In this document: positions 1-51,583 of the stretch, piece by piece
How positions within the stretch are numbered: position 1 is the first letter of the stretch
How the letters are laid out: every line of letters starts with the position of its first letter
DNA from: Verrucomicrobiota bacterium
GTDB lineage: Bacteria; Verrucomicrobiota; Verrucomicrobiia; Limisphaerales; PALSA-1396
Assembly (NCBI GenBank): GCA_016200005.1
Contig: JACQFP010000012.1
Span: 1 to 51,583, forward strand
DNA: 51,583 nt
Direction of reading: 5' to 3'
Position numbers and translations under genes: made by a program
Notes under the pieces: generated by a model
What the model was told of the DNA's origin: nothing
The model's input: only the letters and a program-made list of their open reading frames with translations
Database searches by the model: none

Positions 1-1
1 C

Positions 2-541
2 CTTAATTACGGTGGTGACACCAACGGGCCTGGGGCTGCAAGCAGGACAGATTATTCCGGTGGAGCGAACACAAACTTCTGGGAAGGCCAGTTCCACTGG
101 AACCAGCTTTTTGTAAGCTCGTTCCTCAGTGGCGCCATCACTAATGAGGACGGCAGTCCGCGGGCCGGCAATCCCTTCCACTATGTGGTCACACCGGGCC
201 AGGTCGGGATTCCGATGGACTTTACCATCGCGTTCCGCGAGGCGGGTGTAACCCCTGACCTCTTCATGTTCAGCACGCACACCAATTTGCTGAATGACTA
301 CACGCAGGCTGAATTGGATCAGCAATACCTGAGTCCTCAGCTCACGGCATCCTCCTCCGGGACCAACGTCGTCGTGTCCTGGCCGGTTTCTGCCTCCTGT
401 TACATTCTGGAGTCCACAAGCAGCCTCTCGCCAGTCAGTTGGACCGCGGTCCAGCAGGGTGCCGCTCTGTCGGGGAGCCGCTACAACTTGACCCTCCCGA
501 GCCCGAGCGGCAACCAATTCTTCAGGCTAAGGCAACCCTGA
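2..541 (+). CDS. C-terminal part of a secreted protein (5' end outside window)
   Basis: The frame is open from the first bases of the window to the TGA at 539-541, so this is the 3' end of a longer gene; the first ATG inside the window (185) is probably internal. The last ~70 residues form a small beta-rich module with the pattern NVVVSWP...YILESTSSL...W...YNLTLPSPSGNQFFRLRQP. This module often ends secreted enzymes and adhesins in Verrucomicrobiota; another protein in this window (44962-47001) carries a similar one after its N-terminal domain. The upstream part (NFWEGQFHWNQLF, AGNPFHYVVTPG) is not recognised. Role unknown; export is inferred from the terminal module. A rho-independent terminator follows 40 bp downstream. 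Confidence 0.75.
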   Translation, partial: LNYGGDTNGPGAASRTDYSGGANTNFWEGQFHWNQLFVSSFLSGAITNEDGSPRAGNPFHYVVTPGQVGIPMDFTIAFREAGVTPDLFMFSTHTNLLNDYTQAELDQQYLSPQLTASSSGTNVVVSWPVSASCYILESTSSLSPVSWTAVQQGAALSGSRYNLTLPSPSGNQFFRLRQP

Positions 542-1009
542 CGAAGGGCATCCAAGCCGGTGAACCGGCACGGCAATATGGGTCGCCAAGCTGCGAATTA
601 GGCTTGGCGACCTTTTTATTACGAGGTTGGCCGACATGGATTTCGAGGAAGCATGGTAAGAACCGTAGGCACGAGCGGGAGGCTGCCGGATAAAGCCAAC
701 GCTCCAGGCCCAATAGGAACGCCACCTCTACGGCAGCCGCACCGTGTGATGGAATCTCGCACTATCCGAATTAGTGCGGGAGATGAACCGAGGCTATCCG
801 AACTGCCGAGTGAACAAGAGAGTTGATAGTTGAGGGTTGATGCACAGGAGCAGGGAGCAGGAGTACGAGGAGCACGACAACAGTGCTCCTCGAGAATAGA
901 AACGCGTGTTTTTGCTTCCACGGCCGAGAGCTAACGAACTTGCCCTCTTTCGAGCTTGCCCAGCTTCGAGCCGGATTGTTAATCTGCATTGCCCAATCCC
1001 AGGCCACGA
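542..1009. other. Intergenic stretch with terminator and a second hairpin
   Basis: Apart from the terminator at 581-617 I see no gene here. A second perfect hairpin (10-bp arms CGAGGAGCAC 866-875 and GTGCTCCTCG 883-892, 7-nt loop) has no T tail. It sits in sequence of the kind GAGTTGATAGTTGAGGGTTG that looks like a degenerate dispersed repeat. The open frames here on the minus strand are Arg/Ser-rich and look non-coding. Confidence 0.5.
581..617 (+). terminator. Rho-independent terminator
   Basis: A perfect 11-bp stem, GGTCGCCAAGC (581-591) with GCTTGGCGACC (602-612), encloses a 10-nt loop and is followed at once by TTTTTATT. It lies 40 bp after the stop codon of the partial gene at the window start, so it most likely ends that transcript. 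Confidence 0.85.
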
Positions 1010-2296
1010 ATGACTGACCACGCGCGAAAGAACAAGAATACCGGACCACGCTCGCTGCCCGCGCCGTCCTGCCCTCGCCGAGCGCAGAGCGCAGCGAAGT
1101 TTCCGCTGACCGGCAAGAAAAAGTTGTCTGCTCAGGGCTTCGGATTGTCCAAATCGGTGTGGCGTTCATTCCTGTTCTCGTTTCTCGCCGTGGCGGTTCT
1201 ACTGTGTACGATCCCGTTCGCCCGCGCGGTCGAAGCACGCTTTTTTCGGATTGTCGGCCCCGGCGCAACCACCATCACGGGGATTTCTGCGGACGGAAAC
1301 GTCACCTGGACGAACGCGGTAACGAACGTCATTTGCACCGTTCAGGCGGCTGATTCCCTGACGGGCGCAAGTAACTGGGTGGACTACGTTCAAGTACCCA
1401 TCAGCAATCACGTCGTCAGCTACCACTTCTTTGATGCCAATCCACCGGTGGGGATGGCGTTCATTCCAGCCGGTTCATTCACGATGGGCAATGCAATGAA
1501 CCCCAGCGAGGGCGGCGGCGAGGAACTTCCGCTGCACACCGTCTATGTGAGCGGGTTTTTCATGGACAAATACCTGGTGACGGAGGCGCTTTGGAACGAG
1601 GTGAAGGCTTGGAACGGTGGCAACGGCTACAGCTATACCAACTCCGGCTCGGCACCGGCGACCAACCACCCGGTTCTCTTTGCTGATTGGTATGATATGG
1701 TCAAGTGGTGCAATGCGCGATCAGAGAAGGAGGGGTTGACGCCCTGCTTCTACACGGATGCCGGTCTGTCGGCAATTTACAAGACCGCGGAGGTGACTCC
1801 CTACGTGAAATGGGACGCCAACGGGTATCGTTTGCCGACGGAAGCGGAATGGGAAAAGGCAGCGCGAGGCGGGGCCAGCGGGCACCGCTTCCCGTGGACC
1901 GGCACCGACGAGATCTCGCACAGCCGGGCGAACTACAACGGCTACTCGCTGGCTTGTGACTGGAATTCCGAACTTTACTATGACCTGTCGTGTGGCTATC
2001 ATCCGACCTTCAAGGATGCTGCTTATGCCACGAGTCCAGTGGGATACTTTGCGCCGAACGCGTATGGGCTTTATGACATGGCGGGCAACGTCTGCAACCG
2101 GTGCTGGGACCGGTACGGGGCGTATTCAAGCGATTCGCAAACCGACCCGCACGGGCCTTCGGCAGGTTCCCTCCGTGTGATGCGGGGCGGTAGTTGGTAC
2201 AACTATGGCAACATCGCGCGGTGCTCCAATCGCTACCCCTTCAACCCGGCCTGGAACTTCTTCGACGTTGGGTTTCGTTGTGTGAGGGGGCATTAG
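1010..2296 (+). CDS. Formylglycine-generating-enzyme-like (SUMF1 domain) exported protein
   Basis: The C-terminal two thirds (from GMAFIPAGSFTMGNA, ~1452) is a SUMF1/FGE-sulfatase fold with its usual landmarks: a FIPAGSFTMG start, DKYLVTEALWNEV, YRLPTEAEWEKAARGG, FGLYDMAGNV-type motif, MRGGSWYN and a final GFRCVRGH. A hydrophobic stretch (FLFSFLAVAVLLCTIPFARA) is a probable signal peptide. The ATG at 1010 leaves ~50 unlikely residues before it, so TTG 1145 or GTG 1157 may be the real start. Oddities: the usual GNVWEW motif reads GNVCNRC, and only one of the two Cys of the aerobic FGE active site (LCxxxYCxRYR) has a counterpart (ARCSNRY). It is therefore probably not a true sulfatase-activating enzyme, although two Cys-type sulfatases lie 5 kb downstream. 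A linker of the TNAVTNVICTVQAADSLTG type precedes the domain. Confidence 0.85.
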   Translation: MTDHARKNKNTGPRSLPAPSCPRRAQSAAKFPLTGKKKLSAQGFGLSKSVWRSFLFSFLAVAVLLCTIPFARAVEARFFRIVGPGATTITGISADGNVTWTNAVTNVICTVQAADSLTGASNWVDYVQVPISNHVVSYHFFDANPPVGMAFIPAGSFTMGNAMNPSEGGGEELPLHTVYVSGFFMDKYLVTEALWNEVKAWNGGNGYSYTNSGSAPATNHPVLFADWYDMVKWCNARSEKEGLTPCFYTDAGLSAIYKTAEVTPYVKWDANGYRLPTEAEWEKAARGGASGHRFPWTGTDEISHSRANYNGYSLACDWNSELYYDLSCGYHPTFKDAAYATSPVGYFAPNAYGLYDMAGNVCNRCWDRYGAYSSDSQTDPHGPSAGSLRVMRGGSWYNYGNIARCSNRYPFNPAWNFFDVGFRCVRGH

Positions 2297-2509
2297 TTTC
2301 TATGCTCTTAAACTCTTAGAAAACTTCCGCAAGCCGTTTGGTTGCGTGAGCTCGGCCGCTTCCAATCACATGTTGAGTCACAGAATTCATGCGGGCGAGC
2401 CGAAATACCACAGCTCGATGATTTATTGCCCGATTCTGGAGCGCGATTGACCAATGCTTGTGGTTGACCTGCGGTGAAAAATGATTAAAATATCACCACC
2501 CATAAGTAT

Positions 2510-3286
2510 ATGAACTGCCAGAATGAATTTAATTTCAGAGAATCACAGACGCTCCGAACCGCATTCACGTTGATCGAACTGCTGGTCGTCATCGCCATCA
2601 TCGCGATCCTCGCCGGTTTGCTGTTGCCGGTATTGTCGAGGGCAAAGACAAAGGCCCAGGCCATTTCCTGCCTGAGCAACACGAAGCAACTCACGCTGGC
2701 GTGGATCATGTACAGCGGTGATAACCGGGATCAATTAATTCAGAATTATTTGGCAGACCAAACGTACGCCTGGGTTCAAGGCGATGTCAACGCGGCTCCC
2801 GGCGACACCAACGTCAACAACATTAAGAACGGAAAACTCTTCGCCTACAACACGTCCTTGGGAATTTATGTTTGTCCGGCTGATGATTACAAACGGAATG
2901 GGAAGAGGGCAACCCGGGTGCGAAGTTTTTCGATGTCAGGGCAGATGAACAGTGACGTTGACTGGGTCAACCCTGCTTACCCCGTTCGTAGAAAGTACTC
3001 GGACATTGTCAAACCTTCGCCAGTGGGTGCCTTGGTGTTCATTGACGAGAGCACCATAACGCTTGAAGATGCTTATTTCGCGATCCAGGTTGATAACCGA
3101 GTCTGGCAAAACAGTCCTTCCGATCGGCATGATCGCGGAGCCAACCTGAGTTTTGCTGACGGCCACTCCGAAATTTACAAATGGAAGGAGCCGAAAACTG
3201 GCAAGGTTTCGTGGAATGAGCCGGCGCAGAGGCCTGTCGATCGCGACTTCGACAGGGTAGCCGCCACGATCGGCACCAAGAATTAG
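2510..3286 (+). CDS. Type II secretion-like pseudopilin (prepilin N-terminal motif, FADGH C-terminus)
   Basis: About 258 residues. Residues ~18-42 form a class III prepilin leader and helix: [20 protein letters not shown] with the conserved Glu at +5 after the predicted peptidase cut before Phe. The body has the [20 protein letters not shown] segment and ends in [13 protein letters not shown], the pattern of the large PVC-group pseudopilin family. These proteins are processed by a PilD-type peptidase and anchored in the inner membrane or assembled into short pseudopili. The ATG at 2510 gives a 17-residue leader, which is a little long but acceptable. A paralogue follows immediately. No secretion ATPase or secretin is nearby, so these are orphan pseudopilins. 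Exact role unknown. Confidence 0.9.
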
Positions 3287-3475
3287 AATTGATCAGGGCG
3301 AGCAAATGGAATGATTGCCGTCCGTATTCTTTCATCGGCGAAGCGATACGTTCCAAAGCCTTGCATTTGTTGGGTGAGGCGATGTCTTCCAGACCGGAAG
3401 AAAAGGACAAACAAAATATTTACATTTTGGGAAATCGCCGCTAGATTTTTCGCCAGAAGCCCAGACTGCCAAAAC

Positions 3476-4330
3476 ATGAATACCGTCAACCCAGGCGATG
3501 CTCGTTGTTTTCACCGCAGAATTCGCGAGCGGTGTGGTTTTACCTTGATCGAACTTCTTGTCGTCATCGCTATCATTGCCATTCTAGCCGGGCTGCTCTT
3601 GCCAGCTCTTGCCAAGGCGAAAAGCAGATCTCAGGCTGTCATGTGCATGAACAACGGGAAACAGTTGATGCTGGCTTGGAGGTTATACGCTGACGATTTC
3701 CGGGACACTCTCATTGCGGCTGAAGATAGCGTTCCCGGTCGCCCCAACTGGTTTTCCGGCTGGGTGGATTTTACTGGAAGCGCTGTCAATTGGGACATCA
3801 ACAACGACATGACGAAAAGCCCGATGTGGCCTTACACCGGCAAATCTCAAAACATTTTCAAGTGCCCGGCGGACAAGGCCAGCGTGAAACCTGGGAGCGG
3901 CCCTTACGCTGGGCAGAGGGTGCCGCGGGTTCGCAGCATCTCCATGAGCCAGGTGTTTAGCTTCGGAAGCTGGCTTCCCGCTTCGGCTTGGAGAACTTAT
4001 GGCAAACTGTCCACCATCACCCTGCCGTCCAAGACTTGGGTTGTCGTGGACGAACATCCCGACAGCCTCAACGACGCAGCGTTTGCGGTCCAGTGCCAGG
4101 GCGCAGATAAGCCGGGCACCGCGCAAATCATCGACATGCCGGCCAATTTTCACAACGGAGCGTGTGGGCTCTCATTTGCCGATGGGCATTCTGAAATCCA
4201 CAAATGGCATGGCTCAAAGATTACAAGTGCCCCTGTTCGATACAGCCTGATGGGATTACCGGTCGGGCCTGCTGGCGACTCGTTTGTCGATGTAAATTGG
4301 ATGGCCGACAATACGACCGTCAAGCAATAA
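3476..4330 (+). CDS. Second pseudopilin of the same family
   Basis: A paralogue of the gene 190 bp upstream, sharing [21 protein letters not shown], the [22 protein letters not shown] segment and the C-terminal [13 protein letters not shown] motif. The frame is open from 3311, but the first 55 residues there look unlike protein. I chose ATG 3476 because it gives a short basic leader ([21 protein letters not shown]) directly before the cleavage Phe. The mature part includes [12 protein letters not shown] and [11 protein letters not shown], matching VCPADDYK and [11 protein letters not shown] in the neighbour. The pair therefore arose by gene duplication. Inner-membrane or pseudopilus protein; partner unknown. 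Confidence 0.9.
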
Positions 4331-4371
4331 GCCTGAAATATTCTTTGGCATCGGGTTTTCCGAGGTCGTCG

Positions 4372-4833
4372 CTACTTCAAACCAGCCAAGAACGCCACCA
4401 GGTCGCGCGGGTCTTTTCGTGAAAGCACCTTGATCCGATCCGGCAACATCGCCGACAAACCTTTTTCGCGGGATTTGATTTCGCTCTTGTTGAGCTTCAC
4501 GATGCCGTCCTCGGGCGAGTTGAGTTCCAGTTCCGCATTGATCTCGCGCTTGACGATGCCGGCGTAGAGCATCCCATTTGTCATCCTCACGAGCACCCTC
4601 TCAAAGCCCGGCGCGGCTTTTTTGTTGGGATGAATAATCAACTCCAGCAAGTCTGCACGCGGCTGCCGCGTCGCGATGCCGATGAGCGCCGGACCTATGT
4701 CGTCGCCTCCGCTTGTTGAAATGTATCCCGCGTGCGTGTGGCCACCTTGTGGCCCCGCGCTACCATTCCGGCCATTGTTGCCCTGCCAGGCGATGTCGAG
4801 TTTGGGTTGCGCCAGTCCGATCATGAAGATCAA
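4372..4833 (-). pseudogene. Remnant of a PVC-type haem-binding cytochrome domain (C-terminal part only)
   Basis: The C-terminal ~105 residues (GPALIGIATRQPRADLLELI... APGFERVLVRMTNGMLYAGIVKRE... SPEDGIVKLNKSEIKSREKG... DPRDLVAFLAGLK) match the end of the putative haem-binding domain found on many Planctomycetota/Verrucomicrobiota membrane-bound dehydrogenase-type proteins. That domain normally begins with a CxxCH haem site just before GGxxGPxL. Here the preceding residues are GGHTHAGYISTSGGDD, with no CxxCH in this or the other two minus frames. Full-length relatives are usually many hundreds of residues. I read this as a 5'-deleted remnant. It could instead be a small stand-alone domain that has lost haem, but that is less likely. 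It is convergent with the pseudopilin gene and divergent from the MscS gene. Confidence 0.55.
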
Positions 4834-5031
4834 ACTCTATCCCAAAAGCACGCCGATGAACGCACGGAATAGTTTCATAGCGATCGAAGTTCAGCGAACG
4901 CTGGCAAAAGCAGGAAGGGTTTTCAATCCTTGCCGCTGCTGCGCGGCCGCTGTTGCAGCGCCGTTTTCCCAAGGAGCGTAATTCACTGTAAGTCATGGTT
5001 CAAAACATTGCGCGTACAAAAGGGGCTGGGT

Positions 5032-6540
5032 ATGATCGCCTCCATGCCTTCCTTGCCGTCAGGTGAGTCGGCCGTGATCCTGGTGATCGCGGTTCCCATA
5101 ATCTACTTCGCAATGGTGTTCCTGGGCCGCCGGTTGAAACGGCGCGATGGCGTGCGCCTCGGTTTGATGTACCAGTTGTTTGCCATCACGCTGGCGTTTT
5201 ACCTGCCCGTCACAGTGCTGGACATGGATTTCCCCAACCGGACGGAATTGGGGTCGGCGGTCATACTGCTGGGCGCCGTGTTCGTGAACGCACTCCTCAA
5301 ACGCTTTCTCTTTGAACTGCATTATCAGGAACGGCGCCAGGCCAGCGTGCCGAAGTTTCTCAGCGAAGTGGTGGCACTGTTGGTCGTCGTGGTGGCGTTC
5401 ATTCTGGTGCTGGCGTTTGGCTATGACGTTCGCATTCCCGGTTTGCTCACCGGCTCGGGCATTGCCGCCGTGATCATCGGCTTGGCGATGCAAGACCTGC
5501 TGGGCAATATCATCGCCGGTTTTGCGATTCATTTTGGAAAACCCTTTCGCGCCGGGGACTGGCTCATCATCGACAACAAGCACGCGGAAGTCGTGGAAGT
5601 CAACTGGCGCTCCACCCGGATGCGCACCAACGACGACGTTTACCTCGACATTCCCAACCGTGAAATTGCGCGCCTGACCATCGTCAATCTGCATTATCCG
5701 ACCCGCCGCCATGCCCTCCGGATCACCGTCGGCGTGGACTACTCCGCGCCGCCCACGCGCGTCAAAGACATCCTGATTCACGCCACCGCCAACGCCGTCG
5801 GTGTGTCGGGTGATCCGCGCATAAAAGTGTTCCTGAAAAACTTTGGCGACTCGGCCGTGGAATACGAAGTCAAATTCTGGGTTGATGACCACGCCATTTA
5901 CAACGAGGTCACCGATGCCATTCGCACCAACATCTGGTACAGCCTGAAACGCCACGGCATCAAGATTCCCTTCCCGATGCGGACGGTGCAGATCGAACGC
6001 TCGGCCCGCTCGCACGAACAGGAAATGCAGAACAACGCCCGCAACATCCTTCGCCAGCAACCGCTCTTCCAATGCCTCGACGATGCCCAACTGGACGCCT
6101 TGCTGCCGCGCGGGCGTTTGGAGCACTTCGGGCGCGGCGAAAAATTAATCCAACAAGGCGAAGACGGCGCGTCAATGTTCATCCTGGTGAATGGCGAGGC
6201 AAATGTCGTCGTGGATCGCGACGGGGACTCTACCCAGGTCGCCCGCCTACGCGCCGGGGATTGCTTTGGCGAGATGTCGCTGCTGACCGGCGAAAAACGC
6301 AGCGCGACCGTGGTTGCGCAAACGGATTGCGAAGTGGTGGAAATCGGCAAGCCCGTTCTGGCCAACAGCCTCAAGCAACAACCGGAGTTGCTCAACAAAC
6401 TCAGCGAACTGCTGGCGCGACGCCAGTTGGAAACCGAAGGCATTCTGGCCGAGAACACTTCCCGGAAAGCCATCGCCGCCAGACAAACGGAATACGCCGT
6501 GACGTTCCTGGATAAATTGCGGACGTTTTTTGAATTGTGA
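5032..6540 (+). CDS. MscS-family mechanosensitive channel fused to a cyclic-nucleotide-binding domain
   Basis: About 502 residues. Membrane helices lie at ~12-30, ~42-60, ~70-85 and ~110-130, followed by the pore helix and MscS beta domain: SGIAAVIIGLAMQDLLGNIIAGFAI, GKPFRAGDWLII and VEVNWRSTRMRTNDDVYLDIPNREI. After the MscS C-domain comes a cNMP-binding jelly roll (QQPLFQCLDDAQLDALL..., FGRGEKLIQQGEDG, GDCFGEMSLLTGEKRSATVVA). The FGEMSLLTG...RSATV stretch is the phosphate-binding cassette, with Glu and Arg in place, so ligand binding is plausible. A frame open from 4930 precedes it, but ATG 5032 is preceded by AAGGGG at good spacing and removes an unlikely N-terminus. Likely an inner-membrane channel gated or tuned by a cyclic nucleotide. 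Confidence 0.9.
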   Translation: MIASMPSLPSGESAVILVIAVPIIYFAMVFLGRRLKRRDGVRLGLMYQLFAITLAFYLPVTVLDMDFPNRTELGSAVILLGAVFVNALLKRFLFELHYQERRQASVPKFLSEVVALLVVVVAFILVLAFGYDVRIPGLLTGSGIAAVIIGLAMQDLLGNIIAGFAIHFGKPFRAGDWLIIDNKHAEVVEVNWRSTRMRTNDDVYLDIPNREIARLTIVNLHYPTRRHALRITVGVDYSAPPTRVKDILIHATANAVGVSGDPRIKVFLKNFGDSAVEYEVKFWVDDHAIYNEVTDAIRTNIWYSLKRHGIKIPFPMRTVQIERSARSHEQEMQNNARNILRQQPLFQCLDDAQLDALLPRGRLEHFGRGEKLIQQGEDGASMFILVNGEANVVVDRDGDSTQVARLRAGDCFGEMSLLTGEKRSATVVAQTDCEVVEIGKPVLANSLKQQPELLNKLSELLARRQLETEGILAENTSRKAIAARQTEYAVTFLDKLRTFFEL

Positions 6541-6947
6541 GCGTCGGCACCGTCTTGACCTTCCCATCAACAGTGCCGGGATCGTCTCCCAAACTTTGTC
6601 GCATATGCGACAAAGTTTGGGAGTACCGGATTCCTGGTCACGATGCGCGAGATTGACGCCGTGGAAGCTCCCCAAGGAGAGGGAACAGCCGTCGCCCATC
6701 TTCCGTTTGCCCGACGACTTTGTTGCAGTTCCCGCCATGCAACATTCCATAACACCGGCGAACGCTTCTCCTCGGAGGAGCAGGCCGGGATGCGGGCGAG
6801 CATAAAAACCATCTTGATTTCACAGGCCGCGGACAGGGCGACCCAGTTGAGCGCACTGTATCCGGCCGGGCCGATGGCACGGCGTTTCAAACGCGAATCG
6901 TGCCGGGCAGAATTGATTCTCAACAACACCCGGCTGCGAGTGGGTGG
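6541..6947. other. Gene-free stretch between MscS-type channel and sulfatase genes, with repeat debris
   Basis: No convincing gene. It contains the 38-bp palindrome at 6586-6623. Downstream of it (to ~6700) is sequence related to that beside the second palindrome copy: read on the minus strand both give AHR..E..PKLCRICDKVWE.IPA in one frame. The remaining ~250 bp reads as Arg/Ser-rich frames in all directions and is probably old repeat material. Confidence 0.5.
6586..6623. repeat. 38-bp perfect palindrome, copy 1
   Basis: Half-site CTCCCAAACTTTGTCGCAT, followed immediately by its exact reverse complement, giving 19-bp arms and no loop. An identical copy lies at 11066-11103. The two copies also share GGGATCNT just upstream and some flanking sequence. 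It could be a REP/MITE-type element or an end of a REP-associated transposon. There is no T run on either side, so a terminator role is unlikely, though hairpin formation in RNA is certain if transcribed. Confidence 0.9.
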
Positions 6948-8384
6948 TTATTTAACGATTTCCGCGGATAGTTGGCCCGGCGGACGGACGTCTTTCCCCT
7001 CGCGCTTGGTTTCTGAGTCACCCAGATCGTCGCGGCAATTTTCCAGCAACGCTTCGAGGCGCTTAACAACTTCGGGATGTTGATCGGCTACGTTGGTCGT
7101 TTCGCCGATGTCGATTTCGAGGTCGAACAGTTCCGCGCCGATTTTTTTGGTCGCGTACTTTCCGGGCTGGCCGCCACCACCGGGGGGTTCGGGATGGGTG
7201 TAGTTGTGTGGCGCGTGGAGTTTCCATTTTCCATTTCGCACGGCCTGCAACGCCTTTCCCCAATAGTAGAAGTACGCTTTGTGCGGACTTTTCGCGCCCG
7301 GCTGGCCGGACATCAAGGGCCAGAGGTCCAAGCCGTCGATTTTATGTTTGGGCAGGTCGGCGCCGGCGAGTTTGGCCACTGTTGGCAGAATATCCATCGT
7401 CGCCGCCACCTCATGACAGACGGTGCCCGCCGGGATTTTGCCGGGCCAGCGCATGATGCACGGCTCGCGCAGACCGCCATCGAACGTGGTGCCTTTGCCC
7501 TCGCGCAACGGCAGCGCCGTGCCGGCGTGGTCGCCGTAAAGCAGCCACGGACCGTTGTCGGAAGTGAAGATGACCAGGGTTTGATCGTCGAGACCGTTCT
7601 TCTTCAGCGCGCCAAGGATTTGTCCAACGGACCAATCGATCTCCATGATCACGTCGCCGTAGAGTCCGCGCGGCGATTTACCTTTGAACTTGTTGCTCAC
7701 GTGCAGCGGCACATGCGGCATATTGTGCGCCACGTAGAGGAAGAACGGGCGATGTTTGTTTTGTCTGATGAACTTCACGGCGTGTTCGGTGTACCAGGTC
7801 GTGAGTTGCGTTTGATCAGGCGCCTGCTTCACGGCCTTGTCGCCTTCCATCAACGGCAATGGCGGAAACCGGCTGCCGGCGGTGGGATGGTTCGGCCACA
7901 TGTCGTTGGAGTAGGGCAGGCCGAAGTAATCGTCGAAGCCGTGATGCGTCGGCAGGAATTGCGGCGCGTCGCCGAGATGCCATTTGCCGTAGATGGCGGT
8001 GGCGTAACCGCGCGGTTTGAGGACTTCCGCGATGGTCATCTCGTTGGAATTGATGCCGACCTTCGATCCCGGAGCCAGCGCGCCGAGGATGCTGACGCGA
8101 TTGGGATAACAACCGGTCAGCAGCGCGGCGCGCGAGGCCGAGCAGACCGGCTGACCAACATAAAAATCCGTGAACCGCATCCCTTCCTTCGCCATGCGGT
8201 CGAGATTCGGCGTCTGGATATTGGGCGAACCGAAGCAACCGACATCTTGATAGCCCTGGTCGTCGGTGAAAATGATGACGATGTTCGGCGGGCGCTTTTC
8301 CGCCGCGGACGTGGTTGAAACGATGAAGAACGCCAGAAGAAGTTGGCTAAGGAATCGGGAAAAATTTGGGAATATTCTTTTCAT
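6948..8384 (-). CDS. Secreted arylsulfatase A-type sulfatase
   Basis: About 478 residues with an N-terminal signal peptide ([19 protein letters not shown]). The sulfatase fold starts at [21 protein letters not shown], whose paired Asp residues bind calcium. The activation motif is [13 protein letters not shown]-x-A-x-R, where the Cys becomes formylglycine. Further landmarks are [33 protein letters not shown] and the C-terminal [10 protein letters not shown]...[16 protein letters not shown]. The length is normal for the family. It would hydrolyse sulfate esters in the periplasm or outside, probably on glycans; the substrate cannot be read from the sequence. It runs parallel to a second sulfatase gene upstream, 184 bp away, separated by a long inverted repeat, so the two may be separate transcripts. 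Confidence 0.95.
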
Positions 8385-8430
8385 GAGAAATTATCGGGTT
8401 TGCCAAAAATGATTCAGGAAAAGCAAGCGT

Positions 8431-8507
8431 GGTAGGGCGCGTCACTCCGTGCGCGCCGTCGTTTGCCCACAGTCGATTGCGGCGCGCACGGAGTGACGCG
8501 CCCTACC
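8431..8507. repeat. Long inverted repeat between the two sulfatase genes
   Basis: Arms of 28 bp (8431-8458 beginning GGTAGGGCGCGTCACTCCGT, and 8480-8507) are exact reverse complements around a 21-nt spacer. Any transcript would fold into a very stable stem. From memory of verrucomicrobial sequence, the GTAGGGCGCGTCACTCCGTG core resembles a dispersed, high-copy repeat of this group, but copy number cannot be seen here. It may act as an attenuator or mRNA stabiliser between the sulfatase genes, or simply be a MITE-like insertion. Confidence 0.9.
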
Positions 8508-8568
8508 TCCCAAATCCGGCCATTTCGGGAACGTATTCTGTCAATCACTCTAAATCTCCAATGGTTTT

Positions 8569-10092
8569 TCATTCCGGTACGCCATTCGCGAATTGGTCCT
8601 CGTCTTTAAGTTCCTTCTTCAAACGATACAACTCGGTTTTGAGTTCCTGCACCGTGTCGGCGTAAATCGGGTCGGCATACACACTGTTCATTTCGTGCGG
8701 GTCTTTCGCGAGGTCGAACAACTCCCACTCGTTGATGTTGTTGAAGTAGATCAGTTTGTAACGTTCGGTGCGCACGCCGTAGTGCGGCTGGACGCGGTGA
8801 TCCTGGGGATAATGGTAGTAGCGATAATACATGGACGTCCGCCAGTCTCTCGGCTTTTCGCCGCGCAACCACGGCGTGATGCTGCGGCCTTGAATGTCCG
8901 GCGGAATCGTGACGCCGGCGTATTCGAGAAACGTCGGCGCGAAATCGACGTTGAGAATCATGCGGTCGTTGACGCTGCCTTGCTTGATCTTGCCGGGGTA
9001 ACGAATCAGAAACGGCATCCGCAGCGATTCCTCATACATGAACCGTTTGTCAAACCAGTTGTGGTCGCCAAGAAAAAATCCCTGGTCGGAAGTGTAAATG
9101 ACAATCGTGTTCTCTTTCAGTCCAGCCTTGTCGAGATAATCGAGCAGCCGCCCGACGTTGTCGTCCACGGACGCAATGCAGCGGAGGTAATCCTTGATGT
9201 AACGTTGGTACTTCCATTTCTTGAGGGCGTCGCCCGTCAGTGTTTTCCTTTGGCCGTTGATCGTGACTTCCAGCTCCATATCGACGGTCTGATTCCATTT
9301 GGCGAGTTTAGGGCCTTTGAGGTCGGGTGGCGGTGGCGGATACTTGATGTCGCTGCGCGTGAGATTCCGGTCGATGCGCATCGTCGCTTCGGTTGCCGCG
9401 TCGGAGCGGTGCTTGTAATCGTCGTTGAAAGTTTCGGGTTCGGGAATGTCAACGTCCTCGTACATTTTGGCGTGTTTGGCGTCGGGCTGCCAGGGTCGAT
9501 GCGGCGCCTTGTGATGACACATGAGGAAAAACGGTCTGTTCTTGGGGCGGGTTTTCAGGAAGTCGATCGCCAGGTCGGCGATGAGGTCGCTGACGTAACC
9601 CTGAATGACTTTTTTCTTTCCCATCTCGATCAATTCAGGATTGTGATAACGGCCCTGGCCGGGAAGGATGTTCCAGTAATCGAAACCGGTGGGGTCGCTT
9701 GTGAGATGCCACTTGCCGATCATGCCCGTGTGATAGCCCGCCGCCTGCAACAGCTTGGCGACGGTCGGCTGGCTGCCGTCGAAGCGGTTGAACACCGGCA
9801 CGCCGTTGAGGTGACTATACTTACCCGTAAGAATGGCGGCGCGGCTCGGCGTGCAAATGGAGTTGACGACGAAACAACGCGTAAAGCGCATTCCTTCGTG
9901 CGCGAGGCGGTCGATGTTCGGCGTCTGGTTGATCTTGCTGTCGTAGGCACCGATGGCATGCGCGGCGTGGTCATCCGCCATGATGAAGAGAATGTTGGGG
10001 CGATCATCCGCGGCGTGAGCCAAGCCGCACCCAAGTTCTAAAACAGCCAAGAATAGCAGCGCGTGTCGAAAGTTGAAAAGTCCTGTTCGCAT
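8569..10092 (-). CDS. Secreted sulfatase, N-acetylglucosamine-6-sulfatase-like
   Basis: About 507 residues. Signal peptide: LLFLAVLELGCGLAHAAD. Core motifs are RPNILFIMADDHAAHAIGAY (metal-binding Asp pair), ICTPSRAAILTGKYSHLNGV (C-x-P-x-R, the formylglycine site), MIGKWHL, FFLMCHHKAPHRPWQP, VIYTSDQGFFLGDHNWFDKRF and GRSITPWLRGE. A C-terminal RTERYKLIYF...WELFDLAKDPHEMNSVY segment of the DUF4976 type ends it. CTPSR with KxPHRPW and DQGFFLGDH is the pattern of the GlcNAc-6-sulfatase/heparan-type branch, so a sulfated amino sugar is a reasonable but unproven substrate. It needs a formylglycine-generating enzyme; the SUMF1-like protein at 1010-2296 is a poor candidate because it lacks one active-site Cys. 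Confidence 0.95.
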   Translation of the reverse strand: MRTGLFNFRHALLFLAVLELGCGLAHAADDRPNILFIMADDHAAHAIGAYDSKINQTPNIDRLAHEGMRFTRCFVVNSICTPSRAAILTGKYSHLNGVPVFNRFDGSQPTVAKLLQAAGYHTGMIGKWHLTSDPTGFDYWNILPGQGRYHNPELIEMGKKKVIQGYVSDLIADLAIDFLKTRPKNRPFFLMCHHKAPHRPWQPDAKHAKMYEDVDIPEPETFNDDYKHRSDAATEATMRIDRNLTRSDIKYPPPPPDLKGPKLAKWNQTVDMELEVTINGQRKTLTGDALKKWKYQRYIKDYLRCIASVDDNVGRLLDYLDKAGLKENTIVIYTSDQGFFLGDHNWFDKRFMYEESLRMPFLIRYPGKIKQGSVNDRMILNVDFAPTFLEYAGVTIPPDIQGRSITPWLRGEKPRDWRTSMYYRYYHYPQDHRVQPHYGVRTERYKLIYFNNINEWELFDLAKDPHEMNSVYADPIYADTVQELKTELYRLKKELKDEDQFANGVPE

Positions 10093-10393
10093 CAGTCAAG
10101 TGGCGCGGGATTGTTTGATGCCAACTCGTCTATTCGCAAATCCCAGTTCAAGCAAGCCACTTTTTTATTTTTTGACGGTTCATTAAGCTGGTCCTGCGCC
10201 TTTGCGGCGCTCGCGTTCCCAGCGTTGAAAGTTGTCGCGGATCGCCTGCCGAACGGCGTGCTGCTCCGCCCTTCGATTGGGGCGGATTCGCCGCGCAAGG
10301 TGGTCCACGTTGGCATAATCCAGATTGCCAGGCGGTCTTTTTTTTTGCTATGTTGACGGTCGTAGCCACCAAAAATCATAAACCAATGCCGGC
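10093..10393. other. Divergent intergenic region, no confident gene
   Basis: This lies between the divergent sulfatase and phosphatidyltransferase genes. A T9 run at 10338-10346 is notable. On the minus strand one frame, without an ATG, reads as an Arg-rich peptide (VDHLARRIRPNRRAEQHAVR... ending KGAGPA) from a possible GTG near 10305 to ~10185. It could be a small basic protein, but I cannot support it beyond composition. Promoters for both flanking genes must lie here; none is obvious. Confidence 0.35.
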
Positions 10394-10975
10394 ATGTTGA
10401 CAGTGCCCAATCTGCTGAGTGGAGTCCGGTTGTTGCTCGTTCCGCTTTTGGTCAGCCTGGCCTGGAGCGGCAACTCGCAGGCGTTTCTCTGGTGTCTGAT
10501 CGCGTCGCTCGTCTCAGATCTGGCCGACGGCTTTTTCGCCCGCCTCCTCAAGCAGACTTCCGAGCTGGGCGCCAAACTGGATAGCTGGGGCGATCTGGCC
10601 ACCTACCTAACGCTGCCGGTTTGCGCGTGGTGGCTGCAACCGGAGGCGCTGCGCCAGGAAGCGGCTTGGTTGCTGGCCGGACTCACCAGTTATGTCGCTG
10701 CCATCCTGTTGGGCTTTCTTAAGTTTGGACGGCTGACGAGCTACCACACGTGGAGTGGCAAATTGGCGGCGGTGCTGATGGGCGCGGTGGCGTTGATGCT
10801 GTTCGGCGCGGGCAAAGGGTGGCCCTTGCGAGTGGTCATGCCGATTGTCGTTTTGACCCAACTTGAGGAGATGGCCATCACCGCGAGCCTCTCCGAATGG
10901 CGCGCCGGCCTGCCGTCGCTCTGGCACGCGTTGCAAATCCGCCGGCAAGTGGAACAAGGAAAGTCGGCGGAATAG
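10394..10975 (+). CDS. CDP-alcohol phosphatidyltransferase (phosphatidylglycerophosphate synthase-like)
   Basis: About 193 residues with several membrane helices. The family signature D-x2-DG-x2-AR-x8-G-x3-D-x3-D is complete in SDLADGFFARLLKQTSELG then AKLDSWGD, so all catalytic Asp residues are present. The enzyme swaps CMP of CDP-diacylglycerol (or a CDP-alcohol) for an alcohol in inner-membrane lipid synthesis. The N-terminus MLTVPNLLSGVRLLLVPLL resembles PgsA (NxLTxxR). However, the helices after the motif are short, and this could be one of the CDP-alcohol transferases of unknown substrate. The gene stands alone. A long minus-strand frame across it (10607-11530) is the read-through of a truncated gene, not a real overlap. 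Confidence 0.9.
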   Translation: MLTVPNLLSGVRLLLVPLLVSLAWSGNSQAFLWCLIASLVSDLADGFFARLLKQTSELGAKLDSWGDLATYLTLPVCAWWLQPEALRQEAAWLLAGLTSYVAAILLGFLKFGRLTSYHTWSGKLAAVLMGAVALMLFGAGKGWPLRVVMPIVVLTQLEEMAITASLSEWRAGLPSLWHALQIRRQVEQGKSAE

Positions 10976-11065
10976 AATTATTGCCAAAAACATTTCCGAA
11001 TTGAAAAGTGAATGACCTTTCAACCGGCCTGCGGCTGCCCTCCAAATACGCCCGGCTGGGATCCT

Positions 11066-11103
11066 CTCCCAAACTTTGTCGCATATGCGACAAAGTTTGG
11101 GAG
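11066..11103. repeat. 38-bp perfect palindrome, copy 2
   Basis: Base-for-base identical to the copy at 6586-6623 (half-site CTCCCAAACTTTGTCGCAT). It is preceded by GGGATCCT versus GGGATCGT at copy 1. It sits exactly where the protein-like part of the minus-strand coiled-coil gene ends, so the element marks a truncation or rearrangement point. Confidence 0.9.
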
Positions 11104-11530
11104 GGGTGAGTTCAAGGTGCCGATGCGCGTCCAAAGTTGGAGGTGGAAACTCCCACGAACCGGTCAGGGTCACGAATACTGCTCCTGAAACCGGGCGCGT
11201 TGGTAGCTCGGCGTCGGCTTTGCCCTTGGCCAGCGTCGCGCAGATGTCGCTGACGTTTTTGTTATGCTCCACCAGTTTGGAAACGATGACCCCGACGTCA
11301 TTGATGGGCAGCTTGCTGACCATGCCGGAAAGCAGGAGCACGAGTTCGCTGTGGGATTTTTGCCGATGCTCGATGACGCGTTCCAACAGGAATCGCAGCG
11401 CCTTGTTCTCCTGTTCGAGAGCGCTGCGCTCAGCTTCCAGTTGGCCGACTCGCAACTTCAGCTCATGCCATCCTTGCTGTATCTCCTCGACCGAAGTTAC
11501 GGGTGGTTTCGAACTCACTGTCTCTGTCAT
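11104..11530 (-). pseudogene. 3'-truncated gene for a coiled-coil protein
   Basis: From ATG 11530 (MTETVSSKPPV) the protein has ~105 convincing residues: EEIQQGWHELKLRVGQLEAE, then heptad-rich LEQENKALRFLLERVIEHRQ, then SELVLLLSGMVSKLPINDVG and EHNKNVSDICATLAKGKAD. It then passes into repeat sequence (GSWEFPPPTLDAHRHLE...PKLCRICDKVWE) at the palindrome, and the frame stays open antisense through the phosphatidyltransferase gene to 10607. The downstream part is clearly not native, so I regard the gene as cut by the repeat. The N-terminal block looks like a well-behaved soluble coiled-coil protein of unknown function. Confidence 0.55.
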
Positions 11531-11689
11531 ACCTGACTTTCCCCGATGGCCAGACATCTTTCCACCCTTTTTTGAGCGGCCGATGTGGAGGAGCGGGGCG
11601 TAATGTGTCGTTGGTTAGCAGGAATCGCTTGGTGACGCTAACAGAAGTTCTGAAGTCACGATGACAGTGCTGGATCTGGTTAACTCGGC

Positions 11690-11813
11690 AATCGTTCGTG
11701 GCGCAAGCAACTGCGAGCGTGGCGAGCGAGCGTTTGCTGCCAGTGTTGTCGTGGAAGATCAACTCTCGGCGGTCACCACGATTCACCACGTGATAGATCG
11801 AACCAGGATACAT
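11690..11813 (-). mobile_element. Fragment of a REP-associated tyrosine (Y1, IS200-like) transposase
   Basis: About 41 residues, YPGSIYHVVNRGDRRELIFH then DNTGSKRSLATLAVACATND, match the N-terminal start of RAYT/Y1_Tnp proteins (typically YPGAIYHVMNRGDRRE.IF.DD..R..FL..L). The remaining ~150+ residues, including the HxH and catalytic Tyr, are missing; after 11690 the frame runs into unrelated sequence. The fragment begins directly after the stop of the lipoprotein gene at 11815. It shows that the 11-12.6 kb zone was visited by a REP-type element, consistent with the palindromes and GGGGTCAGTCCCG repeats around it. Confidence 0.75.
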
Positions 11814-11814
11814 C

Positions 11815-12306
11815 TTACAGAAACCATGCTGGATTAGACATTATTTTCGTCTTCTTTTTGACTCTCGATTTGCCGAATCGCTCAGTCAATCCTTTGTAGA
11901 TCTCCTTGTGGATGCGTGAGGCGGTTGCTGCATGCTCGTTCGAGGGAATATCAGATGTTGCGACAACCAGATTACCGTTGGTCGGCTCCAGCCACACCGC
12001 CATGTAAATGATCGGGTCGCGATAGACTCCATTTGATCTGCGCACGTACAATGCCAGAAGGTTCGTAGCTGCCTTGTCCATTTCTAGACTCAAATGGTTA
12101 GCAATGGCAACATGCTGAACTGTATCAATCGCTTCGGACAACTCAGTCCGTGTCAAGCTCCCAACCGCTATTGTGGGCGAAAGGGTGACTAGCCGATCCT
12201 GCATGGTGAAGCAACCTACCAGACTACCAACCAAAATTAGGCTGTAGAGCAAGTGGTTAATGTTTTTCGTTTTGAAGCGTACCCCAAAACCATTTTTAGT
12301 CGTCAT
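11815..12306 (-). CDS. Hypothetical lipoprotein
   Basis: About 163 residues. The N-terminus has a basic stretch, a hydrophobic segment (HLLYSLILVGSLVGC) and a lipobox LVGC, so the protein should be lipid-anchored at Cys ~32. No domain recognised; the body is mixed alpha/beta with VYRDPIIYMAVWLEPTNGNL. The last residues (KKKTKIMSNPAWFL) abut the transposase fragment with only one base between stop and the fragment's ATG, so the natural C-terminus may have been replaced by the insertion. The region upstream carries repeats and no visible promoter. Confidence 0.6.
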   Translation of the reverse strand: MTTKNGFGVRFKTKNINHLLYSLILVGSLVGCFTMQDRLVTLSPTIAVGSLTRTELSEAIDTVQHVAIANHLSLEMDKAATNLLALYVRRSNGVYRDPIIYMAVWLEPTNGNLVVATSDIPSNEHAATASRIHKEIYKGLTERFGKSRVKKKTKIMSNPAWFL

Positions 12307-12797
12307 AATTCATTACCGATTTCAATTGGGCTAGTGTTGAGGACCATAAGGCAATCCTGAATAATCTGGGTTAAAGGGGGGGACGTTGGAATTGGTCCCG
12401 CCTTAATCAAGAAGAGCATAAAGGGGTCATAAAGGGGTCAGTCCCGAATGGCCCTTAGTTAAGCCCTCGATCATTGCGCGGGCGTCCCTTCCAGTAACGG
12501 CTGCGGTGGGAGATTTCCACGAACCGCCGTCGGGGTTGGTTGAGCAACGGGTAGGGTTTGGGCCGCCGTTTGACGGCAAGGGGTCAGTCCCGCAGATTCT
12601 CATATTTTTGCGTAACCACTGGCCGTTGCACAGACAAGCTGTCACATAGTGCAAGTCCTGAGTATTTACCCCAAGCGGAGTTTATGGCGGTTGTTCGATT
12701 CATTTGTGTTTTTCGCAATTTGCAGGCGGTTCGCTATATGCGTCCACGTTCCCATGTGCAATTGCACGGCAATCCATTTCGTCTAGCCACGCCTACT
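12307..12797. other. Repeat-rich stretch without a confident gene
   Basis: It holds three AAGGGGTCA-type direct repeats (see 12418-12592). Between them is a block GGTGGGAGATTTCCACGAACCG that resembles AGGTGGAAACTCCCACGAACCG beside palindrome copy 2, around 11140-11170. Minus-strand reading gives GGSWKSPTAAVTGRDARA against GSWEFPPPTLDAHRHLE there. I interpret it as decayed RAYT-associated sequence. Confidence 0.5.
12418..12592. repeat. AAAGGGGTCAGTCCCG direct repeats
   Basis: ATAAAGGGGTCA occurs at ~12418 and ~12429 in tandem, the second continuing as GTCCCG. A third copy, CAAGGGGTCAGTCCCG, lies at ~12577. A GGGGTCAG(A/T)CCC motif commonly flanks REP-associated transposase genes, and a transposase fragment lies 0.6 kb away. 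GGGACTGACCCC-like self-complementarity also gives short hairpins. Confidence 0.65.
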
Positions 12798-14171
12798 CTA
12801 CTGCAATTTAACTGGCATCTGGAAGACAAAAGCATACAGCCGCGACAGCGTCGCGCCGGTGTGTTGCGCGCGCACATCCGAGCCAAATTGGAACGTCGCC
12901 GCGGCATCGAATTTTTGGAACATCATGCAGTAGGTGCTGTTCGCCATGACGCCCAGCAACTCGCCAGTTTTGCTGAACACCAGGTCGCCGCGCGAGGGAT
13001 TGAATTTGCCGAACAGGCCCTTGAGGAAACTGTTGTCCAATTTCACGTAGCCCGGCGTGGACAGATCGATCTGGAACTTGCATTCGCCGTAATAGCCTTC
13101 TCCGGCGCCGACCAGCACCGCATCCTGGAACTTGAACGGGTCGGACGAGATGCGATAAACCTTGCCGCCCAGTTGACGGGCCTCCGTCGGGGTGACCGGT
13201 ATCAAGAGCACGCGCGGGTCAGGCCAGCCGAAGGACAGGGAACGGATCGGCAACACCGTGCTGTTGCGGCTCAACGATCCCGTGAGTCCTTCCCAATCCG
13301 TGCCCGGAACCGCCAAGGTCAGCGGCGTGTCTTGCACGTGGCACAACGCGAACGTATTGGTGCCATCGGTGACCAGCACGGTTTGCGTTTCCTTGCGCTT
13401 CGTGGATTCACCGAACACGCCGGGTCGGGAAGCGTTGAACTCGGCTTTCACCCGGTTGGTCAGAAAGTCGCTGAAAATGGTGTTCGGGGCCAGTGGACGA
13501 TTCTCCCGGATTTCCTGGGTCAACTCGCCAGATTTTGCGGCCAGGGTTTTGACGCCCTCGGCCAGTTTGGTTTTTTCTTCGCGCTCGATCTTCACTTGTT
13601 CCTGCATTCGGGCAGCTTGTTCGGTGGCATGACGTTTCTCCACTTCGGCCACCTGGAGCTGGCCGGCCAGACGTTGTCTTTCTGCGAGACCAACCTGGTT
13701 GCTCTTGGATAATTGCGCCATTTGTTGCTCCAGAGCGGCGGCTTGTTCCTTCTGCTTTCGCAATTCAGCTTCCATCGCGGCGAGTTTTTCCTTCGAGATC
13801 AAGGCATCGCTGGAGCTGGCCTGCACTTGGCGGGTCAGGGATTGGATATTGGTCTGGGCCGCGGCAAACTGCTGCTCCTTCGCTTGAAGTTGTTGCTGGA
13901 AAGTCTGCACCTGTTTCTCGCGCTCGCCGACCGTTTCGCGGGTCTGTTTGAGTTCGCCCAGCAACAGATCGCGCTCCTTGCGCTCCGCATCCAGCGCGAG
14001 TCGCATGACGGCAGCGAGGTCTTTCCCGCTGTCCACTTGATTGGTCGCGATGTCCACCTTGACCTGCGGCGCCGCGCCCTCCTCGGCCACCTTGTTGATA
14101 TCGACGGTGGAAAACGCCAGCAGGCTCACCAGCAGGAAATCGCAAATGACGATCAGAATGCTGCGGTTCAT
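12798..14171 (-). CDS. Single-TM coiled-coil protein with TM aspartate, partner of MotA/ExbB-like protein
   Basis: About 457 residues. Residues 3-20 (RSILIVICDFLLVSLLAFST) are one membrane helix with an Asp at position 11, the arrangement of the proton-carrying Asp in MotB/ExbD-type stator proteins. Residues ~45-215 are a long coiled coil (RETVGEREKQVQTFQQQLQA, KEKLAAMEAELRKQKEQAAA). The last ~220 residues are a globular domain; TQTVLVTDGTNTFALCHV and RGDLVFSKTGELLGVM recall a trypsin-like fold without its catalytic Ser/His, which is only a resemblance. No OmpA-type peptidoglycan-binding domain is seen. The ATG overlaps the stop of the upstream gene (ATGA, 14168-14171), so the two are co-translated. 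Inferred role: the TM-Asp half of an ion-driven complex with a periplasmic arm. Confidence 0.75.
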   Translation of the reverse strand: MNRSILIVICDFLLVSLLAFSTVDINKVAEEGAAPQVKVDIATNQVDSGKDLAAVMRLALDAERKERDLLLGELKQTRETVGEREKQVQTFQQQLQAKEQQFAAAQTNIQSLTRQVQASSSDALISKEKLAAMEAELRKQKEQAAALEQQMAQLSKSNQVGLAERQRLAGQLQVAEVEKRHATEQAARMQEQVKIEREEKTKLAEGVKTLAAKSGELTQEIRENRPLAPNTIFSDFLTNRVKAEFNASRPGVFGESTKRKETQTVLVTDGTNTFALCHVQDTPLTLAVPGTDWEGLTGSLSRNSTVLPIRSLSFGWPDPRVLLIPVTPTEARQLGGKVYRISSDPFKFQDAVLVGAGEGYYGECKFQIDLSTPGYVKLDNSFLKGLFGKFNPSRGDLVFSKTGELLGVMANSTYCMMFQKFDAAATFQFGSDVRAQHTGATLSRLYAFVFQMPVKLQ

Positions 14172-15865
14172 GACATGGTAGTGAACGTGGGTTCGGCGGC
14201 CGGCGCCATGCGCGCAGTGGTCGCGGCGTCAGCTTCGAGCAACAATTTCCGGCGCAACGGGCGCAAATTGAAAATCTTGAACACCGACACGAAGATGATG
14301 CCGAACGACGTGGATGAGTAAGCGGCCATCAAGCTCGGCTTGATGACGCCCATCGACACCAGGATCAGCGAGATGATCGTGCCGGCGAAGCCCAGATAGA
14401 GGCCAGCGTCGAACAAGTGGTCTTCATTTTCGAGCAGCTTGAGCTTGAGCCGAGGTGTTATGTTCTGCCGGCGGATTTCCGCCAGCTTGACGAGGCAGGC
14501 CGTGTAGATCAGCGCCTGCAGCACGAAGAACAACAGCAAGGTTAACAGACTTAGTTGGTTCATAATCGATGCATGAGCGCCGGTGTTTCCGACAGGGACC
14601 ACGCTGCCCACCGTGGGCAGGCGCAGTCGAAAGGGGAACTCCACTTTCTGACTTTCCTGAGCGAGAAACGGCTCGCTCAAGAGCAGCACAACAAGCAGAA
14701 ACCCCAGCGCAAATAAACTTTCGCGGGCCAGATGAAACCCGCCCACCTGCAGCGGTCGCTCCAAAGCAGACACTGCCGGTCTCGCAAAATGCATGGCCGC
14801 AGCCAGCAGAAAACCGCCGATCAGGTATAAACTCCATTTCAAAGTCAGCGCAAGCCACGGTTTGCGCAAGGAATAATCTGTGGCAAAGTTAAAAAATGCG
14901 GACGGCGGAGCAAGTGCCGGCACGCGCTCGTGAAAGCTCGAAGCATACAGTTGTTGTTTGCGCCGCAACAGTTCATTCACTCCACCCTCGCCAAACCGGA
15001 GACTCGCGCCGAGGTCCTTCAGTCCGCTCTGACTGAACTGCATCAGGTATTTTGCCACGTCCGCCGGTTTGCCGGAGAGTTGCACGGCAGAGAAAAGCAC
15101 GGGCAGTTGTGCGTCGGCTTTGCGGACATGATTGGCCAGCAGACGCAGCGTCTCGGCATCTTCAATCTTGCCGACGAATGCAGCGAGTTGACCCAAGTTA
15201 AATCGTTGACCGAGCGACATCAAATCCATCAGCACTTGTTCGAGCGGTTGCGAACTTCCACCACGATTCGCTTCCGCGGCCAGCGCCAACACGGCGTTGC
15301 TCAACGCCGGCGTCAAGCGACCTTCCTCCACCAGAAGCCCGCCGACCGAGAGCGCCGCATCGAAAGCCTGACCTGAAGCTGACTGCGAGGGTGGGAACAG
15401 AATCGTATTAGTCAACGCGCGGCAGCGCAGCAACTCTTGCACGCCGGGACGCGACGAAGCCTTCAACAGTTCGAGGACTTTGCCCCGGTTTTCTTGTCGA
15501 ATAATTAATTCGATGAACGGCAGCGGTCCTACGTTCTTTCCGAACAGCGCTGCAACGCGAGGTTCGGGAATTCCCCAAACCTGCAAGTTCGGATTCTGTT
15601 TCGCCAGGTTCGTCACAGCCAGGCCGAGTTTCTCGCGATCGGAAATTTCCTCCTTCTGTGCCGTCTGCAACAGCAACTCGGCTGCTCCCAGATTTTTCTC
15701 ATTCACCAACGCCAATCCACGCTCGACCAAAGTAGTGGTGTTCCAGCCGGCCTTTTGGACGACGCTGGCATCCACGGCCCGCAGATGCATCGGCACCAGC
15801 AAGCCGCCGACCAACATCCCCAGGCCGAGGACGGCGCACAACAGAAACAATAGCCAACGCTTCAT
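14168..15865 (-). CDS. MotA/TolQ/ExbB-like multi-TM membrane protein
   Basis: About 565 residues from ATG 15865 (MKRWLLFLLCAVLGLGMLVG); a frame to 15910 is open but adds an unlikely leader. TM helices: 5-26, ~337-358, ~383-402, ~436-459, then a pair at ~488-508 and 515-533. Residues ~30-330 form a large helical, extracytoplasmic domain. The last pair, DAGLYLGFAGTIISLILVSM then SLMAAYSSTSFGIIFVSVFK, has the GLxGTxxxL...ATAxGL layout of the MotA/TolQ/ExbB channel core and is followed by a basic amphipathic tail. With the next gene's TM aspartate it looks like a stator pair. No tonB, tol, gld, flagellar or Zorya C/D genes are nearby. This call rests on motif pattern, not on overall homology. Confidence 0.65.
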   Translation of the reverse strand: MKRWLLFLLCAVLGLGMLVGGLLVPMHLRAVDASVVQKAGWNTTTLVERGLALVNEKNLGAAELLLQTAQKEEISDREKLGLAVTNLAKQNPNLQVWGIPEPRVAALFGKNVGPLPFIELIIRQENRGKVLELLKASSRPGVQELLRCRALTNTILFPPSQSASGQAFDAALSVGGLLVEEGRLTPALSNAVLALAAEANRGGSSQPLEQVLMDLMSLGQRFNLGQLAAFVGKIEDAETLRLLANHVRKADAQLPVLFSAVQLSGKPADVAKYLMQFSQSGLKDLGASLRFGEGGVNELLRRKQQLYASSFHERVPALAPPSAFFNFATDYSLRKPWLALTLKWSLYLIGGFLLAAAMHFARPAVSALERPLQVGGFHLARESLFALGFLLVVLLLSEPFLAQESQKVEFPFRLRLPTVGSVVPVGNTGAHASIMNQLSLLTLLLFFVLQALIYTACLVKLAEIRRQNITPRLKLKLLENEDHLFDAGLYLGFAGTIISLILVSMGVIKPSLMAAYSSTSFGIIFVSVFKIFNLRPLRRKLLLEADAATTARMAPAAEPTFTTMS

Positions 15866-16201
15866 AGTAAATTCGTTCAAACGTAATGCAGGCCCATCTG
15901 AAATCAGCATCCCTGGTCAATGGCAATCCCAAGCTCTCTTCAACTCGGGAAAAACCTGCATCAACCTTAGACTACACCGTTCGAAATCTTGTTCAATCGG
16001 AAATTTGGACGAGGTGAGGTGGTTGCGAGTATGAACCGTAACGATCCGCTGCTTGAGCAAGTTAGATTCGATCACCCACAAGCGCGGAAGAACGCAACTT
16101 TTTTGCCGCGAGGACGCAGCTGAGAGGCAGAGTTAATCGCAATACGATTAAGATTGCAGAAGGAAAATCAGACCACGAAAGCCGCAGGCACAGCCTGCCG
16201 A
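15866..16201. other. Intergenic, no gene seen
   Basis: Gene-free by my reading. A small dyad TTAATCG-caata-CGATTAA at 16133-16151 could be an operator, or part of a dispersed AATCGCAATACGATTA-type sequence. The operon start for the MotA/ExbB-like gene should have its promoter near 15870-15950; none is clear. Confidence 0.4.
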
Positions 16202-16426
16202 CTACGCTTTAACGAGGACCGCCTTGTTCTCTTTCAAATATTTCTCAACCGTCGCTTTGCCGCCAACGGAGTTGGGGATTCTCACGGCGTCGGGTTTTGC
16301 CAGCTTGTAATGCACCAGCCATTTGCCGATCATTCCCACCTGAAGATTCAGTTCTGCGACTCGCCACACTTGACCGGTTTCCAGTGGTTTCATGGGTGTG
16401 CGGCGCGTCGGCTTGGTTTTTCTCAT
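16202..16426 (-). CDS. Small conserved hypothetical protein
   Basis: About 74 residues from ATG 16426 (MRKTKPTRRTPMKPLETGQV). A basic N-terminus is followed by a compact alpha/beta body: WRVAELNLQVGMIGKWLVHY, then a C-terminal helix VEKYLKENKAVLV. The pattern 'xGQVW...(L/V)QVG..GK.LVHYK...L..YLK.NKAVL' is one I associate with small cytoplasmic proteins of this group; no function is known to me. ATG 16393 (MKPLETGQ) is an alternative start. Confidence 0.65.
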   Translation of the reverse strand: MRKTKPTRRTPMKPLETGQVWRVAELNLQVGMIGKWLVHYKLAKPDAVRIPNSVGGKATVEKYLKENKAVLVKA

Positions 16427-16560
16427 ACCCGATTGTGCACCAGAGTTTTCAACTAGACCAGACAAATCGCAACGCGCCCAATTGAGATCAAGTCGTTAAA
16501 ATACCTTTGACGCAACGCAGCGATGAAGGCCAATAATGGGCCAACAAACACCCACTCATT

Positions 16561-17823
16561 ATGAAACTATTATTTGGAATTCATGGTTTTCTCGTGGCGT
16601 CCACCGCACTTTCAGTCGTTGCAAGCGACTGGCCGCAATGGCGTGGCCCAAACCGCGACGGCATTTCCAAGGAAACCGGCTTGCTGTCGGAGTGGCCCAA
16701 AGAGGGACCAAAGTTGGTTTGGCAGGTATCCGATATTGGTCGCGGCTACTCAACGCCTTCGGTGGTCGGCGACCGGCTCTACCTGCTGGGAAACGAGGGC
16801 ATGGACAACGAATTTGTGCAGGCGCTCGCCGTCAAGGATGGCAAACGGGTCTGGTCCACGTCCCTCGGAAAAGTGGGGAATCCAAAACAGATGCCCAATT
16901 TCCCCGCCGCGCGCTCAACACCGACGGTCGAGGGTGAAGTTCTTTATGCGCTCGGCTCGGATGGCGATCTGGCCTGTCTTGAAATCGCCTCGGGAAAAGT
17001 GCAGTGGAAAAAGAATCTCCGCACTGACTTCGCCGGCAAACCTGGCGAATGGGCATACTCGGAGTCGCCATTGATTGACGGTGACGCGCTGGTCGTCACG
17101 CCGGGTGGTGGCGAAGCCACGTTGGTCGCCTTGAACAAAAAGACCGGGGAGATCATTTGGAAATGCCCCGCGCCCGGCGGCGACTCGGCCGCGTACTCTT
17201 CGGCCATCATCGTCGAAGCGGGCGGCGTGAAGCAGTATGTGCAAGTCCTGCAAAAAGGGTTGGTGGGCGTGGAGGCGAAGACGGGCAAATTTTTGTGGCG
17301 CTATGGCAAAGCCGTCAGCAAGTACGGCGCGAACATCCCGACACCCGTCGCCAGCGATGGTTACATCTACTGCGCCTCCGCCGGCACCGGTGCCGGGGCC
17401 GTGAAATTGAACTCCAAAGAAGGAGTCCTCGAATCTGAGGAAGTGTATTTTACGCCGAAGCTGCCCACCGCCATCGGCGGGGCGGTGAAGGTCGGCGATT
17501 ATCTTTATGGCACTACGGGCCAGGCGATGTTGTGCGTTCAGTTTGCCAGCGGCGAGGTGAAGTGGGAAGAGCGCGCGCTGGGCGCGGCCTCGCTTTGCTA
17601 CGCCGAAGGTCGGCTTTATCTGCACGGCGAGAACGGGGAGGTGGCGTTGGTCGAAGCCTCGCCCGAATCGTATCGGGAAAAGGGACGGTTCACGCCACCC
17701 GACCCACCGAAACATTCGCAAGCAATGGAAAAGTCGTGGGCCTACCCAGTGGTCGCCAACGCCAAGCTCTACCTCCGCGAGCACAACATGCTTTGGTGCT
17801 ACGACGTGAAGGCCGGCAAGTAA
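16561..17823 (+). CDS. PQQ-like beta-propeller protein (BamB/PQQ-dehydrogenase-repeat family), exported
   Basis: About 420 residues. Signal peptide: LLFGIHGFLVASTALSVVAS. The mature start DWPQWRGPNRDGISKETGLL is the hallmark of the large Planctomycetota/Verrucomicrobiota family of outer-membrane-assembly-factor-BamB-like propellers. Repeats with (A/C)Lxxx(T/S)GKxxW motifs follow: ALAVKDGKRVWS, CLEIASGKVQWKK, ALNKKTGEIIWK, GVEAKTGKFLWRY and CVQFASGEVKWEE. Catalytic residues of PQQ dehydrogenases are not evident, so a scaffold or binding role in the periplasm is more likely than a redox one. Single gene, convergent with the large LamG gene. Confidence 0.9.
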   Translation: MKLLFGIHGFLVASTALSVVASDWPQWRGPNRDGISKETGLLSEWPKEGPKLVWQVSDIGRGYSTPSVVGDRLYLLGNEGMDNEFVQALAVKDGKRVWSTSLGKVGNPKQMPNFPAARSTPTVEGEVLYALGSDGDLACLEIASGKVQWKKNLRTDFAGKPGEWAYSESPLIDGDALVVTPGGGEATLVALNKKTGEIIWKCPAPGGDSAAYSSAIIVEAGGVKQYVQVLQKGLVGVEAKTGKFLWRYGKAVSKYGANIPTPVASDGYIYCASAGTGAGAVKLNSKEGVLESEEVYFTPKLPTAIGGAVKVGDYLYGTTGQAMLCVQFASGEVKWEERALGAASLCYAEGRLYLHGENGEVALVEASPESYREKGRFTPPDPPKHSQAMEKSWAYPVVANAKLYLREHNMLWCYDVKAGK

Positions 17824-17923
17824 CTGGCCACTCCGATCGCCGGCCGTGAGAATCCATCACGAAACATCCGTCGAGAAGTTCGGGGCCATTGAACCTTCCG
17901 GTTCGTTCCACCGGTGGCTGCAG

Positions 17924-20900
17924 CTATGGAATGACTATTCGGTAGAAGCGGGTTGGCATTCGTGGTGCGTTCGCGTCCTCGAATTCAAACTCGCCTGAAC
18001 CGCCGTCCGTCGCCACGCCGATTTTCTCCCAATCAATAAGATTAGTGGACGCTTCGATGACGTAAACGGGGCCTGGCGGCGCGGTGAAATGCATTCGCAG
18101 TTTGCCGTTGGCGTTGCGAGAAAGCTTTCCGATCTTGCCGTGCAGCTTATCTGAGGAGCAGCCGCCGCTCAGGATGCCAATGACCTCTTGCGCGGCCTGG
18201 TTTAGTTTCTGGGCCAGTGTTGGATCGGATGGTGCGACTTGAGCACCCACCTTGTTTTGGAACGCCTGAAGTTGGTTGATGGCCGCCGTCGCGTTGTCGC
18301 GGTTGAGGGACTCAATCGCCGCCAACAGTGATGCGATCAACGGCTGCGGTTTGGGAGCGTGTGAATTGACAGAGGTCATCAACCGTTCGACGGCTCGCGC
18401 CGAGGTGATAACTTCCACCGTGAAAGTTTGAGCGTTCGTGGACATGCCATCGTCAACGACCAGACGGAGCGAGTTGGTGCCCACCGGCAAAGTCACAACG
18501 GCTACAACTCCGGTGGCAAACGCGCTCGTCGCGGTGCCTTGGAACCAAAAGAATTGCAAAGGATCATCGTCGGGGTCGGACGAGCGTGACCCGTCCAACA
18601 CAATTATCGGATTGCAATGTGCCGGAGCGATCACAAGCGGCGGCGTGGCGGTGGCGTCGGCCAGCGGCGGGCGGTTGACAGTCAACACCGCGTTGGAACT
18701 CTCGGCCACGCCAAACGCATTCGTGATCCGCACGGAGTATGTCCCGGCTTGGGCGAACTGCACGTTGGTCAAAACGATGGACGCGCCGGTCGCGCCGGGC
18801 AGGTTTACGCCGTCTCGCCGCCATTGGTATTTAAGGATCGGATTGCCGCTGGCGGCGACGGAAAATGTGGCGTCCGCGCCCTCGTTGACCCGGATGCTCA
18901 CGGGCTGCGAAACAATGACCGGCGGTTCCTGGCACTTGCCGACGCCGCGCGACAGCATGATGGTTCGAATTTCCGCAGCGCTTAACGCCCGCGCATAGAG
19001 GCTCACTTCATCCAGCGCGCCGGCACCAGCTCCCCGAAAGGGGTCGAGGAATGTTTGATAACCAAGATAAACGTTGGCTGTGGTCTTGGGTGTGAACGTG
19101 CCCAGGTTTGTTCGGGTCACAGCACTGCCGTCAAAATAAAGGGCTGCTACTCCGGTTGCCTTGTCGTAAGTCAAGGCCACGTGTTGCCATACGTCGAGTG
19201 TCGCCAGCCCCTCCGGTGAACGGACCACGTGCGGACGGCCTTCCGAGTCCACCAGATTGGCTTCCCAAAAAATTGACGAGGATTTTGGCGCGGCACGAGT
19301 TATTGAGAGGCTGACGCCTTGCGTGACGATGCCGCTGTGCCATCCCACGAACTGACGCGAAGTAGAAAATACCAAACGGCTGCCGGAAAACTGTGGGGAG
19401 ATCCAGGCTTCGATTGTCAGCCCCGGGCCCGCGCCGACGTTCAGATTGCTCGAAGCCGGAATTCGCACAAACCCGGTGTTGAACTGGATCGCTTTGCCCA
19501 CGATTCCGGCTGTGTAGGTCACCGAGTTGGTGACGACACCATGACTAGCGTCCACGCTGTCGAGCACATTGGATTCGCCGCGCCACCATGCCACAAAGTC
19601 GGATGGCGGCGGCACGCAGGTCGGGGGCGGGGGCACACACTTGCCCGCTTCATCGGCTGCCACAATCGCCTGAATCTCGGTCGCAGAAAGCGCGCGCTGG
19701 TAGAGAGTCATTTCATCCAATCCACCGGAATAGAGCGAACGGGCCGAAGTCCCGCTTGGACGATACGCTAAATAGACGGGAGACCGGGTCAGAGGTTCCA
19801 GAGAACCAATATTCGTTTGGGTCACAGGAACTCCGTTGAGGTACACCGACGTCAGCCCTGCGACCTTGTCAAATGTCAGTGCGACGTGCTGCCACACCGA
19901 GGTGCCAATAATTCCGGGTGGCGAGCGGAGCACGATGCGGCGAATCGGTGTGGTGTTTGTATCCGTAAGGTAAGCTTCGAGTGCGGAGCCGTTCATGGCG
20001 AGGCCGGCGCCGATGCTGCCGTGGCTGTCGTTCCACTCGAGCAGCGGTCGCACTCCGGACACTGAATCGGGTCTGATCCAACCCTCGATGCTCAACCCGT
20101 CGCCAGCACCGAGGTTTAGATCGGCAGATGGAGGAACGAACAAGTAATTAGTCAGGCCGAAGCCGAACGAGCCGGAAAAGAATCGGAACGCGGCGCCCAC
20201 TTTTCCAGTCGTGTAGAGAATCTCATTAAGCCGCGAGCCTTGAGGCAAGCCGTCGTTAATCCCAATGCTGTCCACAGTGTTGCTTTCGGCTCGCCACCAG
20301 GCCACCGCGCCGGTCGGAGCAGGAGTGCAGACCGGTGGAAGTAACGCGGTCACCGTCAACTGCGCCTTAGAACTGGTCACCGAACCCGAGCCGTTGCTGA
20401 CGGTGACAAAGTACGGACCGGCCTGGTCGGACTGCACATTGGTCAAGGTGAGCGCCGCGTTGGTCCGGCCTGCCAATGCGTTGCCGTTGAAGAACCACTG
20501 ATAATTCAAAGGCGGCGTGCCGCTCGCGATGACTGCAAGTGTGACGATGCTCCCGGGACGTTTGACCTGATCTTGAGGTTGGGTGGTGATGGACGGCGGA
20601 CCACTCGGAGTCGGCGCGCACTTACCAGCGCTGCCGGCGGCGTAAACGGCTTGCAGTTCGACGGCCGACAAGACATGACGGTAAATGCTGACTTCATCAA
20701 TCAGTCCGTCGAAGGCGGTCAGGTTGCCGGCCAACACCGCGCCGCGTCGCAGGTTGCCGATGCCAATGTGGTTCTGGTGAATGCCCGTGTCGCACGTGGG
20801 ATCGGAGGCGCCCAGCACGCGGTTGTGTGGAGAATCCTGTGTGCTGTCGAGCACGCCGTTGAAGTAAATCTCGATCTTTCCCGTCGTGGTGCTGCGCGTC

Positions 20901-22018
20901 ACGGCGATGTGCGTGAACGTGTTCAACGGGATCGCATTGCTGGAAATAAAGTTTGAATCAACCCCGGTGGCGGCGTTGCCAATGCGGACCACCAAGCGGC
21001 CATCCGGCAGCACCCCGGTGTGCCAGTCATCCACGACTCCGCACACTTCGTCGGAGACGAGCACGGAACCGAAGTTGTCGCCGAACGTGCCGCGCACACG
21101 CTGCAAGGCCCAGAGTTCAAGTGTGAAGCTCTCCAGCGGGATCGGGGGTATCTCAACGAAATTCGTACCGCGAAAGTCAAACGCGTTGCCAACTTTTCCC
21201 GGACTTAAGAGCACCGGGCCGAGGAATTCGGTCGTGATGATTCCATGATTACTGCCAGTGGTATCGTTGGCGTTGGTTTCGGCGGGCCACCAGCTTATCA
21301 GTCCGGCGGAAGGCTGAACACAGGAAGCCACGAAAGAATAACGGGCGCGGATCATGTGATTGCCGTTTACATAGGTATTCAACGGCGTGACCAAAGTGCT
21401 CGTTGCGATCGGCTCTTGCAAATCCAGCAGGCCGACACCGCTCGAGTTCTCGACAATCCATGACTGGCCCGGCTGCGGATGTGAGAGATCAACTCCAATC
21501 GCCGGATCGAAACCCGAGTCCCGGTCTGACAAGTAAGCGCCAACAAAGAATGAGCCTGTGACGGTGGTTGCGGGGATGTCATAGCTTTGAAAACTCGTGT
21601 TGTTCAGAATGACCACGTTTGGCGTAATGAAGATGGGGTAGATCATCAAAGGACGCGCATCCGATGGATTGCCATCGCCGTCGGGGTCGGAATATAAAGC
21701 AACCGTCGGGAAAACCCGGCTGGATAGTGGATTCCAAATCACGGAGATTTGATTTATCGCTACTGTGCGACCGGCGGTATGGAAATGATTAAGCGCCAAG
21801 AAGTCTCCTCCCGGCGTTCCGCCAAATGTATTCACAGTTCCGTCGTCCAAAGAGAATTGCTCCGCTTGAATAGCCGCGGGCAGAAGCTGCACCGCCAGAC
21901 TGACGAAGAACGCTAACACGGAGGATTTGCTCGACTCGGAGTTGTTCCAGCTGCACCTCGAACTTTGAGCGTGTTTCCTAAATGCAGCGTCGCATGCCAT
22001 CACGTCAGTGATATTCAT
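17924..22018 (-). CDS. Giant secreted LamG/Ig-like multidomain protein
   Basis: About 1364 residues from ATG 22018; the frame is open to 22186, but the signal peptide (SVLAFFVSLAVQLLPAAIQA) supports a later start. Order of parts: an N-terminal beta domain (FSLDDGTVNTFGGTPGGDFL); LamG 1 (LISWWPAETNANDTTGSNHG); an Ig-like domain (PPSITTQPQDQVKRPGSIVT... YQWFFNG); LamG 2 (AVAWWRAESNTVDSIGINDG); LamG 3 (FVAWWRGESNVLDSVDASHG); a second Ig-like domain (VIVSQPVSIRVNEGADATFS); a PKD-like domain (VLDGSRSSDPDDDPLQFFWF); a helical linker; and a C-terminal domain ending in IEASTNLIDWEKIG...RFYRIVIP. Each LamG has the SWW.(A/G)E(S/T)N..(D) start. Likely cell-surface or released, binding carbohydrate. No catalytic domain was recognised. 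Confidence 0.9.
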   Translation of the reverse strand: MNITDVMACDAAFRKHAQSSRCSWNNSESSKSSVLAFFVSLAVQLLPAAIQAEQFSLDDGTVNTFGGTPGGDFLALNHFHTAGRTVAINQISVIWNPLSSRVFPTVALYSDPDGDGNPSDARPLMIYPIFITPNVVILNNTSFQSYDIPATTVTGSFFVGAYLSDRDSGFDPAIGVDLSHPQPGQSWIVENSSGVGLLDLQEPIATSTLVTPLNTYVNGNHMIRARYSFVASCVQPSAGLISWWPAETNANDTTGSNHGIITTEFLGPVLLSPGKVGNAFDFRGTNFVEIPPIPLESFTLELWALQRVRGTFGDNFGSVLVSDEVCGVVDDWHTGVLPDGRLVVRIGNAATGVDSNFISSNAIPLNTFTHIAVTRSTTTGKIEIYFNGVLDSTQDSPHNRVLGASDPTCDTGIHQNHIGIGNLRRGAVLAGNLTAFDGLIDEVSIYRHVLSAVELQAVYAAGSAGKCAPTPSGPPSITTQPQDQVKRPGSIVTLAVIASGTPPLNYQWFFNGNALAGRTNAALTLTNVQSDQAGPYFVTVSNGSGSVTSSKAQLTVTALLPPVCTPAPTGAVAWWRAESNTVDSIGINDGLPQGSRLNEILYTTGKVGAAFRFFSGSFGFGLTNYLFVPPSADLNLGAGDGLSIEGWIRPDSVSGVRPLLEWNDSHGSIGAGLAMNGSALEAYLTDTNTTPIRRIVLRSPPGIIGTSVWQHVALTFDKVAGLTSVYLNGVPVTQTNIGSLEPLTRSPVYLAYRPSGTSARSLYSGGLDEMTLYQRALSATEIQAIVAADEAGKCVPPPPTCVPPPSDFVAWWRGESNVLDSVDASHGVVTNSVTYTAGIVGKAIQFNTGFVRIPASSNLNVGAGPGLTIEAWISPQFSGSRLVFSTSRQFVGWHSGIVTQGVSLSITRAAPKSSSIFWEANLVDSEGRPHVVRSPEGLATLDVWQHVALTYDKATGVAALYFDGSAVTRTNLGTFTPKTTANVYLGYQTFLDPFRGAGAGALDEVSLYARALSAAEIRTIMLSRGVGKCQEPPVIVSQPVSIRVNEGADATFSVAASGNPILKYQWRRDGVNLPGATGASIVLTNVQFAQAGTYSVRITNAFGVAESSNAVLTVNRPPLADATATPPLVIAPAHCNPIIVLDGSRSSDPDDDPLQFFWFQGTATSAFATGVVAVVTLPVGTNSLRLVVDDGMSTNAQTFTVEVITSARAVERLMTSVNSHAPKPQPLIASLLAAIESLNRDNATAAINQLQAFQNKVGAQVAPSDPTLAQKLNQAAQEVIGILSGGCSSDKLHGKIGKLSRNANGKLRMHFTAPPGPVYVIEASTNLIDWEKIGVATDGGSGEFEFEDANAPRMPTRFYRIVIP

Positions 22019-22437
22019 AGGCGGAATTGTGGGCCTTGGCTGCAATTCTCCGTTTGTGCCGGGCAAATCCACCATGACTTTCCCATGAAGCATTGCGGAC
22101 GGGTTGACAGCCAAGAACCAATGGAGGGAGAGAACAAACGCCCGATGATGTCTGCGAGAAGGTAGGAATTCCACTCCAACAGCCATTCCAACACCGTGTC
22201 TTCAACGGTGGGATGTTTCATGTTCCCGTGCTTAGATTGTTCAAGACCCGCAGTGGACATTTAACGCAGAACTCGGCGCGAATCTCAACAAAAATCTCGG
22301 CGACGCGGTGCTTGTGTGCGCGGCTTGGACGATTTCTTGGCTGGCTACAAACTACCGGACGGATCCCGGAAACTGTGCTCATTATGCCGGGTCAAAAAGG
22401 TTTGCCTGTCGCACTGATTGATTGCTAACTGGGCGGC
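22019..22437. other. Divergent intergenic region, no gene seen
   Basis: This lies between the divergent LamG gene and the ABC-2 permease gene. Minus-strand frames to 22260 and a plus frame 22213-22428 lack any recognisable protein pattern. It must hold both promoters; I see no strong -35/-10 pair. Confidence 0.4.
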
Positions 22438-24273
22438 ATGACTTTCCTGCCTATCGTCGAGCGTGAACTGCGCGTGGCCGCGCGGAAACGCAGCACGTTC
22501 TGGCTGCGGGTGGTCGCGGCGCTGGTGGCGTTGGTCATCGGAGGTGGGTTTCTCATCTTGAGCACGTTCACAGGTTCGGTGTTTGGGGCCGCAAGCTTGG
22601 GCAAAGGATTGTTTGCCACGCTGACGTGGCTCAGTCTGGCGGTGGCATTGTCGGCCGGGTTGTTCTTCACGTCGGATTGTTTGAGCGAGGAAAAGCGCGA
22701 TGGGACGCTCGGCTTTCTGTTCCTTACCGATCTGCGCGGCTATGACGTCGTGCTGGGCAAGCTACTGGCGACGTCGTTGCGGGGTTTTTATGCGCTGCTC
22801 GCCGTGTTCCCGATTCTCGCCATCACGCTGCTGATGGGGGGAGTCACGGGTGGGCAGTTTTGGATGACGTTGCTGGCGCTGGTCAATGCGCTGTTCGTGT
22901 CGCTGGCGGCAGGAATGTTTGTGTCGGCGATCAGCCGCTATTCCCAGAGGGCGCTGGCGGCGACGTTGTTTTTGTTGTTCGTCATCGTCACGGTTGGCCC
23001 GGCGATTGACGGGACATTCGCCGCCATCAAAGGGCGCGCCTTCAATCCGGTTTTAAGTCTGACGAGTTCCGGCTATCTTTTCGTGTCAGCGGGCGGTTCT
23101 GGCCAGTCACCATTCTGGCTGGGACTGGTCGCCAATCAAGCTGTTGCCTGGACACTTTTCGGCCTGTCTTCCGTGCTGCTCCCGCGCACATGGCAGGAAC
23201 GGGCGCGGAAGATTTCAGCGGTCAAGGCAAACTGGTCGTACGCCTGGAAATTCGGCGGAGCGAAAAGTCGTCGGGTGTTCCGCCGAAAACTGATCGAGCC
23301 GAATCCGGTTCTGTGGCTGGCGTGCCGGGAGCGCTGGCAGTCCTGGGCGTTATGGATGCTTACCATTTTGATAGCGGGAGGATTTGTCGCGACGTTCGCG
23401 AGCAAGCACCGAGAGTTACTCGCGATGATCTGGAGTTCCTGCGCCGGTCTCTTGACTCTGGTGCTGTATCTGGGAACCGCATCGCAGGCTGGCCGCTTTT
23501 TTGTCGAAGCGCGACGCAGTGGTTTGATCGAATTGTTGCTGGCGACGCCGCTGACGTCGAAGCAGATTGTGCAGGGCCAGGGGCGCGCGTTGCTGCGAAT
23601 GTTTGGCGCGCCGCTGGTGGTGTTGGTGGCGGTTCAGTTGCTTGGAACATTTTTGGCTCAGCAGATGACTTGGAGCCGAATCGCTGCTGTTACTCCTCCC
23701 ACGCCAACGGTAGCGACAACGACCAACACCACAACTAACACGACGTTGGTAACGAGGACGACCGTGACGACGAGCAGGCTTGGAACCACGACGGCGGTTT
23801 CCGTTGGCGGATTTGCCGGGCCAAATGAAATCGTGATGCTGGTCATCTCCGTTGCAGGCACGCTCACGTTCCTCGCGAACCTGGCGGCATTGTGTTGGTT
23901 CGGCATGTGGATGGGAATGAATTCGAGGAACAACAACCTGGCCACGTTGAAGACGATCGTGTTCGTTCAGGTGATCCCCTGGTTTGTGCTTTCCTTTGCG
24001 TCGATGATGATCGTTCCGCTGCTGCTGTTGCCAGGCTTGATGAAGGGAGTTCCGTCCGCGACGTCGCAGATGATGACCTGGTATCCGCTGCTGGCCTCGG
24101 GGGTGGCGACTGTGCTCTATCTGGCCAAAGACGTTGGATTCTCGCTTTGGGCGCGGCGGAAATTGTATTCGGAATTCCGCGAGCAGGCCGTGCGGTCCGT
24201 GTCGCCGATTCTGCCGGCGCTGCCGCCACCGTTACCGGACGTAAATGTGCCGCCAGTAATTGCGCCGGGTTAA
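22438..24273 (+). CDS. ABC-2 type transporter permease (two fused halves)
   Basis: About 611 residues with ~12 membrane helices. The N-terminal half carries LPIVERELRVAARKRSTFWL and the SEEKRDGTLGFLFLTDLRGY motif that follows the second helix in ABC-2 permeases. The second half begins near NPVLWLACRERWQSWALWML and has EARRSGLIELLLATPLTSKQ, the same motif again, so two permease repeats are fused. An odd Thr/Asn-rich loop at ~417-455 (PTVATTTNTTTNTTLVTRTT) lies between helices and may face outside. No ATP-binding gene is adjacent, so the ATPase must be elsewhere. Export substrate unknown. Confidence 0.85.
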   Translation: MTFLPIVERELRVAARKRSTFWLRVVAALVALVIGGGFLILSTFTGSVFGAASLGKGLFATLTWLSLAVALSAGLFFTSDCLSEEKRDGTLGFLFLTDLRGYDVVLGKLLATSLRGFYALLAVFPILAITLLMGGVTGGQFWMTLLALVNALFVSLAAGMFVSAISRYSQRALAATLFLLFVIVTVGPAIDGTFAAIKGRAFNPVLSLTSSGYLFVSAGGSGQSPFWLGLVANQAVAWTLFGLSSVLLPRTWQERARKISAVKANWSYAWKFGGAKSRRVFRRKLIEPNPVLWLACRERWQSWALWMLTILIAGGFVATFASKHRELLAMIWSSCAGLLTLVLYLGTASQAGRFFVEARRSGLIELLLATPLTSKQIVQGQGRALLRMFGAPLVVLVAVQLLGTFLAQQMTWSRIAAVTPPTPTVATTTNTTTNTTLVTRTTVTTSRLGTTTAVSVGGFAGPNEIVMLVISVAGTLTFLANLAALCWFGMWMGMNSRNNNLATLKTIVFVQVIPWFVLSFASMMIVPLLLLPGLMKGVPSATSQMMTWYPLLASGVATVLYLAKDVGFSLWARRKLYSEFREQAVRSVSPILPALPPPLPDVNVPPVIAPG

Positions 24274-24316
24274 ACCGCCAACCAAATGGTTCGGGAAGGC
24301 ACAGCGGGATGAAGTA

Positions 24317-24344
24317 ACGGGCGGCTCGCCTGGCCGCCGCCCGT
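24317..24344. terminator. Probable bidirectional terminator hairpin
   Basis: ACGGGCGGC (24317-24325) pairs with GCCGCCCGT (24336-24344) around a 10-nt loop. It sits between two convergent genes that end at 24273 and 24360. The tail is only TT, so the call rests on stem strength and position. Confidence 0.5.
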
Positions 24345-24359
24345 TTCCGCATTGGCAGA

Positions 24360-25799
24360 TCAGTTGGGGAAGGTGCGGTTCAAAAAGATTGTCGCGCCTT
24401 GAACGCCTTCGATGAGTTGACCGCGGGGGTCGAAGTTCAACAGCACTTCGCCCGGCTGGTCGGGTTCGGTGTCAAACTCGAGGTGGCCTTGGAAATCTCC
24501 TGCCACGTTGACCACGGTGATGGTGCCGCGATCCACGCCAGCGACACGCAATGTGTAGTTATCCGCAGGCAGGTTTTCGATTTCGACGCGGAAGTTCTGG
24601 CGGCAGTCACTGTCCTGACGAAAGCGCGCCTTGCCCTTGGCATCAGCGTCGATGCCGGAGTTGATCAATGGCACTTCGTTGTCCACGAGGCTGCACGCCC
24701 CGCCGTTGGTGCCTCCGCTGAACGTGGACGAGAAAAACGTCGTCGCCCCCTGTTTGATTTCGATGACTTGATTGCGCGGGTCGAACGTCAGCGGTAGTTC
24801 GCCGGGATCATCGGTCTCCGTGTCGAACTCGATCTCGCCTTTCGTACTGGCATTGGTGCTGACCACATTGATGCTGCCGCGCAAAGCGCCGGCGACGAAC
24901 AAGTCATAGCTGCCGACCGGGAGTTTTTCGACTTCCACCCGGAAATCGCGTTCGCAATTGTCACGCACGCGGAAACGCGCCGAGCCAGTCGCGTCGGCAT
25001 CGGCACCAGTGGAAGTCAAGCTGACGAGGGATTCCGAGACGGTGCAATCGTTCACGCCGGGAATTTGTGCCGCCATGCCGCCGGTGAAGAACAAATTGCC
25101 GCTTTGCAGGATGTCGATGGTCTTGTTGCGCGGATCGAAGTCCAACAGCACCGCGGGCGGGCGCGGCGAGGATTCGAATTCGATTTCGCCTTTTCCTTTT
25201 GAACCGACCGTGATGGTGCCGCGCAATACTCCGTCCACGAACAATTGGTAATCACCGGCGGGCACGTCTTCGATTTGGACCTTGAAACTGGAGCCGCTGG
25301 TTTTGTTGTAGAAGCTGGCCTCGGCATGGCCGCTTCCGGCCAGAGCAGTGGGTGTCAGGTCTGTGCTTTCACTCACGAGCGAACCGTCAGGTTCACCTTC
25401 GCCGGAGAACAGCAATTCCAAGACAGAATTCGTATCGTCGCTAATGCTGACCTGTTTACCGCGAGGATCAAAATCCAGCAATCGGGACGCACTGCTCGGC
25501 GGATTCTGAAAGTCCAGCGTGGTCTTGCCTGAGGAACTGCTGGTGAACGTGGCCCGCGTGACGCCGCCAACAATGAGGCGATAATCTTTGTCTGCCTCAA
25601 GCCCCTTGCACTTGATCAACACCTTCGACTTGGATGATTTGAGAGATGAGTTGATGGTGGCGGTCGCACTATCGTCAAAACCGGTGTTGTCAAACGAGCT
25701 TTTGCCTTTTGATTGTTGCTTGGCGGACGAACTTAGCGGCGCGCCGAGAGACAACGCTGCGATCAGCACTGCAACGGACGTGATACTGAGTGGTTTCAT
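24360..25799 (-). CDS. Secreted protein made of four ~110-residue tandem repeats
   Basis: About 479 residues with a signal peptide (SVAVLIAALSLGAPLSSSAK). The rest is four copies of one unit: a helix/strand with FRVEIENLPADNYTLRVAGV, then RGTITVV, then (G)xxEF(D/E)(T/S)xPxxP, then LLNFDPRGQLIE.xQG..FF. Copies start at residues ~45, ~150, ~265 and ~385. The 'FDPR(G/N)' turn is invariant in all four. Copies 3 and 4 are closest, which suggests stepwise duplication. Two Cys per later repeat could form disulfides. I recognise no named domain; a beta-sandwich binding or surface role is a guess. Confidence 0.85.
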   Translation of the reverse strand: MKPLSITSVAVLIAALSLGAPLSSSAKQQSKGKSSFDNTGFDDSATATINSSLKSSKSKVLIKCKGLEADKDYRLIVGGVTRATFTSSSSGKTTLDFQNPPSSASRLLDFDPRGKQVSISDDTNSVLELLFSGEGEPDGSLVSESTDLTPTALAGSGHAEASFYNKTSGSSFKVQIEDVPAGDYQLFVDGVLRGTITVGSKGKGEIEFESSPRPPAVLLDFDPRNKTIDILQSGNLFFTGGMAAQIPGVNDCTVSESLVSLTSTGADADATGSARFRVRDNCERDFRVEVEKLPVGSYDLFVAGALRGSINVVSTNASTKGEIEFDTETDDPGELPLTFDPRNQVIEIKQGATTFFSSTFSGGTNGGACSLVDNEVPLINSGIDADAKGKARFRQDSDCRQNFRVEIENLPADNYTLRVAGVDRGTITVVNVAGDFQGHLEFDTEPDQPGEVLLNFDPRGQLIEGVQGATIFLNRTFPN

Positions 25800-26095
25800 G
25801 ATTTTGTACTCCTCATTAACGGTTGATGATGTTCAGGTCATGTTGTGACGGGTTTATGCGCATCAATGCTTCCGTGCCTCGGTGCGAACCTGCTGTGAAT
25901 TCCGGAAGTTCGTCCGCGACTGGAAATCGACGCAGATAATATCATCCGCGTTTGCGAGGAACTTGCTACGCAGCTATTGGCAATTCCTGAGCGGATTTTG
26001 TCGTGCTCAGAAGCGGTTGTCCTGTTTTCGGATGTGTCGTCCTGGATGCCGAACGTGCCGTGTCGCCATGGCGGAGCGCGAATTGGGGATGGTTC
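25800..26095. other. Upstream region of the four-repeat gene, no other gene seen
   Basis: About 296 bp between the start of the repeat protein gene (25799) and the end of gnd (26096), both on the minus strand. The plus-strand frames 25882-26355 and 25977-26189 overlap gnd and look non-coding. Confidence 0.4.
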
Positions 26096-27550
26096 TCAAA
26101 CGTTGTACGTGGTGCTTGAAACCTGGCCGCCGTGGCCGGTCCAATTGGTGTGGAAGAATTCGCCGCGTGGTTTGTCAAGTCGCTCGTAAGTGTGCGCGCC
26201 AAAATAATCGCGTTGGGCCTGGAGGAGATTCGCCGGCAACCGTTCGGAGCGATAGGCGTCGTAGAAATTCAGCGCGGTGGAGAAGGCCGGCATCGGAATA
26301 CCTTTTCGGGCTGCGACGGCGATCACGTTGCGCCACGAACGCTGGCAATCCTTGATGGCTTTCCTGAAGAACTTGTCGAACAACAAATTCGTGAGCTTCG
26401 GTTTGTTGTCGTAAGCTTCCTTGATTTTGCCGAGAAAGCGGCTGCGGATGATGCAGCCGCCGCGCCACATGAGGGCGATGCCGCCGTAGTTGAGATTCCA
26501 TTGGTATTCCTGGGCGGCGGCGCGCAGGAGCATATAGCCTTGCGCATAGGAAACGATCTTGGACGCGTAAAGCGCCCGGCGAATGTCCTCGATGAATTTC
26601 GTGTGGTCGCCTTTGATGGATGGCTTAGGGCCTTTTAGCTTTTTGGCGGCAGCGACACGGTCCTCTTTGAGCGCAGAAATGCAACGCGAATAAACCGCCT
26701 CGGCAATCAACGTGATCGGGATGCCGAGTTCCTGCGATGAATTCACGGTCCATTTTCCGGTGCCCTTCTGACCGGCGGTGTCGAGGATTTTATCCACCAA
26801 CGGCGCGCCGTCCGCGTCTTTGAACGCGAGAATGTCGCGGGTGATCTCGATGAGATAAGAATCCAGATCGCCTTTGTTCCATTCGGTAAAGACCTTGTGC
26901 ATGTCCCCGGCGCTCAGGCCGAGGCCGACTTTCATCAAGTGATAGGCTTCGCAGATGAGCTGCATGTCGCCGTATTCGATGCCGTTGTGGACCATCTTGA
27001 CGTAATGGCCGGCGCCGTTTTCGCCGACCCAATCGCAACAGGGCGAACCGTCTTCAACCTTGGCGGCGATGCCCTGGAAGATTTCTTTGACGTGCAACCA
27101 CGCCGCGGGCGAGCCGCCCGGCATGATCGACGGGCCACGCCGCGCGCCTTCTTCGCCGCCAGAGACGCCGGTGCCGATGTAGAGCAGTCCCTTGGACTCG
27201 ACATATTTTGTGCGCCGGATGGTGTCCTCAAAAAGCGAATTGCCGCCATCGATGATGATGTCGCCCGCTTCCAGGTGCGGCAGGAGTTGCTCGATGAATT
27301 CGTCCACGGCGCGGCCGGCCTTGACCATGAGCATCACACGGCGCGGTTTTTTCAAAAGCGCGACCAGTTCCGGGATGGAATGAGCGCCGAGGACCTTGGT
27401 GCCTTTGGCTTCGTTGGCGATGAAAGCGTCCACCTTTGAGATGGTGCGATTGAAGGCGACCACCGTGAAGCCGTGGTCGTTCATGTTGAGGATGAGATTC
27501 TGACCCATGACGGCCAGGCCGATGAGTGCAATGTCTGCTCTTGGTTCCAT
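26096..27550 (-). CDS. gnd: 6-phosphogluconate dehydrogenase, decarboxylating
   Basis: About 484 residues from ATG 27550 ([20 protein letters not shown]); 13 residues further upstream are open but off-family. NADP fold: [17 protein letters not shown], with FNRT at the end of the second strand. Catalytic and substrate motifs: [40 protein letters not shown] (catalytic Lys) and [16 protein letters not shown]. The C-terminal tail [17 protein letters not shown] is also typical. The length matches the long (~470-480) dimeric form. It converts 6-phosphogluconate and NADP+ to ribulose 5-phosphate, CO2 and NADPH in the cytoplasm (oxidative pentose phosphate pathway). Single gene; zwf is not in the window. 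Confidence 0.97.
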
Positions 27551-27745
27551 GTTGTCGTCCTTCCAAAAATTGCGACCTGCACGATACAAGAGGCTGAAGC
27601 GCGCGCCAGCTGTTTTTTTGATTTAGGAATCAAGAAAAGTCCGGACGATTTTTTTTCTATTTACATCGCGCTGAGTTGTGCCACTCTGCCCGCCATTGGC
27701 CTGAGACAAGAGAGCGGTGGGTGATTTTCACAGTTTGATGATCCA

Positions 27746-29746
27746 ATGAAGATGAGCACGATGCGCACACTAACTTTGCTTTGCCTCGCTCTGGCGGAGA
27801 CGCAGGCTGGTTGGGCGGCGGAGGCCGACCCGCCCAATGCGAAGCTGACCGAGCTAACGGAAATGAGTATGGAAGACCTCATGAACATCGAGGTGACCTC
27901 CGTTTCGAAGAAGCCGGAGAAGCTGGCGGACGCGGCGGCGGCTGTCACGGTCATCACGCAGGAGGACATCCGTCGTTCCGGCGTGACCAGCGTTGCCGAG
28001 GCCTTGCGGCTGGCGCCCGGACTGCAAGTGGCCCGGCAGGACGCGCACAATTGGGCGATCAGCGCGCGCGGTTTTAACGAAGTGTTCGCCAACAAACTGC
28101 AGGTCTTGATTGATGGGCGCAGCGTTTACACACCGCTTTTCTCCGGCGTGTTCTGGGACGTGCAAGACCTGATGCTGGAGGATGTGGATCGCATTGAAGT
28201 CATTCGTGGTCCGGGCGCAACCTTGTGGGGCGCCAACGCCGTCAACGGCGTCATCAACATCATCACCAAACCGGCGAAGGAAACCCAAGGCACGCTGCTC
28301 GTGGCCGGCGTCGGGACCGAAGAACAGGGCTTTGGCGCTGTTCGCTATGGAGACAAGCTCGGTGAGAACACTTATTTCCGCGTCTATGGCAAATTCGCCA
28401 ACCATGATGACTCCGTTATTCCCTTCGGCGGCGACGCAAACGATGGCTGGTACAGTGGACGTGGCGGTTTCCGGGTGGACTGGACGCCTTCCGATACGCA
28501 TTTGCTGACATTGCAAGGTGACGCCTACGAAGGTCGCGTCGAACAAACATTTACGAATGCGACGCCCACGCCGCCGTTCGTTCAAACTGTGATGGACAAT
28601 TACATAACGCGAGGCGGAAATATGCTGGGCCGTTGGACGAGAACGTTCTCCGAGGACGCCAATCTCCAACTGCAGGTGTATTATGACCGCACGGAGCGCG
28701 ACACCGCTATCTTTTCCGAAAAGCGCGACACGTTCGATTTTGACCTGCAGGATCGCTTTGCGCTCGGTTCGCGCAATGACCTGGTGTGCGGCGCCGGCTA
28801 TTCGCTGTCGAGCGACAAGATTGGAAACACCTACACTCTGAGTTTCTCGCCGGCCCGCCGCAACACGCAATTGTTCAGTTCCTTTGTGCAGGACGAAATC
28901 AAGTTGTGGCCGGAACGATTGCGGCTGACGCTGGGCTCGAAATTCGAACACAACGATTACACGGGCTTTGAAGTGCAACCCAACGCGCGATTGCTTTGGA
29001 CACCGCACGAAATGCACACGGTGTGGGCGTCCGTTTCGCGGGCGGTGCGCACGCCATCCCGCGCGGAAAACGATGTGCGATTGAACCAGCCGGGACCGTT
29101 CCCAGGCACGGTCACTTCCATTCTCGGAAGCCGCGCGTTTGAATCCGAGGAATTGCTGGCCTATGAACTGGGCTATCGCGTCCGGCCCCACGAGCGGTTG
29201 TCGTTCGATATGGCCGCGTTTTACAACGACTACGACAAGCTCCGGTCGTTCGAACCGGGCGCGCCCGTGCCGGGCGTGCCGGTCATCATTCCGCTGACAG
29301 TCAACAACCTGCTGGAAGGTGAGACGTATGGGGTGGAGTTTTCTCCCACCTGGCAGGCAACCGACTGGTGGCGTTTGCAGGCCGCCTATTCGTGGCTGAG
29401 TATTCAGCTCCACAATCGGCCCGGCAGTGCGGATCCGATCTCGCATGGCGCGGAAGGGCGCAGTCCGCAACATCAGTTTTTTGTGCGCTCGTTGATGGAC
29501 TTGACGCGCCACTGGGAATTGGACGGCGAAGTGCGTTACGTGGACGGCCTGCCGAATTTGAAGATCAGCAGCTACGTGGTGATGGATGTGCGACTGGCCT
29601 GGCGACCCAACAAAAACCTTGAGCTTGCCGTGGTGGGCCAAAACCTGCTGGACAACCGGCATTCGGAATTCGCGCCAACCTTGTTGCGCACTCAGGCCAC
29701 GGCGGTTGAGAACAGCGTTTATTTCAAAGTCACATGGCGTTTCTAG
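27746..29746 (+). CDS. TonB-dependent outer-membrane receptor
   Basis: About 666 residues. Signal peptide: MRTLTLLCLALAETQAGWAA. Then LTEMSMEDLMNIEVTSVSKK (TonB-box-like N-terminus of the 'SLEDLMNIEVTSVSKK' type), a plug domain (AAVTVITQEDIRRSGVTSVA... VLIDGRSVY... RIEVIRGPGATLWGANAVNG) and a beta-barrel ending in F (YFKVTWRF). MEDLMN(I/V)EVTSVSK receptors typically sit next to a YfiR-family gene and a sensor kinase, as here; the next gene follows in the same direction 69 bp later. Likely in the outer membrane, taking up or sensing an unknown ligand with TonB energy. No substrate enzyme is linked, which favours a signalling role. Confidence 0.95.
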   Translation: MKMSTMRTLTLLCLALAETQAGWAAEADPPNAKLTELTEMSMEDLMNIEVTSVSKKPEKLADAAAAVTVITQEDIRRSGVTSVAEALRLAPGLQVARQDAHNWAISARGFNEVFANKLQVLIDGRSVYTPLFSGVFWDVQDLMLEDVDRIEVIRGPGATLWGANAVNGVINIITKPAKETQGTLLVAGVGTEEQGFGAVRYGDKLGENTYFRVYGKFANHDDSVIPFGGDANDGWYSGRGGFRVDWTPSDTHLLTLQGDAYEGRVEQTFTNATPTPPFVQTVMDNYITRGGNMLGRWTRTFSEDANLQLQVYYDRTERDTAIFSEKRDTFDFDLQDRFALGSRNDLVCGAGYSLSSDKIGNTYTLSFSPARRNTQLFSSFVQDEIKLWPERLRLTLGSKFEHNDYTGFEVQPNARLLWTPHEMHTVWASVSRAVRTPSRAENDVRLNQPGPFPGTVTSILGSRAFESEELLAYELGYRVRPHERLSFDMAAFYNDYDKLRSFEPGAPVPGVPVIIPLTVNNLLEGETYGVEFSPTWQATDWWRLQAAYSWLSIQLHNRPGSADPISHGAEGRSPQHQFFVRSLMDLTRHWELDGEVRYVDGLPNLKISSYVVMDVRLAWRPNKNLELAVVGQNLLDNRHSEFAPTLLRTQATAVENSVYFKVTWRF

Positions 29747-29814
29747 GTGTTGGCAAAACCGACCGTTGGGCGGGCGTCCCAATCGGACCTCGGCGCGCAG
29801 CTTGGGAGAGGAGG

Positions 29815-30393
29815 ATGTCCGGCCGTCTTTGGTTGCTGGCGGGCAGGCTCCTTTTTCTTCTCGTACTTTTAGCGCCGGAAGGCATGGAGTGCCTGGCGCA
29901 AACTCCGGCGCCCACGGAATATCAGGTCAAGGCGGCCTTCCTGTATAACTTTGCCAAGTTTGTGGAGTGGCCATCGGTCTCCGCGGCCTCGAACGACGCG
30001 CCGTTTGTGGTCGGCGTGCTGGGTCGAAACCCCTTTGGTGCCGATCTTGATCAAATCCTCAAGGACAAAATCGTCAATCGCCGGCCGGTGAAGATCAAAC
30101 AGTGCGAAACCGCGCAAGCGGCGCGGAACTGTCAGATTCTGTTCATCGGTGCCACGGAGGAAACGCGGCTGCCGCAAATTTTCGAGGCCCTCAAAGGCGC
30201 CGCCGTGCTGACAGTCAGTGATATCCGGCGATTCGCCGACCGCGGCGGGATGATTTGTTTCGTGATGGAGGAAAACAAAGTCCGCTTTGAAATCAACAAG
30301 AGCAACGCCCAACAGGCCGGACTCACCGTCAGCGCGCAACTGTTGAAATTGGCGAAAGTGGTGCACAACAACCCGTCGGAGAGGAAAGAATAA
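29815..30393 (+). CDS. YfiR-family periplasmic regulatory protein (DUF4154)
   Basis: About 192 residues from ATG 29815, which has a strong GAGAGGAGG just upstream; a frame open from 29734 overlaps the TonB receptor end and is not used. Signal peptide: LLAGRLLFLLVLLAPEGMEC. The family core is complete: EYQVKAAFLYNFAKFVEWP, VGVLGRNPFGADLDQIL, CQILFIGATEETRLPQIFEA, VLTVSDIRRFADRGGMICFV and VRFEINKSNAQQAGLTVSAQ-LLKLAKVV. In Pseudomonas YfiR holds the CHASE8-containing cyclase YfiN inactive in the periplasm. Here the next gene, one base after the stop, encodes a sensor kinase with a similar periplasmic domain, so the kinase is the likely target. Confidence 0.93.
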   Translation: MSGRLWLLAGRLLFLLVLLAPEGMECLAQTPAPTEYQVKAAFLYNFAKFVEWPSVSAASNDAPFVVGVLGRNPFGADLDQILKDKIVNRRPVKIKQCETAQAARNCQILFIGATEETRLPQIFEALKGAAVLTVSDIRRFADRGGMICFVMEENKVRFEINKSNAQQAGLTVSAQLLKLAKVVHNNPSERKE

Positions 30394-30394
30394 C

Positions 30395-32770
30395 ATGTGG
30401 GATTGGTCGCGCATTTCGCTGCGCCGAAAGATGATGTCGATCATTGTGGTGACCAGCAGCGCTGGCTTGCTGCTGGCCTGCGCGGCGTTTGTGACCTACG
30501 AACTGATTTCCGTCCGCCAGGCCATGCCGCGCGAATTGTCCATCCTGACCCACGTCATCGGCCATGACAGCATGGCGGCGCTTTCCTTCAACGATCCCAG
30601 GGATGCCGCGCAAAACCTCTCCGCCCTCCGCGTGCAACCCCACATTGTCCGCGCCTGCATCTACGACAAGGACGGGCAGGTTTTTGCCGAATACGTCCGG
30701 GACGGCAAGAGCGGCAGTAAGTTGTTCCCGCCCGTCGAGCACCAAGGCTCGCGTTTCGAGAACAATTACCTGGTGATGTTTGATCCGATGGTGCTGGATG
30801 GCATGCCGATCGGCACCGTTTACATCCAGTCTGATCTGGAAGCGATGCATTCCCGACTGCTGCTCTACGGAGAAATCGCGGCGGCCGTTCTGCTCGCCTC
30901 GCTCCTGCTCTCGCTGTTCCTTTCCCAGCGGCTGCAACGCGTCGTCACAGAGCCGGTGTTGCATCTGGCCCGGGCGACGCAGGTCGTCTCCGAGAAGAAG
31001 GACTACTCGGTCCGCGTTGCCAGGCAAAGCCAGGACGAACTGGGTCTGCTCGTGGACGGGTTCAACCAGATGCTGACGCAAATCCAGGAACGCGACCGGG
31101 CCTTGCACGAAGCGCGCGAGGAACTCGAACAGCGCGTGGAGGAACGGACGCTCGAATTATCCAAAGCCAACACCCAGTTGAAGGAGGAAATCGCCGAACG
31201 CCGCCGGGCCGAGGAGGAACACCAGAAATTGGTGGCTCTGGTGGAGAACAGCAACGATTTCATTGGCCTGGCCACGCTGGACGGCGAGGTGTTGTTCCTG
31301 AATGAAGCCGGTCGCAAACTGGTCGGGCAGGACCAGCTCGCGCAGGTCCAGGGCACCCGCATTATAGAATATGTGCCGGCGCAATCTCAGGCTCAACTGC
31401 GCGATGAAATTTTTCCCGCGATCAAGGCCGGGGGCGTGTGGCAGGGCGAGACTCAACTGCGCCATTTCAAGACCGGCAAGCCGATTTCCGTGAACATGAG
31501 TTCCTTTCTCATCCGCAATCCACAAACCAATGAGCCGATCTGCCTGGCCACGGTCTCCCGCGACATGACCGAGCAGCACAAGCTTCAAATCCAGCTCCGT
31601 CAATCGCAGAAAATGGAGGCGGTCGGGCAATTGGCAGCGGGCATCGCGCACGATTTCAACAACATCCTGACGGTGATTCAGGGGCATGCCGGCCTGTTGC
31701 TGGGCAACCCCGACCTCGACGACAACGCGATCGCGTCGTGCAAGCAGATTTCCGTTTCGGCGGAGCGGGCGGCCAACCTGGTGCGTCAACTCCTGGCGTT
31801 CAGCCACAAACAGATCATGGTGTCCCAGTTGCTGGATTTGAACGAGGTCGTCAGCGGCGTCATCAAAATGCTCCACCGGGTGCTGGGTGAGAACATCACC
31901 CTGAACTTCCAGCCCGGCCCCCATCTGCGCCCGGTCCGCGCGGATGCCGGCATGATGGAGCAGGTCATGATGAATCTCGCCGTCAATGCGCGCGATGCCA
32001 TGCCCAAAGGCGGAAACCTGGTCATCAACACGCGCGCCCAGGAAATCGACGCGGCCTACGTCCAGCAAAATCCCGAAGCGCAAGCCGGCGACTTTGTCTG
32101 CCTGAGCGTCAGCGACACCGGCTGTGGCATGGACGCCGAGACGTTAAGCCATATCTTTGAACCGTTCTTCACGACGAAGGAAGTTGGACGGGGCACCGGG
32201 CTGGGATTGTCAACGGTCTATGGCATTGTCAAGCAACATCAGGGTTGGGTCGAAGCCACGAGCGAGCCGGGCCAAGGCGCTCTGTTCAAGATTTTTTTGC
32301 CGGCCAGCTCCGAGGGGGCCGAACCATTGCTGGACAAAACCACCCCGCCTGCCCCGCCCGCCGCGCGCGGCGGTTTGGAAACCGTCCTGGTGGTCGAGGA
32401 TGAAACCCCGCTGCGCGTTCTGGTGAGAAATGTGCTGAAGCGCTACGGTTATCAGGTTCTGGAAGCGGAGTCCGGCGTGGAAGCCCTGCAGATCTGGCTG
32501 CAACAGCGCGGCCAGATTGATTTGTTGTTGACCGATATGGTGATGCCCGGCGGCATATCGGGCCGGGAACTGGCGGAAAAACTGCGAGCCGAGAAACCGC
32601 CACTGCGCGTCATCTACACCAGCGGTTACAGCGCGGATTTGGTTGGCGAAGGGACGCTGCAGTTGGACGGATCAAATTTTCTTCAAAAGCCTTTTGATGC
32701 CTCCCGGTTGGCGCGAATGGTGCGTGAGAGTCTGGATCTCGGTCGGTCGAAGGCCGACGGGAAAGGCTGA
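30395..32770 (+). CDS. Hybrid sensor histidine kinase with CHASE8-like sensor, HAMP, PAS, kinase and receiver
   Basis: About 791 residues. TM 1 lies at ~13-35. A periplasmic sensor follows at ~36-150 (SILTHVIGHDSMAALSFNDP, VRACIYDKDGQVFAEY), the CHASE8 pattern of YfiN-like proteins. TM 2 lies at ~158-178, then HAMP (VVTEPVLHLARATQVVSEKK...), a coiled coil, and PAS (VENSNDFIGLATLDGEVLFL). HisKA has AAGIAHDFNNILTVIQGHAG (H-box). HATPase_c has QVMMNLAVNARDAMP (N-box), SDTGCGMD and GRGTGLGLSTVYGIV. A C-terminal receiver (TVLVVEDETPLRVLVRN, LLLTDMVMPG with the phospho-Asp, YTSGYS, FLQKPF) completes it. It starts one base after the yfiR-like stop. No output regulator with a DNA-binding domain is adjacent, so the signal leaves by an unlinked partner. 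Confidence 0.95.
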   Translation: MWDWSRISLRRKMMSIIVVTSSAGLLLACAAFVTYELISVRQAMPRELSILTHVIGHDSMAALSFNDPRDAAQNLSALRVQPHIVRACIYDKDGQVFAEYVRDGKSGSKLFPPVEHQGSRFENNYLVMFDPMVLDGMPIGTVYIQSDLEAMHSRLLLYGEIAAAVLLASLLLSLFLSQRLQRVVTEPVLHLARATQVVSEKKDYSVRVARQSQDELGLLVDGFNQMLTQIQERDRALHEAREELEQRVEERTLELSKANTQLKEEIAERRRAEEEHQKLVALVENSNDFIGLATLDGEVLFLNEAGRKLVGQDQLAQVQGTRIIEYVPAQSQAQLRDEIFPAIKAGGVWQGETQLRHFKTGKPISVNMSSFLIRNPQTNEPICLATVSRDMTEQHKLQIQLRQSQKMEAVGQLAAGIAHDFNNILTVIQGHAGLLLGNPDLDDNAIASCKQISVSAERAANLVRQLLAFSHKQIMVSQLLDLNEVVSGVIKMLHRVLGENITLNFQPGPHLRPVRADAGMMEQVMMNLAVNARDAMPKGGNLVINTRAQEIDAAYVQQNPEAQAGDFVCLSVSDTGCGMDAETLSHIFEPFFTTKEVGRGTGLGLSTVYGIVKQHQGWVEATSEPGQGALFKIFLPASSEGAEPLLDKTTPPAPPAARGGLETVLVVEDETPLRVLVRNVLKRYGYQVLEAESGVEALQIWLQQRGQIDLLLTDMVMPGGISGRELAEKLRAEKPPLRVIYTSGYSADLVGEGTLQLDGSNFLQKPFDASRLARMVRESLDLGRSKADGKG

Positions 32771-32807
32771 AGCCGACACCGGGCAGACCACCGGAACCAC
32801 ACACCGC

Positions 32808-33317
32808 TCAAGCCGCCCGGCCGCCCAATTGCAGCCGGGGGTCCGTTTCCAGCATGGCTTTCAAATTGGGCCAGTTGGCGCCATTCATGTCGTTGAACGC
32901 ATTTAAATAGACCGCCGTGGCTTCCGGCGGATGTTTGGCGAGCAACGTATCGACCGCGCTGCGGAGCTTTCCATCGTCCATGGACGCGGGCAAATCCTCG
33001 ACGGCACCCTGATCATGGGTCAAACCCAACGCGTCCAGGAAATCCACGAGCATGGCTTTCTGTTTCTTGATCAGCCACGAGCGGATCAGGTTTCCCGCCA
33101 CCAATTCCATGGACGGCCGGGCCAGGGCGGTGAGGATGCCGGTGTGGCGTTGGGCGCGCGGTTGACGTTCGAGAAAAATGGGCCGCACTTTGCGTGAATC
33201 GGCGACCGCGTGGAGCGTGGCGCGGTAAAGGTCCTTGTCCTCTTCGAACGCGAAGGTGAGAATTTCGCCCGCGAGCGCCGGGGACATGAAGCCGAAAAGT
33301 TCGTGGCAGGTCAGCAT
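32808..33317 (-). CDS. Hypothetical protein in operon with lpxI
   Basis: About 169 residues, mostly helical: MLTCHELFGFMSPALAGEIL, MELVAGNLIRSWLIKKQKAM, MLVDFLDALGLTHDQGAVED and TLLAKHPPEATAVYLNAFND. No signal peptide or TM. It begins 23 bp after the lpxI stop on the same strand, so it is co-transcribed. The pattern (helical, with a DxxG.hDxxG loop) is not one I can name. A role in lipid A synthesis is suggested only by position. Confidence 0.75.
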   Translation of the reverse strand: MLTCHELFGFMSPALAGEILTFAFEEDKDLYRATLHAVADSRKVRPIFLERQPRAQRHTGILTALARPSMELVAGNLIRSWLIKKQKAMLVDFLDALGLTHDQGAVEDLPASMDDGKLRSAVDTLLAKHPPEATAVYLNAFNDMNGANWPNLKAMLETDPRLQLGGRAA

Positions 33318-33340
33318 GGGTCTGGTTCAAAATTCTGATT

Positions 33341-34150
33341 TCAACTGACAGTCGTCGCCGTGATCTTGTACCGTTTTGCCAGTTGTTCGCAAGTTTCCTG
33401 TTCCAACAATAACGTCTTGCCGCCTTCCAATGCCAGCACGGAAATTCCTCCCGCGGCGCAGACTTCCAACGTCTGCGGCCCGAGGCAAGGGATGTCAAAA
33501 CGCCAATCGTGATTTTCCTTGGCGACCTTGACCGCGACGGCGCCGCCGTCTTTGCCAGCCAGTTCCCCGCCGCGCGCAAGACATCGGTCCGTCCCTTCAA
33601 ATCCTTCGACGGCGAGCACGGTGCCGTTTTTCACCACCACCGTCTGGCCGATTTCCAGCCGCGACATCTCTTTGGCGATCCGATAACCGAACGCCACATC
33701 AGCCCGTTGCTCCGCCGACAACTTCGGGCCGAGACGGAAACCTTCGCCAGGCATCAACGGTTTCAGCCACGGCGTGGCGATGATCAACTCGACGCCGTCC
33801 TTTTTCAATTCGTCGGCAATGGCGCCAAAAATCGTGTGGGCATTTTTTTCCTTGAGCTTGAACAGCATGGCGACGGCCCGCAAGTCAGGGCGGATGTCGA
33901 ACAGATTCTTGGGCGCAATTTGTCCCACCATGACGCATTGTTTGACGTTCCGCTCGGTGAACGTGCCGATCAATTTGGAAAGCTGACCGACCTTGAGCCA
34001 GACGATCTCATCGACGAGCGCCGCGAGGCCGGGGTCGGTTTCGCCTTCAAAAGCGGCAGCGACCAGCCGTTGGACGCCCATTTGGCGCGCCTGTCGGGCG
34101 AAGATCAATGGCAGGGAGCGGTTTCCCGCGATGATGCCCAGAGATTCCAT
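33341..34150 (-). CDS. lpxI: UDP-2,3-diacylglucosamine pyrophosphatase LpxI
   Basis: About 269 residues, the usual length. The family pattern (DUF1009) is complete: GIIAGNRSLPLIFARQARQM, a linker strand (VWLKVGQLSKLIGTFTERNV), VMVGQIAPKNLFD, then GFRLGPKLSAEQRADVAFGY, IGQTVVVKNGTVLAVEGFEG-TDRCLARGG and WRFDIPCLGPQTLEVCAAGG. It hydrolyses UDP-2,3-diacylglucosamine to lipid X and UMP in lipid A synthesis on the cytoplasmic side. LpxI replaces LpxH in many bacteria and implies an LPS outer membrane here. First gene of a two-gene unit, divergent from the NIPSNAP gene. Confidence 0.95.
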   Translation of the reverse strand: MESLGIIAGNRSLPLIFARQARQMGVQRLVAAAFEGETDPGLAALVDEIVWLKVGQLSKLIGTFTERNVKQCVMVGQIAPKNLFDIRPDLRAVAMLFKLKEKNAHTIFGAIADELKKDGVELIIATPWLKPLMPGEGFRLGPKLSAEQRADVAFGYRIAKEMSRLEIGQTVVVKNGTVLAVEGFEGTDRCLARGGELAGKDGGAVAVKVAKENHDWRFDIPCLGPQTLEVCAAGGISVLALEGGKTLLLEQETCEQLAKRYKITATTVS

Positions 34151-34313
34151 GCGTGTCAGTAGTCGGCAGTCTGTAGTCGGTGGTTGTTCAACTCAGTTCG
34201 ATGGCGGACATGCTACGTGGCAAGTGAGCAACTGACAACTTTTTTGCTTTGACAGTACGGCAAATTCCCAGTGACATCCTCGGACAAATAGAAACCATCA
34301 AATCACACAAATT

Positions 34314-35093
34314 ATGCTAAAGCCCGTTTATCTTTGCTCGTCCATCCTGACCCTCGTTTGCTCACTGTCGCTCACTCCGTCCGCGCCTGCCGCCGGGGAC
34401 AAGCCGTGTTATGAGTTGCGCACCTATTACGCGGTGCCGGGCAAGCTCGACGCGTTGCACGCCCGCTTTCGCGATCACACCTGCAAACTGTTCGAGAAAC
34501 ATGGCATTCAAAATCTCGGCTACTGGGTGCCTTTGGATAATTCTGAGAACAAGTTGATCTACCTGCTGGCTCATCCCAGCCGCGAGGCGGCCAAGACATC
34601 GTGGAAGGAATTCATGGCCGACCCGGACTGGCAGGCGGCTTACAAGGCTTCCGAAGCCAACGGCAAGCTCGTGAACAAAGTGGAATCTGTCTTCACGCAA
34701 GCTACGGATTATTCTCCGACGGAAGACCAGAACTCCGGCAGTGAGCCACGCGTATTCGAGTTGCGCACTTACAAGGCCGCTCCGGGAAAACTGAATGATC
34801 TTCATGCCCGCTTTCGCGATCACACCTGCAAACTCTTCGAGAAACACGGCATTCAGAACATTGGCTACGGCGTTCCGATGGACAAGGACAAGGGCGCGGA
34901 TGACACACTGATTTACTTGATCGCCCACAAGAGCAAGGCAGCCGCCGCTGAATCCTGGAAGGCGTTTGCCTCCGATCCCGATTGGAAGAAAGCCAAGGCC
35001 GAGTCCGAAGCCAAAGCCGGCGGCCCGCTGACGGTTGAGGGTGGAGTCAAATCCGTTTATTTGAAAGCGACCGACTACTCGCCGATCAAGTAA
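34314..35093 (+). CDS. Exported protein with two NIPSNAP domains
   Basis: About 259 residues. A signal peptide (LCSSILTLVCSLSLTPSAPA) is followed by two NIPSNAP (dimeric alpha-beta barrel) units at ~29-135 and ~145-257. Each has the pattern (Y/F)ELRTY...PGKL..LHARFRDHTCKLFE-KHGIQNLGY.VP.D, LIYL.AH.S..AA..SWK.F..DPDW and TDYSP. The two units are clearly duplicates, sharing RFRDHTCKLFEKHGIQN exactly. Function unknown; related verrucomicrobial proteins are commonly secreted. A partial third copy of the 3' end (35806-36024) lies beyond a toxin-antitoxin pair, see there. Confidence 0.92.
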   Translation: MLKPVYLCSSILTLVCSLSLTPSAPAAGDKPCYELRTYYAVPGKLDALHARFRDHTCKLFEKHGIQNLGYWVPLDNSENKLIYLLAHPSREAAKTSWKEFMADPDWQAAYKASEANGKLVNKVESVFTQATDYSPTEDQNSGSEPRVFELRTYKAAPGKLNDLHARFRDHTCKLFEKHGIQNIGYGVPMDKDKGADDTLIYLIAHKSKAAAAESWKAFASDPDWKKAKAESEAKAGGPLTVEGGVKSVYLKATDYSPIK

Positions 35094-35123
35094 ACAGCCT
35101 GCTCGTTTTCACAATAGCTTCTC

Positions 35124-35170
35124 GGCGTAGGATGACTTGGTTTGACTTGCCTACGCCTCTGACGTAGTTT
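35124..35170 (+). promoter_or_regulatory. Possible promoter and operator of the toxin-antitoxin pair
   Basis: A dyad GGCGTAGG (35124-35131)/CCTACGCC (35150-35157) lies immediately before the toxin start at 35178. TTGACT (35142) and TAGTTT (35165), 17 bp apart, could be -35/-10. Antitoxins of this kind repress their own operon by binding such dyads. This is a positional inference; the hairpin could also serve as terminator of the NIPSNAP gene. Confidence 0.35.
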
Positions 35171-35177
35171 CTTTCGC

Positions 35178-35487
35178 GTGGTCTTTATCGAAACACCCAC
35201 GTTCACGAAGCGCGTCCTTCAACTCATGGAGGACGAACAGTATTCGGCGTTGCAGTTGTATCTGGCGGCGCATCCTGATGCCGGGAAGGTAATCCGGGGG
35301 GTCAGGCGGAATGCGGAAGATTCGGTGGGCGGGTGGCGGGCACGGCAAGCGCGGCGGCTTGCGGCTGATTTATTACTGGTGGGTTGCCCAAGACCGCATC
35401 TCGCTGCTGCTCGTCTATCCGAAGAGCGAGCAGGATGACTTGAGCGCGGATCAAGTGAAACAGCTTCGGAGAGCGTTGGAGATTTGA
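35178..35487 (+). pseudogene. HigB/RelE-type toxin gene with a one-base frameshift
   Basis: GTG 35178 begins MVFIETPTFTKRVLQLMEDE-QYSALQLYLAAHPDAGKVIRG, the family N-terminus. At a G6 run near 35295 the frame shifts. The rest of a typical HigB/RelE protein continues in the +1 frame: GSGGMRKIRWAGGGHGKRGG then LRLIYYWWVAQDRISLLLVYPKSEQDD...QLRRALEI, with a TGA at 35485-35487. One G fewer would give an intact ~102-residue toxin with the GSGGLRK(x)RW..GKRGG.R(V/L)IYYW hallmark. Either the toxin is dead (or phase-variable through the G run) or there is a sequencing error. The antitoxin gene follows 4 bp later. Confidence 0.8.
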
Positions 35488-35491
35488 ACTT

Positions 35492-35782
35492 ATGAAGAAA
35501 GAACTATTCGACGAACTGCTGCAAAGCGTAAAGGAAGCCGCGGGCATCGAGCGCGGCGATGCCCGGCCCTCCCGCAAATTCGAAATCAAGACTGCCAATG
35601 ACGTGATTCGCGTCCGGAACAAGCTCGGTGTCTCGCAGACGCGGTTTGCCCGCTTGCTCGGCATAAGCGAGGACACACTTCAGAATTGGGAACAGGGCCG
35701 CCGCAAACCCACCGGCCCGGCCAAAGTGCTGCTCAAAGTGGCGGCGAAGCACCCGAAGGTTATTTTGGAAGCGGTGGCGTAA
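35492..35782 (+). CDS. HigA-type antitoxin, XRE-family helix-turn-helix
   Basis: About 96 residues. The N-terminus MKKELFDELLQSVKEAAGIE is the helical, toxin-neutralising part. Residues ~45-80 are an XRE helix-turn-helix: IRVRNKLGVSQTRFARLLGI then SEDTLQNWEQGRRKPTGPAK, with the SQ..FA..LG(I/V)S..T...WEQG.R.P signature of NadS/HigA antitoxins. It lies 4 bp after the frameshifted toxin gene, toxin first as is usual for HigBA. It would bind the toxin and repress the operon. The intact antitoxin with a broken toxin suggests the pair is either decaying or kept as a regulator. Confidence 0.93.
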   Translation: MKKELFDELLQSVKEAAGIERGDARPSRKFEIKTANDVIRVRNKLGVSQTRFARLLGISEDTLQNWEQGRRKPTGPAKVLLKVAAKHPKVILEAVA

Positions 35783-35805
35783 GAGAAGCCACCGTCGGGC
35801 GAGTT

Positions 35806-36024
35806 GTTCAAGGCCGCAAGCGAGGCGCCGACGAGCCGCTGATTTACCTGGTGGCGCACAAGAGCAAGGAAGCCGCCGCTGAATCGTGGAAAGCGTTTGC
35901 CTCCGATCCCGATTGGAGGAGAGCCAAGGCCGAATCCGAAGCCAAAGCCGGTGGCCCGCTGACGGTTGAGGGTGGAGTCAAATCCGTTTATTTGAAAGCG
36001 ACGGACTATTCGCCGATCGAGTAA
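35806..36024 (+). pseudogene. 5'-truncated copy of the NIPSNAP gene's 3' end
   Basis: From about 35806 the sequence matches the last ~220 bp of the gene at 34314-35093 at roughly 90% by eye. Read in frame it gives RKRGADEPLIYLVAHKSKEA then AAESWKAFASDPDW...KAGGPLTVEGGVKSVYLKATDY-SPIE. It starts just after the antitoxin stop and has no start of its own in the right context. Most changes are silent or mild (ADDTLIYLIAHKSKAA becomes ADEPLIYLVAHKSKEA), so the copy is fairly recent or was under selection. Its end overlaps the convergent reductase gene by 47 bp. Confidence 0.8.
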
Positions 36025-37417
36025 CCGGCTGTTGGCGGTTCTTTGTCGCCAGCTCTTCCGTCGGGTAAGTCCAGATTTCGGCGAGCGTCGGATGATAATG
36101 CGGCATCGCCGCCAGTTCGTGAACCGTCATGCGCTTCTGCATGGCGGCGATGATTTCATGAATCAATTCCCCTCCCATCGGGCCGACGCAACAGCCGCCG
36201 ATGATTTCGCCGGTGGTTGGATTGGCGAGCAGTTTCACAAAACCATCGAGCGCTTCCATGATAAGCGACTTGCCGTGGTCGTTGAAGGGATGGCTGGCGG
36301 CTAGAAATGGAATGTTACGCGCCGTGGCCTCATTTTCTGAGAGGCCAACACAGCCAATTTGCGGATCAGTGAAAATGACGGTAATTAATAGGCGATGGTC
36401 GATACTTCGCGGCCTGTCGGGATTAGCGATGTTATGGGCGGCGATTTCTCCTTCCTGGACCGCAATGTGAACAACTTCATGCCTGTTCGTGCAATCGCCC
36501 GCCGCGTAAATGTGCGCCGCGCTGGTTTGCATACGGTCGTTGGTCACGATGCGACCGCCTTCGGTGGACACGCCGGCATCGTCCAAGTTCAAAGAGCCGG
36601 TGTTTGGAACGCGCCCCAACGCAAGAAGAACTTCTTCAGCGGCAACGCGAACGGTCCGACCTTCGTGTTCAAACGTAACTCCCTTCAATTTTCCTTCGCA
36701 CCAGGCATCGGTCAGTTTGGTGTTGTTGTAAAGCGTGATGCCTTCTCGGCGGAAAACCTTTTCAAGTTCAATGGCGGCGTCGGTGTCGAGGTGGCGCAGG
36801 ATGTGTTCACTTCGTTGGATCAAAGTGACATTGACATCGAAACGCGTGAAGAACTGGGCGAACTCAACGCCCACAGCGCCGCCACCGAGAACGATCAGAG
36901 ATTTCGGCGGTCGGGTCAGCGTCAGTGCCGTGTCACTGCTAAGGTAGTTGGCTCCGCAAAGCTGGGGCAGGGGAGGTGGCGCCACGACTGAGCCGGTGCT
37001 GATGATGAAATGTCCCGCCGTAAGATTCCCTCTCCTGTCGAGCGCGACCGTGTGCGGGTCAACGAATCGCGCGGATGCTCGAATGAACTTGAATCGGCCA
37101 TCGGTGAGTTGTTTGCGCCGGTCATCCGCAAAGTTTTTGATCATCGCATTCTTGCGCGCCATGACTTGCGAAAAGTCAAAGCCAACGTCGCGTGCATGAA
37201 TTCCCCATGTGCCGGCGTGGCGGGCAAGATGGATTACATCGGCGGCGTAAAGCAGCGCCTTGCTTGGCATACAACCGCGTAGAATACAGAGGCCACCGAC
37301 CTCATCGCCGCCCTCGATGACGACGGTGCGCAACCCCGCAGCCGACGCCGTTCGCGCCGCGGCGTAGCCGCCACTCCCGCCGCCGATGACGGCAACGTCG
37401 TAGTCGAACTGATTCAT
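35978..37417 (-). CDS. FAD-dependent pyridine nucleotide-disulfide oxidoreductase (dihydrolipoamide/mercuric reductase type)
   Basis: About 479 residues. FAD fold: DVAVIGGGSGGYAAARTASA. Redox-active disulfide: GGLCILRGCMPSKALLYAAD (C-x4-C, in place of the usual GGTCLNVGCIPSK). NAD(P) fold: SLIVLGGGAVGVEFAQFF. FAD-ribityl motif: IYAAGDCTN. Dimer interface His-Glu pair: HYHPTLAEIW. All key residues for thiol-disulfide chemistry are there, but no 2-oxoacid dehydrogenase subunits are adjacent and no N-terminal HMA domain is seen. It may be a general disulfide or metal reductase or a soluble transhydrogenase-like protein. The ~30-residue C-terminal tail after TEELATKNRQQ runs antisense across the NIPSNAP copy and may be an extension of the original stop. 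Confidence 0.9.
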   Translation of the reverse strand: MNQFDYDVAVIGGGSGGYAAARTASAAGLRTVVIEGGDEVGGLCILRGCMPSKALLYAADVIHLARHAGTWGIHARDVGFDFSQVMARKNAMIKNFADDRRKQLTDGRFKFIRASARFVDPHTVALDRRGNLTAGHFIISTGSVVAPPPLPQLCGANYLSSDTALTLTRPPKSLIVLGGGAVGVEFAQFFTRFDVNVTLIQRSEHILRHLDTDAAIELEKVFRREGITLYNNTKLTDAWCEGKLKGVTFEHEGRTVRVAAEEVLLALGRVPNTGSLNLDDAGVSTEGGRIVTNDRMQTSAAHIYAAGDCTNRHEVVHIAVQEGEIAAHNIANPDRPRSIDHRLLITVIFTDPQIGCVGLSENEATARNIPFLAASHPFNDHGKSLIMEALDGFVKLLANPTTGEIIGGCCVGPMGGELIHEIIAAMQKRMTVHELAAMPHYHPTLAEIWTYPTEELATKNRQQPVTRSANSPSLSNKRI

Positions 37418-37625
37418 GCTGCAGAAGATTAACCAGGGCGAGGCAGCGTCAAATGATTTTGTGGAAAGCTGGAGTCCCGTGTGTCGTCACCGACGTTAGG
37501 AGCCAGACACTGCGTTCTGGCAGTCTTATTTCTTCTTTGTCGGGAAGGGACAGGCCGCGCAACCCGGTAATGATACGAATTTGCTGTTTGACGCTTCGGG
37601 GGAATGTGGCCTGCGCCTCAACCGT

Positions 37626-37859
37626 TTAGGGGTTCCTCTTCTTGAACTCTCGCTTAATCTCCCTGAGTTGTATCGCGATGACGAAAACCAAGAGAACGAC
37701 CGCAATCTCCAAAAGACGGTCTGCAGGAAACCGACCGAGCAAAATGATCTTATAGCCAAATGCTTTCGCGATCCTGTCGATCACGGCGAGCCCGAGCAAC
37801 ACGAACGCCCCCAAGAAGAAGAGGCGGGATGCCATCGAAATCACCTTTTCAAGAGTCAT
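37626..37859 (-). CDS. Small membrane protein, unknown
   Basis: About 77 residues with two membrane helices: RLFFLGAFVLLGLAVIDRIA and RLLEIAVVLLVFVIAIQLRE, followed by a basic tail (KREFKKRNP). The charge pattern suggests that both ends are cytoplasmic. No family recognised. A lipoprotein gene lies just upstream on the same strand (37902-38198), so the two may be co-transcribed. Confidence 0.65.
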   Translation of the reverse strand: MTLEKVISMASRLFFLGAFVLLGLAVIDRIAKAFGYKIILLGRFPADRLLEIAVVLLVFVIAIQLREIKREFKKRNP

Positions 37860-37901
37860 AGCTGTTCTCGATCTTCATATTCGGGGAGGCTCAAATCCAG
37901 G

Positions 37902-38198
37902 CTATTTTCGCGGAATCGTAAGCGTTTTTTCATGGATCCTCCCTTGGTCAATGTTCACAAATACGGCCGTGATCGTCCTGTCCGATTTCTGAAACCAGAG
38001 CCCGACCCACGCGGGATTCTCTGCGTTTTGGGTCACGCCGATCAGCGGTCCATAATCATCCGGGATCGCGTCAGCAAATTTGGTTGGATCGAGCTTCAAC
38101 TGTCCCGCCCCATGTGTGTTGACCGGCTCGATCTTGGTGCATGAGAGTGTTGCTAGGCACAGGATGAGAACGCATAAAGTGCCAAGAAGCCTTTTCAC
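37902..38198 (-). CDS. Small lipoprotein, unknown
   Basis: From GTG 38198: VKRLLGTLCVLILCLATLSC, a signal peptide with lipobox ATLSC, so lipidated at Cys ~20. About 98 residues in all; mature part KIEPVNTHGAGQLKLDPTKF...WVGLWFQKSDRTITAVFVNI. The frame is open to ATG 38264 and 38294, but those starts leave a leader that does not fit a lipoprotein. No family recognised. Confidence 0.6.
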   Translation of the reverse strand: MKRLLGTLCVLILCLATLSCTKIEPVNTHGAGQLKLDPTKFADAIPDDYGPLIGVTQNAENPAWVGLWFQKSDRTITAVFVNIDQGRIHEKTLTIPRK

Positions 38199-38464
38199 CA
38201 AAGATAGAAAATTACTGTTTGACGCTTTGCAGGAGACGAAGAATTGCTTCTGCGTCTGGTTCATGTTTGAGGCATCGTATGCCTTCCCCACCAACTGTCA
38301 ACATTTTTTTGGGACTCTTTAGGCACTAGGCACTCACCTCCGGCTCTTCAATCGCTGCTGCAAGTGCTTCGGCCACCGGCGGTAGAAACCTTTGATCGTG
38401 GAGGACAGCGCAAGCGGCTGCCTGCCTACCGTTCCGTGCCGCTGACTGATTGACAGGATTCGTT

Positions 38465-38911
38465 GTGCTCCTAACAATTCGTGACTTGAGCAACATCATT
38501 TATCCCCGCAGCCCGCGCGAAGTCATGGCCGGGTGGACATATCTGCCTCGCTTTGTTGATAAAATCCGCCTGCACCTGGCGGGGAAGCTGCACCCGGATT
38601 ACCAGGAAAATTTCACCAAAGGTTTTGATGGCGCGTGGCTCAAGGCCGCCGGTTTGTCCGCCGAGCAATTCATCGAAGTGGTTAAGAATACCATCACTGA
38701 CGGAGAAGTGTGCGATTGGGTGATCAAAAACGTGAAGAAGACGGAGGCTGAAAAGGCCACGCATCGAGATGCGATCTTGAATTATGGCAGGAGCGGGGAC
38801 TCGGCGTTGCAGGCGAGACTGAAGCTGCGCAAAGAACAGGCCGGCCTGACTCACCGCGATGACATCGAGACATTCGTTGATTTCATCGACGCGGATGAGA
38901 AGAGGATCTAG
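38465..38911 (+). CDS. DUF5069-family protein
   Basis: About 148 residues from GTG 38465 (a TTG at 38450 is also possible). Pattern: RDLSNIIYPRSPREVMAGWT, YLPRFVDKIRLHLAGKLHPD, YQENFTKGFDGAWLKAAGLS. 'PRSPRE...YLPR..DK.R..L.GKL' is the DUF5069 signature. A small soluble alpha-helical protein with no known reaction. It lies 81 bp upstream of the cupin gene on the same strand and may be in the same transcript. Confidence 0.85.
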   Translation: MLLTIRDLSNIIYPRSPREVMAGWTYLPRFVDKIRLHLAGKLHPDYQENFTKGFDGAWLKAAGLSAEQFIEVVKNTITDGEVCDWVIKNVKKTEAEKATHRDAILNYGRSGDSALQARLKLRKEQAGLTHRDDIETFVDFIDADEKRI

Positions 38912-38992
38912 TTTTTTTTGGGTTTGCACGATCTGGTGAAATCTTTGACCATTGGCGCCGGCAACAACCAGTCACACGCAACCAGTCAGAAT

Positions 38993-39349
38993 ATGAATCA
39001 AGCACTCAACTATTTCCGGCGCGACGCGGCTGAAGTTAAACCGTGGGCCGAAACCTGTGGACAAATCCGTCCGCTGATCGAAGAAAAGGATGGCGCAGCG
39101 GCGGAATTGCACCACCTCGAAATCACCGACGCCAAACTGCATTATCACGAGCGCACTGACGAAATTTACTATGTCTTCGGCGGTCAGGGTTGGATGCAAC
39201 TCGACGACAGTAAGATTGACTTGCATGAGGGTGTGGCGGTTTATGTGCCCCGTGGCGTCAAGCACAGGGCCTGGGGCAATCTGAAGGTGCTGGTCGTCTG
39301 CATTCCCCGCGGGGTGTTGCACGACGTTCACGAAATCGAACCGACCTGA
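38993..39349 (+). CDS. Cupin-fold protein
   Basis: About 118 residues from ATG 38993 (MNQALNYFRRDAAEVKPW). Both cupin metal motifs are present: KLHYHERTDEIYYVFGG (HxHx4E) and GVAVYVPRGVKHRAWG (P-G-x2-H). A single-domain cupin that binds a metal in a beta-barrel; it could be an isomerase, dioxygenase or binding protein. It lies 106 bp before the oligogalacturonate-lyase-like gene, so it could be a KdgF-like pectin-pathway cupin, a context guess only. Confidence 0.85.
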   Translation: MNQALNYFRRDAAEVKPWAETCGQIRPLIEEKDGAAAELHHLEITDAKLHYHERTDEIYYVFGGQGWMQLDDSKIDLHEGVAVYVPRGVKHRAWGNLKVLVVCIPRGVLHDVHEIEPT

Positions 39350-39454
39350 CGGAGTGACGTGGTGCCGCGCTCATTATCTCGAGAGTCTTCGATCGTGCGT
39401 GCAGCGATCAGATGAGACTTGACGCCGCCTGCGGAAGCGCGAGCCTCCCGCTCC

Positions 39455-40723
39455 ATGAGAATCTCGACATTTACTGGACGCTGGCTGAGGTCAAAGTTTC
39501 TGCCATCGGTCGCTCTTGTAATCTTTGGACCGTTAGCTTCACTGGCCCCAGCCAAGGAGCCGGCGCCCGGGCCAGAGTACGCGTTGCCGGTTTTCCCTCG
39601 CGAAGACTCGTTCCAGAAAGATCCCGAGACTGGCACCGACATGTTGTTTCTCACCGACGCAAAGTCCAAGGACACGCATCTGTACTTTCATCAACGCTCG
39701 TGGCTGGCGGACGGCTCGCTGATTTTTTTCTACTCGGCGCGCGAAAAAGGCGGATTGATGGCCTACGTCGTCGAGACCGGCGGACTGGTGCAACTTACGG
39801 CCGCAGACGGTTCGAAGGTAGGCAGTGCCTCGGCGGCGGTGAACCGTAATAGCGTGTTGTGCACGGCGGGGGAACGTGTGCTGGAAATCCAACTCGCCAT
39901 CACAATCCAGGTCAAAGATGCGCACAAACATGCGCAAGTGATGGCGCGTGAGCGGCACCTGGGCACCGTGCGCGGCATGGATGGGACGCTCAACGAAAGC
40001 TGCGACGGACGCTACGTTGCCGTGGGTCAGCCGGCGGTGGCTGGCGGGGCCAAGGCGGGCATCGTGATCATCGACGCGCATACCGGCAAATCGGAACGCC
40101 TATGCGATGTTCCGGACGGCGTTACCTATCAGTGGCACGTGCAATGGAGCACGACCAATCCCTACTGGCTCAGCTTCGCCGGTGAACCTGATCGTCTTTG
40201 GGTGGTGGATATCCGCGACCGGAAACCGTGGTGCCCCTACAAGGCGCTTCCCGACGAACTGGTCACCCACGAATCGTGGTGGGTGAACGACCAGTTGATT
40301 TTCTGCGGCGGCGTTCAGCCGAAACCGACGGAGGAGTCGCACGTGAAGGTGATGGACCTGCATTCCGGCACCATCCGGATTATCGGCGCCGGCAGTTGGT
40401 GGCCGGGTGCCGCGCCGAAGGACATCGCCAAACGCAATTGGTGGCACACGTCCGGCAGCCCGGATGGACGCTGGATCGCCGCCGACAACTGGCATGGCGA
40501 CATCATGCTTTTCGAAGGGAAGACAACGCGACCCCGCCTGCTCACGACGAATCATCGCACCTACGGTCAGGGTGAGCATCCAGAAGTCGGCTGGGACCGC
40601 AAGGGACGGCAGGTGGTTTTTGGTTCGCACAAACTCGGCGGGATGACGGTTTGTGTAGCAACGATTCCGGACGCCTGGCAGAAGGAGTTGACCGACATTC
40701 GCGTCGGCTTGGAGGCGAAATAG
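39455..40723 (+). CDS. Oligogalacturonate-lyase-like beta-propeller (PL22-type), exported
   Basis: About 422 residues from ATG 39455, with a signal peptide (SKFLPSVALVIFGPLASLAP). The seven-blade propeller has typical motifs: THLYFHQRSWLADGSLIFFY-SAR, MAYVVETGGLVQLTAADGS, SPDGRWIAADN and EVGWDRKGRQVVFGSHKLGG. Candidate metal ligands are spaced as in oligogalacturonate lyase: YQWHVQWS, VTHESWW, RNWWHTSGSP and YGQGEHPE (Q..HP). In that family they hold Mn2+ and catalyse beta-elimination of small pectin fragments. In Ogl a second His follows HP; here it is Glu. The lyase call is therefore tentative and the substrate could differ. Confidence 0.7.
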   Translation: MRISTFTGRWLRSKFLPSVALVIFGPLASLAPAKEPAPGPEYALPVFPREDSFQKDPETGTDMLFLTDAKSKDTHLYFHQRSWLADGSLIFFYSAREKGGLMAYVVETGGLVQLTAADGSKVGSASAAVNRNSVLCTAGERVLEIQLAITIQVKDAHKHAQVMARERHLGTVRGMDGTLNESCDGRYVAVGQPAVAGGAKAGIVIIDAHTGKSERLCDVPDGVTYQWHVQWSTTNPYWLSFAGEPDRLWVVDIRDRKPWCPYKALPDELVTHESWWVNDQLIFCGGVQPKPTEESHVKVMDLHSGTIRIIGAGSWWPGAAPKDIAKRNWWHTSGSPDGRWIAADNWHGDIMLFEGKTTRPRLLTTNHRTYGQGEHPEVGWDRKGRQVVFGSHKLGGMTVCVATIPDAWQKELTDIRVGLEAK

Positions 40724-40770
40724 TTGAGCCGTCTGGCAATTTGTAAGCCGTCGCAATGCAGTTGAACACG

Positions 40771-40916
40771 CCCCTCACCCTCGCCCTCTCCCCATCCGAT
40801 GGGGAGAGGGCGAAACTGCGGTGACGTTGCTGCAAATCACCGAACGGTGCGTGTCGTCCCTACGCGCGAAAACCTTCCCTCTCCCCGTCCGACGGGGAGA
40901 GGGCGAGGGTGAGGGG
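40771..40916. repeat. 146-bp nested palindromic element
   Basis: The outer arms CCCCTCACCCTCGCCCTCTC(CCC) at 40771-40793 and 40894-40916 are perfect 23-bp inverted repeats. Each end also carries its own hairpin: GCCCTCTCCCCATC-GATGGGGAGAGGGC on the left, and CCCTCTCCCCGTC-GACGGGGAGAGGG on the right. The core between (~40812-40875) is unique. This is the look of a MITE-type element in this group. It lies in the gap between the propeller gene (ends 40723) and the convergent lipoprotein gene (ends 40992). Confidence 0.85.
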
Positions 40917-40991
40917 TTCGTCGGTCTGCATCGTTCCGGCCAAGCTGTGCGACACGCTCGTGTTGCGCGCACAACCCTCCTATGGGCCTTA

Positions 40992-41804
40992 CTAATTTGG
41001 CGCATCCAGCGCACAGAGCTCGACCCAATAGTCTATGAGATTCTGGCCGGCCTGGCCGGTCTTTTGGGATTTGAGGAGGACGTTGAGATCTTTGAGTTGC
41101 GCGTTCGCCTTGGCGCGCGCGGGATGTCCCGCTGGCACTGTGGCATGGTTGTTGAGGCGGTCGATGGCGACTTGATAGTTCCGGTACGCAGCCAACTGGG
41201 CCTGGATCAAATAAACCTGCACGGGATGATCCCTCTCCACCTGTTCGCGGGCGCGTTCGATGTTGGCCACGGCGCCGTTATCACCGATAAGCAGCGCGAT
41301 AACATCGAACAAGGACCCGTTTGCGAGGATCTTCGCGTAGGCCTGATCGGTCTTGATCAAACCCGGCAGCGCAGTAATCACTGCGCGATCACGGGGATAA
41401 ATCTGATCGCCTCCGCTCTTCGTCGCCAGTTCCGCGGTGGCGATGGCCTTGTCAAACTGAGCGAGCCGCCACTGGCTGAGTGCCCTCAGAGTTTGTGCTG
41501 TGCCCCACAATCCCTCGTTGCGAAGTTGATCCTGGTCTTTGCTGTTCTCGAGTTTGTCGAGACTGAGCAACGCGCTCGCGTAGCCGCTCCGCACTGCGCC
41601 AAGGCTGGCCACGGCATCGGAAGCCTTGGCGTCGAAACGCAACGCGTTCTCGGCAGCGGCGGCTTGGTTGAATGCGTCCTGGGCCTCGCGCAGCCGGTTA
41701 ACGCTGGCGCAACCGACGGCCAGTACCACGAGCAGCGCGATGGATGTGCCGGTCATTGTCCGAGCAATGGCGCGGTGCCGTTGGAAACTGCGAGTTGTCT
41801 TCAT
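40992..41804 (-). CDS. Helical lipoprotein, unknown
   Basis: About 270 residues from ATG 41804 (MKTTRSFQRHRAIARTMTGT; the frame is open further but less likely). Signal TMTGTSIALLVVLAVGCASV, lipobox LAVGC. The mature protein is almost all helix: REAQDAFNQAAAAENALRFD, YASALLSLDKLENSKDQDQL, EGLWGTAQTLRALSQWRLAQ-FDKAIATAELA, with a TPR-like rhythm. Probably an inner- or outer-membrane-anchored periplasmic scaffold. It is the second gene of an operon, 25 bp after a large helical protein. Confidence 0.8.
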   Translation of the reverse strand: MKTTRSFQRHRAIARTMTGTSIALLVVLAVGCASVNRLREAQDAFNQAAAAENALRFDAKASDAVASLGAVRSGYASALLSLDKLENSKDQDQLRNEGLWGTAQTLRALSQWRLAQFDKAIATAELATKSGGDQIYPRDRAVITALPGLIKTDQAYAKILANGSLFDVIALLIGDNGAVANIERAREQVERDHPVQVYLIQAQLAAYRNYQVAIDRLNNHATVPAGHPARAKANAQLKDLNVLLKSQKTGQAGQNLIDYWVELCALDAPN

Positions 41805-41829
41805 AGTCATTCGTGCGCTTCGGTTTGGT

Positions 41830-43629
41830 TCACGGAGCGGCCAGCACCGTCTGAAGCTTGGCCTCAAGCACCGGCAAATCCAGCGCGCCTCCCGCAGCGA
41901 GCAGATCAATCTGCTGTTTGATGAATGCCGCGAAGGCGGTCACTTTTTCTGCGGACAGCTTGGCTTTTGCAAGCTGATTGAGGCTGAGATTCACGATGGT
42001 GACAATTGTCTCTTTCCGCACCACCTGCCACGCCGCACTGGCCTGGAGTTGGCCGTCAAAAATTGTTTTGAAAATTGCGTCCAGAGCGGCGGTCACGAGC
42101 GGCTGGGCGCTGTTCGGAAGTTTTTCGAGGAATTCTTTCCGCAAACCGACTTTCATTACCACGGCCCGCAATACTTCGACGGCGGTGGCGGAACTCAGCC
42201 TGGCATCGGCGCGAATGCGCAAAACGCCGAGAGCGGCGTCGAGCGCCAGCTTGAGATTGTCGTTGACCTGTCCTGCCTGGTCGAGCAACCAGGTCGGATT
42301 CGCCGCCAGTTCGTCGAGCACGGCTCCAGCAACGGACAGAACGTCAGCGCTGCTGAATTGAAATTTCCATTTTTCATTCGCAGCCGGCGGGCGTGACAGA
42401 ATCCGCAAGGTGGTGCTGGCCGCGGTGAGCAGGAGGTGTTTCTGCGGATTGTTTTCGAGGTCCGGCCAGAGCAAGGCCAGGTTCTCGCCGGTCTTTTCCA
42501 GAATCAGCCGCGTGAGTTCCGGCAACAGATCAGGCGTGAGCAGCGTGTCGAATTGACTGAGTTCGGTGGCAATGGCGGAGAGCAGTTTTTGCAGGCCGGC
42601 ATTCTTGGATTTGACCAGGATTTCGGGATGTTCACCAACGACCGCGAGCGCGGTCTTGGTGATTTTCTCAAGACCCTGACGGCTGAGGAGGCGATCCAAT
42701 TTCACGCCAGAATCATCCAGCACCAGACCCAGGACCGATTCACCGACTCGGCTGACGAGCGCAGCCTGGCCTTCTTGCTCGATGCCCAGGTAACGCTTGG
42801 GATTGGAAAGCACCAGGCCGCCCGCACTGGAGAGTACGCTGCGGAAAACCAGTTCCGCCCAGTCGCGCACGCGCTCGGCCTTGACGAGGTCCGTGCCACC
42901 GAGCTGGTCGAGACGCCGGGCCACATCCGTGCTCACCGATTTCGTCGTGACCTTCACAAGTTCCTGCACCTTGGCGTCGGCAGAAAGCAATTCGCTGTTT
43001 TCAGAAATCGTTTCCAATGCGGCCACAAACAATCGGCCCGGCAACTCGCCCAACTTTTCCTCGCTGAACTTGATCTCATGCAGTGCGTCGAGAAAACCGC
43101 CGATGGCCTTGCCCTGGCGGGAACTCTTGTCGAGCGCGCCGGGAACGTTGCCGAAGTAATCAACTCCAATCTCCACCAACGTGCCGGCAATGCGCTGGAG
43201 CGTCGAGGGATTCGGGTTGTCGCCGCGTTGCCATTGGCGGATCGTGATGAGCGCGTTCAGGTCGCGCGCATTGAGCGTCGAACCATCCCCGCCCACGCCG
43301 AGTCCGTCGCGTTTCGCCCGGTCGAGATTTTCGAATTCGATGTGATAAGTGCAGACTTCCGCTTCTTCCTCCGCGGTAAGAGTTTTGCCAGCCGTCTTTC
43401 GCTTTTGCAGCAAGGCGGCGAGTTTTGGTCGGTCGGCCAGGTACGCCTGCCCCTTGACATCGAAATAGTTGGCGGCTGAGACGATGTTGATCTCGCTGAA
43501 GAAATTTGGCAGCGGCAATACCAACTCGCGGTTCTTGGTCGAGTCCACGTAAGCCTGACGCATCTGCTGGCCCAATTTAATGGAACTGCGGATGGCAAAC
43601 AAAACGAGGGCGGCAGCATCACTGATCAT
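41830..43629 (-). CDS. Large all-helical protein, unknown
   Basis: About 599 residues from ATG 43629 (MISDAAALVLFAIRSSIKLG; 14 open residues upstream are unlikely). No signal peptide or clear TM. Long runs of amphipathic helix: RVGESVLGLVLDDSGVKLDR, LLTPDLLPELTRLILEKTGE, TLRILSRPPA, LKLALDAALGVLRIRADARL, FAAFIKQQIDLLAAGGALDL. A recurring block 'LL.....L..L.....L..' suggests helical repeats of unclear type. The N-terminus (FFSEINIVSAANYF, YHIEFENLDRAKRDGLG) is distinct. Co-transcribed with the lipoprotein downstream. I do not recognise the family. Confidence 0.75.
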   Translation of the reverse strand: MISDAAALVLFAIRSSIKLGQQMRQAYVDSTKNRELVLPLPNFFSEINIVSAANYFDVKGQAYLADRPKLAALLQKRKTAGKTLTAEEEAEVCTYHIEFENLDRAKRDGLGVGGDGSTLNARDLNALITIRQWQRGDNPNPSTLQRIAGTLVEIGVDYFGNVPGALDKSSRQGKAIGGFLDALHEIKFSEEKLGELPGRLFVAALETISENSELLSADAKVQELVKVTTKSVSTDVARRLDQLGGTDLVKAERVRDWAELVFRSVLSSAGGLVLSNPKRYLGIEQEGQAALVSRVGESVLGLVLDDSGVKLDRLLSRQGLEKITKTALAVVGEHPEILVKSKNAGLQKLLSAIATELSQFDTLLTPDLLPELTRLILEKTGENLALLWPDLENNPQKHLLLTAASTTLRILSRPPAANEKWKFQFSSADVLSVAGAVLDELAANPTWLLDQAGQVNDNLKLALDAALGVLRIRADARLSSATAVEVLRAVVMKVGLRKEFLEKLPNSAQPLVTAALDAIFKTIFDGQLQASAAWQVVRKETIVTIVNLSLNQLAKAKLSAEKVTAFAAFIKQQIDLLAAGGALDLPVLEAKLQTVLAAP

Positions 43630-43702
43630 AAGGTGTCCCTTTCGTGCACTGTGGCTTGAGCGATTGCACAATTTCGCGGTGTGTGCTTAAGCCAATCTGA
43701 GA

Positions 43703-43777
43703 TTGGAGCGGGTGAAGGGAATCGAACCCTCGTCTCAGCCTTGGGAAGGCCATATTCTACCATTGAACCACACCCGC
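43703..43777 (-). tRNA. tRNA-Gly (anticodon CCC)
   Basis: The reverse complement folds as a cloverleaf. Acceptor GCGGGTG pairs with CACCCGC; the D arm has AATGGTA; the anticodon stem GGCC/GGCT-type surrounds loop TTCCCAA, giving anticodon CCC; the T arm AGGG-TTCGATT-CCCT follows. Discriminator T, and CCA is encoded (43703-43705 on the complement). It would read GGG codons. It sits alone between two protein genes of opposite strand. Confidence 0.95.
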
Positions 43778-43913
43778 TGTCTTCGCTGTCTTTCTAGCAA
43801 ACCGGCGATGGGGACGCAACTATGCAGTTTGACCTTCGCATGGCTTGACGCTTCCACCCTCTCGGCGTAACAGTTGAACAAAGCGTCGCTCGTAAACATC
43901 GAATCCAGAAACC

Positions 43914-44795
43914 ATGAATACAAAAATCAATCGCCGCGATTTTATCAAAGCCGGCAGTGTCACGGTTGCACTGGCCGCCCTCTGCCCGAATTGGTTGGGC
44001 GCCGCACCCGCCAAGCGCGACATCAAAAAAGCCATCATGTACGGCACCATTGGCTTCAAAGGTTCGGTCATGGAAAAATTTAAGGCCATCAAGGAAGCAG
44101 GTTTTGCCGGCGTCGAGCCGATGAGCCACATGAATCAGGACGAAGTCGTCAAGGCGCTCGAAGAAACGGGACTCAAGGCCGCGAGCGTTTGCTGCAACAC
44201 GCATTGGGGCAAACCGCTTTCCGACCCCAACCCCGTCGTCCGCGAGGAAGGGTTGGCCGGATTGAAACAGTCCTTGCACGACGCCAAACGCTACGGTGCC
44301 ACGTCGGTGCTGCTCGTGCCGGGCGTGGTGAAGGACGGCGTGAGCTACGAGGATTGCTGGATGCGGTCGATCGCGGAGATTCGCAAGGCGATTCCCGTGG
44401 CCGAAGAAACCGGCGTCAAGGTCGCCATCGAAAATGTCTGGAATAATTTCATCACCAAACCGGACCAGGCCGCCGCCTACCTCAACGAGATCAACAGCGC
44501 ACACGTCGGCTGGCATTTCGACATCGGCAACGTCATCAAATACAGCCCGCCGGAGACATGGATACCGGTCATCGGCAAGCGCATCCTCAAACTGCACGTG
44601 AAGGAATTCAGCAAGACCAAAGGTTTCGGCGTTAAATTTTTCGAGGGCGACAACAACTGGCCCGCAATCATGAAGGCGCTGGATGACGTGGGCTATAAAG
44701 GCTGGGGCATCTCCGAACAACCGGGTGATCAGACGAAGGATAGCGAGAGCTTGAAAGAGTTTTCTGAGCGGATGGATAAGGCCCTTGCCAGTTGA
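43914..44795 (+). CDS. Tat-exported sugar phosphate isomerase/epimerase-type TIM-barrel protein
   Basis: About 293 residues. The twin-arginine leader INRRDFIKAGSVTVALAALC predicts folded export to the periplasm. The body is an AP_endonuc_2-type barrel: KFKAIKEAGFAGVEPMSHMN, SVCCNTHWGKPLSD, GATSVLLVPGVVKDG, VKVAIENVWNNF (metal-binding Glu), VGWHFDIGNVIKY (metal-binding Asp), LKLHVKEFSK and KGWGISEQPG (final Glu). All four metal positions typical of xylose-isomerase-like barrels are present. The family covers keto-sugar isomerases, 2-keto-myo-inositol dehydratases and related enzymes. The substrate cannot be told. Confidence 0.92.
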   Translation: MNTKINRRDFIKAGSVTVALAALCPNWLGAAPAKRDIKKAIMYGTIGFKGSVMEKFKAIKEAGFAGVEPMSHMNQDEVVKALEETGLKAASVCCNTHWGKPLSDPNPVVREEGLAGLKQSLHDAKRYGATSVLLVPGVVKDGVSYEDCWMRSIAEIRKAIPVAEETGVKVAIENVWNNFITKPDQAAAYLNEINSAHVGWHFDIGNVIKYSPPETWIPVIGKRILKLHVKEFSKTKGFGVKFFEGDNNWPAIMKALDDVGYKGWGISEQPGDQTKDSESLKEFSERMDKALAS

Positions 44796-44961
44796 ATTGA
44801 CATGGCAATAGCCAGGTGAGCTGCGAGTCGATCCGCGCGGCCAAATCCCCATTCAATTGTTTTGAGCACCCAATCGAATCCAGCCGTTCGCGCTTCGACC
44901 CCATCGCCACTTGTAACCAGGGCGATCACGGTTTATTTTGTCGGCAAGTCGCGAACACAAG

Positions 44962-47001
44962 ATGCAACAGTTTCTGATCATTTGCAGTTCCGTTTGGTTG
45001 GTGGTTGCGTCCCCGTTACACGCCCAGACAAAGCTCGAACTCCCTACCATCACCCCCGGCTCCGAACACGTGCAGTTGGTCACCAACGGCGATTTCCAGG
45101 CTCGGGGGATGGTTCTCCTCGGTAGTCACCCGACTCCCGATGGCTGGTTGCGAGTGGGCGACATGTTCGCCGATCCCGGGATGAACATGGACGCGGCGGA
45201 CAATGGTGTCGTTGCCAGCGGCTACGTCAGCAACAGCTCGCCGGTGGGGCTGTATCAACGCTCGGTAAATCTGGCAGCGAACACTGAGTACGTACTCAGC
45301 GGTTACCTTTGGAACATGGGCGACGCGGCGAACCACGTCACCGCGGTCTTCGACCTGAATGACGCTCCCCAGGAAGCGCAGATCACGTTGAGCTACGGCG
45401 ATCCGAATGCCGACCTCGGTTACTTCGTGTGCGATTATTTCAATACCGCCGACACCGGCACCGCGCTGACCGTCCGGGCTTTTTATGACGGCTTCACCGG
45501 CACTGGCACCTCGCCCTCCTACTTTCCGTTGGCGGCTCAGTGGGACAACGTCGCAATCACGAAAGCCTCGGATTTCGTCCTGCCCCAGACGAACAGCATC
45601 GTCGCTTTGCAGCCCGCACAGACCGGCAACACGGTCTCGCTTTCCTGGCCGCTGACGGGAGTGGATTTGATTCCGCAGGCCGCGACGAATCTGACTCCGC
45701 CAACGCTCTGGAAGACCGTCACCAACACGGTCGTGATCAGCAACAATCTGAACAGCGTCACGTTGACGAACCCAAGCGGACAGAAGTTTTTCCGCATGGT
45801 GGACGCGGTTGATCCGACGACTCTGAACCGCAAACTGTTGATGGGTTATCAAGGCTGGTTTGTTTGTCCGGGAGATGGTTCGCCGGTCAACGCGTGGATT
45901 CACTGGTTTCGGAGTCAAACTCCGACAGCCACGAATGCGACGGTCGATTTTTGGCCGGACACTTCGGAACTGGACGCCGACGAACTGTTCGCGACCAGCA
46001 TGACGTTGACCAATGGCAGCCCCGCAAAACTCTATTCTGCGTTCACCCAAAAGACGGTCGTCCGCCATTTTAAATGGATGCGTGATAACCATCTTGACGG
46101 CGTTTTTCTCCAACGGTTTTCCTCGGAATTGTCCGACCCAAACTTCTTCGCCTTACGAAATCAAGTGGCGGCCAATGTCCGCGTCGGAGCGGAGACTTAC
46201 GGCCGCATCTTCGCCGTGATGTATGACATTTCCGGCCAGCCAGCGTCCTCTCTGGTCAGCCGGTTGACGAACGACTGGGCGTATCTCGTCAACACGATGA
46301 AGATCACCAGCAGTCCGCGTTACGCACGGCACAACGGCAAACCGGTGCTCGCCGTCTGGGGTTTTGGTTTCACTGATCGCCCCGGCACACCGCAAGACGC
46401 GCAAACGGTGATCAACTATTTCAAGTCCGCTGGCGTGACCTTAATGGGCGGCGTGCCGACGTATTGGCGCACGTTGACCGCCGATTCGCAGACCGACCCG
46501 GCATGGGCGACGGTCTATCGTTCGTTCGACATCATCAGCCCTTGGGCCGTCGGACGTTATGGAACAACCAACGAAGCCGACAATTTCAAGCAGAACCTCA
46601 TCGTTCCCGATCTGGCGGATGCGAACTCACACGGTCTGGGTTACATGCCGGTGATCTTTCCCGGTTTCTCGTGGGTCAACTTGATGCAAGGCATGAACGG
46701 CTCCAAGTTGAATCAAATCCCGCGCATCGGTGGCCGGTTTTACTGGCGGCAGGCCTACAACGCCGTCTCCGCCGGTTGCACGATGATTTTCGGAGCGATG
46801 TTTGATGAAGTGGATGAAGGCACGGCGATGTACAAGCTTGCGCCGACACCGAATGAACTTCCGGTGCAAGGAACGTGGGTGCCGCTGAACATCGACGGTG
46901 AGGCGCTGCCGAGCGATTGGTATCTCCGTCTCGCAGACAAGGCGACGCGGATGTTGCGCGGCGACATTCCGCTGCAATCGTCCATGCCGATTACTCCTTA
47001 G
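44962..47001 (+). CDS. Secreted glycoside hydrolase family 71/99-like protein with N-terminal carbohydrate-binding-like domain
   Basis: About 679 residues from ATG 44962; signal peptide IICSSVWLVVASPLHAQ. Residues ~25-205 are a beta-sandwich (LVTNGDFQARG...GWLRVGDMF, the CBM_4_9-like NGDFE start). A short SWPLTGVDLIPQAATNL...QKFFRMVDA domain follows. The rest is a TIM barrel of the GH71/99-like type: LLMGYQGWFVCPGDGSPVNA-WIHW, ELFATSMTLTNG, VVRHFKWMRDNHLDGVFLQR-F, GKPVLAVWGFGFTD, YWRTLTADSQTDPAW, MPVIFPGFSWVNL, CTMIFGAMFDEVDEGTA. The family acts on alpha-mannans or alpha-glucans. Assay-level specificity cannot be read, and catalytic residues are not certain. Confidence 0.85.
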   Translation: MQQFLIICSSVWLVVASPLHAQTKLELPTITPGSEHVQLVTNGDFQARGMVLLGSHPTPDGWLRVGDMFADPGMNMDAADNGVVASGYVSNSSPVGLYQRSVNLAANTEYVLSGYLWNMGDAANHVTAVFDLNDAPQEAQITLSYGDPNADLGYFVCDYFNTADTGTALTVRAFYDGFTGTGTSPSYFPLAAQWDNVAITKASDFVLPQTNSIVALQPAQTGNTVSLSWPLTGVDLIPQAATNLTPPTLWKTVTNTVVISNNLNSVTLTNPSGQKFFRMVDAVDPTTLNRKLLMGYQGWFVCPGDGSPVNAWIHWFRSQTPTATNATVDFWPDTSELDADELFATSMTLTNGSPAKLYSAFTQKTVVRHFKWMRDNHLDGVFLQRFSSELSDPNFFALRNQVAANVRVGAETYGRIFAVMYDISGQPASSLVSRLTNDWAYLVNTMKITSSPRYARHNGKPVLAVWGFGFTDRPGTPQDAQTVINYFKSAGVTLMGGVPTYWRTLTADSQTDPAWATVYRSFDIISPWAVGRYGTTNEADNFKQNLIVPDLADANSHGLGYMPVIFPGFSWVNLMQGMNGSKLNQIPRIGGRFYWRQAYNAVSAGCTMIFGAMFDEVDEGTAMYKLAPTPNELPVQGTWVPLNIDGEALPSDWYLRLADKATRMLRGDIPLQSSMPITP

Positions 47002-47089
47002 CCAATACCGGGCAGAAGTTGGAACATTGATAGGGCGCGTGCGAGAAAATGTGTATTGAGGTTCGACATGTCCACGGTTAGTTTCGTGC

Positions 47090-47305
47090 GTGATGGAAAA
47101 CAAAGGCGTAATGAGAGTTGTGGGACGACGCCAGCCTTACTCCGGCGGCCTGCAGGGGGCGCAAGGGTTTTTTGAAATGGTTATCAAGTTGCGTGGAGAC
47201 CAGCCCTTCCTGCCCAAGGGGGTCTATCGCTTCAAAACTTACGATGAGGAGCGTGAATGGACGCTGAAAATGCTCACCCGACCGAGAGCCGTCCACCCAC
47301 AGTAA
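47090..47305 (+). CDS. Small protein upstream of a nucleotidyltransferase (possible antitoxin or partner)
   Basis: About 71 residues (MMENKGVMRVVGRRQPYSGG). The C-terminal half, FFEMVIKLRGDQPFLPKGVY then RFKTYDEEREWTLKMLTR, is a compact helical unit; 'KLRGDQPFLP(K/R)GVYRF.(T/S)(F/Y)(E/D)E' recurs in the small proteins I associate with the following family. Its 3' end overlaps the start of the nucleotidyltransferase gene by 49 bp in another frame, so the two are translationally coupled. This arrangement (small protein first, minimal nucleotidyltransferase second) resembles some toxin-antitoxin pairs, which is inference. Confidence 0.7.
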   Translation: MMENKGVMRVVGRRQPYSGGLQGAQGFFEMVIKLRGDQPFLPKGVYRFKTYDEEREWTLKMLTRPRAVHPQ

Positions 47306-47751
47306 TCGACCTGCTCACCGTGTGCCGCAGCCTCAACGAGCAAGGCGCGACCTACATGGTGGTCGGAGGATTTGCGGTCAACCAGCATGGTTTCTCCCGC
47401 ACGACGATGGATATTGATGTTCTCATTGATGACTCACCGGAGAACCAGGTCAAAGCCAAGCGCGCTCTCGAAATTCTTCCCGACAAAGCCGTTCTTGAAC
47501 TCGGCGACGATGACCTGCGCAACTGGGTCGTCGTGCGCGTGTGTGACGAAGTGGTGGTGGACTTGATGACAAAGGCGTGCGGTGTCAGTTACAACGAGGG
47601 AGCATCGGAGATCGAAATCCACACGATTGACGGTGTGCCCATTCCGTTTGCCTCCGCGAAGCTGCTGTTGCGCACCAAGCAAACCTATCGCGAAAGGGAC
47701 GCGGAAGACCGGGCCTTTCTGGAAGCCAAGATTGCGCGCGAAGGAAAGTGA
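47257..47751 (+). CDS. Nucleotidyltransferase-fold protein (MNT/AbiEii-like)
   Basis: About 164 residues from ATG 47257. Core: YMVVGGFAVNQHGFSRTTMD-IDVLIDDSPENQ. The GG.A...H...R.T.DID(V/L) pattern carries the two Asp of the polymerase-beta-type metal site. The middle strand VVVRVCDEVVVDLM supplies the third Asp. The C-terminus (PFASAKLLLRTKQTYRERDA-EDRAFLEAKI) is the helical domain seen in AbiEii-type and MNT proteins. Such proteins transfer NMP to tRNA or protein and often act as toxin or antitoxin. Soluble; start overlaps the upstream small gene. Confidence 0.85.
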   Translation: MDAENAHPTESRPPTVIDLLTVCRSLNEQGATYMVVGGFAVNQHGFSRTTMDIDVLIDDSPENQVKAKRALEILPDKAVLELGDDDLRNWVVVRVCDEVVVDLMTKACGVSYNEGASEIEIHTIDGVPIPFASAKLLLRTKQTYRERDAEDRAFLEAKIAREGK

Positions 47752-47791
47752 ATCTCTCCCGTCACTTCGACTATTGTGCTCCGGCGAATTA

Positions 47792-47989
47792 TTAACCGCT
47801 GCGTCTGGTGATGCCGTGAATCGCAGCGCCGCCGCCGGCGAGCGTCAGGCATGCGCCGAGCAGCAACAGGGCGATGCTTTCGTTCGTCATTGAACCTTGA
47901 TGTCGCCATTGCGCCAGCGCCGGCATGACAAAGCCCATCCCGACGAGGATCGCGATGACTCCGATGATGATCTTGAGTGTTCGTTTCAT
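47792..47989 (-). CDS. Small membrane protein, unknown
   Basis: About 65 residues from ATG 47989 (MKRTLKIIIGVIAILVGMGF). TM helices at ~5-23 (IIIGVIAILVGMGFVMPALA) and ~38-57 (IALLLLGACLTLAGGGAAIH). No family recognised. It follows 42 bp after the ABC permease gene on the same strand and may be an accessory of it. Confidence 0.7.
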   Translation of the reverse strand: MKRTLKIIIGVIAILVGMGFVMPALAQWRHQGSMTNESIALLLLGACLTLAGGGAAIHGITRRSG

Positions 47990-48031
47990 GTTTTTTTCAG
48001 TGCGTCTATTAACCGGCACCTTTTCTCACCT

Positions 48032-50785
48032 TCACTTTGCGTCGTCGAAAATATTCGCGAGCGTTTGCGGTTTGCGAGATACGCCCAGCAATGGCCGGAG
48101 TTCACCCACCGGTGAGGTAAACGAGGGGCTACGGCGACCCATGGATTCAAATTGCCACGACCACAGACTCCCATCGGCGGCGAGGCTCACAAGCTCGCCC
48201 ATCATCGTTGCATTAACCGCGATCCAGTCCGAGTGCGTGCCAAGGCGGGCACAAGAAGCTGCGTCAGGATAGGTTATGGGGTCATCCGAAAAAGTCCACT
48301 TCCATAACGAGCCGTCGTTCTTGAGAGTTACCACTGATTCGCCGTCGCCAGCCAGCGCGATCCAATCTGTTTCCTTACCGAGTTGGAAATTTTGCTCTGC
48401 CATTGTCCACGTCGCTTTATTCGGCGATGGCTGCCATGCACCTGTAACGCGAAACGTCCCATCTTCGCGAACTCCTACCATGAAATTAGCTCCTCTGCGT
48501 GAATAAGCCGACACGTCACCACGTGACGAGAACAATTCGAAGTCAGCCACTCGGTAAAGCCATATTTCCTCATCAAGCTGGATTGCGTTTTTGACAGAAC
48601 CAGCTCTCGAAGCAAAGCGCCAGGATTCCCCATTTGTTTTGCGGAAGTAAGTTTGGTCGCCATTGGAAAAAATCTCCGCCCAGTCTGAATCCGCCCCCAA
48701 GCGCTGAGGCTTAAAGGTGCGCAATCCCGGCCAGGGCTTTTTCCAACTTAACCGATTCGTTCCCAAGCGCCACAACGTGCCGTCCTCTTTCAAGAGGGTT
48801 GCGGATGTATCAGCTTCGCGCGCGGCACTCTTCCAGTTGTTGTCGGCGCCAAACCTCACCAACCCGGCTGGACTTGCTGTGTGCAATGCTGATTGTTCAA
48901 GCATGACCGGGTTTGTTGGCTGCTTGGAAACCCACAGGCTGCCATCTGATTTGACACCGACAGCCTCCCACCCATTGCAGATTGCAAAGCTTGACCAGTT
49001 CGTACCGTCGAAAAATCGGCCGCCAGGGAGTAGTGTGAAGCTCCTCCCCTCGCCAAGCAACAACGCGCCGAGACTTGGATCTTTGAACTCGAAACGGTCG
49101 GTCCAGATTCGCCCATCGGAAAGTCGTACCAGGAAGTCGCGACCACCGTTCCAAACCCCTTCGCATCGCAACGTCACACCTGGCGACGGCGTCAATCGCG
49201 CCACGCCGTGCGGTGGTTCAATGGGCGATACGAGTTCCCACACACGGTGGTAAGTCGCGCTCGCAAGTGTGACAACCGCCACAAGCGATGCGAGGAGGAC
49301 GATCCCGTTTCGCCGCCACACTTTCCAGCCGACCAGCACTTGCTTGAAATTCCCATACATCAGCCACGCGAGCGCAACGGTGAGAGTCGGAATGCCGATC
49401 AAATAAGCGAGCCAGCCACGCCAGAGCAGTGCATCGACAATCGCTTCTGGATCGCTTCCGTTGATAACCAGAACCGAGGCGACAACGATGCCCAACGCCG
49501 TCGGCGCGAGCGCTTGCAGTGTGTTACGCGCAAGTGTCGAGGCAAAGAACGAAATCGTCGTAACTCCGATGACGATTGCGAGCTGCGGTAGTAAGGGCAG
49601 AAGAGAGTCGATGAAGCTCAATACCGCCCAGAGCAGATTTCCGTGGAGAACCTGTCCGTTGGAGGCGAGCGCGAAATTGCTGAATTTGGACTGAATGTCG
49701 GGAACGATCCGCCCGCCTTCGAACAGCAACGGAACGATAACACCAAAGCCGCATGAGAGCATCAATACGACCAGGAACTTGATGGCGAACTGTGTTCGTC
49801 GTCGTGACGAAAGACATAGCTGGGATTCAAAGGTTCCCAGCTTTCGCTCCTCGGCAACCGCTGCGCAGCCGATCAGCAACGGCATCACGACCCACAAAAC
49901 CCAGAACTGGCCGGTGAGGAATTCCATCATCGGAGAATCCTTGAAACCGCCAGCCGCTTTTCTCGCCGCGACCATTCCCAAATGCAGGAAGGCGAGAATA
50001 CCCGCGATCACAAATTGGGATTGGTGAAGTTGAATTTCCTTTTTCAGCAACGCCAGGCGCGGACCCCGGCTTTGCGTCGCTTTGGCGGCGACAAACATTC
50101 GCGGCAACTTCAGCCAGGCGGGCATGGCGATGTCGCCACCAGTCCACTGAACATCCTGCGCGCGCAGAAACATCCGTCTCGCCCAGAGAAATCCTGCGAT
50201 GCTGTAAACCGTCAGGACAGCGGTTATCGCGTAGGTCGGATTTGCGCCGGCGAAAAACTTTTCTGTGAAATACCTCGTCGCCACCGTCAAGCCGGCCGGC
50301 ACAAGCAGGGTAAACCAAAACGCCGCGGCCACCGTTCGGAACAGGAGCACGGTCCACAGCCCCCCTGAAAAAGCCGTGAGCAAGATCAGCCCGGTCGTCA
50401 TCGCCAAATCCCCCAAGTCCGGTTTCGCGGCATTTAAGGCAGCGTGGCTTCGCCAGCCAAGGAAGGACAGCCACCAGACGCCAAGAACGAGCACAAGTGC
50501 GCCCGCCAGCGCCATCGTTTTCGTCCACCAGAGGCGCGAACGCGAAACGGGTTGCGCCAGCAGATTGGCGAACGTGCCCGAGGACATTTCCCGGCCGAAC
50601 GAGTCCAGCGCCATAATCACAACCACCGCCGGGCAAAGCAGGAAGGGAAATACCGCTTCGAAAACCGAAAGCGGGCTGACCAAAGCTGAGTTGCTCGGTG
50701 CCAACCAGAGCGAGAGAGCCAGCAGCACGGCGATGCTGAAGCTCGGCAGCAATAGCTTGATTTCCTTTCGTACTAGCGCGTTCAT
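48032..50785 (-). CDS. ABC-2 type permease fused to a C-terminal RCC1-like beta-propeller
   Basis: About 917 residues. Residues 1-512 hold two six-helix permease repeats: NALVRKEIKLLLPSFSIAVL with FGREMSSGTFANLLAQPVSR in the first; LALLKKEIQLHQSQFVIAGI with AEERKLGTFESQLCLSSRRR in the second. After the last TM (GIVLLASLVAVVTLASATY) residues ~530-917 form a propeller with RCC1-type units: DWIALAGDGESVVTLKNDGS-LWKW, DWIAVNATMMGELVSLAADG-SLWSW, GVKSDGSLWVSK, LLKEDGTLWRLG. The fusion places a propeller on the outer side of the inner membrane, if both ends are as predicted. ATG 50785 overlaps the ATPase stop (50782), so ATPase and permease are one unit. Confidence 0.9.
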   Translation of the reverse strand: MNALVRKEIKLLLPSFSIAVLLALSLWLAPSNSALVSPLSVFEAVFPFLLCPAVVVIMALDSFGREMSSGTFANLLAQPVSRSRLWWTKTMALAGALVLVLGVWWLSFLGWRSHAALNAAKPDLGDLAMTTGLILLTAFSGGLWTVLLFRTVAAAFWFTLLVPAGLTVATRYFTEKFFAGANPTYAITAVLTVYSIAGFLWARRMFLRAQDVQWTGGDIAMPAWLKLPRMFVAAKATQSRGPRLALLKKEIQLHQSQFVIAGILAFLHLGMVAARKAAGGFKDSPMMEFLTGQFWVLWVVMPLLIGCAAVAEERKLGTFESQLCLSSRRRTQFAIKFLVVLMLSCGFGVIVPLLFEGGRIVPDIQSKFSNFALASNGQVLHGNLLWAVLSFIDSLLPLLPQLAIVIGVTTISFFASTLARNTLQALAPTALGIVVASVLVINGSDPEAIVDALLWRGWLAYLIGIPTLTVALAWLMYGNFKQVLVGWKVWRRNGIVLLASLVAVVTLASATYHRVWELVSPIEPPHGVARLTPSPGVTLRCEGVWNGGRDFLVRLSDGRIWTDRFEFKDPSLGALLLGEGRSFTLLPGGRFFDGTNWSSFAICNGWEAVGVKSDGSLWVSKQPTNPVMLEQSALHTASPAGLVRFGADNNWKSAAREADTSATLLKEDGTLWRLGTNRLSWKKPWPGLRTFKPQRLGADSDWAEIFSNGDQTYFRKTNGESWRFASRAGSVKNAIQLDEEIWLYRVADFELFSSRGDVSAYSRRGANFMVGVREDGTFRVTGAWQPSPNKATWTMAEQNFQLGKETDWIALAGDGESVVTLKNDGSLWKWTFSDDPITYPDAASCARLGTHSDWIAVNATMMGELVSLAADGSLWSWQFESMGRRSPSFTSPVGELRPLLGVSRKPQTLANIFDDAK

Positions 50786-51582
50786 GATTTCGATGGCACG
50801 AGGGTTTTGGCCGACACGAAAATTTCCTCCAGCGAAAGTGATTCCATCCGCAAGTCTTCCGGCTGATGGGCTTTCAACTTCGCGATCACTTCTTCGCTGC
50901 TGCCATTGGCCAGGATTTCCAGTTCGCGGCCGGTTTGTTTCACACTCACCGCGCTGGGCAGTTCGAACTTCGCAGGCGGTGTCGCGAAGCGCGCACGGAT
51001 CTTCCTGAACCGATCGCGGGCACGGTCGGCTTCCATGGTCAGCAGTTCGCGGCCTTCCTCAATGATCGTAAATTCGTCAATCAATCCCTCAAACTCCGAG
51101 ATGAGATGCGTGGAGACAAACACCGTGCGACATCCCGGATCGCCGGATTGATACGCGCCGATGACGGTTTCAATAAATTCGCGGCGCACGATGGGGTCGA
51201 GACCGGAGGTCGGTTCGTCGAGCAGGAGCAACTCGGGTTCGGGACAGATCGCGCCGATGAGGGCGAGCTGCGTCTTTTGACCTTTGGACAGTGTAATGGC
51301 TTTCTGGTCGGCATTCAGGCCAAAACGTCGGAGGAGGTCGGCTTCGGTATTGCGATTCCAATTCGCGCGGAATGATGCATGGTAATCCAGCGTGTCGCGC
51401 ACGGTCATCCACGGATAAAACGCGACTGCGTCCGGCACATAGGCGAGCCGCGATTTGACTCCGACTTCATCCTTCTGTGGGTCGAGGCCGAACACGTGCA
51501 CGCAGCCGCTGGTGGGGCGAAGCAGATTCAACAGGCATTTGATCGTGGTGGTCTTGCCCGCGCCGTTGCGCCCGAAGAAGCC
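50782..51582 (-). CDS. ABC transporter ATP-binding subunit (N-terminus outside window)
   Basis: The frame is open to the window edge, so the first ~35 residues are missing. Walker A is present at the edge (FGRNGAGKTTTIKCLLNLLR). The signature LSKGQKTQLALIGAICPEPE has Lys for the second Gly (LSxGQ). Walker B is ELLLLDEPTSGLDP and the H-loop is TVFVSTHLISEF. The ~90-residue tail (RIRARFATPPAKFELPSAVS... LRMESLSLEEIFVSAKTL) is typical of ABC-2 export ATPases. It energises the permease-propeller fusion whose start overlaps its stop. Substrate unknown. Confidence 0.95.
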   Translation of the reverse strand, partial: GFFGRNGAGKTTTIKCLLNLLRPTSGCVHVFGLDPQKDEVGVKSRLAYVPDAVAFYPWMTVRDTLDYHASFRANWNRNTEADLLRRFGLNADQKAITLSKGQKTQLALIGAICPEPELLLLDEPTSGLDPIVRREFIETVIGAYQSGDPGCRTVFVSTHLISEFEGLIDEFTIIEEGRELLTMEADRARDRFRKIRARFATPPAKFELPSAVSVKQTGRELEILANGSSEEVIAKLKAHQPEDLRMESLSLEEIFVSAKTLVPSKS

Positions 51583-51583
51583 G

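Follow-up and report, generated by a model that had tools for sequence, protein, structure and literature searches.

Two adjoining genes on the reverse strand, here called P1 and P2, were found in the window, the whole stretch of 51,583 nucleotides of Verrucomicrobiota DNA that was analysed (contig JACQFP010000012.1). P1 (14168..15865, minus strand) encodes an A-subunit-like membrane protein of 565 aa, and a longer ORF reaching 15910 is possible for it. P2 (12798..14171, minus strand) encodes a B-subunit-like protein of 457 aa with a transmembrane (TM) helix carrying Asp11, a coiled coil and an HtrA-fold domain. The P1 stop and the P2 start overlap in ATGA (14168..14171, minus strand), in agreement with the first-pass annotation, which had described a 565-residue protein followed by a translationally coupled protein with a TM aspartate. 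The same gap of -4 was seen in 23 of 61 homologous pairs and in 58 of 75 in a second set of pairs. The observation as such, namely the gene pair, Asp11, the coiled coil, the fold of the tip and the motif layout, was confirmed.

P2 begins with a TM helix predicted at residues 3-22 (14106..14165, minus strand), in which the Asp11 codon lies at 14139..14141 (minus strand). Residues 52-223 (13503..14018, minus strand) are predicted with moderate confidence as one continuous helix of 172 residues (pLDDT ~54-79 by ten-residue block), and coiled-coil-type matches were found for this stretch. The remainder, residues 225-457 (12801..13499, minus strand), is a trypsin/HtrA-fold domain according to its predicted structure and fold searches, with putative H278, D318 and S393. 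The beta domain within it (241-428, pLDDT mostly >90) matched HtrA/DegP proteases in Foldseek (E 2.6e-6, prob 1.00), and VIA-align gave Z scores of 10.3-11.5 over 153-179 residues to HtrA-type folds among the 50 matches listed. These models point to a trypsin fold for the tip of P2, in place of an OmpA-like or ExbD/TolR-type periplasmic domain, which is absent from it. The earlier description of P2 as one TM helix with an Asp at position 11, a long coiled coil and a trypsin-like domain therefore stood. The claim that this domain looks catalytically dead is uncertain and was not confirmed: Ser393 is not conserved in homologues, where its position is taken by K, G, R, T, N or V, but P2 of the window has the putative H278/D318/S393. 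In a motif alignment all three residues occurred together in 60 of 71 close P2s and in 14 of 29 from a broader set; the catalytic residues were mapped for it by known motifs rather than by structural superposition. GxSGG is absent from P2. The 60 PDB sequence matches listed for P2 were mostly coiled coils, and its matches in NCBIfam and PADLOC were weak and mostly within the coiled-coil stretch. The 18 weak PADLOC matches (JetC, DruC, LmuB, PDC-S66) all lay in or around that stretch and none was Zorya; P1 had no match to the PADLOC Zorya (ZorA/ZorB) models.

In the AF2 model of P1 (pLDDT 86, pTM 0.79), TM-length helices lie at residues 2-23, 336-361, 377-397, 437-466, 487-504 and 512-553. A helical extracytoplasmic domain of ~300 residues, which had been noted before, is predicted at residues 33-334 (14864..15769, minus strand), and the match of P1 to its short forms (171-287 aa, 26 fetched) leaves this domain uncovered. 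TM4 (437-466; 14468..14557, minus strand) carries Gln450, which is Q in 153/153 homologues and in 225/230 of a larger set. By the model and the alignment, TM5 (487-504; 14354..14407, minus strand) holds the motif G492/G495/T496, and TM6 with its cytoplasmic extension (helix 512-553; 14207..14332, minus strand) holds A515-Y516-x-S518-T519-x-x-G522-I523, giving the C-terminal hairpin the layout GxxGT...AxxS(T/N)xxG. Residue 496 is polar in 229 of 230 sequences (T in 215), residue 518 in 228 of 230 (S in 226) and residue 519 in 229 of 230 (T in 129). Judged by the alignment, these three positions would make up a near-invariant Thr/Ser/Asn ring. A salt bridge between Asp11 and a conserved basic residue in the P1 core helices was rejected, since there is none in TM5 (487-504) or TM6 (511-529), where any site is basic in at most 28/230, and since residue 460, where TM4 reaches the cytoplasm, is not always basic (basic in 202/230; V in 19/153).

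The MotA/TolQ/ExbB-like motif layout that had been reported for the last two helices of P1 is present, beyond chance by pattern counts. A pattern fitted to P1 and ExbB, and chosen after both families had been seen, fits the tails of 214 of 230 P1 sequences and 26 of 30 ExbB sequences; these 30 had themselves been selected by a GxxGT-type motif from 33 ExbB loci, the other three lacking it. Among 5200 other mechanical ORFs, 749 of them membrane-like, the pattern hit two, L135 and the fragment L178; both belong to the membrane-like group and are homologues of P1.

The P1-P2 pair is conserved in Verrucomicrobiota, and almost all loci seen have P2 together with P1. P2 was found within 700 bases after P1 on the same strand in 61/61 loci, and likewise in 18/18 loci of a second set, in which L110 and L112 are one genome. 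In the third set a script found P2 in this position in 75 of 80 loci; inspection by eye added L157 and L159, which start with MSR, had been missed by the script and both have D at position 11; the others were L126 and L135, at contig ends, and L178, with a fragmented P1 and no P2 found. In the fourth set the count was 127 of 132. Outside it were L325, L332, L333 and L343, where P2 is not adjacent, and L244, where P1 is cut by a contig end and its remainder adjoins P2 on another contig of the same genome (G347). In four genomes with an open full-length P1 followed by another gene, P2 was located elsewhere, with the Asp present. Invariance of the TM Asp, on which the earlier reading leaned, was borne out: Asp11 is D in 230/230 non-redundant P1-P2 pairs while flanking positions vary, and it is the only fully invariant residue of the P2 TM helix. 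It was also kept in 127/127 extra loci, for which that column was masked in the search model, and D was seen in five further P2s. The idea that Asp11 is incidental was rejected, as none of the P2 N-termini read lacked the Asp. As in MotB, TolR and ExbD, the invariant Asp of P2 lies in a single TM helix at the N-terminus. No paralogue of P1 or P2 was detected in their own genome, since the P1 core profile finds P1 alone and the P2 profile finds P2 alone; a search of viral_contigs with P2 and the P1 core found no relative.

Next, P1 was compared with known families. A Pfam scan of P1 gave 0 families at E<=10, and hence no MotA_ExbB (PF01618), which was also absent among the best 25 of 70 families in a scan of 53 P1 homologues. 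Because no Pfam family model matches, P1 is not assigned to MotA/TolQ/ExbB. NCBIfam and PADLOC searches of P1 gave no match, and PDB sequence searches with P1 and with a P1 profile gave no relevant match. The fold search, suggested for both proteins in the first-pass annotation, was productive for the P2 tip, as described above, but for whole-chain P1 neither Foldseek nor VIA-align had MotA, ExbB or TolQ among the matches listed, which excludes nothing. Those listed were unrelated transporters and all-alpha proteins; the best VIA match was NCX_Mj (Z 8.1), possibly through a common helical arrangement. A profile of the P1 hairpin, the fourth profile tried, aligned with the ExbB profile in register (hhalign P=0.0017), and 0/200 shuffles scored as high. 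This match was checked with shuffle, decoy and reversal controls; it scored 22.9, and none of 35 decoy windows, drawn from 3 membrane families, exceeded 14.1. Three broader P1 profiles were weak against ExbB (P=0.047, 0.069 and 0.017), with 36/200 and 4/200 shuffles as high for the latter two, and the soluble, unrelated segment 180-251 of P1 also gave P=0.017. Segment 430-501 scored 21.2 over six aligned columns. When the P2 TM helix was compared with 14 ExbD-like proteins in hhalign, 1 column was aligned and 118/200 shuffles scored as high.

Couplings between P1 and P2, which shared ancestry may have inflated, were concentrated in TM5/TM6. These helices hold 33 of the top 40 coupled pairs compared to 24.8 expected (p=0.004), despite TM4 being more variable, and the excess had p=0.011-0.027 at three other settings and faded at one setting for the top 80 (p=0.12). 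Agreement of the couplings in depth was weak (p=0.52, 0.09, 0.02 and 0.06 for the top 10, 20, 40 and 80) and inconsistent, its p ranging from 0.002 to 0.58 between settings and list lengths. For the top 10 at the first setting of this depth analysis, an antiparallel placement fits better (p=0.017). The two residues of the top coupled pair, A527-B15, differ in depth by a third of the membrane.

The first-pass annotation had found no TonB/Tol or flagellar partner genes nearby, and a Pfam scan of 10 window proteins showed none of these families. PF01618 genes are absent from the window; the 4 in this genome are all on other contigs. No force-transducing partner of P1-P2 was found, which counts against a stator, as does the cytoplasmic TM4-TM5 loop of ~20 residues. 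Recurring neighbours within 9 kb of 107 full-length loci were PhoH-PIN (29), a sulfatase (25, one of these loci being that of the window), peptide deformylase (22) and cobalamin adenosyltransferase (19), both on the opposite strand, and smaller groups, each family name being that of one scanned member per group. Naming the function from a conserved operon was rejected, as every recurring neighbour occurs in a minority of the 107 loci. None of them suggests an envelope machine either.

ExbBD and TolQR have the A gene followed by the B gene, and known A/B stator pairs share the gene order and topology predicted for P1-P2. Conservation, pairing, the predicted tip fold, the motif match and, with the hairpin profile, the match in register are shown for our pair. 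Because Asp11 is invariant, P1 and P2 are paired, the P1 hairpin is in register with ExbB, the polar ring comes without a basic partner and couplings favour TM5/TM6, P1-P2 is probably a highly divergent, ion-driven, stator-like complex that works like MotAB, ExbBD and TolQR, the class of motors behind flagella and outer-membrane uptake, without being filed with them. The first-pass interpretation as an ion-driven stator pair is thus partly supported, with the lack of a Pfam MotA_ExbB match for P1 against it. We infer the oligomeric state, ion flow, force and target of this complex. It would sit in the inner membrane, with P1 as a multimeric A subunit and P2 as the B subunit. P1 TM4-TM5-TM6 would correspond to ExbB TM1-TM2-TM3, the long TM6 continuing into the cytoplasm. 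The P2 TM helix would lie against P1 TM5/TM6, placing Asp11 beside the putative ring (P1 496, 518 and 519), and protonation of Asp11, or another cation on it, would cause P1 to move around P2. The coiled coil (172 residues, ~26 nm at 0.15 nm per residue) would bear the HtrA-fold tip towards the peptidoglycan or the outer membrane. An unlikely extension is a further stator branch, so far seen in Verrucomicrobiota alone, whose ion flow would move the coiled-coil shaft and the HtrA-fold tip (catalytic residues kept in some clades) as a membrane-potential-driven protease or a peptide-grasping envelope arm.

The HtrA/DegS fold of the tip would also suit an obligate P1-P2 membrane complex without ion-driven motion, in which the Asp serves assembly or gating and a DegS-like envelope sensor or scaffold positions an HtrA-like (pseudo)protease and signals inward. 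Consistent with this are the protein of 768-950 aa that follows P2 in 14 of 26 short-form loci, the 4 scanned having protein kinase and FGE-sulfatase-like domains, and the lack of a TonB/TolA-type gene in the 10 window proteins scanned. We regard such a sensor as somewhat doubtful, since Asp11 is the sole fully invariant residue of the P2 TM helix and has no conserved basic partner in TM5/TM6, it would face a ring of Thr/Ser/Asn, as stators have, and the P1 hairpin is ExbB-like. This hairpin, with its in-register match and the controls on it, also speaks against the unlikely alternative that P1 has no kinship with MotA/ExbB and serves P2 as its own membrane chaperone or regulator, with small-residue motifs that reflect convergent packing. 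The stator-like subunit order, predicted topology, invariant TM Asp and concentration of couplings in TM5/TM6 argue against convergence as well, although it is favoured by the lack of a relevant match in the Pfam, NCBIfam, PADLOC, PDB sequence and whole-chain fold searches and by the weakness of most P1-ExbB profile variants.

P1-P2 resembles ExbB-ExbD and TolQ-TolR in its A-then-B gene order. The P1 hairpin is, by the hairpin profile, in register with that of ExbB (GxxGT...AxxxTxxG) and resembles it in having hydroxyls on both pore-type helices, where ExbB has the conserved T148 and T181; P2 is like ExbD and TolR in having one TM helix, at the N-terminus, that bears an invariant Asp. In contrast to ExbB/TolQ (PF01618), P1 has no PF01618 match, a cytoplasmic loop of ~20 residues, a helical insertion of ~300 residues and extra TM helices; unlike ExbD/TolR (Pfam ExbD), P2 has an HtrA-fold tip and no profile match to ExbD. 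GldL-GldM of gliding/type IX secretion, a precedent for such a design, is described as a 5:2 motor with no obvious sequence homology to MotAB and a long periplasmic shaft, GldM having four periplasmic domains and a shaft of 18 nm (PMC9389320). Compared by description alone, P2 differs from it in its predicted coiled coil and trypsin fold. TPH-vWA proteins resemble P2 in joining a TM-Asp helix to a new domain in the periplasm, and are paired with a TolQ-like gene, also in Verrucomicrobia; they differ in their vWA domain, mostly heterologous pairs and recognisable TolQ, whereas here there is one trypsin-fold B protein with an A subunit missed by family models (PMC12204202). HtrA and DegS share the tip fold and the putative H278, D318 and S393 of the window P2, but Ser393 is variable among P2s, GxSGG is lacking, and P2 has an Asp-bearing TM helix and a coiled coil.

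If P1-P2 is an ion-driven stator, it is one missed by family models and sequence searches and spread through the Verrucomicrobiota, a phylum in which experimental models are few. To the stator class, which is used for asking how these motors arose, it would then contribute a new design of B subunit, with an HtrA-fold tip, and, in the 26 short forms of 171-287 aa, a small A subunit. If it is a non-motor sensor, P1-P2 nonetheless represents an envelope system that is conserved and has no name yet, and in some lineages a kinase gene is linked to it. PF01618 was present in 59/59 genomes sampled, showing that ordinary ExbB-type genes occur alongside P1-P2.

The genes for P1 (14168-15865, minus strand), a 565-aa membrane protein resembling a stator A subunit, and P2 (12798-14171, minus strand), a 457-aa protein resembling a B subunit, overlap by ATGA in the window sequence, which bears out the overlap that the first-pass annotation read as translational coupling. 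Neither protein received a usable family assignment in Pfam, NCBIfam or PADLOC, and the weak matches of P2 in these collections fell mostly within its coiled-coil stretch. The 6.54-Mb genome has four ordinary MotA_ExbB genes, none on the window contig. In the domain scan, the pair was flanked by sulfatases, a PQQ-propeller protein and a laminin-G/Ig protein; two adjoining sulfatase genes lie at 6948-10092 (minus strand) and a fusion of an MscS-type channel with a cyclic-nucleotide-binding domain at 4930-6540 (plus strand).

Genome-by-genome searches covered Verrucomicrobiota. At the level of the phylum, 98 of 288 genomes had P1 matches, as did 18/58 of the relatives, 114/293 of the order and 105/384 of the class, these sets overlapping. 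A contig scan with P1 gave 407 relatives. Among the best 80 of these, which were examined, Limisphaerales/Pedosphaera genomes were the closest named relatives, and all were verrucomicrobial or unlabelled except for one labelled Acidobacteria (L126). The P1 of that locus is 63% identical to the window P1, and the record is probably a verrucomicrobial contig. Beyond the window's class, most matches were short proteins spanning only about P1 385-550; 26 such short forms (171-287 aa) were fetched.

Pairing was scored when P2 began no more than 700 bases after P1 and shared its strand. P2 followed P1 at 61/61 loci of the first set, at 18/18 loci from relatives (L110 and L112 being from one genome), at 75 of 80 loci by script plus two by eye (L157 and L159), and at 127/132 loci of a further set. 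An open full-length P1 was followed by a different gene in four genomes of two genera (L325, L332, L333 and L343); all four had P2 at a separate locus (L356-L359) with the Asp retained. These genera would be useful to probe whether the two proteins still cooperate. In genome G347, P1 is divided over two contigs and P2 adjoins the P1 end. At L178:10385-13008, a fragmented P1 is followed by a sulfatase-like ORF and no P2 was found; this copy of P1 may be decaying or mis-assembled. Loci L066-L068 are a separate branch of the family. Their divergent P1 proteins (~560-600 aa) have LT in place of GT at 495-496, and their P2 proteins start MRPSLLVIIMDF or MRPALLVIIMDF.

P2 position 11 was D in 61/61 loci with a search pattern that permitted D, E or N, in 75/75 loci of the set from the best 80 relatives, and in 127/127 loci found by a search model in which this column was masked. 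Across pairs with distinct P1 tails it was D in 230/230, as expected for an ion-driven stator in the first-pass annotation, and the loss in most homologues that would have spoken against such a stator was not seen. The residues beside it vary, with C at position 10 in 87% (V/I/L and others in the remainder) and I at position 9 in 64%. In P1, position 496 was polar in 229/230 (T in 215), position 518 in 228/230 and position 519 in 229/230. No conserved basic residue was found in P1 487-504 or 511-529, where at most 28/230 were basic at any site. Q450, Y490, G492, Y516 and G522 were invariant or nearly so in 153 P1 sequences.

The AF2 model of P1 (73 sequences, pLDDT 86.4, pTM 0.79) had TM-length helices at 2-23, 336-361, 377-397, 437-466 (TM4) and 487-504 (TM5), and a 42-residue helix at 512-553 containing TM6. 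The large helical domain noticed earlier was recovered at residues 33-334, between the first two TM-length helices. Positive charges follow TM4 and TM6 in the sequence, which fits these being cytoplasmic ends; the last three helices would then share the in/out order of ExbB TM1-3.

The proposed MotA/TolQ/ExbB-like layout of the TM5-TM6 hairpin also held, since a common pattern matched 214/230 P1, 26/30 ExbB (themselves chosen by part of the motif) and 2/5200 other ORFs, both of which were P1 homologues. A MotA/ExbB family match was absent from the Pfam search of P1, MotA_ExbB was not among the listed Pfam matches of 53 P1 homologues, and a PDB sequence-profile search with P1 gave no match. In profile-profile comparisons with 30 verrucomicrobial ExbB-like proteins, every variant aligned this hairpin, and the register did not change between variants. 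The first variant gave P=0.047 and two further variants gave P=0.069 (36/200 shuffles as high) and P=0.017 (4/200), while a hairpin profile of 72 columns and 230 sequences, the fourth variant tried, gave P=0.0017 (0/200). This hairpin scored 22.9, a 73-sequence hairpin 21.1, and P1 window 430-501, which ends in TM5, 21.2 on six aligned columns; the next best of 11 P1 windows, from the soluble part, scored 17.6 (P=0.017). Among the controls, the highest score was 14.1 for 35 decoy windows taken from three further membrane families and 13.0 for reversed ExbB. These comparisons suggest that the P1 hairpin is probably remotely related to ExbB. The P2 TM helix gave no match in a profile comparison with ExbD.

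Mean-field couplings were calculated from 230 pairs (effective number 74) for P1 436-544 and P2 1-24, using columns at least 5 apart. A527-B15, A493-B14 and A512-B18 (A, P1; B, P2) ranked 1, 2 and 4 among all column pairs. Of the top 40 inter-protein pairs, 33 were in TM5/TM6 compared to 24.8 expected (p=0.004); three other settings gave p 0.011-0.027 and the top 80 gave p 0.004 to 0.12, in tests that assume independent pairs and whose scores common ancestry can raise. TM4 is the most variable helix and variability alone would favour it, yet the couplings favour TM5/TM6. Agreement in membrane depth was weak in the first setting (p=0.52 for the top 10, 0.09 for the top 20, 0.02 for the top 40 and 0.06 for the top 80). 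The couplings thus lend modest support to packing of the P2 helix against TM5/TM6.

In the AF2 model of P2, built from 71 sequences, a TM helix (3-22) contains Asp11, residues 23-52 have pLDDT <50, residues 52-223 form a single helix of moderate confidence, and the C-terminal beta domain is predicted well. Foldseek matched the model to proteases of the HtrA/DegP type, with 44 matches at E<=0.001 and a best E of 2.6e-6 (probability 1.00), and VIA-align gave Z 10.3-11.5 across 153-179 residues in the 50 rows listed. We take the trypsin triad equivalents to be H278, D318 and S393, by motif and not superposition. All three were kept in 60/71 close relatives compared to 14/29 of a broader set, where the triad was incomplete mainly because S393 was replaced; D318, G395 and G407 were near-invariant. 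The window protein thus keeps the putative triad, which makes the earlier description of this domain as catalytically dead-looking uncertain; protease activity may persist in the window's clade and is probably lost in others.

P1-P2 is most likely a stator-like ion-driven complex. P1 would form the A ring and P2 the Asp-bearing axle, with its coiled coil (172 residues, ~26 nm) as an arm or shaft ending in the HtrA-fold tip. Precedents exist for two of these features: GldLM is a 5:2 motor whose sequences show no obvious homology to MotAB (PMC9389320), and TPH-vWA proteins are B subunits carrying a new tip (PMC12204202). The pair probably belongs near known stators by its likely working mode, with neither protein assigned as a family member. 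Among the papers listed in searches of the open PMC library, none described it by title or abstract start, and the passages of PMC12505986 and PMC12204202 that were covered did not mention it.

Neighbours within 9 kb were surveyed at 107 full-length loci. PhoH-PIN (29), sulfatase (25, including the window), peptide deformylase (22), cobalamin adenosyltransferase (19) and smaller groups recurred, each in a minority of loci. A 768-950-aa protein lies downstream of P2 in 14/26 short-form loci (L069-L076, L079, L080, L085, L087, L089 and L094), and protein kinase and FGE-sulfatase-like domains were present in all four that were scanned; this protein may regulate the pair. Farther downstream, 10 short-form loci have an ABC-F-type ATPase (one member scanned).
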